From positions 1-38,433 of the IMG/VR virus record IMGVR_UViG_3300006733_000028: DNA of 38,433 nucleotides. One strand, given 5' to 3'. Below, piece after piece: positions 1 to 38,433 of the stretch. Made by a program: the position numbers and the translations under genes. This stretch comes from a virus. The notes beneath the pieces were generated by a model, which was not told the DNA's origin, did no database searches, and saw only the letters and a list, made by a program, of their open reading frames with translations. Position 1 is the first letter of the stretch, and each line of letters begins with the position of its first letter.

Positions 1-8
1 CAGGACAT
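1..8 (-). CDS. Partial CDS start at left edge
   Basis: An ATG at position 8 (minus strand) is preceded by AGGAAG at a normal distance. It follows the stop of the membrane/coiled-coil gene by about 20 bases. Only the first eight bases lie in the window, so nothing can be said of the product. It suggests that the leftward operon continues past the edge. Confidence 0.3.
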
Positions 9-30
9 AAGCTCTTCCTAAATTTTCCTT

Positions 31-258
31 TTATTCCCCTTTCTTCTCCCAGAATTTCCCTTGCTCTATCTTAAGGGTAGCTATCTCTGCTTCAAGTTTC
101 TGAGCCTTTTGGGCCTGGATGTTTATAGCCTGGGCTATATTGGTCAAATTCTTTTGATCTATTAATATTGGTTTCCACATCACCCAAGTGATAGCTACCA
201 TACATACACAAAGAAAAACTGTCAAAACAATCAATATAAAATCATTCCATTTATCCAT
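31..258 (-). CDS. Small membrane-anchored coiled-coil protein (i-spanin-like?)
   Basis: This 75-residue protein has one N-terminal transmembrane segment (about residues 7-29). A polar heptad-like helix rich in Q, K, E, A and L follows (about 36-70). The start is set by a strong AGGAGG at 261-266, which overlaps the end of the preceding gene. The layout of one membrane anchor plus a coiled coil resembles inner-membrane spanins (Rz) and other small phage membrane proteins. No diagnostic motif is present, and the lipoprotein that could partner an Rz lies about 8 kb away, so function is open. Confidence 0.75.
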   Translation of the reverse strand: MDKWNDFILIVLTVFLCVCMVAITWVMWKPILIDQKNLTNIAQAINIQAQKAQKLEAEIATLKIEQGKFWEKKGE

Positions 259-261
259 TAC

Positions 262-408
262 CTACCTCCTTTTTATCCTTAGCAAAAACCTTTGCCATAG
301 GGTTAGTTTAATGACCTTAAGTTTTTTATGTTTATTCTGCGGTGCTTTGGGTGTTATTACACTTTGCTCACGCTTACTTGTTCCAAGAGACCGTTTCCAC
401 TTAGTCAT
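262..408 (-). CDS. Basic 48-residue hypothetical protein
   Basis: This short frame starts at an ATG that overlaps the stop of the upstream 55-residue gene in a TAATG junction. It ends in a TAG whose flanking bases form the AGGAGG of the next gene. The product is strongly basic (about 30% K+R) with no cysteines and no membrane segment. I do not recognise it. Support comes from translational coupling on both sides and the good downstream spacing. Confidence 0.5.
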   Translation of the reverse strand: MTKWKRSLGTSKREQSVITPKAPQNKHKKLKVIKLTLWQRFLLRIKRR

Positions 409-575
409 TATTTATGTTTTCTGTTTTCTCGTAGCTCAAGATAATCCTCAAAGTCATGAGGATCACAAACAAAAAGACTGTGCTTTTTTTGAATAAAATA
501 CCCTCCGCGACCCACTTTTTTAATATGCTCAAGATCGTCTGTTAAGATTATTACGCTTGGCTTTTTTTTCTTCAT
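408..575 (-). CDS. 55-residue hypothetical protein
   Basis: The start follows AAGGAGG with 6-base spacing. The protein begins with four lysines, then a short beta-like stretch (VIILTDDLEHI), a GRGGY turn and an acidic DFEDYLEL segment. The composition looks like a real small phage protein rather than chance reading. Family unknown. It is coupled to the following basic gene by a TAATG overlap. Confidence 0.6.
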   Translation of the reverse strand: MKKKKPSVIILTDDLEHIKKVGRGGYFIQKKHSLFVCDPHDFEDYLELRENRKHK

Positions 576-761
576 CTACGCCTCCTTATCTTATTACTAT
601 GTAAGATATATCAGGATACAAACTTTTAAACAATTTTCGTTTTATATTCCAAACAGGTATCATGGTAATATGCACTTTGACTTCATGTACTTCTTTTGCC
701 CCACACTTATGTGTATTTTTGTAATACCTTGCTCAAGAGAAGCAAAAATATCAAACGTCCT
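576..761 (-). other. Short stretch without a convincing gene
   Basis: Two overlapping minus-strand frames here have protein-like composition. One runs to the TAA at about 591 and contains an HKCGAKEVHEVKVHI-like stretch. Neither has an upstream start codon with a ribosome binding site. It may be a degraded small gene or an untranslated spacer. The AAGGAGG for the 55-residue gene lies at its left end. Confidence 0.3.
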
Positions 762-890
762 TTATTTTGCATAAATTTCATTAAAAACATAATTCACACC
801 TTCATGATAACCTTTTTCTTCCCAGTAAATAGCACCAACCATAAAACCAGCAAAAAATAACATAATAAGCCATATAATTAACCATTTCAT
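762..890 (-). CDS. 42-residue single-pass membrane protein
   Basis: The protein has an N-terminal hydrophobic helix (residues 3-22, with an FAGFMVGA stretch) and a short polar tail. A GGAGG five bases before the ATG supports the start. The start overlaps the stop of the methyltransferase fragment by four bases, so the two are co-translated. Function unknown; small membrane proteins of this shape are common in phage early operons. Confidence 0.6.
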   Translation of the reverse strand: MKWLIIWLIMLFFAGFMVGAIYWEEKGYHEGVNYVFNEIYAK

Positions 891-1114
891 AAAAGCCTCC
901 CTTGTGTATTTGTTATTCTTTTCTCGGCCATCTTAATATAATCGGAATTAAGCTCTATGCCTATATAATTCCTACCAAGTTTTTTAGCTACAACTCCTAC
1001 TGTGCCTGCACCAAAAAACGGATCCAGTATTACCCCCCCCTGCGGGCATCCTGCTTTAATAGGCGTTTCTACCAATTCTTCAGGGAAAACGGCCGAACAC
1101 CCCGCACCGCTCAC
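887..1114 (-). pseudogene. C-terminal fragment of a DNA methyltransferase
   Basis: The 75 residues match only the C-terminal end of beta-class (N6-adenine/N4-cytosine) DNA methyltransferases. Visible parts are the VFPEELVETPI segment, the target-side PQGG turn, and the SAM-binding motif I DPFFGAGTVG (about residues 31-40), followed by GRNYIGIELNSDYI. The catalytic DPPY/SPPY motif and everything before it are absent. In this frame a TAG lies just upstream of the GTG start. Either this is the remnant of a broken gene or a short SAM-binding piece that is still expressed. It is not a working methyltransferase alone. Confidence 0.65.
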
Positions 1115-1143
1115 ATTTATATCCTATGGATATGAGCTTGCGC

Positions 1144-1500
1144 TTACGTTTTTTTTGCCATTCTTTTGACTCCAGATAATCTGTGTACTTTTTTGAATGT
1201 TTTGTGTGTTTCATTTTTCCTCACAGGTTCGTATTTGCAGCATTGAATTGTCCAACTGGGTTGAACCCAATTATCTCTACCAGCACGCTCAAGATTTTTT
1301 TCATAAAGCCAAGAGTCTGGCGCCCAAGAGTAACCTTTTGCTCGAGCGTTGCAATCGACTGCTACCAAAGGTTTTAATCTATAAACACACTTCTTGCAAA
1401 TACGGTTATGAAAACGAGCAAATGCTTTTCTAACATCATATTGCTTGCGTTTCTTTATATAGTAGTAACTTTTTGTTTCGTACTTAACAGCTACTTTCAT
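1144..1500 (-). CDS. Cysteine-containing basic hypothetical protein
   Basis: This 118-residue basic protein has a CKKC pair near residue 37, a CC pair near residue 88, and many aromatic residues. It could bind zinc, but no full finger or HNH motif is visible. The ATG overlaps the end of the upstream gene by 17 bases, and the Shine-Dalgarno sequence is poorly placed, so the start is uncertain. It lies directly upstream of the methyltransferase fragment. I do not recognise the family. Confidence 0.55.
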   Translation of the reverse strand: MKVAVKYETKSYYYIKKRKQYDVRKAFARFHNRICKKCVYRLKPLVAVDCNARAKGYSWAPDSWLYEKNLERAGRDNWVQPSWTIQCCKYEPVRKNETHKTFKKVHRLSGVKRMAKKT

Positions 1501-1687
1501 CCTTTATAGCATCTGGTGTCCAAGGCGCTTTTTTTCTGTTTTTAGGCCGCGATTCTCTTTCTTTGCGCTGACTACATGTTTCATTGCAATACTTTCTGTT
1601 TGGCCCTTCCCATCCCTGAAAATTCTTGTTCCATCTTCTAAACTCTTTATCTAAGGGTAAGCCACACATCAGACAAAAATTTGTCAT
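1484..1687 (-). CDS. Small zinc-finger-like protein
   Basis: The protein has 67 residues from the ATG at 1687, which shares an ATGA junction with the stop of the 59-residue gene. A GTG start at 1699 with AAGGTAAG upstream is the alternative. It carries two cysteine pairs, CLMC near the N-terminus and CNETC in the middle, with an RKYCNETCSQRKERE segment. This pattern is typical of small zinc-binding phage proteins (CxxC...CxxxC). The basic C-terminus would suit nucleic-acid binding. Role unknown. Confidence 0.65.
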   Translation of the reverse strand: MTNFCLMCGLPLDKEFRRWNKNFQGWEGPNRKYCNETCSQRKERESRPKNRKKAPWTPDAIKDESSC

Positions 1688-1863
1688 ACACGCATCCACT
1701 TACCTTGCTTAATAATAGATCTTATAGATCTCACTTTATCATGTATAAACACCATTATATTTTTAGGCTTTTTCTTAAAGTCTTTATACTTGTCTATAAA
1801 CTCAAGTGCTTCTTTACCTGACATGTCTTCAACTATACCTTTTAATCTATCCTTTTCCTTCAC
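1684..1863 (-). CDS. 59-residue hypothetical protein, GTG start
   Basis: The frame begins with GTG at 1863, inside the last codons of the replication gene, and ends with a TGA in an ATGA junction to the next gene. An ATG at 1824 is the alternative start but lacks a well-placed ribosome binding site. The product is lysine/isoleucine-rich and probably alpha-helical (EALEFIDKYKDF). No known domain was recognised. Confidence 0.5.
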   Translation of the reverse strand: MKEKDRLKGIVEDMSGKEALEFIDKYKDFKKKPKNIMVFIHDKVRSIRSIIKQGKWMRV

Positions 1864-2644
1864 TTTTTAACTTCTTTCTGTAGTGTTTTAACATATCGTC
1901 TATATATTCCGGTTTTTTAATTGCAACTTTTTTTTCCTCAAATATAAGCTTCTCTGTATATTCTTGAGATTTAAATATATGATCCACAAAATCTATATAC
2001 TTCTTACCCTGTTCATTCTCACCCATATGGAATTTTGAGGCTCTACGATTATTAATAGCGATAAAAAGTAGATCTTTAGTTTTGGCTATATCATTAGTAA
2101 TAACCTGTATTTCTCTTGCTCTTTGGCTAACTTTGTTTTTTCTTAATGAGGTAAATTGGTATTGTTCTTTGTTTTTATTGAAAATTTTTATATAATGGTC
2201 GAATGTTGCTTTGGCAACTTCGACATATATATTTACTTTACTTATATTTACTTTACTTGTATTTACTTCTTCTGGAGTTAATCTGGAGTTACTCTGGAGT
2301 TGCTCTAGAGTAGGGGCAGGTATTTCAGACGGAGCTTCTTTACTTTCGGCTATAGTTTGATTTTTTGTAAACCCTTTAAATTCCATATATTTACGAGAAT
2401 TTCCATAGGTAACTATTAAACCGTTTTTCTCCATTTCATTTATGCAATGCTGAATATTGGAGGGGGTAAAAATTTTTCGGTAGGGTATAACGACACCCTT
2501 TAAATAGCAAGGATTTGCGTAAATCCTACCTTTGACGTCCAAATGTGGTATGCACCAAGTATAAAACAGTGCTGCCTTGAGTGATAAATGGGCTACCTTT
2601 TCATCATAACTGATCTTCTTGCTTAACATTCTGCCTCTTGGCAT
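1847..2644 (-). CDS. Putative replication initiator / replisome organiser
   Basis: The protein has 265 residues. The N-terminal 110 or so look like a winged-helix DNA-binding module of phage replication proteins. It opens with RGRMLSKKIS, followed by helices and an INEMEKNGLIV recognition-type element. A low-complexity linker follows (about 120-140), then a helical C-terminal half rich in K and E that could load a helicase. The linker is encoded by two sets of tandem repeats, as in lambda O, whose linker-coding DNA holds the origin iterons. An AAGGAG precedes the ATG. The position after a wHTH gene and the recombination genes fits an early replication operon. The family assignment is by pattern, not alignment. 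Confidence 0.6.
   Translation of the reverse strand: MPRGRMLSKKISYDEKVAHLSLKAALFYTWCIPHLDVKGRIYANPCYLKGVVIPYRKIFTPSNIQHCINEMEKNGLIVTYGNSRKYMEFKGFTKNQTIAESKEAPSEIPAPTLEQLQSNSRLTPEEVNTSKVNISKVNIYVEVAKATFDHYIKIFNKNKEQYQFTSLRKNKVSQRAREIQVITNDIAKTKDLLFIAINNRRASKFHMGENEQGKKYIDFVDHIFKSQEYTEKLIFEEKKVAIKKPEYIDDMLKHYRKKLKSEGKG
2231..2268. repeat. 15-bp direct repeats inside the replication gene
   Basis: The unit ATTTACTTTACTT(A/G)T occurs at 2231-2245 and 2246-2260, with a partial third copy at 2261-2268. It is AT-rich and lies directly beside a second, unrelated tandem array. Together they could form the AT-rich unwinding side of an origin. In the protein they encode a VNTSKVNISKVNI stretch. Confidence 0.7.
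2271..2314. repeat. 11-bp tandem iterons (candidate replication origin)
   Basis: Four consecutive 11-base units start at 2271, 2282, 2293 and 2304. The core is TCTGGAGTT in the first three; the fourth is degenerate (TCTAGAGTAGG). The 11-base period places each copy on the same helix face, as expected for sites of a cooperative initiator. The array is in the linker of the putative initiator gene, next to an AT-rich repeat block. Origin function is inferred. Confidence 0.7.
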
Positions 2645-2653
2645 GATTACTCC

Positions 2654-2890
2654 TTAACAAAATTTAAACTCTTTTTGCTCTTTATTGTATGGTATGTACA
2701 TATAAAAAGAATGTTTAACACCATTAACTACTTCAAGTTTATTTACTATGTGCATATGTTCTTCATCCCGGAGTTCTTTAATTCGCGGTGGGTACATGGC
2801 GATTCCTAGCCCAGTTATTCTTGGTAAAGGAATCCATGTATTTGGAGATGCCTCAAATAACTCGGCAAGCCTTTGTCTTTGAGTATTCAT
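2654..2890 (-). CDS. Small winged-helix DNA-binding protein
   Basis: The protein has 78 residues from the ATG at 2890, which has AAAGGAG five bases upstream; a GTG at 2896 is less likely. The sequence TWIPLPRITGLGIAMYPPRIKELRDEEHMHI reads as a helix-turn-helix with a PPRIKELR recognition helix, followed by two wing-like strands. This type is common beside phage replication genes, where it acts as a regulator or replication accessory. The upstream 31-residue gene overlaps its start by four bases. Confidence 0.7.
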   Translation of the reverse strand: MNTQRQRLAELFEASPNTWIPLPRITGLGIAMYPPRIKELRDEEHMHIVNKLEVVNGVKHSFYMYIPYNKEQKEFKFC

Positions 2891-2982
2891 AACCACTCCT
2901 TTCGGTATCTAACTATCCAATCAGCAGTTAAGACGCATCCTAGCCATAATAGCGCTAAAATAAGCACTATGAATTTAGCCAT
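2887..2982 (-). CDS. 31-residue membrane/lipoprotein-like peptide
   Basis: A GGAGGG precedes the ATG at 2982. The peptide is mostly one hydrophobic helix (FIVLILALLWLGC) with a lipobox-like LGC, then a short charged tail (DWIVRYRKEW). It overlaps the 42-residue gene upstream and ends in an ATGA-type junction with the winged-helix gene. It may be a tiny membrane peptide or a translational coupler. Confidence 0.5.
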   Translation of the reverse strand: MAKFIVLILALLWLGCVLTADWIVRYRKEWL

Positions 2983-3095
2983 CTCGCCCTCCTAAGCACT
3001 TTATCTGCGTATTTAATTGTCTTTTTGAGTTCTTTGTAGGCCTCTTCATAGGCGATTCTGGCTATCTTTAGGCGGAGTTTAGTTTTTTTATCCAT
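2967..3095 (-). CDS. Basic helical 42-residue protein
   Basis: TAGGAG lies seven bases before the ATG. The product is a single highly basic helix (about a third K+R) that contains AYEEAYKELKKTIKYADK. It ends with TAG inside the start of the following membrane peptide gene. Family unknown. Confidence 0.5.
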   Translation of the reverse strand: MDKKTKLRLKIARIAYEEAYKELKKTIKYADKVLRRARWLNS

Positions 3096-3103
3096 GTTTA
3101 CTC

Positions 3104-4015
3104 CTATTGTCTTGTGAAGTTAAACCTGATTGCTTTATTTGCCGATACCTTTTTCTCAATAAGCCACTTGCCACACATCGCAGTGCTCCGATCCTTCATA
3201 TAATCCTTGAGCCCTTCTTTGATCTCTGCGTCTAAAGACTTGTATTCCGAGGCTGCCTTTGAGGTTTCCTCTCTGCGATCCAGTTTCTTCTCGACTTCCA
3301 AATCATCCAAAAAGCCTATACCTTCCCCAAAAACAATATCCGGCCTACAAAAATGTTTTGCCTGACACTTCTTACAGGTTTGATAGTCAACGATTTTTTC
3401 TGGAAGGGTTCCTTCAGCCACATGTTTATTGATTCGCTCACATTTTTGCAGAAGCTCCTCACAATATCCATAATCTAACTTTACCCATATCTGCTTTGGA
3501 ACAAATGACACCTTACTCTTAATATAAAACAGCCCTTCATCCTTCGCTGCCAAGAACATGTAGAGTTGAAGTTGTGCGGGATAAGCCTTAGTCCATGAGT
3601 TCCTTGACTTAAGCATATCCTCCACACTGTTAATCTTATTAAAGTCAAAGGGTGATATCCCCTTGATCTCACATGGAAATCTGTCTGGTTTTTTGTCATC
3701 TTCCACCTTAGCTACAAAACAGTCTACATGGCCAGAAATCTTATACTTCTCGTCAAAGTAATCCCTACCTTGATTCGTGATTTCAATTCCTGCATCCTTA
3801 AGTTCCGCTACAGCCATATCCTCAATGAGTCTGCCCCCAGCAAAGATAAATTCCCTCTCCACATCTGGAAGCTCCATCTTGTCCCACATAGTGCGCATAT
3901 AGACAAGATACCTCTCGCAAGGATGCCCCAGAGATGATGCTCTGTTTACATGGCAGGGATAAACCCTCTGTTTTGATGCTTTGTACTCATAAACCTTCGA
4001 TATAATATCAAACAT
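3104..4015 (-). CDS. Cas4/RecB-like PD-(D/E)XK exonuclease with Fe-S cysteines
   Basis: This 303-residue protein has the order of a RecB-family nuclease. An early cysteine sits in SSLGHPCERY (about residue 33). The core GHVD (about 95) is followed by the catalytic E-x-K in CEIKG (about 113-117), then the QLQLYMF helix (about 148). A CKKCQAKHFC cluster follows near residue 215. One N-terminal plus three C-terminal cysteines is the Cas4/AddB-type 4Fe-4S arrangement. It starts in a TAATG junction with the putative annealing protein, so the pair resembles exonuclease plus annealing protein recombination modules. No cas1 or CRISPR array is present, so a CRISPR role is not indicated. Confidence 0.8.
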   Translation of the reverse strand: MFDIISKVYEYKASKQRVYPCHVNRASSLGHPCERYLVYMRTMWDKMELPDVEREFIFAGGRLIEDMAVAELKDAGIEITNQGRDYFDEKYKISGHVDCFVAKVEDDKKPDRFPCEIKGISPFDFNKINSVEDMLKSRNSWTKAYPAQLQLYMFLAAKDEGLFYIKSKVSFVPKQIWVKLDYGYCEELLQKCERINKHVAEGTLPEKIVDYQTCKKCQAKHFCRPDIVFGEGIGFLDDLEVEKKLDRREETSKAASEYKSLDAEIKEGLKDYMKDRSTAMCGKWLIEKKVSANKAIRFNFTRQ

Positions 4016-4815
4016 TACTTACCTCCTCTGCTTGCTCGACCTTGTTCTTGCACCCAGCTAACTATGTCGTCATAAAATTCGCGCTTAATCTCCTTCGATG
4101 AGTCAATACCATAATTTTTCTTAAGATGTTTCTTAATTGTATCTGCATCCACCTTTGCTTCTTTAGATATAGCGTACAATCTTTTGCACTGTGCCTCTGA
4201 AACAAGATATTGCCCTGACTGTGCGCCATTGGCATATTCAACGCGTTGGACATCAGTTTTCTTGAAACTGGCTCCGGCCTCGACTTCTTCCCATGTCATA
4301 CTCCTGATTCCAAGAAGTCTTGTAATTGCATTAACTACGAAGTTGCTATACGCCGCCTTCATAATATTTGACTCATCTACTTCCGAGAGCTTCTTATATT
4401 CCCCGCCCTTCTTGGCAAAGAATACGTCCCTGGACGTGCAGGTCCCGACTGCCTCAATGGAATCAAATTTTGATGGAAGTTCGGCTACGCCGTTGTATTC
4501 ATATATATAGTAACTTCCTTTATCATCGGTCATCGTCCTCTTGGAGTAATTAATGCTGTGAATTTTTACTCCAAAAAGTCGTGCTATCTTTTCTGCTCCT
4601 GATGACGTAAGATATGGCTTACCTGCTTGACCCGCTTTGCCACCTTGATCTACCCAGTCATGCCTATTGGTGTGTTTTATGCTGAGTTGCTTGAATCTTA
4701 TAAGCAACCCTGAACGCTTTTCCGCGATCGCAATAACATCTTCTGGGGTTTGTATAGTCAAAATATCCTCCCCCGGTCCTCCGACTTTCATGACTTCTTT
4801 TTCATCTTTACCCAT
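4015..4815 (-). CDS. Putative single-strand DNA annealing protein
   Basis: This 266-residue protein is rich in charged residues. An N-terminal segment TPEDVIAIAEKRSGLLIRFKQLSIKHT is followed by a zone with KPYLTSSGAEKIARLFGV (about 65-82) and YEYNGVAELPS. Comparable segments (PYLTASGAEKIARLFGI) occur in phage recombination proteins of the Rad52/Sak-like annealing type, which is my reason for the call. The C-terminal 70 residues look like a helical accessory domain. GGAGG is eight bases before the ATG. The gene is coupled to a Cas4-like nuclease, the usual partner. Confidence 0.55.
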   Translation of the reverse strand: MGKDEKEVMKVGGPGEDILTIQTPEDVIAIAEKRSGLLIRFKQLSIKHTNRHDWVDQGGKAGQAGKPYLTSSGAEKIARLFGVKIHSINYSKRTMTDDKGSYYIYEYNGVAELPSKFDSIEAVGTCTSRDVFFAKKGGEYKKLSEVDESNIMKAAYSNFVVNAITRLLGIRSMTWEEVEAGASFKKTDVQRVEYANGAQSGQYLVSEAQCKRLYAISKEAKVDADTIKKHLKKNYGIDSSKEIKREFYDDIVSWVQEQGRASRGGK

Positions 4816-4887
4816 GGCTTTTTCCTCCTATATTTTTATCTGTCCTGTTACTGACTTTACAAGTGTTCTATCCAATGTCTTTCTTTA

Positions 4888-5040
4888 TCATTCTTTTTCT
4901 CTCATTGTTTCGATCTCATTCCGTTCATATTCATGGCGCCTTTCTAATGTATCGGCAGGACAATTATTTGCTATCTCTTCTGCTTTAAAGTAACCACGGA
5001 CCAACTCTTCATCTTTGTGCCTGCGTTCCAATCGTGTCAT
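4888..5040 (-). CDS. 50-residue acidic/basic helical protein
   Basis: The ATG at 5040 follows the XRE gene stop by one base, with a strong GGAGG six bases upstream. The product is extremely charged (about 45% D, E, K, R) and includes two ERRHxxE-like stretches, LERRHKDEE and LERRHEYER, about 30 residues apart. That could be a short internal repeat. It may be a small DNA-mimic or accessory factor. Family not recognised. A 72-base spacer separates it from the annealing-protein gene. Confidence 0.6.
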   Translation of the reverse strand: MTRLERRHKDEELVRGYFKAEEIANNCPADTLERRHEYERNEIETMREKE

Positions 5041-5041
5041 A

Positions 5042-5236
5042 TTATCCTCCTTCCGGGAAAAGCTGTTCGACTGGAGTTTCTAAGATCTTGGCAAATCTAT
5101 ATTTCAGTTCAACGCGGACTTTTCGCTTACCTAATTCATAAGTAGAAAGATCTGTCTGAGAAATACCGACTTCATTAGCTAATTCATATTGCTTTTTACC
5201 TTTATTCATTCGCGCTAGTTTTAATGGATTTATCAT
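5042..5236 (-). CDS. Cro-like XRE helix-turn-helix regulator
   Basis: At 64 residues this is a bare HTH_3 domain. The pattern LARMNKGKKQYELANEVGIS, then DLSTYELGKRKV, gives helices 2-3 with the usual S-x-YE-GKR ending. It lacks the C-terminal domain of CI-type repressors, so it is Cro-sized. It heads the leftward early operon of recombination and replication genes. A perfect 10-bp inverted repeat lies 37-62 bases upstream, which I infer to be its operator. AAGGGA precedes the ATG. Confidence 0.85.
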   Translation of the reverse strand: MINPLKLARMNKGKKQYELANEVGISQTDLSTYELGKRKVRVELKYRFAKILETPVEQLFPEGG

Positions 5237-5272
5237 CTTAGTCCCTTCTTTTTTTAAAACTTTGGTTTTGTA

Positions 5273-5298
5273 AGCAAAAAAATATCACTTTTTGCTTA
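5273..5298. promoter_or_regulatory. Inverted-repeat operator upstream of the XRE gene
   Basis: TAAGCAAAAA (5273-5282) and TTTTTGCTTA (5289-5298) are exact reverse complements separated by six bases. They lie just upstream of the XRE start. Related GCTTAA half-sites occur at 5337-5342 and 5348-5353. Dyads of this size are typical HTH_3 repressor sites. The bound protein is inferred, not shown. No clear -35/-10 pair was found here. Confidence 0.65.
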
Positions 5299-5373
5299 TC
5301 TATATATTCTCTTTTCTGTTTGTGTTCTTTATCATTGCTTAATCTCTGCTTAAAAATCTTTTGCTAGTTTTTA

Positions 5374-5422
5374 AACAAAAAAACCCGACCATTACCTAAT
5401 CTTTCAGTAACAATCGGGTTTT
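5374..5422 (-). terminator. Rho-independent terminator of the RNA/methyltransferase region
   Basis: On the minus strand a nine-base stem (arms 5414-5422 and 5380-5388, AAAACCCGA/TCGGGTTTT) encloses a 25-base loop. The loop contains a smaller TTAC/GTAA pairing. A run of seven T residues follows directly. It would stop transcription coming from the 5640 and 7192 promoters before the XRE operon. Confidence 0.8.
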
Positions 5423-5429
5423 CTGAGAG

Positions 5430-5439
5430 TTTTTGCTTA
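5430..5439. promoter_or_regulatory. Additional copy of the XRE operator half-site
   Basis: TTTTTGCTTA here is an exact copy of the half-site at 5289-5298. It is followed by an imperfect palindromic AGCTAAAGCTTAGCT tract (5446-5460). The repeat on the far side of the terminator suggests a multi-site operator region. Confidence 0.5.
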
Positions 5440-5515
5440 AACTTTAGCTAAAGCTTAGCTATAACTCCTTTATTCATAACCACTTTTATATATTATGTTA
5501 ACTACATAGGCTTAG

Positions 5516-5543
5516 AAAAAGGAGCTATCCCTTTGGACGCCCC
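5516..5543 (-). terminator. Terminator of the small RNA
   Basis: On the minus strand GGGGC-GTCC, loop AAAG, GGAT-(A)-GCTCC forms a nine-pair stem with one bulge and one or two G-U pairs. TTTTTC follows. It lies about 90-118 bases downstream of a consensus promoter with no open frame between. Confidence 0.7.
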
Positions 5544-5633
5544 GATTGTTATTAGGTATAGCCTTGTGTTTTTAACGTGGATTCTCGCGCCCGCTTCCAC
5601 TTGGCGCCTCGCTAGGTCTGGTTTTCAAAGATC
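5516..5633 (-). ncRNA. Candidate small structured RNA, about 118 nt
   Basis: A perfect promoter (5640-5668) and an intrinsic terminator (5516-5543) bracket a stretch with no plausible coding frame. It is noticeably richer in G+C than its neighbours. Besides the terminator hairpin it can form a GTGGA/TCCAC stem (5577-5581 with 5596-5600). It also contains GGCGCC and GCGC elements. An 11-base segment (5541-5551) is exactly complementary to the 5' arm of the next terminator downstream. It does not match an RNA family that I know. It could be a regulatory RNA acting on the control region or on host transcripts. Confidence 0.6.
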
Positions 5634-5639
5634 ATTGGT

Positions 5640-5668
5640 AGTATACACGATACTTCTTATCTTGTCAA
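5640..5668 (-). promoter_or_regulatory. Consensus sigma70 promoter for the small RNA
   Basis: On the minus strand TTGACA (5663-5668), a 17-base spacer, then TATACT (5640-5645). The -35 and spacer overlap the last codons of the 112-residue gene. The expected start is near 5633. Confidence 0.85.
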
Positions 5669-5995
5669 GTGCTTTTTCTTTCGAAGAAGCTGAAAAACGA
5701 ACTTTTCCCCTGTTGCCATTGTTATCGGCCTTTCTTCTATTTTCTTAATATCCTTAATGCCAAAGGTTTCCTTTATTGTCAGTTCGTACATCTTTGCAGG
5801 AAGCAAATCCTTAAAATACGACTCTGATCTGAACTGATGGATAAAGGTGTTTATCAGTTCTGTTGTAACTTGGGTAAAGCTATTCTGCTTGCCAGTAATA
5901 GCCTGACAGATGGCAGTATAAGCTCTATTTGTAGACTCCTGAATTTGAAGCGTTTTATTGACTTTCTTCTCCCCTATTTGATCGTAAAACCCCAT
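5657..5995 (-). CDS. 112-residue hypothetical protein after the methyltransferase
   Basis: AGGAGG lies ten bases before the ATG. The protein is probably alpha/beta with a helical N-terminal half (KVNKTLQIQESTNRAYTAICQAI). The middle is ELINTFIHQF and the end is basic (QLLRKKKHLTR). It has no nuclease motif that would make it the restriction partner of the methyltransferase, and it is much shorter than PvuII endonuclease (about 157 residues). It shares the operon with the methyltransferase. Function unknown. Confidence 0.65.
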   Translation of the reverse strand: MGFYDQIGEKKVNKTLQIQESTNRAYTAICQAITGKQNSFTQVTTELINTFIHQFRSESYFKDLLPAKMYELTIKETFGIKDIKKIEERPITMATGEKFVFQLLRKKKHLTR

Positions 5996-5998
5996 AGT

Positions 5999-6034
5999 TT
6001 ATTTTTCCTCCTGGTACTCTTTGAAAAATTTCAT
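5999..6034 (-). CDS. Eleven-codon mini-frame between methyltransferase and next gene
   Basis: ATG at 6034 has AAGGAG with good spacing and overlaps the methyltransferase stop. It reads MKFFKEYQEEK and stops four bases before the next ATG, and its last codons supply that gene's AGGAGG. It may be a coupling peptide. Too short to be confident. Confidence 0.3.
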   Translation of the reverse strand: MKFFKEYQEEK

Positions 6035-6036
6035 TA

Positions 6037-6954
6037 TCAAATCTCCTTCTTCGCTCTATGCCTACGATAAATAGCCTCGCCTAATCCATTAAAGCGAAAT
6101 GCAGAGCCAATAACATAGTTTTTATTTATTTCTATACTAATCCATTTTCGGTTTAATCGCTCTGCAATTTCGCCAACGACATTACTCCCACTGAATGGAT
6201 CTAATATTACATTATGCTTCTTGGTCAGAAATTTGATAAAAAATTCTGGTATGGCTTCTACAAATCTTGCAGGGTGAACTTCTAACTTATGTTTTTTACA
6301 AGAGCTTAAATATCTGTGACTACTCATAGTATTCGCTGCTATTATAAGATTTGATGGAATGGCTCCTTTGTGTCGGGTATTCCATTTTTTTGAAACCACA
6401 TGGCCAGATGGTCTAGCGCCATCATTATAGCCACGCTTCAATAATGTTTCCATACTTCTGCTATATGGCTTTAATACACGAAGATTAGAAGCTTTTGGCC
6501 TTTTTGTTTTTGCTAGCCACCATATAGGATTGACGGCGTCTTTAACTCTCACGCGTTTTATCGTAACCCACTGAGCTGGGGCAGGCATTTTTGCTGGATT
6601 GTACCAATAAAATTCTTGAGCAAGCTTAAAAGGGCCTTGCGAGCTGCATAGTTTGAGAAGAAGTTCAAAATGGTATAGGCTACGTGTTGGCTCGCCTTTA
6701 TTCCATGATCCTCCAATGTCTAAGACAAAGCTTCCATTGCCCTTCAAAACTCGAGCGATTTCTTGAGCATATGGCCAAAACCATTCACAGTATCTTTCTG
6801 CAGAAACGTTTCCATAAGATTTTTTTCGCCTCAAGGCGAAAGGAGGCGAGGTTATGACAAGATCGATTGAACCATTAGGAATTGTTTTTAATATATCTAT
6901 ACAATCTGCACAGTATGCTTTTCCAAAATTAGTACTATAAAGCGGGGCGATCAT
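6037..6954 (-). CDS. PvuII-type N4-cytosine DNA methyltransferase
   Basis: This 305-residue beta-class enzyme has the catalytic SPPF at residues 36-39 within TSPPFALRRKKSYGN. It then has SFVLDIGGSWNKGEPTRS, a variable target-recognition middle with a PSGH motif, and HPARFVEAIPEFFIKFLT. It ends with motif I DPFSGSNVVGEIAERL followed by RKWISIEI. SPPF and the overall order closely resemble M.PvuII as I remember it, so it should methylate N4 of cytosine, perhaps in CAGCTG or a related palindrome. No cognate endonuclease is visible, so it is probably an orphan that protects phage DNA. It follows an RHH regulator in the same operon. Confidence 0.9.
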   Translation of the reverse strand: MIAPLYSTNFGKAYCADCIDILKTIPNGSIDLVITSPPFALRRKKSYGNVSAERYCEWFWPYAQEIARVLKGNGSFVLDIGGSWNKGEPTRSLYHFELLLKLCSSQGPFKLAQEFYWYNPAKMPAPAQWVTIKRVRVKDAVNPIWWLAKTKRPKASNLRVLKPYSRSMETLLKRGYNDGARPSGHVVSKKWNTRHKGAIPSNLIIAANTMSSHRYLSSCKKHKLEVHPARFVEAIPEFFIKFLTKKHNVILDPFSGSNVVGEIAERLNRKWISIEINKNYVIGSAFRFNGLGEAIYRRHRAKKEI

Positions 6955-6960
6955 GCTCTT

Positions 6961-7146
6961 TCATCTCTTCAATTCCTTCCTACATTTAAAGCAAAGATTC
7001 CAAGTGCCATTAAGACCATCTTTAATAAATTGACGCGCAATTTCTGATTCGCTTACTTTATCTTCTTTTGCCCTTTTTACTAACTTTCGTCTTAAGGATA
7101 CAGAAAGTCGTACTCCTAATATAGGAGCATCATATCTTTTAACCAT
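6961..7146 (-). CDS. Ribbon-helix-helix transcriptional regulator
   Basis: The ATG at 7146 is preceded by AGGAGG eight bases upstream. That makes it a better start than the longer frame at 7191, which would begin in the promoter. The 61 residues contain a strand (GVRLSVSL) and two helices (RRKLVKRAKEDK, SESEIARQFIKDGLNG) in the MetJ/Arc order, then a CxxC tail (NLCFKCRKEL). It sits between a perfect promoter with a dyad operator and a DNA methyltransferase gene. It probably represses its own operon, in the way that controller proteins time methyltransferase expression. Confidence 0.8.
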   Translation of the reverse strand: MVKRYDAPILGVRLSVSLRRKLVKRAKEDKVSESEIARQFIKDGLNGTWNLCFKCRKELKR

Positions 7147-7160
7147 AACAACAGCCTCCT

Positions 7161-7190
7161 TGTTTAACAAATGATAACAATTGTTAAACA
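7161..7190. promoter_or_regulatory. Dyad operator for the RHH regulator
   Basis: TGTTTAACAA (7161-7170) and TTGTTAAACA (7181-7190) are exact reverse complements with a ten-base spacer. The spacer holds a further TAACAA (7175-7180), so AACAATTGTT is itself palindromic. Half-sites repeat every ten bases, as RHH tetramers prefer. The array begins one base after the -10 box and covers the transcription start. Confidence 0.8.
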
Positions 7191-7191
7191 A

Positions 7192-7220
7192 AGTATACCT
7201 GATGTTTTCAAACTTGTCAA
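7192..7220 (-). promoter_or_regulatory. Consensus sigma70 promoter of the RHH-methyltransferase operon
   Basis: On the minus strand TTGACA (7215-7220), a 17-base spacer, then TATACT (7192-7197). The expected start near 7185 is inside the dyad operator, an arrangement suited to autorepression. Confidence 0.9.
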
Positions 7221-7333
7221 GAGGTTATTGAAAATAGATTTTACATGGTACATATAGGAAGATTAGCATATCATATATTTTAAAAAATACAAATTGTTTT
7301 TTTAGCTTTTGAGATTTCTAACGAACTTGCAGA

Positions 7334-7585
7334 TTAAGCAGGTTGCAATAGAGAAAATCTTGCCCCTATCGGTATCGATTGAGGAATTGCTTTACTATAA
7401 TGAGATATAAAATCGACTATGGTGAAGCCAACGACTTCTTTCGTCTTAGGATCCTTCCGGACAACTACTCCATGATCAAGCATCCTACAAATGGCTTGGC
7501 GTGGAGGTCCTTCCGACATATATAGTACATCTGCTTCTTTGTCATAAGAAACGGCTATTTGTTTAAAGGGCCTTTTTGTATCCAT
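7334..7585 (-). CDS. DUF2283 protein, probable antitoxin
   Basis: The 83 residues contain the DUF2283 signature. VSYDKEADVLYM (about 12-23) is followed by HGVVVRKDPKTKEVVGFTIVDF (about 38-59). DUF2283 proteins are commonly paired with small BECR-fold or DUF4258 partners and are considered antitoxins. Here the gene overlaps the end of the upstream 117-residue gene by 31 bases and has GGGGGA before its ATG. The order is toxin first. Antitoxin function is inferred from pairing. Confidence 0.8.
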   Translation of the reverse strand: MDTKRPFKQIAVSYDKEADVLYMSEGPPRQAICRMLDHGVVVRKDPKTKEVVGFTIVDFISHYSKAIPQSIPIGARFSLLQPA

Positions 7586-7908
7586 TTGACATTTCCCCCT
7601 TTTACTTCATCACTTATAAATGCGGTTTTAATCTTTTTATCTACTATACAGGCTACTACAACTTTATATAATCCATATTCATAGTCTCTATGATAAATCC
7701 ATCTGTCCTTTTTTGTCTTATCTTCTACTATAGCCCAAGGATCGAGCAATGTATCTTCAATAAAAGAACAAGGATCATCTATGCAATGATCTCTTTTGAT
7801 ATGCTTGTATGTGGTAGGGGATAAATGAGTTGTTTCTATCTCTTGGGGGCCGGTTGATTCATAGTAGATAAAAAGATTAAAACCGCATTTATAAGTTTCG
7901 TCATTCAT
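7555..7908 (-). CDS. BECR-type RNase toxin candidate
   Basis: This 117-residue protein has a HIKRDH helix (about residues 36-41), an IEDTLLDPWAIVED segment, a WIYHRDY strand, and the ending VVVACIVDKKIKTAFISDEV. The pattern of early histidine, 'DP..I.E', then strands closing with 'TAF' fits BECR-superfamily nucleases (barnase/EndoU/colicin D/RelE-like) found in phages and toxin systems. It is paired with DUF2283. Its promoter is so close that the start codon coincides with the expected mRNA start. No alternative downstream ATG exists in the first third. Confidence 0.55.
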   Translation of the reverse strand: MNDETYKCGFNLFIYYESTGPQEIETTHLSPTTYKHIKRDHCIDDPCSFIEDTLLDPWAIVEDKTKKDRWIYHRDYEYGLYKVVVACIVDKKIKTAFISDEVKGGNVKWIQKGPLNK

Positions 7909-7914
7909 AGCATA

Positions 7915-7943
7915 ATTTTACCTTACAAATATCTACTTGTCAA
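7915..7943 (-). promoter_or_regulatory. Sigma70 promoter giving a leaderless toxin mRNA
   Basis: On the minus strand TTGACA (7938-7943), a 17-base spacer, then TAAAAT (7915-7920). Six bases (TATGCT) follow and then the ATG at 7908, so transcription should start at or next to the start codon. No ribosome binding site fits in between. Confidence 0.8.
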
Positions 7944-7954
7944 GTCCCCTTCTG

Positions 7955-8335
7955 CTATTTTCCTTTCAGAGATTTTTTGCGCTTATTCCATGGGATCCAC
8001 GCAAAAATGCGAACACATCTCCACATGAGTCGCCGCTTCCACCAAGATACACCCAATTCCTCCATACCTTGTAGAAATATCTTATCTGCTTTCTTGCGAT
8101 TAACCGTTTGAAATGTATAGAGCATATCGTGTATGCCGGCTGCCTTTGTGTAGCGGCCCGTAAAAGGAGATCCTACTATAGTCCATACAATTTTTGGAAT
8201 TGAAGCACCGTCTGTAATGAATCCCTTACTAACTACATAGATTTCATTCTCTTTAGAAGTGTAAGAGTATTCTTCTTGTATTTTATACTCCATGCGATTG
8301 ATTTTCTTTATAACAAAATTACCTTTAAATGGCAT
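7955..8335 (-). CDS. DUF1353 phage protein
   Basis: The 126 residues carry the DUF1353 core: KGFITDGASIPKIVW (about 37-51), then GRYTKAAGIHDMLY (about 60-73), with conserved D, H and D positions. DUF1353 is widespread in tailed phages near tail-fibre and lysis genes, and its biochemical role is not settled. AAGGAAA is before the ATG. It ends just before the toxin promoter and closes the lysis-like gene group. Confidence 0.85.
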   Translation of the reverse strand: MPFKGNFVIKKINRMEYKIQEEYSYTSKENEIYVVSKGFITDGASIPKIVWTIVGSPFTGRYTKAAGIHDMLYTFQTVNRKKADKIFLQGMEELGVSWWKRRLMWRCVRIFAWIPWNKRKKSLKGK

Positions 8336-8344
8336 GGTATTTCC

Positions 8345-8599
8345 TTATCTTGCCCGGCTTGCTTTATCTAGCACTCCTGAAAACATGGGTACGACATTCT
8401 GTTGCCACCAGTTTGTCTTTCGACTATCCACAGTTACTTCTTGAGTTTCAGGCTTGTAGGTGACTGCTCCTTGTGTGTTTTGTTTTATTCTTATTACCTC
8501 TACCATATAGCCTTGTTTATCTGGATAATAAACACTTGTAACATTGGCGCATCCTTGAAATAGTAATAATATTAATATGATCATTACTAATTTAATCAT
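8345..8599 (-). CDS. Small lipoprotein (o-spanin-like?)
   Basis: The 84-residue protein has a short charged start and hydrophobic core, then a lipobox LFQGC with the acylated cysteine near residue 17. The mature part holds beta-like repeats (VTYKPETQEVTV) and ends basic. It starts in a TAATG junction with the coiled-coil gene upstream. Size, lipobox and position after a holin-like gene fit an outer-membrane spanin or another envelope lipoprotein. It is not proline-rich as many Rz1 proteins are. Confidence 0.75.
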   Translation of the reverse strand: MIKLVMIILILLLFQGCANVTSVYYPDKQGYMVEVIRIKQNTQGAVTYKPETQEVTVDSRKTNWWQQNVVPMFSGVLDKASRAR

Positions 8600-8844
8600 T
8601 ACTCATCTTCTCTTCTTTTTGAGTTCATATCTTTTAAAACTGCTTTATCAATTGTATCACAAACGTCTTTTCTAAGTTTACGTTGTTTAGTTGCCAGTTC
8701 AGCTATTTCTATATTACAGATATTCCTTTTAGTAATAAACTTTGCTTTTTCTCTTTCAAGAAAGTGTATATCTTTCAAATCATTTGCAATAACTTGAAGT
8801 TCTTTTAATAGTTGACGTTTAAATGGTAACTTTATTTCCTTCAT
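8599..8844 (-). CDS. Coiled-coil hypothetical protein
   Basis: The protein has 81 residues from the ATG at 8844; a GTG at 8862 would add six residues, and neither has a strong ribosome binding site. The whole chain is predicted helix with K/E/L heptads (KRQLLKELQVIANDLKDI and later). It overlaps the response-regulator end and is coupled to the lipoprotein. It might bridge membranes as a spanin partner, but no membrane anchor is seen. Confidence 0.6.
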   Translation of the reverse strand: MKEIKLPFKRQLLKELQVIANDLKDIHFLEREKAKFITKRNICNIEIAELATKQRKLRKDVCDTIDKAVLKDMNSKRREDE

Positions 8845-9196
8845 ATAATATTTTCTTAACACTCTTACTTAATGTCTCCATCGATATAGGTTTAGACATA
8901 TAATAATTTGGTGGTTCTGAATATATCTCTTTTTTACCTTCAAAATCGTGTATAATAGATAAAACTATTATTGGAATTTCTTTATTAATTTTCCGTATTA
9001 CTCTTATAGTATCCCAACCATCTCTACCAGGCATTATAATATCGCACATCACAAGCTCAGGCTTTTCTTTCTTAAATTTTTTTATACCTTCTGCAGCAGA
9101 TTGAGCAGTTATAGTATTATATCCTTTACTATCAAGATAATCTCTTACAAGCTCAAGAAAACCTACCTCATCATCTATTAATAGTATTTTAGCCAC
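8819..9196 (-). CDS. Stand-alone receiver-domain response regulator
   Basis: This is a complete CheY-like receiver domain. In TTG-start numbering it has the acidic pair D9-D10 in LLIDDE, the phosphoacceptor D53 in VMCDIIMPGRDGW, the switch residue S81 in VLSI, and K103 in MSKPIS. No output domain follows. The GTG at 9196 is better spaced from AAGGAA than the TTG at 9199. It lies between holin-like and lipoprotein genes. Since no kinase is present, it would be phosphorylated by, or would compete for, a host histidine kinase. Confidence 0.9.
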   Translation of the reverse strand: MAKILLIDDEVGFLELVRDYLDSKGYNTITAQSAAEGIKKFKKEKPELVMCDIIMPGRDGWDTIRVIRKINKEIPIIVLSIIHDFEGKKEIYSEPPNYYMSKPISMETLSKSVKKILYEGNKVTI

Positions 9197-9509
9197 CAAA
9201 CAATTCCTTTAGTTTAATAATGGCAAAAGTTATAGAAACAATAGCTGCTGGTATGCCCAAAGCCCATGCTATAGCTTGTTTTACATATCCCTTAACTTCA
9301 TTCATACATTCAGTTTTTCTTTCATACTGACTATGTATAAAATCAAATATTTCATTCAATTTAGCACAAGTAGCTTTCTGACGATCAATTGCTTCTTTAT
9401 TGTGAGAACTGCGCCACTCAGTAATTATAGTTTTTAGTTCTACTATATTATTCTCAACTTTTCTAAGTCTAGCATCTATATTTAACTTCTCTAGAGTTAA
9501 ATCTCCCAC
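9189..9509 (-). CDS. XhlA/holin-like membrane protein
   Basis: This 106-residue protein has an N-terminal coiled coil (DARLRKVENNIVELKTII) and a middle segment with two cysteines. One C-terminal transmembrane helix follows (about 80-98, WALGIPAAIVSITFAII), with a short charged end. This is the haemolysin XhlA-type arrangement used by phage holin-associated proteins. It starts with GTG after AAGGAA. Its neighbours are an exported protein and a lipoprotein, which supports an envelope or lysis role. Confidence 0.65.
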   Translation of the reverse strand: MGDLTLEKLNIDARLRKVENNIVELKTIITEWRSSHNKEAIDRQKATCAKLNEIFDFIHSQYERKTECMNEVKGYVKQAIAWALGIPAAIVSITFAIIKLKELFGG

Positions 9510-9537
9510 TTGTTTTTTTCCTTAAGTTTATTCTTTC

Positions 9538-9864
9538 CTATTGACCAGTTATTATATCTCTATAACTCTCCCATTTTGCTAATTTTTTTTGATATTTGGC
9601 TATTTGCTTGTCTATCCACATTTGGTCTTGATAGTTAGCTATAGTCTTCTTTGTCCTTTGAATCTGAATAAGGATATGCCGAAGATCATGTTGTTCTGTT
9701 CTATCTGGTAGAATAACTTTCTTCCCTTGTGCATCGAACAAGGACTTTTGTATCTTCATAGTATTTTCATTCACTTTAAATAATTCTTCAACTTCTCCTT
9801 CATAGCGAGCAAAAGCTGTACTTGCTACAAGGAGTATTGCCAATATTACTACTAATTGTTTCAT
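9538..9864 (-). CDS. Exported hypothetical protein with signal peptide
   Basis: The first 19 residues form a typical Sec signal (MKQLVVILAILLVASTAFA) with an A-x-A-type cleavage site. The 89-residue mature protein is helical and charged, ending KWESYRDIITGQ. AAGGAGG precedes the ATG. A phage-coded periplasmic protein could act in lysis control or superinfection exclusion. No known family was recognised. Confidence 0.75.
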   Translation of the reverse strand: MKQLVVILAILLVASTAFARYEGEVEELFKVNENTMKIQKSLFDAQGKKVILPDRTEQHDLRHILIQIQRTKKTIANYQDQMWIDKQIAKYQKKLAKWESYRDIITGQ

Positions 9865-9879
9865 TTTACTCCTCCTTCG

Positions 9880-10470
9880 TTATTTTTCTATTGTTACAAA
9901 ATGAAAATGATTCATTAATTCATGGTCATGAAATTCAAACTTCTTGGTATAGGGACTTATTAACTTTGTTATAGCATCTTTATTATACCTCCTCAAATGT
10001 CCAGGTACGTTTTCTGATGAAAATTCACTTGGTAGTGATATAAAAAGAATTTTCTTTGTATTATTTAAAAGATTATCAAATGCTTTCTTATCATCTTCTA
10101 AGTGCTCTAATACTTCTGTACATATAACATAGTCATGTTTCTCATCTAAATCATATATGCTTTTTTGTTGAAAGCTAACTCTATATCTTAAATCTGGTAA
10201 GAAGTTATCTAATATCCTATTAGCAGTATAAAGTTCAGTTCTGTCAATTCCTTTAATTTTTATTCCTGCACATCTTATAGTTAAAAGAAAAGGGATAGAA
10301 CCAGAGCCAGTACCTACATCTATAAAATCTCCTTGTCTTGTATGCTGCATGATTATATCTATTGTATGGTCATATCTATAAGTACAAGTTGTAAGATTTT
10401 TATAATATCCTGCCATCTCGCATGCCCTTGACCATAGTTTATATGCTAACATTGAACAACTACTTACCAT
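9880..10470 (-). CDS. Class I SAM-dependent methyltransferase
   Basis: The 196 residues have motif I FIDVGTGSGSIPFLL (about 49-63), an acidic end of strand 2 (KGIDRTE), and motif IV-like DYVICTEVLEHLEDD (about 110-124), as in Methyltransf_11/23 enzymes. These act on small molecules, sugars or lipids rather than DNA. Its start overlaps the upstream glycosyltransferase stop, so the two probably work on one product. Confidence 0.85.
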   Translation of the reverse strand: MVSSCSMLAYKLWSRACEMAGYYKNLTTCTYRYDHTIDIIMQHTRQGDFIDVGTGSGSIPFLLTIRCAGIKIKGIDRTELYTANRILDNFLPDLRYRVSFQQKSIYDLDEKHDYVICTEVLEHLEDDKKAFDNLLNNTKKILFISLPSEFSSENVPGHLRRYNKDAITKLISPYTKKFEFHDHELMNHFHFVTIEK

Positions 10471-11291
10471 GTAGGCACCAACTTTCCATCTTCAATAACT
10501 ACATTTGCCCCTATTACATCTATCTTACCATCTGTATCTTTGTGTATATGAGGACACCTTATTGACCAATCTACATAGAGTCTCTTTCTCATCTTTACAT
10601 TTATCCAATAACCTACATGAATATCTTGTCCTTTAAAGCCTAATGTATCTACTATCTCTTTAGGTTCATAGCCAGAGTCAAGAAATTCACGCTTTAAGAG
10701 GATACAACCTGTGCCAGAGGCTCCTATAGATTCAACTCCCTCTCTTATACCAGAAGTAGGAACCATCTTCCACTCAAGTTCTTTAACTCCTTCTTCCCCA
10801 CCCTTTATTCCTTCCATCTTAAATTCCCATACATTAGGTCTGCCCTTCCAGCCCTTATGCCAGTAGAAAGAATAGCCGCAAGCAGCTACTGCGTCTTTAC
10901 AAACTATACAAACAGCGTTAAGTTTCTCTAGGGCATTAAGAGGTATAAGAGTGTCATCTTCAACTATAAATAGGTCTCCTTTAGACTCTTTATATATCTC
11001 CTTCATAACCGCTACTACAGCTCTATGCTTGGCTAATCTACAATCTATAGTAGGTGAATAATCACTATGGTCAAAACTATCAAAGTTAAGTGTTATAAAT
11101 TTAGAATCAGCATAGTCATCTTTTATTTCACTAAATATATGTCTTAATCTTGTTCCATAGAGAATGTCTTTAGAGTTATCAACAAATAATAAATAGAGCT
11201 TATCTTTAGGATAAGTCTGTTTCTTTATCTGTTCCATAAATAAATCTAAACAATAATCTCGTTTTATAAATGGTATAGCTAATGTTTTCAT
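10464..11291 (-). CDS. Glycosyltransferase-like protein (GT-A fold)
   Basis: The 275-residue protein opens with a GT2-like nucleotide-binding start (LAIPFIKRDYCLDLFMEQI, LYLLFVDNSKD). It has a DXD-type metal site in FIVEDDTLI (about residue 105) and ends with an acceptor-side IRCPHIHKD. It begins in a TAATG junction with the lectin-like gene and is followed by a methyltransferase. The location directly after fibre genes suggests modification of the tail fibre or of its host glycan receptor. Confidence 0.7.
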   Translation of the reverse strand: MKTLAIPFIKRDYCLDLFMEQIKKQTYPKDKLYLLFVDNSKDILYGTRLRHIFSEIKDDYADSKFITLNFDSFDHSDYSPTIDCRLAKHRAVVAVMKEIYKESKGDLFIVEDDTLIPLNALEKLNAVCIVCKDAVAACGYSFYWHKGWKGRPNVWEFKMEGIKGGEEGVKELEWKMVPTSGIREGVESIGASGTGCILLKREFLDSGYEPKEIVDTLGFKGQDIHVGYWINVKMRKRLYVDWSIRCPHIHKDTDGKIDVIGANVVIEDGKLVPTW

Positions 11292-11530
11292 TAGTATTTT
11301 ACCGCCTGCCAGTACATGTAAGATTCCGCACCAGCTACCACATTAAAATAAGCTCTAAATTGAGATGCACTTAATTCTTCTACTTTATTAGTAGCTTCCC
11401 AGCCAAGGGTAATAACTACTGATACATTTGCATCAGGAAAAGCAACAGGAAATGTTACTAATTTATCGCCGTCAGCGGCACCAATAGTTTCTTTACCCGC
11501 CTGCATTTCACCACCATATTTATAAGTCAT
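11291..11530 (-). CDS. H-type-lectin-like small tail protein
   Basis: The 79-residue protein has the beta-sandwich pattern of H-type lectins: LVTFPVAFPDANVSVVITLGW, then ASQFRAYFNV, and a terminal YMYWQAVKY. In that family the last strand ends WxA. It follows the large fibre gene with a clear GGAGAA ribosome binding site. It may be a detachable carbohydrate-binding tip or fibre accessory. Confidence 0.65.
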   Translation of the reverse strand: MTYKYGGEMQAGKETIGAADGDKLVTFPVAFPDANVSVVITLGWEATNKVEELSASQFRAYFNVVAGAESYMYWQAVKY

Positions 11531-11539
11531 ATTTTTCTC

Positions 11540-13792
11540 CTAATATATAAACCAATTCGTCCCATCTGAATATAATGACACGCTTCCATAATTCGCACTT
11601 ATTACTGCCGTAGCTGCACCATCTATCGTCTCTGCTCCCTCTGTGGCTATTGTGATATTATTAGTCCCTGCTGCACCTGATTCATCTTTGACTATTACCA
11701 TCCTGCCTGCTGCAACAGAATCCGTCTCAAGAGTTATAGTCCTTGCTGCGTCTGTATTAGTAACACCTACAATATAATCTGTAAGTAAAGTAGTATAACT
11801 TACTGCCGTAGCAGTTCTATTTAAAATTAAACCACCATTAAGTTGAACTGTATCTGTGCCTGCATCTATTTTTAGAAGGTCTGTAACAGTATCTCCTTCT
11901 ATTCTAAAGTCTTTATCTGCTCCTGACTCATTAAATATTGCATCTCCGTCAACATCCAGAAGCGCCCCCGGTGCCGTCGTCCCGATGCCGACGTTGCCGT
12001 TGTTGTCTATGACCATCCTGATACCATTAGAAAGAGTACCTCCAGAATCTTGAGTAGCAAAAGCTAATTGTCCAGTTTCAGCACCATCTGTATCATCTAA
12101 CACTTGTCCATAGAAACCCGCATAATTATTATATGCATTGACGCTGTTCTTCATCCTGATAGTTATTCCTGCCCCATCCCCTGATTGAGCATCTGTGCCA
12201 GTATCTCTAGATAGCACCATCGTTCCCTTGAGATTTCCATCGCTGGCTGACACTCTTTCAATATCAGCTACCGGGAAACCTGAATCTGTAACTGTCAACT
12301 TCGCCCCCGGCCCCGTCGTCCCGATGCCTACGTTACCTGCATTAGTTCCATCATAATTTAATACTAAATCTGCAATAGCAGTATTACCTGTTTTAACTGC
12401 CTGAATCCAAGAATATGTATCACCTGAAGCTGCACCTAAGCCCATTAACATTCCACTTCCTGTAGAGCCACTTACAAAATCAGAGGTGGAATTAAAGATG
12501 TAGCGGTCAGCTGAATGTAACCTAACTAATGGTGTCGCCGTCCCAATGCCGACATTCGATGAAGAACCATCTATCCTCATTACTTCAGTATCTGCCGCTC
12601 CATCCAATATTTTGAATATTATATCTTTATCTGCAGTGTCATTTTCCACATATATATTCTCATCATCCATAAATCCTATATGTGCTGCAGCTCCTGCATT
12701 ATGAAAGATTATATCAGCTGCTGTACCAGCGTCTTTTTCTATAATTAGGTCTGTGTCTGAAGCACCATTATCAAGATGAAGTATACCATTTGGTGCTCCT
12801 GTTCCCGTTCCTATTAACACGCCAGGCACTCCATTGTCTATAGTCATTGTTCTTGTTATTGAACCTGAAGAGCCATAACCAAATACATGGTCAGCACCTG
12901 ATGCATGCGTATAATATTCCATTACATTGGTTTGGTATCCTATTCCTAAGGTTACACCAGTCCATAAATTTATTTTTGCACCAACCACACCCTTAAAATC
13001 TAGTGGTGCTCCTGGCGACACTCCTACCCCTAAATTATTATGTAAATACAAATCTCCATCAGCTTCTAATTCCATTTCGTCTGAATTATTTACTCTAAAA
13101 GTTAGCTTATGATTTGTTCCTGTTCCCATAAAAGCATTACTTGTTAAACACCCATAACCTAGTTCAACATCATTAGTGGTATTTCTTTGCATTACATACG
13201 CATCTCCAGCATTGTAAAAACCTGCTATTGCCGAAGAATATACTGGAGCTTCATAAGTACCAACATGTAACTTATGTCTTACCGTTGTATCTGTTGAATT
13301 TACTATTAACCCAGATGCATCTAAATACATTTCTTGTGCAGGGGTATCTCCAACATACCAAACATGTTTCCCTCCAGTATTGATGTGATAATTTAATGCT
13401 CCTGTCGACACTCCAAAACCAATATTAAATCCTGAATATAAAACTAATTTATTTGGTCCCCCTGAAGCAGCTGCCAATACTGCTGGAAAAGTCATTAAAC
13501 CAGTTGTATCAGCCATTGTTACAATACTATTCTGTATAGTCTTACCACCCGTACCATCAAAACGTACTATAGCATTATCGGTAGAAGAAGCTGGACCAGA
13601 TACATCACCACCGCCACCGCTTATAGTAACTGTTCCGGTAATTCCAGACCTTGCGACGCTTACATTACTACCTACAAAATCAAGAATATTGATATAACCC
13701 TGACTTATACCTTCATCATCAAGACGTGTTGCCCCAAGGCAAATTTGAGGTATAAAAAGCAATATAGTTAAAATTGATAAGATTTTTTTCAT
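11540..13792 (-). CDS. Large fibre-like protein with signal peptide and VGIGT repeats
   Basis: This 750-residue protein starts with a Sec-type signal (about residues 1-20, ending CLGA). It then has a GGGGDVSGPASSTDNAIVRF segment common in phage fibres. Several VGIGT-x-x-P repeats follow (NVGIGTATP, NVGIGTTGP, NVGIGTTAP plus degenerate copies), each separated by beta-rich segments of 60-150 residues. The C-terminus (TITLETDSVAAGRMVIVKD ... GTNWFIY) resembles fibre-tip domains. It is likely a trimeric receptor-binding or surface fibre. A signal peptide is odd for a virion fibre. The G+C-rich repeat DNA stands out against AT-rich surroundings. Confidence 0.8.
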   Translation of the reverse strand: MKKILSILTILLFIPQICLGATRLDDEGISQGYINILDFVGSNVSVARSGITGTVTISGGGGDVSGPASSTDNAIVRFDGTGGKTIQNSIVTMADTTGLMTFPAVLAAASGGPNKLVLYSGFNIGFGVSTGALNYHINTGGKHVWYVGDTPAQEMYLDASGLIVNSTDTTVRHKLHVGTYEAPVYSSAIAGFYNAGDAYVMQRNTTNDVELGYGCLTSNAFMGTGTNHKLTFRVNNSDEMELEADGDLYLHNNLGVGVSPGAPLDFKGVVGAKINLWTGVTLGIGYQTNVMEYYTHASGADHVFGYGSSGSITRTMTIDNGVPGVLIGTGTGAPNGILHLDNGASDTDLIIEKDAGTAADIIFHNAGAAAHIGFMDDENIYVENDTADKDIIFKILDGAADTEVMRIDGSSSNVGIGTATPLVRLHSADRYIFNSTSDFVSGSTGSGMLMGLGAASGDTYSWIQAVKTGNTAIADLVLNYDGTNAGNVGIGTTGPGAKLTVTDSGFPVADIERVSASDGNLKGTMVLSRDTGTDAQSGDGAGITIRMKNSVNAYNNYAGFYGQVLDDTDGAETGQLAFATQDSGGTLSNGIRMVIDNNGNVGIGTTAPGALLDVDGDAIFNESGADKDFRIEGDTVTDLLKIDAGTDTVQLNGGLILNRTATAVSYTTLLTDYIVGVTNTDAARTITLETDSVAAGRMVIVKDESGAAGTNNITIATEGAETIDGAATAVISANYGSVSLYSDGTNWFIY
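11960..12556. repeat. G+C-rich VGIGT-coding repeats within the fibre gene
   Basis: Nearly identical G+C-rich blocks occur near 11965-12000 and 12302-12340, with a shorter relative near 12531-12556. They share GTCGTCCCGATGCC-like cores (plus strand) and code for VGIGT(T)xP on the minus strand. Conserved islands in a diverged gene are good substrates for recombination that swaps fibre segments. Confidence 0.6.
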
Positions 13793-13795
13793 TAC

Positions 13796-14746
13796 TTACC
13801 TCGTATAGTAATTAAAGCAAACTGAATCACCATTTGTCTGCGCATCTACATATAATTTGGATACATCATCTATTAAAACGGATATCACATCATTGCCGGG
13901 AATTAAAACTATGCCTTTCTGCGAATCGCTTGCCGCAACAACAGCTGATCCGCCTACGACAACAGGGTTTGTGTTTCCTAAATCTGCCGATAGATCTACC
14001 CTAAAACAAAGCGTTCTTGCCGTAATTAATTGGACAGCTGTTCCTGCCGTTGCCACAGTTTTTCTAGCACTAACTATACCAGATGCTGTATCAAGTTTCT
14101 TATAAGCCGTCTTGAAATCATCCGTCGTCATACCTGGAGCATTGGCAAAAGCTGTTACCATCCTTTCCCCTGTGTCTTTTAATATCCTTATGAATTTCTT
14201 GCCATCCGACATCCTTACTGCCAGAGGTTGGGAGGCCTTATTAGATAGGTATCTTAGGGGGTTGAGAGCTTTTATAATGTTACTTAAATCAATTTTAGGG
14301 GCAATAGTTACTTTTGGCTCAGGAACGCTTATAGGGGGTATTTTAACGTCAACTTCAGCCTTTGGAACCTTAATTTCGGGGATTTTAACTTCAGGCGTTT
14401 TTACATCAATTGTAGGCTTAAAATCCACTTGTGCAAGAATAGCGCGTAAATCATTTATTGTTTCTATAAGAGTTTTTAGATCCTCAACTTTGATTTCAAA
14501 ATTAGAGACAGAAAGTGATTCGGGAATATGTATAGAATTAACAGTTGTATTCACTTTTTTGGCAAGAATAGCAAGTTCTTCGCGTAGATATTTTTTGACA
14601 TAATCTATGTTATCTACAGATACATTTTCAATGTTGATACTTTTGATAGTTTTCTCCAAATTCCCAAGTGCTTCACGGATAACAATTAAAGTCTTTAATT
14701 CACCGCTTATGTGCAGTTTTTTATTTTTTTCATCTTCTCCAAACAT
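13796..14746 (-). CDS. Structural protein with K-x-P/V-x-x-P repeat stalk
   Basis: This 316-residue protein has a coiled N-terminal third. A repeated V-K-x-P motif follows (about 110-155; VKTPEVKIPEIKVPKAEV and PEPKVTIAPKI), which should form an extended stalk. The C-terminal domain is beta-rich (ARTLCFRVDLSADLGNTNPVVVGG ... VLIDDVSKLYVDA) and similar in style to small phage tail domains. AAGGAGG lies before its ATG, overlapping the plus-strand promoter region. It directly precedes the fibre gene. A tail stalk or fibre connector is likely. Confidence 0.65.
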   Translation of the reverse strand: MFGEDEKNKKLHISGELKTLIVIREALGNLEKTIKSINIENVSVDNIDYVKKYLREELAILAKKVNTTVNSIHIPESLSVSNFEIKVEDLKTLIETINDLRAILAQVDFKPTIDVKTPEVKIPEIKVPKAEVDVKIPPISVPEPKVTIAPKIDLSNIIKALNPLRYLSNKASQPLAVRMSDGKKFIRILKDTGERMVTAFANAPGMTTDDFKTAYKKLDTASGIVSARKTVATAGTAVQLITARTLCFRVDLSADLGNTNPVVVGGSAVVAASDSQKGIVLIPGNDVISVLIDDVSKLYVDAQTNGDSVCFNYYTR

Positions 14747-14763
14747 AGTTAGTATTTTCCTCC

Positions 14764-14792
14764 TTGACAGAAGTTTACTTATAAGCTATACT
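14764..14792 (+). promoter_or_regulatory. Consensus sigma70 promoter of the plus-strand moron
   Basis: TTGACA (14764-14769), a 17-base spacer and TATACT (14787-14792) are followed by six bases (TATGTT) and the ATG at 14799. The expected transcription start is the start codon itself, so the first gene would be read from a leaderless mRNA. Confidence 0.85.
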
Positions 14793-14798
14793 TATGTT

Positions 14799-14927
14799 AT
14801 GATAAAGCTTAAACTTAATTGTCTTAAATGTAAACGTTGTAATCATAAATGGACACCTCGCAAATCAGAAATTCGCATTTGCCCTAAGTGCAAATCCCCA
14901 TATTGGGATAAAGAACGGAGAAAGTAA
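14799..14927 (+). CDS. 42-residue zinc-ribbon protein
   Basis: The short protein has two C-x-x-C pairs, CKRC (within LNCLKCKRCNHKW) and CPKC (in IRICPKCKSPYWDKERRK), which form a compact rubredoxin-type zinc ribbon. WTPR and SPYW around the cysteines are typical of small ribbon proteins with a 'CP.C....W' ending. The start is the ATG at 14799, immediately after the promoter. It leads a five-gene plus-strand group. Confidence 0.75.
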   Translation: MIKLKLNCLKCKRCNHKWTPRKSEIRICPKCKSPYWDKERRK

Positions 14928-14948
14928 TTATGCCTACAAGAGGTAAAC

Positions 14949-15167
14949 ATGACCACTTTTCAAAAAGCTATTATAGCCTTAATAATCCTGCTTCTTGTTT
15001 GGTTGTTTCTTTTTAATCGATATAGCATCGTTGGTTCTGGTCAACAGACAGCTTATAAATTAGACAGATTTACAGGTGAAACTTATGCATTACACGGAAG
15101 CAAATCTCTCAGAACAACTGTTAAGTTGCCATTAACCTTTGATGATATATCTAAGAAAGATCTATGA
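14949..15167 (+). CDS. 72-residue single-pass membrane protein
   Basis: AGAGGT lies just before the ATG. Residues 5-24 form one transmembrane helix (FQKAIIALIILLLVWLFLF), followed by a 45-residue soluble part with a YKLDRFTGETYAL beta hairpin. Proteins with this 'RFTG' style appear as small membrane proteins in many bacteria. It shares an ATGA overlap with the next gene. Confidence 0.7.
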   Translation: MTTFQKAIIALIILLLVWLFLFNRYSIVGSGQQTAYKLDRFTGETYALHGSKSLRTTVKLPLTFDDISKKDL

Positions 15168-15472
15168 AAGAACTAGAAAACCAACAACCAAAAGGTATTG
15201 AAGATTTAGAACCCTGGCAAACAACCACAGGTCTTAAAATCTTCATATTGTTAAGGTTTTTGGCAAAAATAGTATTCCATTTGTCATTATTGATATTTTT
15301 AATATTTATATTGTTTGATCTTAAAACGATTCCCATAAAATATGTTTTTTTGTATTTTTTGTTCTTATGCCTTGTTTACGATAAAAAAGAAACCCTTTCT
15401 TTTTTAAAAGAGATATTTACTGGTAAGCTTTTTAAAGGTAGTCCTCTTCTTAAAATATTCAAAAGAAATTAG
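15164..15472 (+). CDS. 102-residue two-helix membrane protein
   Basis: A soluble N-terminus (KELENQQPKGIEDLEPW) precedes two strongly hydrophobic helices (about residues 25-50 and 57-78). A basic amphipathic tail follows. The ATGA overlap with the preceding membrane gene suggests a complex of the two. A superinfection-exclusion or envelope role is possible but not shown by any motif. Confidence 0.7.
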   Translation: MKELENQQPKGIEDLEPWQTTTGLKIFILLRFLAKIVFHLSLLIFLIFILFDLKTIPIKYVFLYFLFLCLVYDKKETLSFLKEIFTGKLFKGSPLLKIFKRN

Positions 15473-15479
15473 ACAACAA

Positions 15480-15908
15480 ATGAGTAAAGCCCACAAAGAT
15501 ATTAAATTTTCTCCTGAACGTATAAAAAATTCTGCTAATGCACATAGAGGTCTTAAGCGCTCTGAGAAAACCAAGAAAAAAATGAGTGCAAATCAAAAAG
15601 GTTTTAAAAATAGTAACTGGAAAAATGGACGATACAAAAAGAAGGGATATGTTTTTATTCTTAAACCTGATCATCCATTTGCAAACAGTTTGGGTTATGT
15701 TCGAGAACATCGTCTTATAATTGAATCTCAAATCGGTCGTCCTCTTTTGCCTAAAGAAGAAGCTCATCATCTTGGTGAAAAAGATGACAATAGACCTCAT
15801 ATGCTTATGGCATTTGTTAATCAAGCTACTCACAACAGATTTGAAAAAAATTGTCCTATTAAACCCTCTAATATAATTTTCGATGGTCGTCATTTAAAGT
15901 CTCCTTAA
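15480..15908 (+). CDS. HNH homing endonuclease with NUMOD3-like N-terminus
   Basis: The 142-residue protein begins with NUMOD3-like short motifs (HRGLKRSEKTKKKMSANQKG) that bind DNA. The HNH domain follows: YVREHRLIIESQIGRPL (about 75-91), EAHHLGEKDDNRPHMLM (about 99-115), and a final H-x-x-F. HH and the D-DN-R residues are intact. It is clearly a paralogue of the minus-strand HNH protein at 20645-21148. No intron or intein is visible beside it, so it is a free-standing element that may have helped to mobilise this gene group. Confidence 0.85.
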   Translation: MSKAHKDIKFSPERIKNSANAHRGLKRSEKTKKKMSANQKGFKNSNWKNGRYKKKGYVFILKPDHPFANSLGYVREHRLIIESQIGRPLLPKEEAHHLGEKDDNRPHMLMAFVNQATHNRFEKNCPIKPSNIIFDGRHLKSP

Positions 15909-15913
15909 AAACA

Positions 15914-16072
15914 ATGAAAGCCTTAAAAACTATTGCTTTTTGGGTGATCCTTTATCTTATAATAGCCGGCTTATGGACTTTCTGCATAGAACCAGCTATT
16001 GACAGAATGCCCTGTATAGACCTATCTGAAGACGAAAGAAATTTTTATACCGATACATGGCCACCTCAATAA
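15914..16072 (+). CDS. 52-residue membrane peptide
   Basis: The ATG at 15914 starts six bases after the HNH stop. One transmembrane helix covers residues 5-24, followed by a short acidic part with two cysteines (FCIEPAIDRMPC). The stop overlaps the end of the convergent 884-residue gene by seven bases, so there is no room for a terminator. It is the last gene of the plus-strand group. Function unknown. Confidence 0.55.
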   Translation: MKALKTIAFWVILYLIIAGLWTFCIEPAIDRMPCIDLSEDERNFYTDTWPPQ

Positions 16073-18720
16073 GCCTTTATCTTTTTCATCAACTCTTTTA
16101 ACTCCTTATAGGTCCCTCTTATTCGCTTACCTTCTTTGGTCCTTTCGTATCTCTTAGCCCAAAAAGCGCCTCGTTTTAAATCTTCTGCTTTCTTCTCTAT
16201 TCTGCGCAACGCCCGGTCTCTCAAATCTTTGAGGTTTACCTTGTAAATAGAAGTTAAAGATTGCATAAGAGCTTGTTCGCCAGGTGTCAGCTTTTCCTTT
16301 CTTACTTGTTTTTTCACAAGCTTATTTAATTCGTTAAGCATCCTTGCTTGTGGCAATACTGTAGTTAAAATATATTTCGTCTTTACTGGTATATCCATGC
16401 GCAAAAGTTCTTGAGTTTCTTTCGGGTATCGCTGTATTTCAGACTCAAAATAAAAGCTTTTGTTCATCGTCAATTCGATAGGGGCCCGTAAGTAAGGCGT
16501 GAGTAATTCGACAAATATTTCCTGTGGCCTTACCATTTTAGCTAAATCGCCAGCAGGGATTACCCCCTCTAAGGGCATATAAGTTACAGTATCCGCAGTT
16601 CTGCGTATCTCAACAGGCAACCTCTCGTATAAATCAGGTCTTGCATATTTAAGTCTCAACAAATCTTGTTCATTGCGCGCCCTTAAGGGTGGAGCAAGTT
16701 TCATAAATTTTTCGGGTTGTTTCCACAACTGTTCTGCTTGTAATGGGATATTCTTGCGCGTCCATGTATAAAATGGGAACAGCCTTTTCATTATTTGCTT
16801 TTCAAATGCAGTTAAATCTTGATAATCAAATAAGAATTTTTTAACCGATTTTGCAGCAGATAAAGCATCATCGCCTTTATTTAATCTATCTAAAAAATGA
16901 GCTAACCGAGCGTTATTCTCAATGGTAGATCCAAACGCCATACCTTTTGATATAAGCCCCTTCTCTCCTTTTACGGCACGCTCAATACCCGTTTCGATGT
17001 CAGCTGCATACCAGCCATGTCCCAATACTCCTGTTTTTTCGGCTTGCACAATAACATCATCAGCCATTTGGGAAGTAATACCAAATTTGTTCAAGTTTTC
17101 CATAGCAACTCTATTAAGTCCCCCAGGGGTATTTTTGTATTTTCTATACATTTGTATTGCTTGTGCGCGACCATATTGTTTTGGGTCTACGTCTGCCAAA
17201 TGATTATTCCACATGTTGCCTACCATGTTGCGCAAATGGTACTTGGGGAAGGGCGCAAGAGTCCATTTTTTCCAGGTATTTTGAACAGCGTCGAATGTTC
17301 GCATAAAAATCTTTGCTTGCTGAGGATTGATGTAAGATTGCGTAACTCTTGTAATTTCAGACGCTACTTCCTGGTCAAACTTAAGACCTCTAAGGGAGGG
17401 ATTTAACTTTGTAACAGTATCGGACAGCTCTACGCCATAGGGCAATTCTTTAGTGGACTTTCCGAATTGCTTACCAACATCGTCAAGAAATTGTGCTGAC
17501 GTAACTGCCTTTGCCGATCTCGTTCCTCTTATGGCTACTGCGTACGAAGGATTGCTAATAAAAAACTCCTCAACCGATTTGCCGCCCAAACTTTCCAGGC
17601 CATGAAGTTTAACAAAATCATTAAATTCTTGCAATGTCCAATCGGCTGTTTTTCGTCTTTTAGCATTAGCAACCATGGTATTCCATATTTTAGAATCACC
17701 TTTATAACTTTTTTTAGCTGCTCTTAAATAGTCCATAGCTTCCTTAGAAGTGATACGTGGGAAGTATTGAATATTGCGTGCATTTTTAGAAAGCTCTGTG
17801 ATTGGAACGCCCGCCTTCATTTCTTTGGTGAGTATATTCGTAAGGTGAGATTTGACTACATTGCCTAACGCGCGCGTTTCAGGCGCAACGCCTGGCAACG
17901 CAACCTCCGGCTGTTCGATTATGCTAACTATTTGCTTTTGAACATCGTCTATAGATTGCCCTGTTTTTTTAGATATGTTCTGTATTATGTTTCGCGTCTT
18001 AACCCCAAACTTAAGCTCTTCCCTTTTAAGGTACTGACGTTTCGACAGATAGTAATCTATTAAATCGTTTAATTTTCCTATGCCAGTTTTTGTAATAAAC
18101 ATTTCCTTTAAAGCGGATGTAATTGGCTCAATTCGTGTTCCGATGGCAGTAGTGGCTTTCGTAACTCCTGGAATTGTCTGTATTCCCTTGCGAACAAGGT
18201 TGATACCCTTGCCTAATGTTTTCGTGATTCCTCGATAGCCACCATACATTAAAGGATCGATTACAAGTTCAGAGGCGAATCCTAAAAGTGGAACACCTTT
18301 TACGCCTAAATCTTCCCATATTTGGTTCATAGTAACTCGCTCTTCGCCAGAAAAGCCTCGCCATGCTGCATTTAAAGCCTCTCTTGCACTCAAAGATTGT
18401 TTTTGAAAAAGGTCATGTTTTTCTTCTTCACTTAAATTCTCTTGATGTAAAATGACATTCAATTCATCTGAATTTGCTTTTATTATAGATTTAATCGCAT
18501 AGCCAGGACGACCAAGTATGTCTAAAACCTTACCAAATTTGCTCATTTTAGAAAAGGCGTCCTTTTCATCAGCGTATCCATCTAAGCTTAGATTCATACC
18601 AACTGGGCGCAAAGATAGCCCAGCGTTTGAAGATGCTTGAACAGGCTTTAGGTCAAGCTCTTGTTTGGCAGGCTTAAGAATTAATTTTTTCTCTTCCAAA
18701 GGTTTTAAATCAAGCGGCAT
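16066..18720 (-). CDS. Large internal virion protein (T7 gp16-like position)
   Basis: This 884-residue, mostly helical and basic protein has an N-terminus with repeated LxLKP motifs (LDLKPLEEKKLILKP, LDLKPV, LSLRPV). A central RNMVGNMWNNHLAD segment (about 500) and LFPFYTWTRKNIPLQAEQLW (about 635) follow, with a K/R-rich C-terminal end. The FYTWTRKN-type motif is found in large polyvalent or internal proteins of podoviruses that enter the cell with DNA. It is the last of four genes matching the T7 gp13-gp16 order. It probably helps to form the DNA-ejection channel. No lytic transglycosylase motif was found. Confidence 0.6.
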   Translation of the reverse strand: MPLDLKPLEEKKLILKPAKQELDLKPVQASSNAGLSLRPVGMNLSLDGYADEKDAFSKMSKFGKVLDILGRPGYAIKSIIKANSDELNVILHQENLSEEEKHDLFQKQSLSAREALNAAWRGFSGEERVTMNQIWEDLGVKGVPLLGFASELVIDPLMYGGYRGITKTLGKGINLVRKGIQTIPGVTKATTAIGTRIEPITSALKEMFITKTGIGKLNDLIDYYLSKRQYLKREELKFGVKTRNIIQNISKKTGQSIDDVQKQIVSIIEQPEVALPGVAPETRALGNVVKSHLTNILTKEMKAGVPITELSKNARNIQYFPRITSKEAMDYLRAAKKSYKGDSKIWNTMVANAKRRKTADWTLQEFNDFVKLHGLESLGGKSVEEFFISNPSYAVAIRGTRSAKAVTSAQFLDDVGKQFGKSTKELPYGVELSDTVTKLNPSLRGLKFDQEVASEITRVTQSYINPQQAKIFMRTFDAVQNTWKKWTLAPFPKYHLRNMVGNMWNNHLADVDPKQYGRAQAIQMYRKYKNTPGGLNRVAMENLNKFGITSQMADDVIVQAEKTGVLGHGWYAADIETGIERAVKGEKGLISKGMAFGSTIENNARLAHFLDRLNKGDDALSAAKSVKKFLFDYQDLTAFEKQIMKRLFPFYTWTRKNIPLQAEQLWKQPEKFMKLAPPLRARNEQDLLRLKYARPDLYERLPVEIRRTADTVTYMPLEGVIPAGDLAKMVRPQEIFVELLTPYLRAPIELTMNKSFYFESEIQRYPKETQELLRMDIPVKTKYILTTVLPQARMLNELNKLVKKQVRKEKLTPGEQALMQSLTSIYKVNLKDLRDRALRRIEKKAEDLKRGAFWAKRYERTKEGKRIRGTYKELKELMKKIKAY

Positions 18721-19380
18721 TTATTTTATCCTCTTATAACCTTGTTTTAGTGCTTGTTCTAATTGGCCCATCGGAAGAGTATATTGGTTGCCTTTTTCGT
18801 CCGCAACAATAACTTCTTCATATCGCTTTAATTCTTCTTCAAATAGGCTTGGATCCAATTTGGATAATTCAATTGCTCTATAAACATCGTCGATTGTCTC
18901 AATGTCAAATTCTTCAGGCTCTCCCCATTCTTTACCAATAACAACTCTGCCTCTTTTAATTCCCGATTTTAAGGCAGCTATTTTTTGTTCTTGTCCAAAT
19001 GAAGGTTTTTTCTCTTTTTCTTTCGTTATCGTCTCTTTATATATTTTCTGCTTTCCTGGCGTCAATGTCCTGCCAGCTTCTACATCCGCAAGTATACTTT
19101 CCTCTCTAATCAGCCCCTTTGCTTTGGCAGCCTTTCCTGCCTGCTCAAATTGATCTAGAGGACTTTCAAGCTCCGGCGCTCTTTCTAAGCCTTCATCGCC
19201 CCATTTAAGCCCCTTTCCAGCAAGTGATACGTCGAGTTTTTTCTTTTCCATATCAAATGTATCTGAAACTTGTTTGCTTTTGACTATGGTATCTAAAAAA
19301 GAAGCCATAGTCTGTTGGTCTAAAATATCTTCATTTTTCTCTATCTGTTTGAGTTTTAATATACTATCTAAAACGCTCAT
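18721..19380 (-). CDS. Internal/tail-associated helical protein (gp15-like position)
   Basis: This 219-residue, highly charged protein (K/E about 30%) is predicted to be helical at both ends, with a flexible middle (KAKGLIREESILADVEAG). No known domain was recognised. AGGAGG precedes the ATG, and the gene touches the start of the 884-residue gene. Its position between a glycine-zipper protein and the large internal protein suggests an ejection-complex component. Confidence 0.55.
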   Translation of the reverse strand: MSVLDSILKLKQIEKNEDILDQQTMASFLDTIVKSKQVSDTFDMEKKKLDVSLAGKGLKWGDEGLERAPELESPLDQFEQAGKAAKAKGLIREESILADVEAGRTLTPGKQKIYKETITKEKEKKPSFGQEQKIAALKSGIKRGRVVIGKEWGEPEEFDIETIDDVYRAIELSKLDPSLFEEELKRYEEVIVADEKGNQYTLPMGQLEQALKQGYKRIK

Positions 19381-19402
19381 AATTCCCTCCTCTATTTATT
19401 TT

Positions 19403-20242
19403 TTACACTAAACCTCGACTTCTTTTATATGCTTGATAACCCTCATCATATAAACCCAATCCTTCCCCTTCTCTCATTCTCAACCCTGCACCAGCGGTTG
19501 AACGCGGCATCCCTGCAATGGCTAATGTGCCTCCGCCGGCTGTAAGTATTTGCCTTCCTGCGCCTCTTGGAGCAAAGTATCCACCTATTCCACCCATCAA
19601 TGCACCAACTCCTGCTCCTACGCCTGTGCCTATACCTGGGACTATAGATCCGACTGCTGCACCGGTAGCTGCGCCTCCTAAACCACCCATAAGAGCGCCG
19701 CCCCAACCACCTTTGTCATCTTCTCCATACATCTTTCCGGCAACGATGTTGGCATAATTTGCAAGATTGAATTGATTTTTTCTTGCTTCGCCTGCCCCAG
19801 CAAAAGTTGTCGCTTGCCCTGTCACATCAAGGCCCGTACCAAATAGACTAATTCTATTCCGTAAGGCTCTATCTATATCAGCTATACCAAATTGCGTTGT
19901 CTGGGTTATATAACGGCCTTCTATATCCTCTTCCAGTTGCGCAAGCCGATTGGCTGTAACAGAACTCTCAAGCTGATTAGAAGCCGCAAGTTGACTTATG
20001 GTTTGAGTGCGTATATCTCTAAATATAGGGTCTAATTGAGATTTTAATCCTTGTAAAAACAATTTTGTCATTTGAGGACTTGTGCTGATGGTTTCAGCTA
20101 ATCCGGATAGTTTTCCCGTAAAATCAAACTCTGTGAGCCTTTGGCCTAAACCAAAAAGCTTTTCAATTCCCTTTTGGTACCACGGGTCCTCTTGGTACTG
20201 TGGTGCTGCTGGGAGATCCGAGCTCTTCTTTCCCTTTGCCAT
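19403..20242 (-). CDS. Glycine-zipper internal virion protein (gp14-like)
   Basis: This 279-residue protein has an N-terminal helical half (about residues 40-160). A glycine/alanine-rich membrane-active stretch follows (about 180-235, GGALMGGLGGAATGAAVG and GIGTGVGAGVGALMGGIGG). Such zippers occur in podoviral ejection proteins that insert in the host membrane. AAGGAGG sets the start. That start lies 80 bases inside the upstream gene, in another frame. Confidence 0.65.
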   Translation of the reverse strand: MAKGKKSSDLPAAPQYQEDPWYQKGIEKLFGLGQRLTEFDFTGKLSGLAETISTSPQMTKLFLQGLKSQLDPIFRDIRTQTISQLAASNQLESSVTANRLAQLEEDIEGRYITQTTQFGIADIDRALRNRISLFGTGLDVTGQATTFAGAGEARKNQFNLANYANIVAGKMYGEDDKGGWGGALMGGLGGAATGAAVGSIVPGIGTGVGAGVGALMGGIGGYFAPRGAGRQILTAGGGTLAIAGMPRSTAGAGLRMREGEGLGLYDEGYQAYKRSRGLV

Positions 20243-20645
20243 TTGCTTCCTCCTTCTGTTTTTTCCTCTTATAGCTTTTTAATTTTGCGTCATTCGCTAA
20301 ATCGTGAAACGCTATTTCGTCTATATCCGGATGTTTTTTTAAATATCGCGAGAGCAATTGCCTTGGCAACATCTTATCCTTCGCTCCCGAAATCATAAAG
20401 TTAACGTAAAAAATATTACCTTCCTCCTTTTCGGGGAAGCGATCTGGGTATCCATTTGGGATTTCCTTAGTCCTATATGCGCAAACTACTGTCGCCAATT
20501 TGCCATTTTCAAATCCGGCATACAAATATCCCTTCTTATGCAAAAACAAAAGTTTCTTTACCCAATCCTTCATAGGCTCATCAGGAAACAATCCTGACTT
20601 CGCCACCATTTTAAAAGTTTCTATAAGAAGTTCTGATTGCGTCAT
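20163..20645 (-). CDS. GNAT-like virion accessory protein (gp13-like position)
   Basis: The 160-residue protein starts in a TAATG junction with the HNH gene. Residues 1-130 read as an acetyltransferase-like alpha/beta fold (GYLYAGFENGKLATVVCAYRT, NIFYVNFMISG), without a clear acetyl-CoA loop. T7 gp13 and related assembly proteins are GNAT-like, and the position agrees. The last 27 codons overlap the next gene out of frame and encode a low-complexity tail (SSTTVPRGPVVPKGN). Confidence 0.5.
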   Translation of the reverse strand: MTQSELLIETFKMVAKSGLFPDEPMKDWVKKLLFLHKKGYLYAGFENGKLATVVCAYRTKEIPNGYPDRFPEKEEGNIFYVNFMISGAKDKMLPRQLLSRYLKKHPDIDEIAFHDLANDAKLKSYKRKKQKEEANGKGKEELGSPSSTTVPRGPVVPKGN

Positions 20646-21148
20646 TATTTGGCCACCCCATTAAAAATTATATCTTCAGGATTTACTTCCTTATTTCTTT
20701 CAAATTTAACATGTATTTTCTGGTTTTTAAAAGCCATTAAATTTTTGGGTCTATTATCATCTTTAATGCCGTTTATATGATGCGATATTTCCCAACGATG
20801 AAGATAACGACCTATCTGTTTTTCTACAACTAAACGATGTTCGCGAACATAGCCCTGCTTTGTTGCAAAAGGATGTTTAGGCATAAAAATATAAATATAT
20901 CCTCTATTTTTATGTTTTCCGCCTTTCCAATGAACAGGTCTTTGACCCTTTTTAAATTCAGTTTTAGGCGAAAGATGAATCCCTTTAATATTCTTATTCC
21001 AAGGAGTATTGCCCTTGTTAGCCTTGCTTATCTTTTGTCTTGTTTTCAGCAAAACAGAATGCCCCATCTTGCTTTTACTAATTTTTTTCCCAGCTTTAAT
21101 ATAACTTTCTTTGGTTCTAAAACCTTTATTTCCTTTTTGAAATTTCAT
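20645..21148 (-). CDS. HNH homing endonuclease with NUMOD3-like N-terminus
   Basis: The 167-residue protein has an N-terminal region of short repeated DNA-binding motifs (KKISKSKMGHSVLLKTRQKI). An HNH domain follows with GYVREHRLVVEKQIGRYL (about 98-115) and ISHHINGIKDDNRPKNLMAF (about 120-139), all catalytic positions intact. It interrupts a row of tail genes and is coupled to the following gene by TAATG, so it is probably expressed late. It is a close paralogue of the plus-strand HNH protein at 15480-15908. Confidence 0.9.
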   Translation of the reverse strand: MKFQKGNKGFRTKESYIKAGKKISKSKMGHSVLLKTRQKISKANKGNTPWNKNIKGIHLSPKTEFKKGQRPVHWKGGKHKNRGYIYIFMPKHPFATKQGYVREHRLVVEKQIGRYLHRWEISHHINGIKDDNRPKNLMAFKNQKIHVKFERNKEVNPEDIIFNGVAK

Positions 21149-21157
21149 AATATTTTC

Positions 21158-21421
21158 CTATTTAGCACCCCAACCATTCGCTGCATCATTATTTGCCTCC
21201 TTAAAATACACTGATGAACCCACTCCTCCATCCTTTCTAAGATAAATACTGCCCACATTCGCTACCACCACATTCTCAGGACTGCCGTAACCGTAATACA
21301 CCCTTGCCTTCTCACCATCTCCCGCTATCACTTGAAAAAGCTTTTTAAACATACGATTAAGGTCGCTTATGCCTTCGGGAGTTTGTAGTTTTTCATTCGT
21401 TAATTCTATAAAACCATCCAT
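21158..21421 (-). CDS. Small tail-associated protein
   Basis: This 87-residue protein starts with a TAATG overlap after the fibre-like gene. The helical N-terminus (PEGISDLNRMFKKLFQVI) is followed by VANVGSIYLRKDGGVGSSVYFKE, a motif (GS.YLR.DGG..SS.Y.KE) repeatedly seen at the ends of phage tail and appendage proteins. It is probably a fibre-tip or chaperone-like accessory. Confidence 0.65.
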   Translation of the reverse strand: MDGFIELTNEKLQTPEGISDLNRMFKKLFQVIAGDGEKARVYYGYGSPENVVVANVGSIYLRKDGGVGSSVYFKEANNDAANGWGAK

Positions 21422-22278
21422 TAAACAACTATCTCCGTTATGGTTATGCTAGATGCTAATACTCCACCCAAATGTTGAATACCGCCTTCGCCGTTAAAGG
21501 TATAAGTGGCTCCTGCATTTGAACCAGCTCTAACCTTAAATGTCGTTTCTGCCACTGTTCCAGCTGTCATGTAGTGGGTAAATGAAATAAGGTTTAACTT
21601 ACCATTATTTGTAGCCTCGGATTTGCCACAAGCTAAGGCATTTGCAGTAGCATCTTGAAATAAGGCTACAATATTTTCTTGTCCGCCAGAATGAGTCCCA
21701 AATACAACTACTTCTATTTTTAACTTGTTGGCTGTATTTTTAGGTGTAATAGCCAACGACATATATTGATCGCCCTCATCGTTCTGAGGTATGCTGTTAT
21801 CATCTACCATGGCAGTTGTTCCGGTTGCTACTGCATTAACCATGACGTTTACTACTTGTGCAATTGCTCCCACTGCACCATCTTTCGTTATCCGAAGTTC
21901 GTCCCCGCTCGATTCCTCTCTCACAAATAGTTCTGGTTGCCCGTCTGTGTCTTTTGTATAGAGCTTCATTTCTCCGGCAGCCGTTGCAGGAGCAGAATCC
22001 TCCACAAGAGCTATTTCATTAAAGGACCAGTCACCTGTAAATAGTCCGTAGTCGCCATCGTCATCCAATGCGTCGAATAAAACATTATCGTTAGCTATTC
22101 CAGCACTTGTTATCTTTGGCCCTTCATTTTCAGTAGCATCATGTTTATGGCCGGTTGTTTCGTGCATAGCTGCCATAGCCCAATTAATTATAAGATCTAA
22201 TTGTCCTTCTTGATCGGCATCCGTCAATATCTCCGTCCCCCAGTTCTTTGTTCTCACTAAATCGCTTGGATATGCCAT
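21421..22278 (-). CDS. Fibre-like tail protein with beta-sandwich C-terminus
   Basis: The 285-residue N-terminus (KNWGTEILTDADQEGQLDLI, then INWAMAAMHETTGHKHD) resembles virion-attachment segments of short-tail fibres. A middle segment reads GEMKLYTKDTDGQPELFVREE. The last 140 residues look like a C1q/TNF-type beta-sandwich (QYMSLAITPKNTANKLKIEV ... ATYTFNGEGGIQHLGG ... SITITEIVV). It is likely a receptor-binding or head-fibre protein. A GGGGGA precedes the ATG. Confidence 0.65.
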   Translation of the reverse strand: MAYPSDLVRTKNWGTEILTDADQEGQLDLIINWAMAAMHETTGHKHDATENEGPKITSAGIANDNVLFDALDDDGDYGLFTGDWSFNEIALVEDSAPATAAGEMKLYTKDTDGQPELFVREESSGDELRITKDGAVGAIAQVVNVMVNAVATGTTAMVDDNSIPQNDEGDQYMSLAITPKNTANKLKIEVVVFGTHSGGQENIVALFQDATANALACGKSEATNNGKLNLISFTHYMTAGTVAETTFKVRAGSNAGATYTFNGEGGIQHLGGVLASSITITEIVV

Positions 22279-22290
22279 TTTATTTTCCCC

Positions 22291-23850
22291 CTATGCTTCT
22301 TCTAATGCTATTGCACTTATTTTTATCTTTTTCACTTCTGGCCTTGTGCCAGTATTTATATTACCTATTTCAAAATTAAACCGTCTTCCTATTGTTTTAT
22401 TTGCAAATGACTTTGTTACGGTCTTATCAGGAATATCTGTCGCTGCAATAATTTTTGAAACATTAACTGTAAAATCATCGTTTATTTTAGCTCCTTCTGC
22501 TGTTGCATTAAACGTTTGCGAACCACTATACTTTCCTCTGTCTGCTGTCCATTGAACTGTAATTGCTCCCTTTGTTCCATAAAAGGTTACTGTTATTTTA
22601 AGCAGTTTCATTCTAACATCGTCAATAGGAAATCTGCCTCCAGAAGCCACGTTGAAATCGGCAGAAGAAAAATCCTTTGTCTTGTAACTTGCTTCGGTAT
22701 TTTCTCCTTCATCTGAGTCGTCCTCTGTTTCAAGCTCGTATAATTCATCTGCCACAGAAGATCCGACATACAATTCATTATTACTATGTGTAAGCAATGC
22801 CGGATATCCGAAACTATCTGACCAATCAGAACTTATTGGACGTTCCATCCACCTACCAAATTTTGCATTGTAAATTCTTAACTTATTAGGATAAGCGGTA
22901 TTTCCGTCACTATAAAAAAGAAAGTATTTATTATTCCTATATGTGCCAAAGATTCTCTTGGAAAAATCAATCTCGTCCACAAAATCATGATGCTCTGTTA
23001 AGTTTATCCAATTAGCGCCATTATATAAAAATACGCCCAAAGTCGGATATTTAGATACGAAAAATACCCCCTCATTTCCTTTTGCGATAGAATATGGTGC
23101 AGAGCATCCATGCGATGGAATAATAGGTCTGTAAGCTATATCAGGAAAATTGTATAAGAAATATGCCCCAAACTCTGTAAAAATTAAAAATTCATTACCC
23201 CATGAACATCCACCTTTAGTCGCTCTTGGCATATCTATATTCCAAGCATCATTTGCAAGACTAAAGCCATCAGCCGCGTCAAAGTTGCCTGTCCCAGCTC
23301 GTGATCCATAAACCCTTCTTCCTCCACCTTCTGCAATAAGTCTAAATTTATGATAATACAATCTCTCCCGCGCATTCGTTGGCGGATCTGTTAAAGCCGC
23401 TATGGCAACTCCAATTGTTTTTTTCTTGATATTATCGGTTGGATTAGTAATGTATAATACATCTCCGACGGATACCCCATGACATAATGTACCAGAAGTA
23501 AATGCAGCATTATCGGCTTGCGTCATAGCAGAACCACTTTTATATACTAAATCTCCTTCTATTACAGCATATAATCTTGACGAGCCACTTTCATCGTGTT
23601 GAAGAAGAAAATCGTAATCTTCGGTATAACCAGCTCCTGAGCCATCAGCTACTTCATTAAACCCTTTAGACCGTATCATTCCACCTAAAGAAGTTGCATC
23701 CCAATTCTTTATTACCCTTGCCTCGTTGGGCTTTAACTCCTGATCGGCACCTATAGTATTCTCACCACCGGAAAAGGATAATAATTCAAACACTAACTCT
23801 AAAGGTTTCTTCCTATCTAATACAGTCCTACTTGTTTTATAGAAAGGCAT
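22291..23850 (-). CDS. Tail nozzle / stabilisation protein (P22 gp10-like)
   Basis: The 519-residue, beta-rich protein opens with FSGGENTIGADQELKPNEAR and continues with KNWDATSLGGMIRSKGF, a typical start of podoviral tail nozzle proteins. A run of repeated beta-blade-like segments follows with Y/F-x-F-G patterns (LLQHDESGSSRLYAVI, FGAYFLYNF, GVFFVSKYPTLGVFLYNG), then a C-terminal beta-sandwich. It is placed directly after the adaptor. It would close the portal-adaptor channel. Confidence 0.7.
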   Translation of the reverse strand: MPFYKTSRTVLDRKKPLELVFELLSFSGGENTIGADQELKPNEARVIKNWDATSLGGMIRSKGFNEVADGSGAGYTEDYDFLLQHDESGSSRLYAVIEGDLVYKSGSAMTQADNAAFTSGTLCHGVSVGDVLYITNPTDNIKKKTIGVAIAALTDPPTNARERLYYHKFRLIAEGGGRRVYGSRAGTGNFDAADGFSLANDAWNIDMPRATKGGCSWGNEFLIFTEFGAYFLYNFPDIAYRPIIPSHGCSAPYSIAKGNEGVFFVSKYPTLGVFLYNGANWINLTEHHDFVDEIDFSKRIFGTYRNNKYFLFYSDGNTAYPNKLRIYNAKFGRWMERPISSDWSDSFGYPALLTHSNNELYVGSSVADELYELETEDDSDEGENTEASYKTKDFSSADFNVASGGRFPIDDVRMKLLKITVTFYGTKGAITVQWTADRGKYSGSQTFNATAEGAKINDDFTVNVSKIIAATDIPDKTVTKSFANKTIGRRFNFEIGNINTGTRPEVKKIKISAIALEEA

Positions 23851-23852
23851 CC

Positions 23853-24521
23853 TTAAGCTCCCCCATTTCCTTGTTTATACCCGCCTATTTCAGTTCCAGC
23901 TTCAATATCAGGTTTCGGATAATGTTTTTTAATATATTCTTTTTTAGTCTTTATTAAAGCATCTGCTACTAATTGGCTGTATTGAGCTTTACATTGCGCA
24001 GCCAGTTCCGTCTTACCAATTTGTTGTAATAGCCAATATGCCGCCCAGAATACTGGCCCTTCCCTATATTCATCAGGGATTATTGATTCGTCAGCATCAG
24101 CAGAAAGAGCTGTTGTCTGTTTCCTAAAATAATAAAGTTCGTAAGTCTCTCCATTCACGTCACTATTTGTGGTAAACTTCATCTTCTTTGTGCCTGAATA
24201 TTCCCAGATGTAATAATACACATCGTCATAATTGTCGTTATATTTTTCCCAGTCGTGCAAGGCTATCTCCCGACGGTTGTCTATTACATCATCATCAATA
24301 ATAAGGCAAAAAGTCTCAAGCCAGCCAGACGGTAGTGCGATTTCATTACTTGCAACTGTGCCGGTTGCATATTCTCTTACACAATGACTATCTCTACAAA
24401 AATGAATATCCCCTCTATTAAGTGCGGCCTTACGCCGGGCCAAGGGGAACATGTCGTCTGTTGAAGTATTTGGATCACCTAATAATTCTGATAACAAAGC
24501 TTGTTGTTCTACAAAATCCAT
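23853..24521 (-). CDS. Head-tail adaptor (connector) protein
   Basis: The 222 residues are in the arrangement of phage adaptor proteins. A short helical start (QQALLSELLGDPNTSTDDMFP) leads to the RRKAALNRGDIHFCRD helix. A beta domain with a tryptophan/tyrosine cluster follows, then a C-terminal helix bundle (IPDEYREGPVFWAAYWLLQQIGK). GGAGG lies before the ATG. The gene is separated from the capsid gene by the sugar island, where normally they would be adjacent. Confidence 0.7.
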   Translation of the reverse strand: MDFVEQQALLSELLGDPNTSTDDMFPLARRKAALNRGDIHFCRDSHCVREYATGTVASNEIALPSGWLETFCLIIDDDVIDNRREIALHDWEKYNDNYDDVYYYIWEYSGTKKMKFTTNSDVNGETYELYYFRKQTTALSADADESIIPDEYREGPVFWAAYWLLQQIGKTELAAQCKAQYSQLVADALIKTKKEYIKKHYPKPDIEAGTEIGGYKQGNGGA

Positions 24522-24523
24522 AA

Positions 24524-25657
24524 TTATGCCTCCACCAATTCTTCTACTTTCTTTTTTAACAATCCTTCATAAGCATCTTTCCACAAATGAATTTTCCGAT
24601 TTATATTATAGTTTTCGTAAACGTTATCGTAAGCATTTTTAGCCATTATCTCCCGCCTTTTCCTGCTTGCTACAAGTTCCGCTATTGCTTTATACCAAGA
24701 ATCGTTGTCGTTATTCGCCAATAAACCATCCTTACCACTTGCTATAACAGGTGTATAAGGTGGTATATTTGAGGCGATAGTAGGCGTTCCTATAGCTGTA
24801 TATTCAAAATATTTAATAGCAGACTTATTTCTATTAAATTCATTATCAACGATTGGACAAAGCCCAATGTCCAAGTTTAGAGTCGCCATCTTATAAGGAT
24901 AGGCATTATGTGCCACCCAATGATGCCATTCAATACGATCTTTGGATATTCCTTTAAATAAGCCCCAAAAGCGCATATCACCCCAGAATACAAATTTAAC
25001 TGATGGGAATTTCTCTATGATTTTTCTGATTACTCCGTGTATCATATACAAATCTTCATAATGACTTGAACCCCCTTGCCAACCAATTCGCACTTCTTTC
25101 TTTACAAAGTCGCATTTCGGATATAAGTCAAAATCCATTAAATTCGGTAATACCACAGCATTTTTATTTAAAGGCTCAAATCTTTTTCTTAATACCTCCG
25201 TTGTCATAGTTACCATATCCGCATTTTTTATAGCCGCTTTAAAAATATCTCTTCGAGTTATATTTCGTTCTATAAAAAAGCCCTTTACCTGATCCTCCCA
25301 CAGCGGGACATCTTTACCATCTTCAAACTTGTATCTTACTTCTTCTGTGCCAAAATGTTTATAAGCAGGATTAAAAGGCGATACATTAAACGGATCATCA
25401 TCATAATCAAGCACCCATATCTTTCCGTGCTTCCTTGCAACCCTTATTAAATTAAGCCATTCATTACCAAATGGGCATTGAAATACTATAATTTCGGCTT
25501 CTAATATCTTTTCAGTTACAAATTCAAGGTCAATAATCTGCTCTGACCGTACAGTCAGTATGTTCGTCATCCCCTGTTCTTGCAACTTATAAAGAGGTTG
25601 AAGTAATCTATAATGGCAATTTGCCCCGCCACTTTTTTCAAAGCCTAAAATTCGCAT
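24524..25657 (-). CDS. GT4-type glycosyltransferase
   Basis: The protein has 377 residues from the ATG at 25657. The N-terminal Rossmann domain (RILGFEKSGGANCHYRLLQPL) binds the acceptor. The second domain has the donor-binding pattern RIGWQGGSSHYEDL (about 197-210) and the GT-B signature NKSAIKYFEYTAIGTPTIAS (about 288-307), including the E-x7-like region of GT4 enzymes. It is the last gene of the glycan island and is followed after two bases by the adaptor gene. Confidence 0.85.
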   Translation of the reverse strand: MRILGFEKSGGANCHYRLLQPLYKLQEQGMTNILTVRSEQIIDLEFVTEKILEAEIIVFQCPFGNEWLNLIRVARKHGKIWVLDYDDDPFNVSPFNPAYKHFGTEEVRYKFEDGKDVPLWEDQVKGFFIERNITRRDIFKAAIKNADMVTMTTEVLRKRFEPLNKNAVVLPNLMDFDLYPKCDFVKKEVRIGWQGGSSHYEDLYMIHGVIRKIIEKFPSVKFVFWGDMRFWGLFKGISKDRIEWHHWVAHNAYPYKMATLNLDIGLCPIVDNEFNRNKSAIKYFEYTAIGTPTIASNIPPYTPVIASGKDGLLANNDNDSWYKAIAELVASRKRREIMAKNAYDNVYENYNINRKIHLWKDAYEGLLKKKVEELVEA

Positions 25658-25676
25658 CACTTTCTCTTTCTCTTTT

Positions 25677-26714
25677 TTATACGTTTACGCTTTCCTCTTT
25701 CGCAAGGCATTTTTGTCCCTCCTCTTCGTACTCAAACTTTTTTATTACTCTCATCATGCTATAATTATCATCAAATCCCCAACTTGCTTTATAGGGATAC
25801 CCCAAGCAATCTGGCGGATCATCAGGTAAATCGTTTCTTAATCTTGCCCAGCCGAAATCTATCAACTTTATAATGCCGCTTTTAATCATAAAGTTATCGG
25901 GCTTTATATCACGGTGAACTATGTTATGTTTTTCCAAATCTTTTATTATTTGTACCATTTGACGCTTCCAATCATCTGGCAAATTTTTAGCTGTTAGCTC
26001 TTCGTCACAATCTTCTATTGCAATTCCCTCTTCTATCTGGGATTCGTAAACCTTTGGAAAATGGATAGAATCGCATTTTTTAAGTATGCGTATTTCGTTA
26101 TGCAATAAATCATATTCCAAATAGCTTGTTTGTTTTTTAATAACCCTTCCATCAACTTTTTCTACAATCGCAGTAGCCCCTCTGAAATACTGATTAAACC
26201 GTCCCACAGAAGGATCGGAAGGCTTAACCCATCTAATAGTTGAGTTTTTAAGTGCTTCTAATAAATCATTCACAGTAACATTGCCAAGCCAGCGTCTATA
26301 AGTATTTCTATTTTTATGATGGACACAATGATACGCAAGAGCAATCCTATGATGTATGGGATTAGGAGTATAAAATCCTTTTTCATTCCATTCCCGCGTT
26401 TTTAATATTGCCTTTTCAAGTCTTTGAGGATAATAACCATCTCCTACAAATCTAATATCTATCTGTATAAAACTATCTGCCACAGGTAATTTAAACTGCA
26501 CTCTTGGAGCTGGATATATTTGTTCGGCTTGCGGAAATATCTCCTGCCAATGCTCAAAGTCATAAACAAGCAGATCCAAGTCAGAATGGTCGCCTAGTTT
26601 TGTTGAATAAGGTAAATATTCCCAATTCCGCAAAACAACATACTGAAATTTTATGTCGTTCATAAATTCAAAAATTTGTACTATATTCTGCATCCCTTTT
26701 TTATCAGCTTGCAT
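25677..26714 (-). CDS. Nucleotidyltransferase-like plus protein-kinase-like fusion
   Basis: The N-terminal half (about 1-170) has a polymerase-beta-type SDLDLLV (residues 44-50) and RFVGDGYY, as in LicD/minimal nucleotidyltransferase proteins. The C-terminal half is a small but complete kinase. It has a [18 protein letters not shown] nucleotide loop with lysine (about 177-190), HNEIRIL (glutamate), the catalytic [10 protein letters not shown] (about 263) and LIDFGWA (about 285). Such kinases phosphorylate sugars or lipids (LPS-kinase type) or proteins. The WbqC-like gene upstream overlaps its start by 34 bases. Confidence 0.75.
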
Positions 26715-27211
26715 GCTTCCTCTATCCCCATTTCATCAAAGATTTCAAACACATGTTTCTTATAATTGCTCTTAAATGGTATAAACTTAATGCCATTTTT
26801 TTCCATTAGTTCTACATCAAGATATCTTCCCGGCGCTTTCTCATCAGCTAAATATTCATCACCTTTATAATGTTTGCATATTTCAATAAGTCTCTCAGTG
26901 CCAGTCTTTATCGTTGGGAAATCGTATTGAATCTTTTTTGTATCAATATCAAGAGTCTCGGCTATTGTATATATCCAACGCACATTTAATGCCAACATAC
27001 TCCGACCACTAATATAATATTTATCTATAATAGGTGATAATCCGTGTTGAATAGGCTTAGTCCACCATTTGCCAAATACCTTTTGCCTATTAAGATTGTT
27101 ATTTTTTTCATACTGGCATTCCGTAAGCATGATAAAAACATCACTCTGTGCAAGTTTTTCAAAATAAGGGAACCATGGGCAAAATAATGGCTGGTGAATC
27201 GCTATCAACAT
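26681..27211 (-). CDS. WbqC-like protein of glycan biosynthesis
   Basis: The 176 residues show the WbqC family start [35 protein letters not shown], in which H-Q-P-x-F-x-P-W and the 'D.F...' helix are characteristic, followed by NRQKVFG. The family is found in O-antigen and other surface-glycan clusters, and its chemistry is not well defined. It is about 50 residues shorter than usual full-length WbqC proteins. The overlap with both neighbours shows one operon. Confidence 0.85.
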
Positions 27212-28356
27212 TTATCATAAACCTCTTCTTTTTTGCCGTGATGATAAGCTGCCTGTCCGTACCAAACTTCGTTGTCCGGTATGCTTTTTGTTACCACCGA
27301 ACCTGCGCCTACTACGGCATTCTCACCTATTGTTATTCCGGGCAAGATAACAGATCCAACTCCTATCATCGCACCCTTTTTAACAAGCGTCTTTCTCCAT
27401 TCTTTCTTATTTGAAGGGGGATGCTTGTCATTAGAAAAAGCGACTTTCGGGCCAATAAAACAATCATCCCCTATTGTTACCCCTTCAGGAATAAAGCAAT
27501 GGGCCCCTATTCTTACCTTATTACCTATTGCAACACCATTATCTATTTCGGTAAACTGGCCTATTGAACAACCTTTTCCTATCTTTGCCCCTGGATAAAT
27601 ATTACAATTAGGCCAGATAACCGTTCCTCTGTCTATTTTGTATGCTTCCTTAAGTAAAGGAGTCTCTAACTGTTTTAAAAGTATTTCCATATCTTCAACT
27701 GTGCAATGTCCGCCTACATAATCTTCAAATGGATAAAGTAAAGGTTGAACGGCATCCTCTAACCCAAGTTTTCTAAGCCCCTCATTCGTGGTCTTTTCAT
27801 ACTCTGCAACCACCTGAAAATAATCTAAGCCAAAATGTTCGCAAATACTCTCTTGCTCTTTGGCAAAGGCGATATAAGTACCGTATCTACAAAGTGAAAG
27901 CAATTTTGCAAGTTCCGTTTTTTTAGTACAAACTACTATTTTTGTTTTTATACCTGCTTTTTCAAAATATTTTGTTACTTTATTCGCATCATACAAATCT
28001 GCATTATCAAATGACAGAAATTTTAAATACGTTAAAAGTCCCTCTATAACTTTTGGATGGCTTGCACGTACAGGCGAATGAAAAACTTTACCTGGCAATT
28101 GTAACGTTGTGCCAACTGGTACAGTAGAATGTATAACCGTGTATTTAGGCTTAAATTCATTCATGTAATCAATAACCATATTTATAAAATTATCGCTATA
28201 AGGAAAGCAAATATGTATAATTTCTGTCGGCATTATTGTCTTATAAATATTGCCTATTTTTTCTCTAACATCAAGAGTTGCTACATGATAACGCTTTTTT
28301 AAAATCTCACAAAGTGCAGATCCAATTTCACCTATTCCTATTACTAAAGTATTCAT
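27205..28356 (-). CDS. NAD-binding dehydrogenase / left-handed beta-helix acyltransferase fusion
   Basis: Residues 1-240 start with a Rossmann GIGEIG (7-12) and contain IHSTVPVGTT (about 95) and YVGGHCTVEDMEIL (about 211-224). These motifs recall nucleotide-sugar (UDP-glucose/GDP-mannose) 6-dehydrogenases, but the chain lacks their C-terminal nucleotide domain. From about 243, hexapeptide repeats (IGKGCSIGQFTEI, IGNKVRIGAHC, IGENAVVGAGSVV) form a left-handed beta-helix like that of WlbB-type sugar acetyltransferases. One polypeptide could thus oxidise and acylate a sugar. The ATGA overlap couples it to the GT2 gene upstream. Confidence 0.8.
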   Translation of the reverse strand: MNTLVIGIGEIGSALCEILKKRYHVATLDVREKIGNIYKTIMPTEIIHICFPYSDNFINMVIDYMNEFKPKYTVIHSTVPVGTTLQLPGKVFHSPVRASHPKVIEGLLTYLKFLSFDNADLYDANKVTKYFEKAGIKTKIVVCTKKTELAKLLSLCRYGTYIAFAKEQESICEHFGLDYFQVVAEYEKTTNEGLRKLGLEDAVQPLLYPFEDYVGGHCTVEDMEILLKQLETPLLKEAYKIDRGTVIWPNCNIYPGAKIGKGCSIGQFTEIDNGVAIGNKVRIGAHCFIPEGVTIGDDCFIGPKVAFSNDKHPPSNKKEWRKTLVKKGAMIGVGSVILPGITIGENAVVGAGSVVTKSIPDNEVWYGQAAYHHGKKEEVYDKC

Positions 28357-29066
28357 GCGTAAGCTAAATTCCTTCCTACTTCATTATAATAATCCAAATG
28401 TTTTGCGTTTTTGATATGTTCCGGATGCTTCCCGCTCCAGTGTCCAAGGTCTTGCGCAACTACATCTGTAACCCAACCTATCTTTGGCATTTTTTCTATT
28501 TTTATCTGCATCAATAGCCGTGATGCCCCTTTAATGCCCCAAAGATTATGTCTTTCAAAATGAACATCTTTTATCATATCTGCTTTCATAAACCATAGGC
28601 CTACAATCCCTTTTGCTGGCCTATATCCTTTATCTTTAACGTCGTCCTCGCCTTGTGTATAGGCAGGGTTTGAGGGCATATAATTCGGTGATAGTATATC
28701 GGCATCCGTTCCTTCAAATGCATCCAACATCTTATTAAGCCAGTCTTTTGGCATTAAGACATCGTTTCCGACAACCGCCAAAAAGTCAAAATTCAGTGCT
28801 CTTGTCCATTTAAAAAAATCTATCATTACATTACGAAGTCCTCTATTTTTTGTATATGATATAATGTATTTATTTGGAAGCGTGGAATTTGTTAAAAGGT
28901 CTTTCGTCTTATCTCCAGAACCATCATCAATCAAGCAAAAAGAAACCCTAGGATACTCCTGCGCCTCTTCTAATGCCTTAATGCACTTTTGCGTATATTC
29001 AGGCCTTTTGTAACAAGGCACTAATATCGCTATCTTTAAGTCTTCCCTCGGCTTCTCGAACGGCAT
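28353..29066 (-). CDS. GT2-family glycosyltransferase
   Basis: AAGGAG seven bases before ATG 29066 fixes the start, although a TTG lies six bases earlier. The 237-residue protein has the GT-A layout: IAILVPCYKRPEYTQKCIKAL (about 12-32), LIDDGSGD (about 46-53), and the metal-binding VGNDVLMPKDWL (about 98-109). A short C-terminal part contains WSGKHPEH. It is part of the sugar island and shares its end with the dehydrogenase fusion. Confidence 0.9.
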   Translation of the reverse strand: MPFEKPREDLKIAILVPCYKRPEYTQKCIKALEEAQEYPRVSFCLIDDGSGDKTKDLLTNSTLPNKYIISYTKNRGLRNVMIDFFKWTRALNFDFLAVVGNDVLMPKDWLNKMLDAFEGTDADILSPNYMPSNPAYTQGEDDVKDKGYRPAKGIVGLWFMKADMIKDVHFERHNLWGIKGASRLLMQIKIEKMPKIGWVTDVVAQDLGHWSGKHPEHIKNAKHLDYYNEVGRNLAYA

Positions 29067-29487
29067 CTGCAAGCTCCTTAAATTCGTCTATATTAAGCTC
29101 TAAGCGTAGATCTCGTAGTTTTAGATGTATATAATGCTTTTCGTCAAAATCAGCCCCCTCAGCGTAGATTCTGCCTTTATTAGGAGCATATAGGTTATTG
29201 TTTAAATTGATTTGGATATTTTCATTAAAGCTATCGTGAGCCACTTTCTTGCGACAAAGTTCTATATGTTCACCCTTTTTCGGCTCCGGACTACCTAATT
29301 TTTGCCATCTTTCATAAGCCTGACTACAACCCCTGCATAATTCTAAAAAATCAGATAAGCTTAAAAGTATGCGCAAATTCCTGTAATGAAAATGAACTTT
29401 TTCACAAACTTCCACTACCATTCGATTATTAAATATAGATCTATTCTCTATTTTTCTATCTGAAAGCGATCTTGCTATTGATCCCAT
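28999..29487 (-). CDS. Two-repeat hypothetical protein of the glycan island
   Basis: In 162 residues a motif appears twice: VHFHYRNLRILLSLSDFLELC (about 31-51) and YIHLKLRDLRLELNIDEFKELA (about 116-137). The consensus is H-x-(H/K)-x-R-(N/D)-L-R-(I/L), then a short helix beginning with D-(E)-F. This suggests two copies of a small strand-strand-helix unit around a linker. I have no named family. The start overlaps the upstream gene by 32 bases and has no strong ribosome binding site. It also overlaps the start of the GT2 gene. Confidence 0.65.
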   Translation of the reverse strand: MGSIARSLSDRKIENRSIFNNRMVVEVCEKVHFHYRNLRILLSLSDFLELCRGCSQAYERWQKLGSPEPKKGEHIELCRKKVAHDSFNENIQINLNNNLYAPNKGRIYAEGADFDEKHYIHLKLRDLRLELNIDEFKELADAVREAEGRLKDSDISALLQKA

Positions 29488-29896
29488 CGTAATGTGATTT
29501 TACCTTTCTTAACAGCACCATCGGTTCATCTCCACGCAGAATTGCCTTCATAAAACTACGCCAGACTTTCTTTTGACTCTCTTTCCAAAATTCTCTATAA
29601 ACCATATTAACCATAAACATATAAAGTTCATGAGAGATTGTATAATCAAACTTAAAATCCTTTTTCTCGCTCCATCCGCCTTTATTTCCCATCTTTTTCA
29701 ATTCTATCTGTTTGAGCCAGTTTATCCTCCGCGTTTCCTCGCATAATGCTGGAAAATTATGGAGTTTGTTATCAAGAAATTTATTAGCAATTTTTCTTAT
29801 AGTCCCCATTCCTACACGCTTTATAGTATCTGGCTCTTCCTTTATAGTTTCGTTTATTGCGTTATTCAGCATTTCTTGATTAGTAGCTTTTTTCAT
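29456..29896 (-). CDS. Hypothetical helical protein of the glycan island
   Basis: The 146-residue helical protein has SHELYMFMVNMVYREFWKESQKKVWRSF and the following FMKAILRGDEPMVLLRKVKSHYD as its most distinctive parts. It starts in an ATGA junction with the methyltransferase, so it is co-translated. No known domain recognised. Confidence 0.7.
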   Translation of the reverse strand: MKKATNQEMLNNAINETIKEEPDTIKRVGMGTIRKIANKFLDNKLHNFPALCEETRRINWLKQIELKKMGNKGGWSEKKDFKFDYTISHELYMFMVNMVYREFWKESQKKVWRSFMKAILRGDEPMVLLRKVKSHYDGINSKIAFR

Positions 29897-30450
29897 TTTA
29901 TTATTCCCACACCTGCATACCAGTTTCTAACACGGGTTATTTCTTTTATAGCCATACAATTTTTGTATCTTTTTTTTATTTCCTCTGGTGTCTTAAAATA
30001 TCTTACATGGCCTTTACAGTTAAACATAGGTAAACTAAATACAATATGAGTGTCTTTTTTTATATTTTTTAAGACCTGTATATCATCATCTATATGCTCT
30101 AATACTTCAGAGGTAATAACAACATTGTAAAAAAACTTATCATATATTCTTTTATCATATGCATCTCCAACGAAAAAACGCATATTCACTATATCGTCAG
30201 CTATTTTTACGGCCACTATGCTAAAATCAAATCCAAAATATTGCTTAAATCCTTCATCATATAAAAAATGCGCTAACTGTCCTGTTCCGCAACCAATCTC
30301 TAATATCTCGGGTTTTTTAATTTGCCTGACAAACTCTATCATCTGTTTCCAAATATCGTAATATATTGAATCTTTATAATAAGCACGGTATTTATCAAGA
30401 TCGTCTTTATATACTCTGTTGTAATAGGTGCTATCTAAGGCTTTTCCCAT
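29893..30450 (-). CDS. SAM-dependent methyltransferase (class I)
   Basis: The 185 residues have motif I LEIGCGTGQLAHFLYD (about 47-62), the strand-2 acidic position FGFDFS (about 70), and NVVITSEVLEHIDDD (about 107-121). These are typical of Methyltransf_11/UbiE/rebeccamycin-like enzymes. The substrate is probably a sugar or other small metabolite. It starts in a TAATG junction directly after the small gene that follows the capsid gene, so it opens the cargo island. Confidence 0.85.
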   Translation of the reverse strand: MGKALDSTYYNRVYKDDLDKYRAYYKDSIYYDIWKQMIEFVRQIKKPEILEIGCGTGQLAHFLYDEGFKQYFGFDFSIVAVKIADDIVNMRFFVGDAYDKRIYDKFFYNVVITSEVLEHIDDDIQVLKNIKKDTHIVFSLPMFNCKGHVRYFKTPEEIKKRYKNCMAIKEITRVRNWYAGVGIIK

Positions 30451-30644
30451 TATGAACGCCTATGACTTTTCTTTACCGCTTTTAATGGTGTTAACATACT
30501 CATGCAAACGGCATGAGGATTTTTAGCTTTGCCTTTTTTTGTAACAGCAACTACGCAACGATGAAAGGCCTCTGTATGTATTCCTTTACCATTAGGAGCT
30601 TTTAATCCGGCTTTCTGATAAAGACCTTTGATTTTTTTGCTCAT
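30450..30644 (-). CDS. Small basic phage protein after the capsid gene
   Basis: This 64-residue, strongly basic protein contains KGIHTEAFHRCVVAVTKKG and KNPHAVCMSML. Related small proteins with an 'NP.AVC' box occur in many phages beside head and tail genes, function unknown. GATGAGG precedes the ATG. It lies between the capsid terminator hairpin and the glycan island. Confidence 0.65.
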   Translation of the reverse strand: MSKKIKGLYQKAGLKAPNGKGIHTEAFHRCVVAVTKKGKAKNPHAVCMSMLTPLKAVKKSHRRS

Positions 30645-30670
30645 ATTAGCCTCATCTTTATTTTAAAGAG

Positions 30671-30700
30671 GGGCGGGCAAGCCCTCAAGACTGCCCGCCC
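30671..30700 (-). terminator. Hairpin after the major capsid gene
   Basis: On the minus strand a perfect nine-base G+C stem (GGGCGGGCA/TGCCCGCCC) has a 12-base loop, followed by CTCTTT. It starts eight bases after the capsid stop. The T-tract is weak, so partial termination or mRNA 3'-end protection of the abundant capsid message is likely. Confidence 0.65.
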
Positions 30701-30708
30701 TATTAGCG

Positions 30709-31656
30709 TTACGCTATTGTGCCGCTATTTCTTAGGTTGTCGTGTTCAGCGTGTCCTTTTTCGTTCCCGTATTCCAGCGTCATCTCTGCTTCCACCCAGC
30801 CTTTAACTGACGAGGCTGTTGGAGCGCCTTTGTATTGCCTAATATCACGCAATACCGCTACCTTTATCTGCTCAGGCGTTGTAATAGCTATGTGTCTGTC
30901 TTCTATCTGCCTGTCAGGTATGATATCGAGCGTTCCAAAAGAACCTTCATACTTGTTGATGTTCGCGATTGCTTGTCTTGTGGATGCATTGATATTGAAG
31001 CTGAAACCAGTCTTGGCCGTGAACTTCTTAGAGATAGTTCTCTTGACATGTCCACCGCAGAAAAGTGCACGCGGATCTCCACCACTATCCCAAATTTCCT
31101 GTAATCTCTCATTAACCATATCTTCTGTTAATTGAGCAGGATAACCAGGCGATAACGCTGAAGCACCACCAGATTGATGTCCGGTGTGAGATACGATAGC
31201 CTTTAAAAGACCCCTCATACGTCTACCATTAGAAGCCGCCGTAGCGCTTCCACCAGCAGTCCTGTCGCCAGTTGAAAGCATAGCTTTCTCGTAATCAACT
31301 GCGATTTCTTTTAGAGCTTTCATAACCTCACGCGCAACCAAGTTTTTAATACCGGCAACGGTTACAGCCATCATCGTAAAGGAAACATCCCAATTTCTAA
31401 GCCTAATCTGCGTATAATTGTAAACCCTTGTTCTGTGAGTAGGATTAGCATACGAAACATCAGCACCTTCACGAAGACCTGTCCTCGAAGCTGATTCAAG
31501 ATTATCTGTCTGCCATTCGTGTTTGGTGCCTAATGCTTGAACCTTTCGGGACATACTATATAAAGGCGTATCATCTGCAAAGAGGTCCGCCACTACATCA
31601 GTAAGGCCTTCCCGTTGACCAATAGTGTAATAACTGGTTTGATAAGTAAGTGCCAT
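30709..31656 (-). CDS. Major capsid protein (SU10/HK97-fold type)
   Basis: The 315-residue protein shows the SU10-like major capsid pattern. N-terminal YTIGQREGLTDVVADLFADDTPLYS (about 10-34) is followed by KHEWQTDNLESAS, RNWDVSFTMMAVTVAGI and VDYEKAMLSTGDR. A peripheral domain contains GLLKAIVSHTG, and then DPRALFCGGHVKRTIS. It directly follows the scaffold gene. A GAGGTG ribosome binding site and the downstream hairpin fit high expression. The assignment rests on gene order and these motifs. Confidence 0.85.
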   Translation of the reverse strand: MALTYQTSYYTIGQREGLTDVVADLFADDTPLYSMSRKVQALGTKHEWQTDNLESASRTGLREGADVSYANPTHRTRVYNYTQIRLRNWDVSFTMMAVTVAGIKNLVAREVMKALKEIAVDYEKAMLSTGDRTAGGSATAASNGRRMRGLLKAIVSHTGHQSGGASALSPGYPAQLTEDMVNERLQEIWDSGGDPRALFCGGHVKRTISKKFTAKTGFSFNINASTRQAIANINKYEGSFGTLDIIPDRQIEDRHIAITTPEQIKVAVLRDIRQYKGAPTASSVKGWVEAEMTLEYGNEKGHAEHDNLRNSGTIA

Positions 31657-31686
31657 TTGTAATTCACCTCTTTCCCTGAAAAAGCA

Positions 31687-32724
31687 TTATTCTTCTTTGT
31701 ATTCCGCAGGGATAAGCGCATCAATATTAAATCGTGGATCATGAAGCACAAGCGCTTCTTTATCATAAATACTGCTTCCGCGAAATGCTCTTTTGCGTAA
31801 GCTCTCAAGTTTAGTTTTGGCTACATTGCCTTTTACCTTACTTGTATCTAAAGAGGTCTTGCGCTTCATCTTATTTTGCGCCCTTTTTAAATCTTTCACC
31901 TTAGATTTGCCAGAAGATTCCTTTTGCAAGGCCTTATAATGATCAACCGCTAATCCTAACGCTAATGCCTGTCCATCCTCAACCTTTTGAAGTTTAGGAT
32001 AATCAGCGTATATCTGCTGTGCAATTTTCTTTATAACTGGGGCTGCTGTATCAATATCTTCAATGTCAGGATCATCATATACTTCCGCCGCCTTATCATT
32101 GTATAAAGCGACTTGACCATCATAGAATCGCTGAGGTGCAGAAGTTATGACATTATCAATCTTCATCTCAAGGTCAACCAGTTGATTTAATTTAGTATTA
32201 GTCTCTTCTGATTCTTCTTCCCGCGCCAGTTTAGCTTGCCTTAACCTTATTTCACGTTTTAAGGTTTTTAATTCTGCCACGGTTTTTGCCTCAAGTTTAA
32301 CGGTATCGGGGTCGCGGGTATCGGGGGTTTGTTTGGCGGTTGTTTCAGCAATTTTTATTTTCCGCGTCAAGGCATCAACACGTTTAGTAAGCTTCTTAAC
32401 AACCTTGTTGTGCTTGGACTTTGGAATTAAATCCCCTTCCTCGCCTTCTTCACCTTCAGTATCTTCTTCGCTTTCCTCTTCCTCTTCCTCCTCTTCTTCT
32501 TCTTCAGTTTCTTCTTCCTCATCATCAATACCTTCTTCTTCTTTCTCACCAGAAGGTATTTCTTCCCCTTCACCGACTTTGCTTTTCGGCTTTTCTTTTT
32601 CTTCTGTCTCTGGCAAATCTAAGGAAGAAAGAACATCATCCACGACTTTCTTCCCTTTTTCCCTGACTTCCTGTTCTTCCACTTTCTTTTCCTCTGCTGT
32701 TTGGTTCACTTTATTTACTGCCAT
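31687..32724 (-). CDS. Scaffold-type acidic protein
   Basis: The 345-residue protein has a long glutamate-rich region (about residues 50-95, with runs of up to ten E) encoded by GAA/GAG. A coiled-coil centre follows (LKTLKREIRLRQAKLAREEE) and then a basic C-terminus (KDLKRAQNKMKRKTS), which usually binds the capsid protein. The location between portal and capsid genes is that of scaffolds. AGGAGG is before the ATG. Confidence 0.8.
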   Translation of the reverse strand: MAVNKVNQTAEEKKVEEQEVREKGKKVVDDVLSSLDLPETEEKEKPKSKVGEGEEIPSGEKEEEGIDDEEEETEEEEEEEEEEESEEDTEGEEGEEGDLIPKSKHNKVVKKLTKRVDALTRKIKIAETTAKQTPDTRDPDTVKLEAKTVAELKTLKREIRLRQAKLAREEESEETNTKLNQLVDLEMKIDNVITSAPQRFYDGQVALYNDKAAEVYDDPDIEDIDTAAPVIKKIAQQIYADYPKLQKVEDGQALALGLAVDHYKALQKESSGKSKVKDLKRAQNKMKRKTSLDTSKVKGNVAKTKLESLRKRAFRGSSIYDKEALVLHDPRFNIDALIPAEYKEE

Positions 32725-32747
32725 CTTACACCTCCTCGCATTTTTTT

Positions 32748-32797
32748 CAGGCTTGGGAGCCTGTCCGGGATTTCATAGTTTAACGTGTTAAGACACG
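32748..32797. other. Two hairpins in the scaffold leader
   Basis: CAGGCT-TGGG-AGCCTG (32748-32763) and CGTGT-TAAG-ACACG (32784-32797) can each fold. They lie in the 108-base gap between two head genes. Neither is followed by a T-tract on the minus strand, so they are not ordinary terminators; an mRNA processing or stability role is possible. Confidence 0.4.
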
Positions 32798-32832
32798 CAC
32801 AGTTTTTTGACTTGAGGGTCATTCCCCGGGAT

Positions 32833-33120
32833 TTATTTAACTTCATGTTCAATCCTTTTTTCTTCTTTCAAACTCCGTGCTATAAAAACGCAGGAATCCA
32901 GCTCAGTTTGCAATGCTGTCAAACCTACGATTATTCCCAATATCCTATCTGAAGAAATATTGGGATTTCTTTCGCTATCATCAAGCTTTCTATCCTTAAC
33001 ACCTTCTATAATACATTTAACTATCTGTCCAAACTCACTCCGCAGGTGTTGTTCTACAAGTTGGCCAATATAAATTTTATCTTCAGGCTCATTACGTTTC
33101 ATTCTCTCTTCTATTGTCAA
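32833..33120 (-). CDS. 95-residue hypothetical head-region protein
   Basis: The protein is predicted helical, with a charged N-terminus (TIEERMKRNEPEDKIYIGQLVEQHL) and a LGIIVGLTALQTELDSCVFIARSL helix. It lies one base after the stop of the upstream 60-residue gene. No family recognised; small helical genes between portal and scaffold are common in podoviruses. Confidence 0.65.
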   Translation of the reverse strand: MTIEERMKRNEPEDKIYIGQLVEQHLRSEFGQIVKCIIEGVKDRKLDDSERNPNISSDRILGIIVGLTALQTELDSCVFIARSLKEEKRIEHEVK

Positions 33121-33121
33121 T

Positions 33122-33304
33122 TTATTTTCTCCTTTTTAATTCTTTTTTTGCCGTTAAAAGGGTATCGCTTATAATCTTTCCGGTTTTTATTTTGAAATTC
33201 ATCACTGAAAAAGTCATGGCAACTTTAATTCCATTACCTACACCTTGATGTATATGTTTATCCGCGGCTCTATCTAATATCTTTAATTTCGTTTTTAAAA
33301 ACAT
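33122..33304 (-). CDS. 60-residue basic hypothetical protein
   Basis: It starts in a TAATG junction with the portal stop. The product is basic (about 23% K/R) with GNGIKVAMTFSVMNFKIKTGK in its middle, probably beta strands, and a KKELKRRK tail. Function unknown. Confidence 0.6.
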   Translation of the reverse strand: MFLKTKLKILDRAADKHIHQGVGNGIKVAMTFSVMNFKIKTGKIISDTLLTAKKELKRRK

Positions 33305-35334
33305 TATGGTCTTCTTTCTTCTATTGGTGGTTTAGGTTTGCCTGATGGCATTGCCTTATCGGGAGCATACTTTCTGCCTTGTATTGGTACAAGCAACTGT
33401 TCTTTGTAAACTTCAAGCATTATATCTATCTGCTTTAAATCTATCCCCTCATTTATAGCCTTGTTTCTCATCTGCTGGAGCATAGTATTCTTCTGCTCTT
33501 CCATTTGGGCTTTTTCCTCTTGGGTGTAGAGTATCTTTTTGGATATTCTGTGGTCATAATCCTGCAAAAATAGTTGTTTTAACTCGTATTGTTTAATATC
33601 GGGGTCGCCTGTAAACATTTTTATAAGATTAAATGCCTTCTGAGCACGCATTTGAGGATTGGTATTATCTAATCTACCATTAGGGATGATATCTCTTTTT
33701 CCCTGTATTTCCCTACGGGTAATCTTCTGTGGTGGCTCACCTGTAGTAAGGACTTCTTCTTCCTCATCGCCATATTGATCATATAAAGCGTCTATCTTCC
33801 CATACACCTTTGCCATCTGTTGTTGAAATATCTGTAAATCTAATGCTTGGACTTTTCCCTGCAAACCCTCTAACATATTTATTTCTCTTGCTGTCTTTTT
33901 ACCGCCCTGGGCCATACCAGGAAGGTTGGTAGGATCACTCGAAGCTGCCGTTATATTCCCTAATCTTTGATCAGCCCAAGCCTTAAGATACTGAGCAAAT
34001 TGAAAAAGAGCTGGTTGACTAAGATTCGTCATTTGGCGTATCTGGTAATCATCGGGAGAACCTATCGTTTCAACTGTCTCACCTGGTACATAACTACGAT
34101 TTTTTATATTGGTTACGGTGTTTCTTTTAGTGACTATTGTAGGCCGATTGACTATTGTGCCATTATCCTCAGCCTGATTAATAGCTTGAGTTATGCCTAT
34201 CTGGTAATCTTCATCAAGTTCACATATTCCGCGGGCCTTGTAAATACCTTCATCAATAAGTTCGCGCCGAACATCATCATAAGGAAATTCACCGTGATCG
34301 TAAGGTACTTCGATAAATCTTAAAACATCTTGTGGAGCGCTTTCAGGGTAAGTAAGAATACATCTTTCTTTTATGCCGTCGTCATTTATGTCATACCATA
34401 CGCAGACTTCGTGGAGCAGAATTAACTCGTCTTGATATTTAGAAGGAACTTTCTCTTTAGTTGCTCCCCATTTTTCTATCGTTTCTTCTGGATATTCTTC
34501 GTATTTTTCATCACGCATCTCTTTCTTAATTTCATTTACAGTTTTCCAAACGTTATCTTGGATAAATCTTGCATATTGTAAATCGGTAGTATCGGTAGGA
34601 ATTACCATATCTTCTCTTAAATCGCGAGCTACGACAAGAGGCCTGTTGTTTTCAACTTCCAATAAAGTAAATTCAAATTTCTTTTCACCTTCTCTAAATT
34701 TATTTATGGCTTTTCTTACTTCCTCAATATTCTCTTCAAACTCATCCTCTATGCCCAATTCCTCAATAATGATTTTTTCCAATATATCGTCAGTAGTACG
34801 TTCATCGTAGATTGCCTTTAGGATTTCCTCGTCTAAATCATCAAGATCTAAATAATCGGTATAGCTCCGGGTCGTATATTCCCAAACTGTCTTAAATATC
34901 ACGATAGCTTGTTCAAGCATTTTATCGATGCCAATACAATAGTCCTTGAAAAACTTAACTTTGGTGCGCATGCGCCAATCAAATAGAACCTCTTTTTTCT
35001 TTGCTGGTTCTATGTCTTCTGCTCCAAAAGGCTCAAATGTGCATATCGGAGTTACGCCATAGGCAAGATTTGCATAGGGAGGTTTTATGCTATAAATATG
35101 GCTGTCTATTAAGGGAATAGAATAGTTAGCGCAATTCTTCCAAGGAAAGACTTTTTTATTTCTATATCCAAAACGTAAATTACGAAGCCTGTCTATCTTG
35201 GCCTCCCAATTGGCTCGGGCAGTTCTTTCGGTTTCAACATCTTGAGCTGTCTGTTTGGCAAAATCTTTTATCTCTTCCGTAATCTTAAGAGCATTAACTT
35301 CTTTTAATGCTTCCGGGTGCATAGTCGTTCTCAT
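33304..35334 (-). CDS. Portal protein
   Basis: The 676-residue protein is in the normal place after the terminase. N-terminal helices (NWEAKIDRLRNLRFGYR) are followed by FPWKNCANYSIPLIDSHIYSIKPPYANLAYG (about 62-92), a segment typical of large podoviral portals. A long acidic insertion is next, then PYDDVRRELIDEGIYKARGICELDEDYQIGITQAINQAEDN (about 355-395), the stem-helix region. The C-terminal part is helical and Q-rich (barrel). AAGGAG precedes the ATG. Confidence 0.85.
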   Translation of the reverse strand: MRTTMHPEALKEVNALKITEEIKDFAKQTAQDVETERTARANWEAKIDRLRNLRFGYRNKKVFPWKNCANYSIPLIDSHIYSIKPPYANLAYGVTPICTFEPFGAEDIEPAKKKEVLFDWRMRTKVKFFKDYCIGIDKMLEQAIVIFKTVWEYTTRSYTDYLDLDDLDEEILKAIYDERTTDDILEKIIIEELGIEDEFEENIEEVRKAINKFREGEKKFEFTLLEVENNRPLVVARDLREDMVIPTDTTDLQYARFIQDNVWKTVNEIKKEMRDEKYEEYPEETIEKWGATKEKVPSKYQDELILLHEVCVWYDINDDGIKERCILTYPESAPQDVLRFIEVPYDHGEFPYDDVRRELIDEGIYKARGICELDEDYQIGITQAINQAEDNGTIVNRPTIVTKRNTVTNIKNRSYVPGETVETIGSPDDYQIRQMTNLSQPALFQFAQYLKAWADQRLGNITAASSDPTNLPGMAQGGKKTAREINMLEGLQGKVQALDLQIFQQQMAKVYGKIDALYDQYGDEEEEVLTTGEPPQKITRREIQGKRDIIPNGRLDNTNPQMRAQKAFNLIKMFTGDPDIKQYELKQLFLQDYDHRISKKILYTQEEKAQMEEQKNTMLQQMRNKAINEGIDLKQIDIMLEVYKEQLLVPIQGRKYAPDKAMPSGKPKPPIEERRP

Positions 35335-35335
35335 C

Positions 35336-35533
35336 TTATTTCTCCTTAGCCTCTAACTTCTCTTTATCTTTAATAAGTTGATTTTCGTCTTTAATAAGTG
35401 TGATCATATGTTCTTGCTGAGTATCAAGTCTACCTTGCAAACTATCAATTTCGGCCTGAACCTTTTTCTTTTCTTCTTGTAATTTCCGCAATTCTTCTAC
35501 TACTAATACTTTGCCTGTTTCGAATTTGCTCAT
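35336..35533 (-). CDS. 65-residue coiled-coil protein
   Basis: The complete chain is one coiled coil (VVEELRKLQEEKKKVQAEI, SLQGRLDTQQEH, LIKDKEKLEAKEK), probably a dimer or higher oligomer. GGAG lies about ten bases before the ATG. It stands between terminase and portal genes; small coiled coils there may aid packaging or portal assembly. No family name. Confidence 0.7.
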   Translation of the reverse strand: MSKFETGKVLVVEELRKLQEEKKKVQAEIDSLQGRLDTQQEHMITLIKDENQLIKDKEKLEAKEK

Positions 35534-35549
35534 TTTAGTTTAATCTCCA

Positions 35550-36854
35550 TTAATATCCGCTTATCTTATAGCCCCCGGTTCCTACTTCCACCGGCTCACC
35601 TTGACTTACTTTGTCTATCGGTTCTTGTTCATCTATCCGTCTTTCAATTGCTTGTGCTGATTGCAAATAGTTCTTTATACCCCATACTGCTAAACCTAAA
35701 GATATAACACAGTCATCATGCTTTCCTTCCGGAGCCGAGTAAACTATCTTTCCGCCTTTAGTAATGGAATACTCAAACTGCATAAGCTCTTGAGTTATAA
35801 CATTAATATTTGGAAAGGTAATAAGACGTTGTTCTATAGCTATCGCAAGTTGTTCCACCAGTTGTTGCTTACTCTCATTGGTAAACTTAAATCCTTCTAT
35901 TGAGACACCTGAAACCTGTAAATCATCAAATATTGGATCTCCTACACCTGTTGCATCAAGCCAGACAAGAGCGTTGTTATATTTATTAGCAAGGAATTGT
36001 ATCCGACCCTTCTGTTCAGGCCAGCGAATATCTTGAAATCTATCAAATGCCACTACCTCACGTGTAAGGGCATCTATTACGTTTAATACGGTAAAGTCAT
36101 GACTTTTAGCTAAATCTACCCCCATAACATAAAAACGGCCTTCTATGGGGCTTTTAAGTGTTGCTATAGCGCATTTACGCACACCCTTAAAGACAGATGT
36201 TTCATCATCTAAAAATTCGGCCATAATCTCTTGTCTAAAAAGCCTCTCAGACATATCTTGTTTGGTTTGCTTTATTTCCTCGGCAGGGATATATTTATTA
36301 ATATTGGTAGGAAAATGCCAACCTTTCCATTCAAGTTCTTTTTCATCAAGTCCTTTGATATATAAATCATAAAGCCAATTCCGGCCTTTCGGTGTAGAAA
36401 TAAACATAGCCCAACCATTAGAGTCTATAAGCATGGGCCGGACCACACTTGTCCAAGCAGTTTCTCTTATATCTCTACACTCATCGAGAATCACACCTTT
36501 TAATCCAATTCCGCGAAGGCTATCCGGTTTATCAGCGCCTTTAAGGACAATTCGGGTTTGTCGAAGAGTGTGATATGCAGATAATTCAACTTCGTTATAT
36601 TTCCAATAAGGGTCATTTTTAAGAAGGGTTTTTAAACGTATCCAAACAATGTCTTTAACCTGACCGTAATAAGGTGCAAGAATCCAATACAATCCTGGAT
36701 TACTCATAGCCTTATCCAAAATTATATTTATCGCCATCTCTGTCTTGCCACCACGTCTGCCGATGATAACTACTTTAAAACGTGTAGTATCATTTTCTAT
36801 CTCGGCCTGATACGGCTGGGGTTGGTAAGGGATTTCCACCGTCAGTTCTTTCAT
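35550..36854 (-). CDS. Terminase large subunit (TerL)
   Basis: The 434-residue protein has the ATPase Walker A GRRGGKTE (32-39) and Walker B VILDECRD (about 120-127). A coupling-type motif is seen in FISTPKGRNWLYD (about 151-163). The RNase H-like nuclease domain starts with the metal site MGVDLAKSHDFTVLNVID (about 244-261); further acidic residues are in ALVWLDATGVGD (about 296) and EGKHDDCVISLGLA (about 384). All motor and nuclease motifs are intact. The start overlaps the small subunit gene by 65 bases, with AAAGGG before the ATG. Confidence 0.95.
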   Translation of the reverse strand: MKELTVEIPYQPQPYQAEIENDTTRFKVVIIGRRGGKTEMAINIILDKAMSNPGLYWILAPYYGQVKDIVWIRLKTLLKNDPYWKYNEVELSAYHTLRQTRIVLKGADKPDSLRGIGLKGVILDECRDIRETAWTSVVRPMLIDSNGWAMFISTPKGRNWLYDLYIKGLDEKELEWKGWHFPTNINKYIPAEEIKQTKQDMSERLFRQEIMAEFLDDETSVFKGVRKCAIATLKSPIEGRFYVMGVDLAKSHDFTVLNVIDALTREVVAFDRFQDIRWPEQKGRIQFLANKYNNALVWLDATGVGDPIFDDLQVSGVSIEGFKFTNESKQQLVEQLAIAIEQRLITFPNINVITQELMQFEYSITKGGKIVYSAPEGKHDDCVISLGLAVWGIKNYLQSAQAIERRIDEQEPIDKVSQGEPVEVGTGGYKISGY

Positions 36855-37275
36855 CTATTCCCTTTCGGATATAGGTTATGTGAGTGTGAGTGGATTGGTC
36901 TATAAGAGATTTTTCAGCAAGTTGATTCTTTAACTTAGCAATATGCTCCCAAGTTCTTAAGCGAATCGGCGGATCATCAACTTCTACAAAATCAAGCGAC
37001 TTTCCATCCGCGCCTTTCATATTGCCATCTTTGTCTACGAATATATTGCAGGATATAACTTTTGTAGCTTGGGTAAGTTTGTAGAGTTCTTCGGATTGAT
37101 ATTTTTCGGTAAGACCTGCTTGCTCCAAAGCATCTAATATGCTAACTTTGACTAACCGTTCAATTCGACAAGCTTGCCTTGAATACTTCTTAGAATAGCC
37201 AGCCGCACGTGCGGCATTGTATTGATTCATACCTGCTATACGATTAGCTTTGTATTTTAATTGGCGGTCTGTCAT
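36790..37275 (-). CDS. Terminase small subunit
   Basis: The 161-residue protein has an N-terminal helix-turn-helix (KANRIAGMNQYNAARAAGYSKKYSRQACRIERL, about 8-41), as in TerS proteins that bind the packaging site. A long central oligomerisation helix region and the segment RLRTWEHIAKLKNQL follow. The basic C-terminus overlaps the large subunit gene. AAGGAG is before the ATG, just after a hairpin terminator. Confidence 0.8.
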   Translation of the reverse strand: MTDRQLKYKANRIAGMNQYNAARAAGYSKKYSRQACRIERLVKVSILDALEQAGLTEKYQSEELYKLTQATKVISCNIFVDKDGNMKGADGKSLDFVEVDDPPIRLRTWEHIAKLKNQLAEKSLIDQSTHTHITYIRKGIDERTDGGNPLPTPAVSGRDRK

Positions 37276-37294
37276 GTTTCTCCTTCCAAAGAAG

Positions 37295-37315
37295 AAGGCA
37301 GTCGAAAACTGCCTT
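37295..37315 (-). terminator. Hairpin before the terminase operon
   Basis: AAGGCAGT (37295-37302) pairs with ACTGCCTT (37308-37315) over a five-base loop. On the minus strand it is followed by CTTCTTT; on the plus strand by TTATATT. It separates the small upstream genes from terminase. A second dyad (ATAGCTC-GCAA-GAGCTAT, 37329-37346) lies beside it, with an AT-rich TATAAT-like tract that may be a late promoter. Confidence 0.55.
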
Positions 37316-37363
37316 TTATATTCTTTGGATAGCTCGCAAGAGCTATATATTATATATACAAGT

Positions 37364-37666
37364 CTACACTAAGTAATACAAAAAAGGAATACTTAATAGT
37401 TTTAAATATATTGAATGTTTTTCTATTCTGCGCAGGATAATTCTTGAACGAGCTTCTAATCGTCGCTCTTTGGGGATTTTATAGCTTGATAAGTTATTAT
37501 ATTCTTTGAGTATTTTATGTAAGTTTGTTCTCATAATCTTTATGTCCTGCTTTGATATTCGCATGATTTTAAAACATTTAGTTATGTAAAAATAGTCAGT
37601 AGAATAATACTCAGCAAGATTTGCTGGGGTAAATCCTTCTAAATATGCCTTTTTGATGTCATTCAT
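37364..37666 (-). CDS. HTH-like 100-residue protein
   Basis: The N-terminal part (KKAYLEGFTPANLAEYYSTDYFYITKCFKIM) reads as a helix-turn-helix of sigma-factor or transposase-like type. The C-terminal part is basic and helical (ERRLEARSRIILRRIEKHSIYLKLL). Start and stop overlap with the upstream gene. It is the last gene before the terminator hairpin and terminase, so it may regulate late genes. Family uncertain. Confidence 0.6.
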   Translation of the reverse strand: MNDIKKAYLEGFTPANLAEYYSTDYFYITKCFKIMRISKQDIKIMRTNLHKILKEYNNLSSYKIPKERRLEARSRIILRRIEKHSIYLKLLSIPFLYYLV

Positions 37667-37939
37667 TCAGTTCTCGCCGTTCATATCCTCCAGTATTTTG
37701 TTTCTACATTCATTCCAACCTATTTCTTCACCATATTCTACACCGTCACTAAAGTCTAGTCTGTGCCCTCTCATTATTCCCATAGGATATACTTCCTTCT
37801 TTTTAGGTATCATATCTAGTATCTTGGAGTGGGCTTGGTCAACATCTTCGGGATTTGCTAAATCTCTATATCCTAAGTTATATATTTCTACAGGTATTGA
37901 ATATAATTTAGCGAGTATATCTTTTAATTTATCACTCAT
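37667..37939 (-). CDS. 90-residue hypothetical protein
   Basis: GGAGGGG precedes the ATG, which overlaps the 56-residue gene in an ATGA junction. The protein is acidic with a DVDQAHSKILDMIPKK helix and a YGEEIGWNECRNKILEDM C-terminus. The latter ending (GYNxxxD/E-C-x-x-K-I) is common in small phage proteins of unknown role. Confidence 0.65.
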   Translation of the reverse strand: MSDKLKDILAKLYSIPVEIYNLGYRDLANPEDVDQAHSKILDMIPKKKEVYPMGIMRGHRLDFSDGVEYGEEIGWNECRNKILEDMNGEN

Positions 37940-38106
37940 GTTTCCCCTCCTACTAAGCTACCATATATACGTTTCTTACATTTACTACATTCTAAGATTT
38001 CCCAATAACTTCCTACTTGGTATATATCGTGAAAAAAGTCAATTTTGAAAAGTCGCCAATTGTGCCTACAAAAAAACTGTTCTAACACTTCCCTTAATTT
38101 ACTCAT
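37936..38106 (-). CDS. 56-residue zinc-ribbon-like hypothetical protein
   Basis: The ATG at 38106 lies inside the last codons of the upstream gene; the TGA overlaps the next start (ATGA). The peptide has HNWRLFKIDFFHDIYQVG, then ECSKCKKRIYG. Such 'W...C..C' small proteins with a CxxC pair are frequent in phages. Function unknown. Confidence 0.6.
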   Translation of the reverse strand: MSKLREVLEQFFCRHNWRLFKIDFFHDIYQVGSYWEILECSKCKKRIYGSLVGGET

Positions 38107-38380
38107 GGGTTAGCTCCTTTCCACACCAAGGACAGTAATTAAATTGCTTTCCCTTATATCCACCTTGTCCATGTATAAAAGACCATGGTATATTTTCTTT
38201 CCAATCCTTACAACTGCAATCTTTTTTGGCAGTCTTAAAAGCCCAACATTCTTTAACGTTAATACAACTGCAATCTTTTTTGGCAGTCTTAAAAGCCCAA
38301 CATTCTTTAACGTTAAGCTGATTGTTACCATTATAAAAGTTATCACTACATCCTAAACAATGTTCTTTATTTATTTTCAT
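38099..38380 (-). CDS. Cysteine-rich protein with an 18-residue tandem duplication and zinc ribbon
   Basis: The 93-residue protein has an N-terminal CLGC, then two identical consecutive copies of a segment (NVKECWAFKTAKKDCSC) encoded by a 54-bp tandem repeat. It ends with YCPWCGKEL, a zinc-ribbon knuckle that could pair with the earlier cysteines. GGAGGAGAT precedes the ATG. The duplication may be a recent expansion, since the DNA copies are nearly identical. Confidence 0.75.
   Translation of the reverse strand: MKINKEHCLGCSDNFYNGNNQLNVKECWAFKTAKKDCSCINVKECWAFKTAKKDCSCKDWKENIPWSFIHGQGGYKGKQFNYCPWCGKELTHE
38210..38317. repeat. 54-bp tandem duplication (2 copies)
   Basis: Units 38210-38263 and 38264-38317 differ at most at their ends. 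54 is a multiple of three, so the reading frame of the cysteine-rich gene is kept. Confidence 0.9.
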
Positions 38381-38433
38381 ATCTCCTCCTCATTCTCAAT
38401 TATAACCCTTTTAATATTCTCCCATAGATGAAG
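38377..38433 (-). CDS. Partial CDS at right edge
   Basis: From the window edge the minus strand stays open for 18 codons, ending in an acidic IIENEEEI and a TGA that shares an ATGA with the next gene. This is the C-terminus of an upstream gene that begins outside the window. Product unknown. Confidence 0.5.
   Translation of the reverse strand, partial: LHLWENIKRVIIENEEEI

Follow-up and report, generated by a model that had tools for sequence, protein, structure and literature searches.

The window, by which we mean the whole 38,433-nucleotide stretch of viral DNA that was analyzed, carries on its minus strand a small cassette situated between a DNA methyltransferase operon and a gene for a Cro-like protein, the neighbors that the initial annotation had named. 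The operon upstream encodes a small protein with weak similarity to partition proteins, the DNA methyltransferase (N6/N4 type) and a protein of 112 aa. Some 280 nt downstream of the cassette, and sharing its strand, lies an operon that opens with the Cro-like gene (HTH_3) and continues with a small ORF, a gene for a 266-aa protein, a Cas4-domain exonuclease gene and a replication-initiation gene. The features of this region, in the order in which a minus-strand polymerase would meet them, are as follows.

5657–5995, minus: ORF of 112 aa, family not recognized, which closes the methyltransferase operon and overlaps the promoter with its 3' end
5640–5668, minus: sigma-70-type promoter, TTGACA-17-TATACT (promoter scoring)
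5516–5632, minus: predicted short RNA of ~117 nt (115–120), its +1 assumed to lie near 5632 and its 3' end where the U-tract of T1 ends
5502–5600, minus: candidate small ORF with a GTG start, 32 aa (VEAGARIHVKNTRLYLITIGASKGIAPFSKPM), GAGG 6 nt upstream; crosses T1
5516–5543, minus: terminator T1, GGGGCGUCC AAAG GGAUAGCUCC UUUUU
5379–5424, minus: terminator T2, situated in the Cro-like gene's leader, a long hairpin with G-U pairs followed by a U tract (fold and terminator scan)
5271–5298, minus: inverted repeat resembling an operator, TAAGCAAAAA-N8-TTTTTGCTTA, ahead of the Cro-like gene
5042–5236, minus: Cro/CI-like HTH_3 protein of 64 aa, first gene downstream of the cassette

The promoter matches the sigma-70 consensus at 11 of 12 positions (5668–5640), in agreement with the initial description of a consensus TTGACA-N17-TATACT element. 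When both strands were ranked by a weighted promoter score, it tied for the second-best value and was among the top four of 76,786 positions. Promoters of this strength number four in the window, compared with a mean of 0.17 across 30 dinucleotide shuffles. The other three are located at 7943 (minus), 7220 (minus) and 14764 (plus); the first two lie ahead of small genes and of the methyltransferase operon. A terminator scan found no comparable terminator within 350 nt downstream of any of the three. From the methyltransferase operon to the Cro-like gene the cassette promoter is the only strong one, the runner-up minus-strand site on the way from the cassette to that gene ranking only about 1000th in the window by promoter score. 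Direct reading of the sequence reveals an inverted repeat, AGTAT-CGTGT-ATACT, that spans part of the −10 element. The operator-like repeats between T1 and the Cro-like gene carry TAAGC/GCTTA half-sites, and half-sites related to those of the repeat listed above are present at 5335–5354 and 5430–5457. A separate, activator-dependent promoter near these repeats is conceivable.

Two of the other strong promoters have surroundings of their own. At 7160–7220 (minus) a TTGACA-17-TATACT promoter is followed by an operator-like inverted repeat, TGTTTAACAA...TTGTTAAACA, and precedes a small gene (6961–7191) upstream of the methyltransferase. At 14764–15908 (plus) a near-consensus promoter heads a small cassette that includes an HNH endonuclease gene (15480–15908), and this cassette opposes the direction of nearly all other genes in the window.

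The intrinsic terminator that the initial annotation had assigned to the cassette was recovered as T1, which has a predicted energy of −10.8 kcal/mol and ends at 5516. The promoter–terminator unit is real, and the combination of a strong promoter with an early terminator predicts, as read from the sequence, a discrete transcript of ~115–120 nt. Also as initially reported, the cassette is raised in G+C (48.7%, whereas the window as a whole has 37.2%); just 2.9% of 117-nt stretches are as rich. The foldable stems that had been attributed to the RNA did not hold up: the stability of the short RNA was equaled by 113 of 200 shuffled versions (z 0.24), and no two-stem element is prominent in its fold. 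A covariance search against Rfam returned nothing at the gathering threshold and, up to an E value of 5, unrelated weak matches only, in keeping with the earlier failure to assign a known RNA class; ARAGORN found no tRNA or tmRNA in the cassette.

The cassette had also been described as lacking a coding frame. This is not strictly true, because the region contains the 32-codon GTG frame preceded by GAGG, with an intermediate codon score and no protein match. A gene for a small protein, running from 5600 to 5502 and encoding the 32-aa peptide from this GAGG ribosome site, nevertheless strikes us as quite improbable. The frame is open, its ribosome site is plausible and its codon score exceeds that of 97% of off-frame segments, but the same score falls below that of 99% of real 32-codon gene segments. 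The predicted product has no match in Pfam, in PHROGs or among phages, a 33-codon open frame is not rare at such a G+C content, and the frame crosses T1, so that most transcripts would miss its end.

A second terminator, T2, which the initial annotation had missed, lies in the leader of the Cro-like gene and is the strongest terminator detected in the window, stronger than T1. As a minus-strand RNA its fold has an energy of −22.3 kcal/mol (z −5.5), whereas the same region read as a plus-strand RNA reaches only −11.9 kcal/mol (z −2.7), because the G-U pairs of the hairpin turn into A-C mismatches on that strand. T2 is tuned to the minus strand, and we counted this in favor of a leader function. 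T1 and T2 are thus arranged in tandem, both between the cassette promoter and the Cro-like gene and on one strand. The arrangement is most simply read as one in which the cassette promoter serves the Cro-like operon through the tandem terminators, which would make the "stand-alone" RNA the leader of this operon as well. Of the initial description, then, the discrete transcript is still predicted; its independence is doubtful, given the shared strand and a promoter that is the only strong one available to the Cro-like operon. The claim that the RNA stands alone and represents a new class finds no support here.

Inspection of the short RNA and the leader that follows it revealed two stretches of complementarity, also overlooked in the initial annotation as far as T2 is concerned. 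The segments involved are listed here, with the bases in single brackets being those looped out of the duplex.

5541–5558, minus: antisense block 1, UACCUAAUAACAAUCGGG (inverted repeat I3)
5394–5419, minus: target of block 1, the 5' arm and loop of T2, CCCGAUUGUU[ACUGAAAG]AUUAGGUA (duplex search)
5518–5528, minus: antisense block 2, AUAGCUCCUUU, the 3' arm of T1 and the start of its U-tail (inverted repeat I7)
5461–5471, minus: leader target of block 2, AAAGGAGUUAU (inverted repeat I7)

Block 1 matches CCCGAUUGUU...AUUAGGUA of T2 as a perfect complement, and the duplex comprises 18 Watson-Crick pairs, with the 8-nt ACUGAAAG looped out, at −22 kcal/mol. Within the short RNA, block 1 is largely unpaired except for CCU, which is partly paired, and the final GGG, which lies within T1. 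Block 2 pairs with the leader over 11 nt including one G-U. The two blocks are colinear with their targets, and both duplexes can coexist.

How unusual is this complementarity? By local complementarity the leader is the best partner of the short RNA in the window, but narrowly so, with a score of 29.5 against 29.0 for the runner-up, and 46 of 60 shuffled RNAs found an equally good partner somewhere in the 38 kb. Because shuffled RNAs so often find such a partner, only its position right behind the RNA makes the pairing notable. Within the leader, such complementarity was seen in ~0.05–0.5% of shuffled RNAs or shuffled leaders when gaps were penalized more strictly, and in 14–24 of 2000 shuffles (about 1%) under the loosest penalty. 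A duplex scoring with loose gaps was dropped since it aligned everything. In terms of net interaction energy, the short RNA and the nascent T2 leader gave −15.7 kcal/mol, a value matched by none of 400 shuffled RNAs, and the short RNA with the complete T2 gave −8.5 kcal/mol, matched by one of 400. Yet 48 of 1867 segments of the window reached the net energy of the nascent leader, the strongest of them mostly on the plus strand.

These data bear on two alternatives. The first is that the cassette encodes a free-standing RNA that acts in trans by pairing with other phage or host messages. Its discrete promoter and terminator would suit such an RNA, as would the raised G+C in an A+T-rich genome and the long single-stranded stretches in the predicted fold. 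We nonetheless judge it unlikely, because no partner in the window surpasses the adjacent leader in local complementarity, the partners of higher energy elsewhere are mostly on the plus strand, opposite most genes, and no homologue was found in the phage, plasmid or IMG/VR collections. The initial suggestion of a phage regulatory RNA is therefore plausible insofar as the best local pairing partner is the T2 leader; for the accompanying suggestion of a host-targeting RNA we found no evidence, and it was dropped because the host is not identified.

The second alternative is that there is no regulatory RNA at all: the promoter, though real, would serve mainly as a secondary one, T1 would end the methyltransferase operon, and the complementarity would reflect chance or a decayed inverted duplication. 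The promoter does overlap the end of the last gene in that operon, two inverted matches are short, at 11 nt apiece, and the statistical support is modest. But a near-consensus promoter placed exactly between the end of the operon and T1 is unlikely to arise by chance, and the combined complementarity is rare in shuffles; we consider it very improbable that the locus is devoid of a regulatory RNA in this sense. As regulatory elements, the complementarity and the alternative folds described next are suggestive; they were spotted after the fact in one genome.

The RNA that would result from reading through T1 (5632–5370) has a predicted energy of −73.6 when block 1 is paired with T2, compared with −63.5 when T1 and T2 are folded apart. 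Its z-score is −3.7, and none of 200 shuffles was as stable. This result is relevant to a further possibility, namely that the cassette is an ordinary early leader, in which a strong host-type promoter is followed by tandem terminators that are overcome by a phage or host antitermination protein or by leakiness, and the short RNA is an inert by-product. Lambdoid operons, in which RNAs ending at the first terminator are produced, offer a parallel. That the promoter, the tandem terminators and the operon share one strand is consistent with an ordinary leader, as is the lack of unusual structure in the short RNA by itself. Left unexplained would be the colinear complementarity to T2 and the extra stability of the read-through fold, and no antitermination protein was recognized among the proteins scanned. 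An ordinary leader is possible, if somewhat unlikely.

The interpretation that we tentatively favor is that the cassette represents the promoter and terminated leader of the Cro-like/replication operon and that the short RNA regulates this same operon, as an attenuator or antiterminator. The promoter, T1, T2, the complementarity and the mutually exclusive folds are computed, and the proposed mechanism connects them as follows. On the minus strand, transcription would begin near 5632. T1 would stop most polymerases, with release of the short RNA, while the rest would presumably read on to T2. Block 1 could then engage T2 along its 5' arm and its loop, blocking or opening this terminator and allowing transcription to enter the Cro-like operon. 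Block 1 could outcompete the 3' arm of T2, because it forms full Watson-Crick pairs where the 3' arm forms several G-U pairs. Pairing in cis, on the read-through RNA, would constitute a leader switch, and pairing in trans might follow once the released short RNA had accumulated; either would make Cro-like gene expression depend on the activity or the dose of the promoter. That the effect would be antitermination, and not repression, is suggested by the strand of T2 that is covered.

Two further considerations temper this model. First, T2 alone (−22.3) is as stable as the block 1 duplex, so that the outcome would hinge on the kinetics of folding. Second, the final three bases of block 1 are locked in T1, which is a counterpoint to the proposed pairing. 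In a stronger version of the model, the released short RNA would accumulate and serve as a trans antiterminator by strand invasion of T2, and would thereby exert positive feedback on the Cro-like gene with no need for an antitermination protein; we regard this version as doubtful. If T1 rather than T2 were the controlled step, a role resembling P4 immunity, in which pairing promotes termination, is possible.

Several known systems resemble the favored leader model in part. In the Salmonella prophage Gifsy-1, some transcripts pass the terminator of IsrK, and the resulting message pairs with short IsrK, which acts on it in trans (PMC4825925). As with IsrK, the promoter, the intrinsic terminator and the downstream read-through message are on one strand, and the downstream gene is a phage control gene, here the Cro-like gene on the same strand. 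IsrK is complementary to a downstream stretch of its own read-through RNA, with alternative folds; here a corresponding complementarity and alternative folds are seen, but the statistics are no more than suggestive and no homologues were found. Unlike the present case, IsrK acts on the translation of orf45-anrP, whereas the cassette RNA is proposed to target another intrinsic terminator, ahead of a Cro/CI-like gene; the function of IsrK is experimentally proven, whereas that of the cassette is predicted. The cassette gave no Rfam match to known IsrK at the gathering threshold or up to an E value of 5.

The CI RNA of the satellite phage P4 is an antisense RNA that governs premature termination in its own operon by means of seqA and seqC (PMC4825925). 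The likeness lies in a short untranslated leader RNA that pairs with other segments of the leader and affects termination ahead of replication genes. The difference is that CI RNA arises by processing and favors termination, whereas for the cassette RNA the sequence predicts a terminator of its own and, if anything, opposition to T2. The C4 antisense RNA of phages P1 and P7 and their relatives contains two blocks complementary to the downstream message of its own transcript, and the cassette RNA similarly carries two blocks whose complements lie further along its transcript. The C4 family (RF01695) is listed from Proteobacteria and phages (PMC2864571). Its covariance model did not match the cassette at the gathering threshold or up to an E value of 5.

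In phage HK022, putRNA forms polymerase-binding stem-loops that defeat terminators (PMC9378689). Like putRNA, the cassette RNA is located just 3' of an early promoter and would defeat downstream intrinsic terminators. It differs in that putRNA has two stem-loops that bind RNA polymerase and acts on any terminator, whereas the cassette RNA is poorly structured (z 0.24) and is proposed to base-pair with T2. In the attenuation of replication genes on the plasmids pT181 and pIP501, pairing of an antisense RNA decides whether a leader terminator forms. Those antisense RNAs come from the strand opposite their target, whereas the cassette RNA lies upstream on the same strand and is partially complementary. 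Since there was no Rfam match to these systems, the cassette is not filed as a member of any of them, but it may work like them. If the favored model is right, it would extend the small group of antisense RNAs that phages direct against their own operons (IsrK, P4 CI, C4) to a phage lineage known from environmental sequences, and an intrinsic terminator before a Cro-like gene would join their targets as a new type. Such RNAs easily escape homology searches, and a search based on layout (a strong promoter, an early terminator and a complementary second terminator) could reveal more of them.

Searches for DNA similarity gave two weak chance matches in phages and none in plasmids, and exact-motif scans with TACCTAATAACAATCGGG and GAGGCGCCAAGTGGAAG returned matches in unrelated DNA only. 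The exonuclease, the Cro-like protein and the proteins of 112 and 266 aa had no close relatives when IMG/VR was scanned. The methyltransferase has three relatives in IMG/VR (L006–L008), all of which are without the cassette and the early region. A further set (L009 and L015–L021) has capsid proteins 53–67% identical to that of the window and structural genes in common with it; the early region and the cassette are missing from these as well. Among the strong promoters that were inspected in the capsid relatives, none precedes a comparable short terminated RNA, and one, at 1872 in L015, runs into a methyltransferase gene. By these sequence comparisons the early region of the window is an orphan among the collections searched (phage, plasmid and IMG/VR).

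Three minor observations concern other parts of the window and its relatives. The segment 887–1114 (minus) is a fragment that resembles the C-terminal part of the methyltransferase at 6037–6954, and it also matches the C-terminal parts of the relatives of this enzyme. L009 and L010, close relatives in their structural genes, are found inside contigs binned as Parcubacteria and Nitrososphaeraceae genomes, and these are probably misbinned contigs of free phages. Finally, the gene at 8819–9199 (minus) encodes a 126-aa response-regulator receiver domain (PF00072, E 1e-21), which is unusual for a phage of this size.
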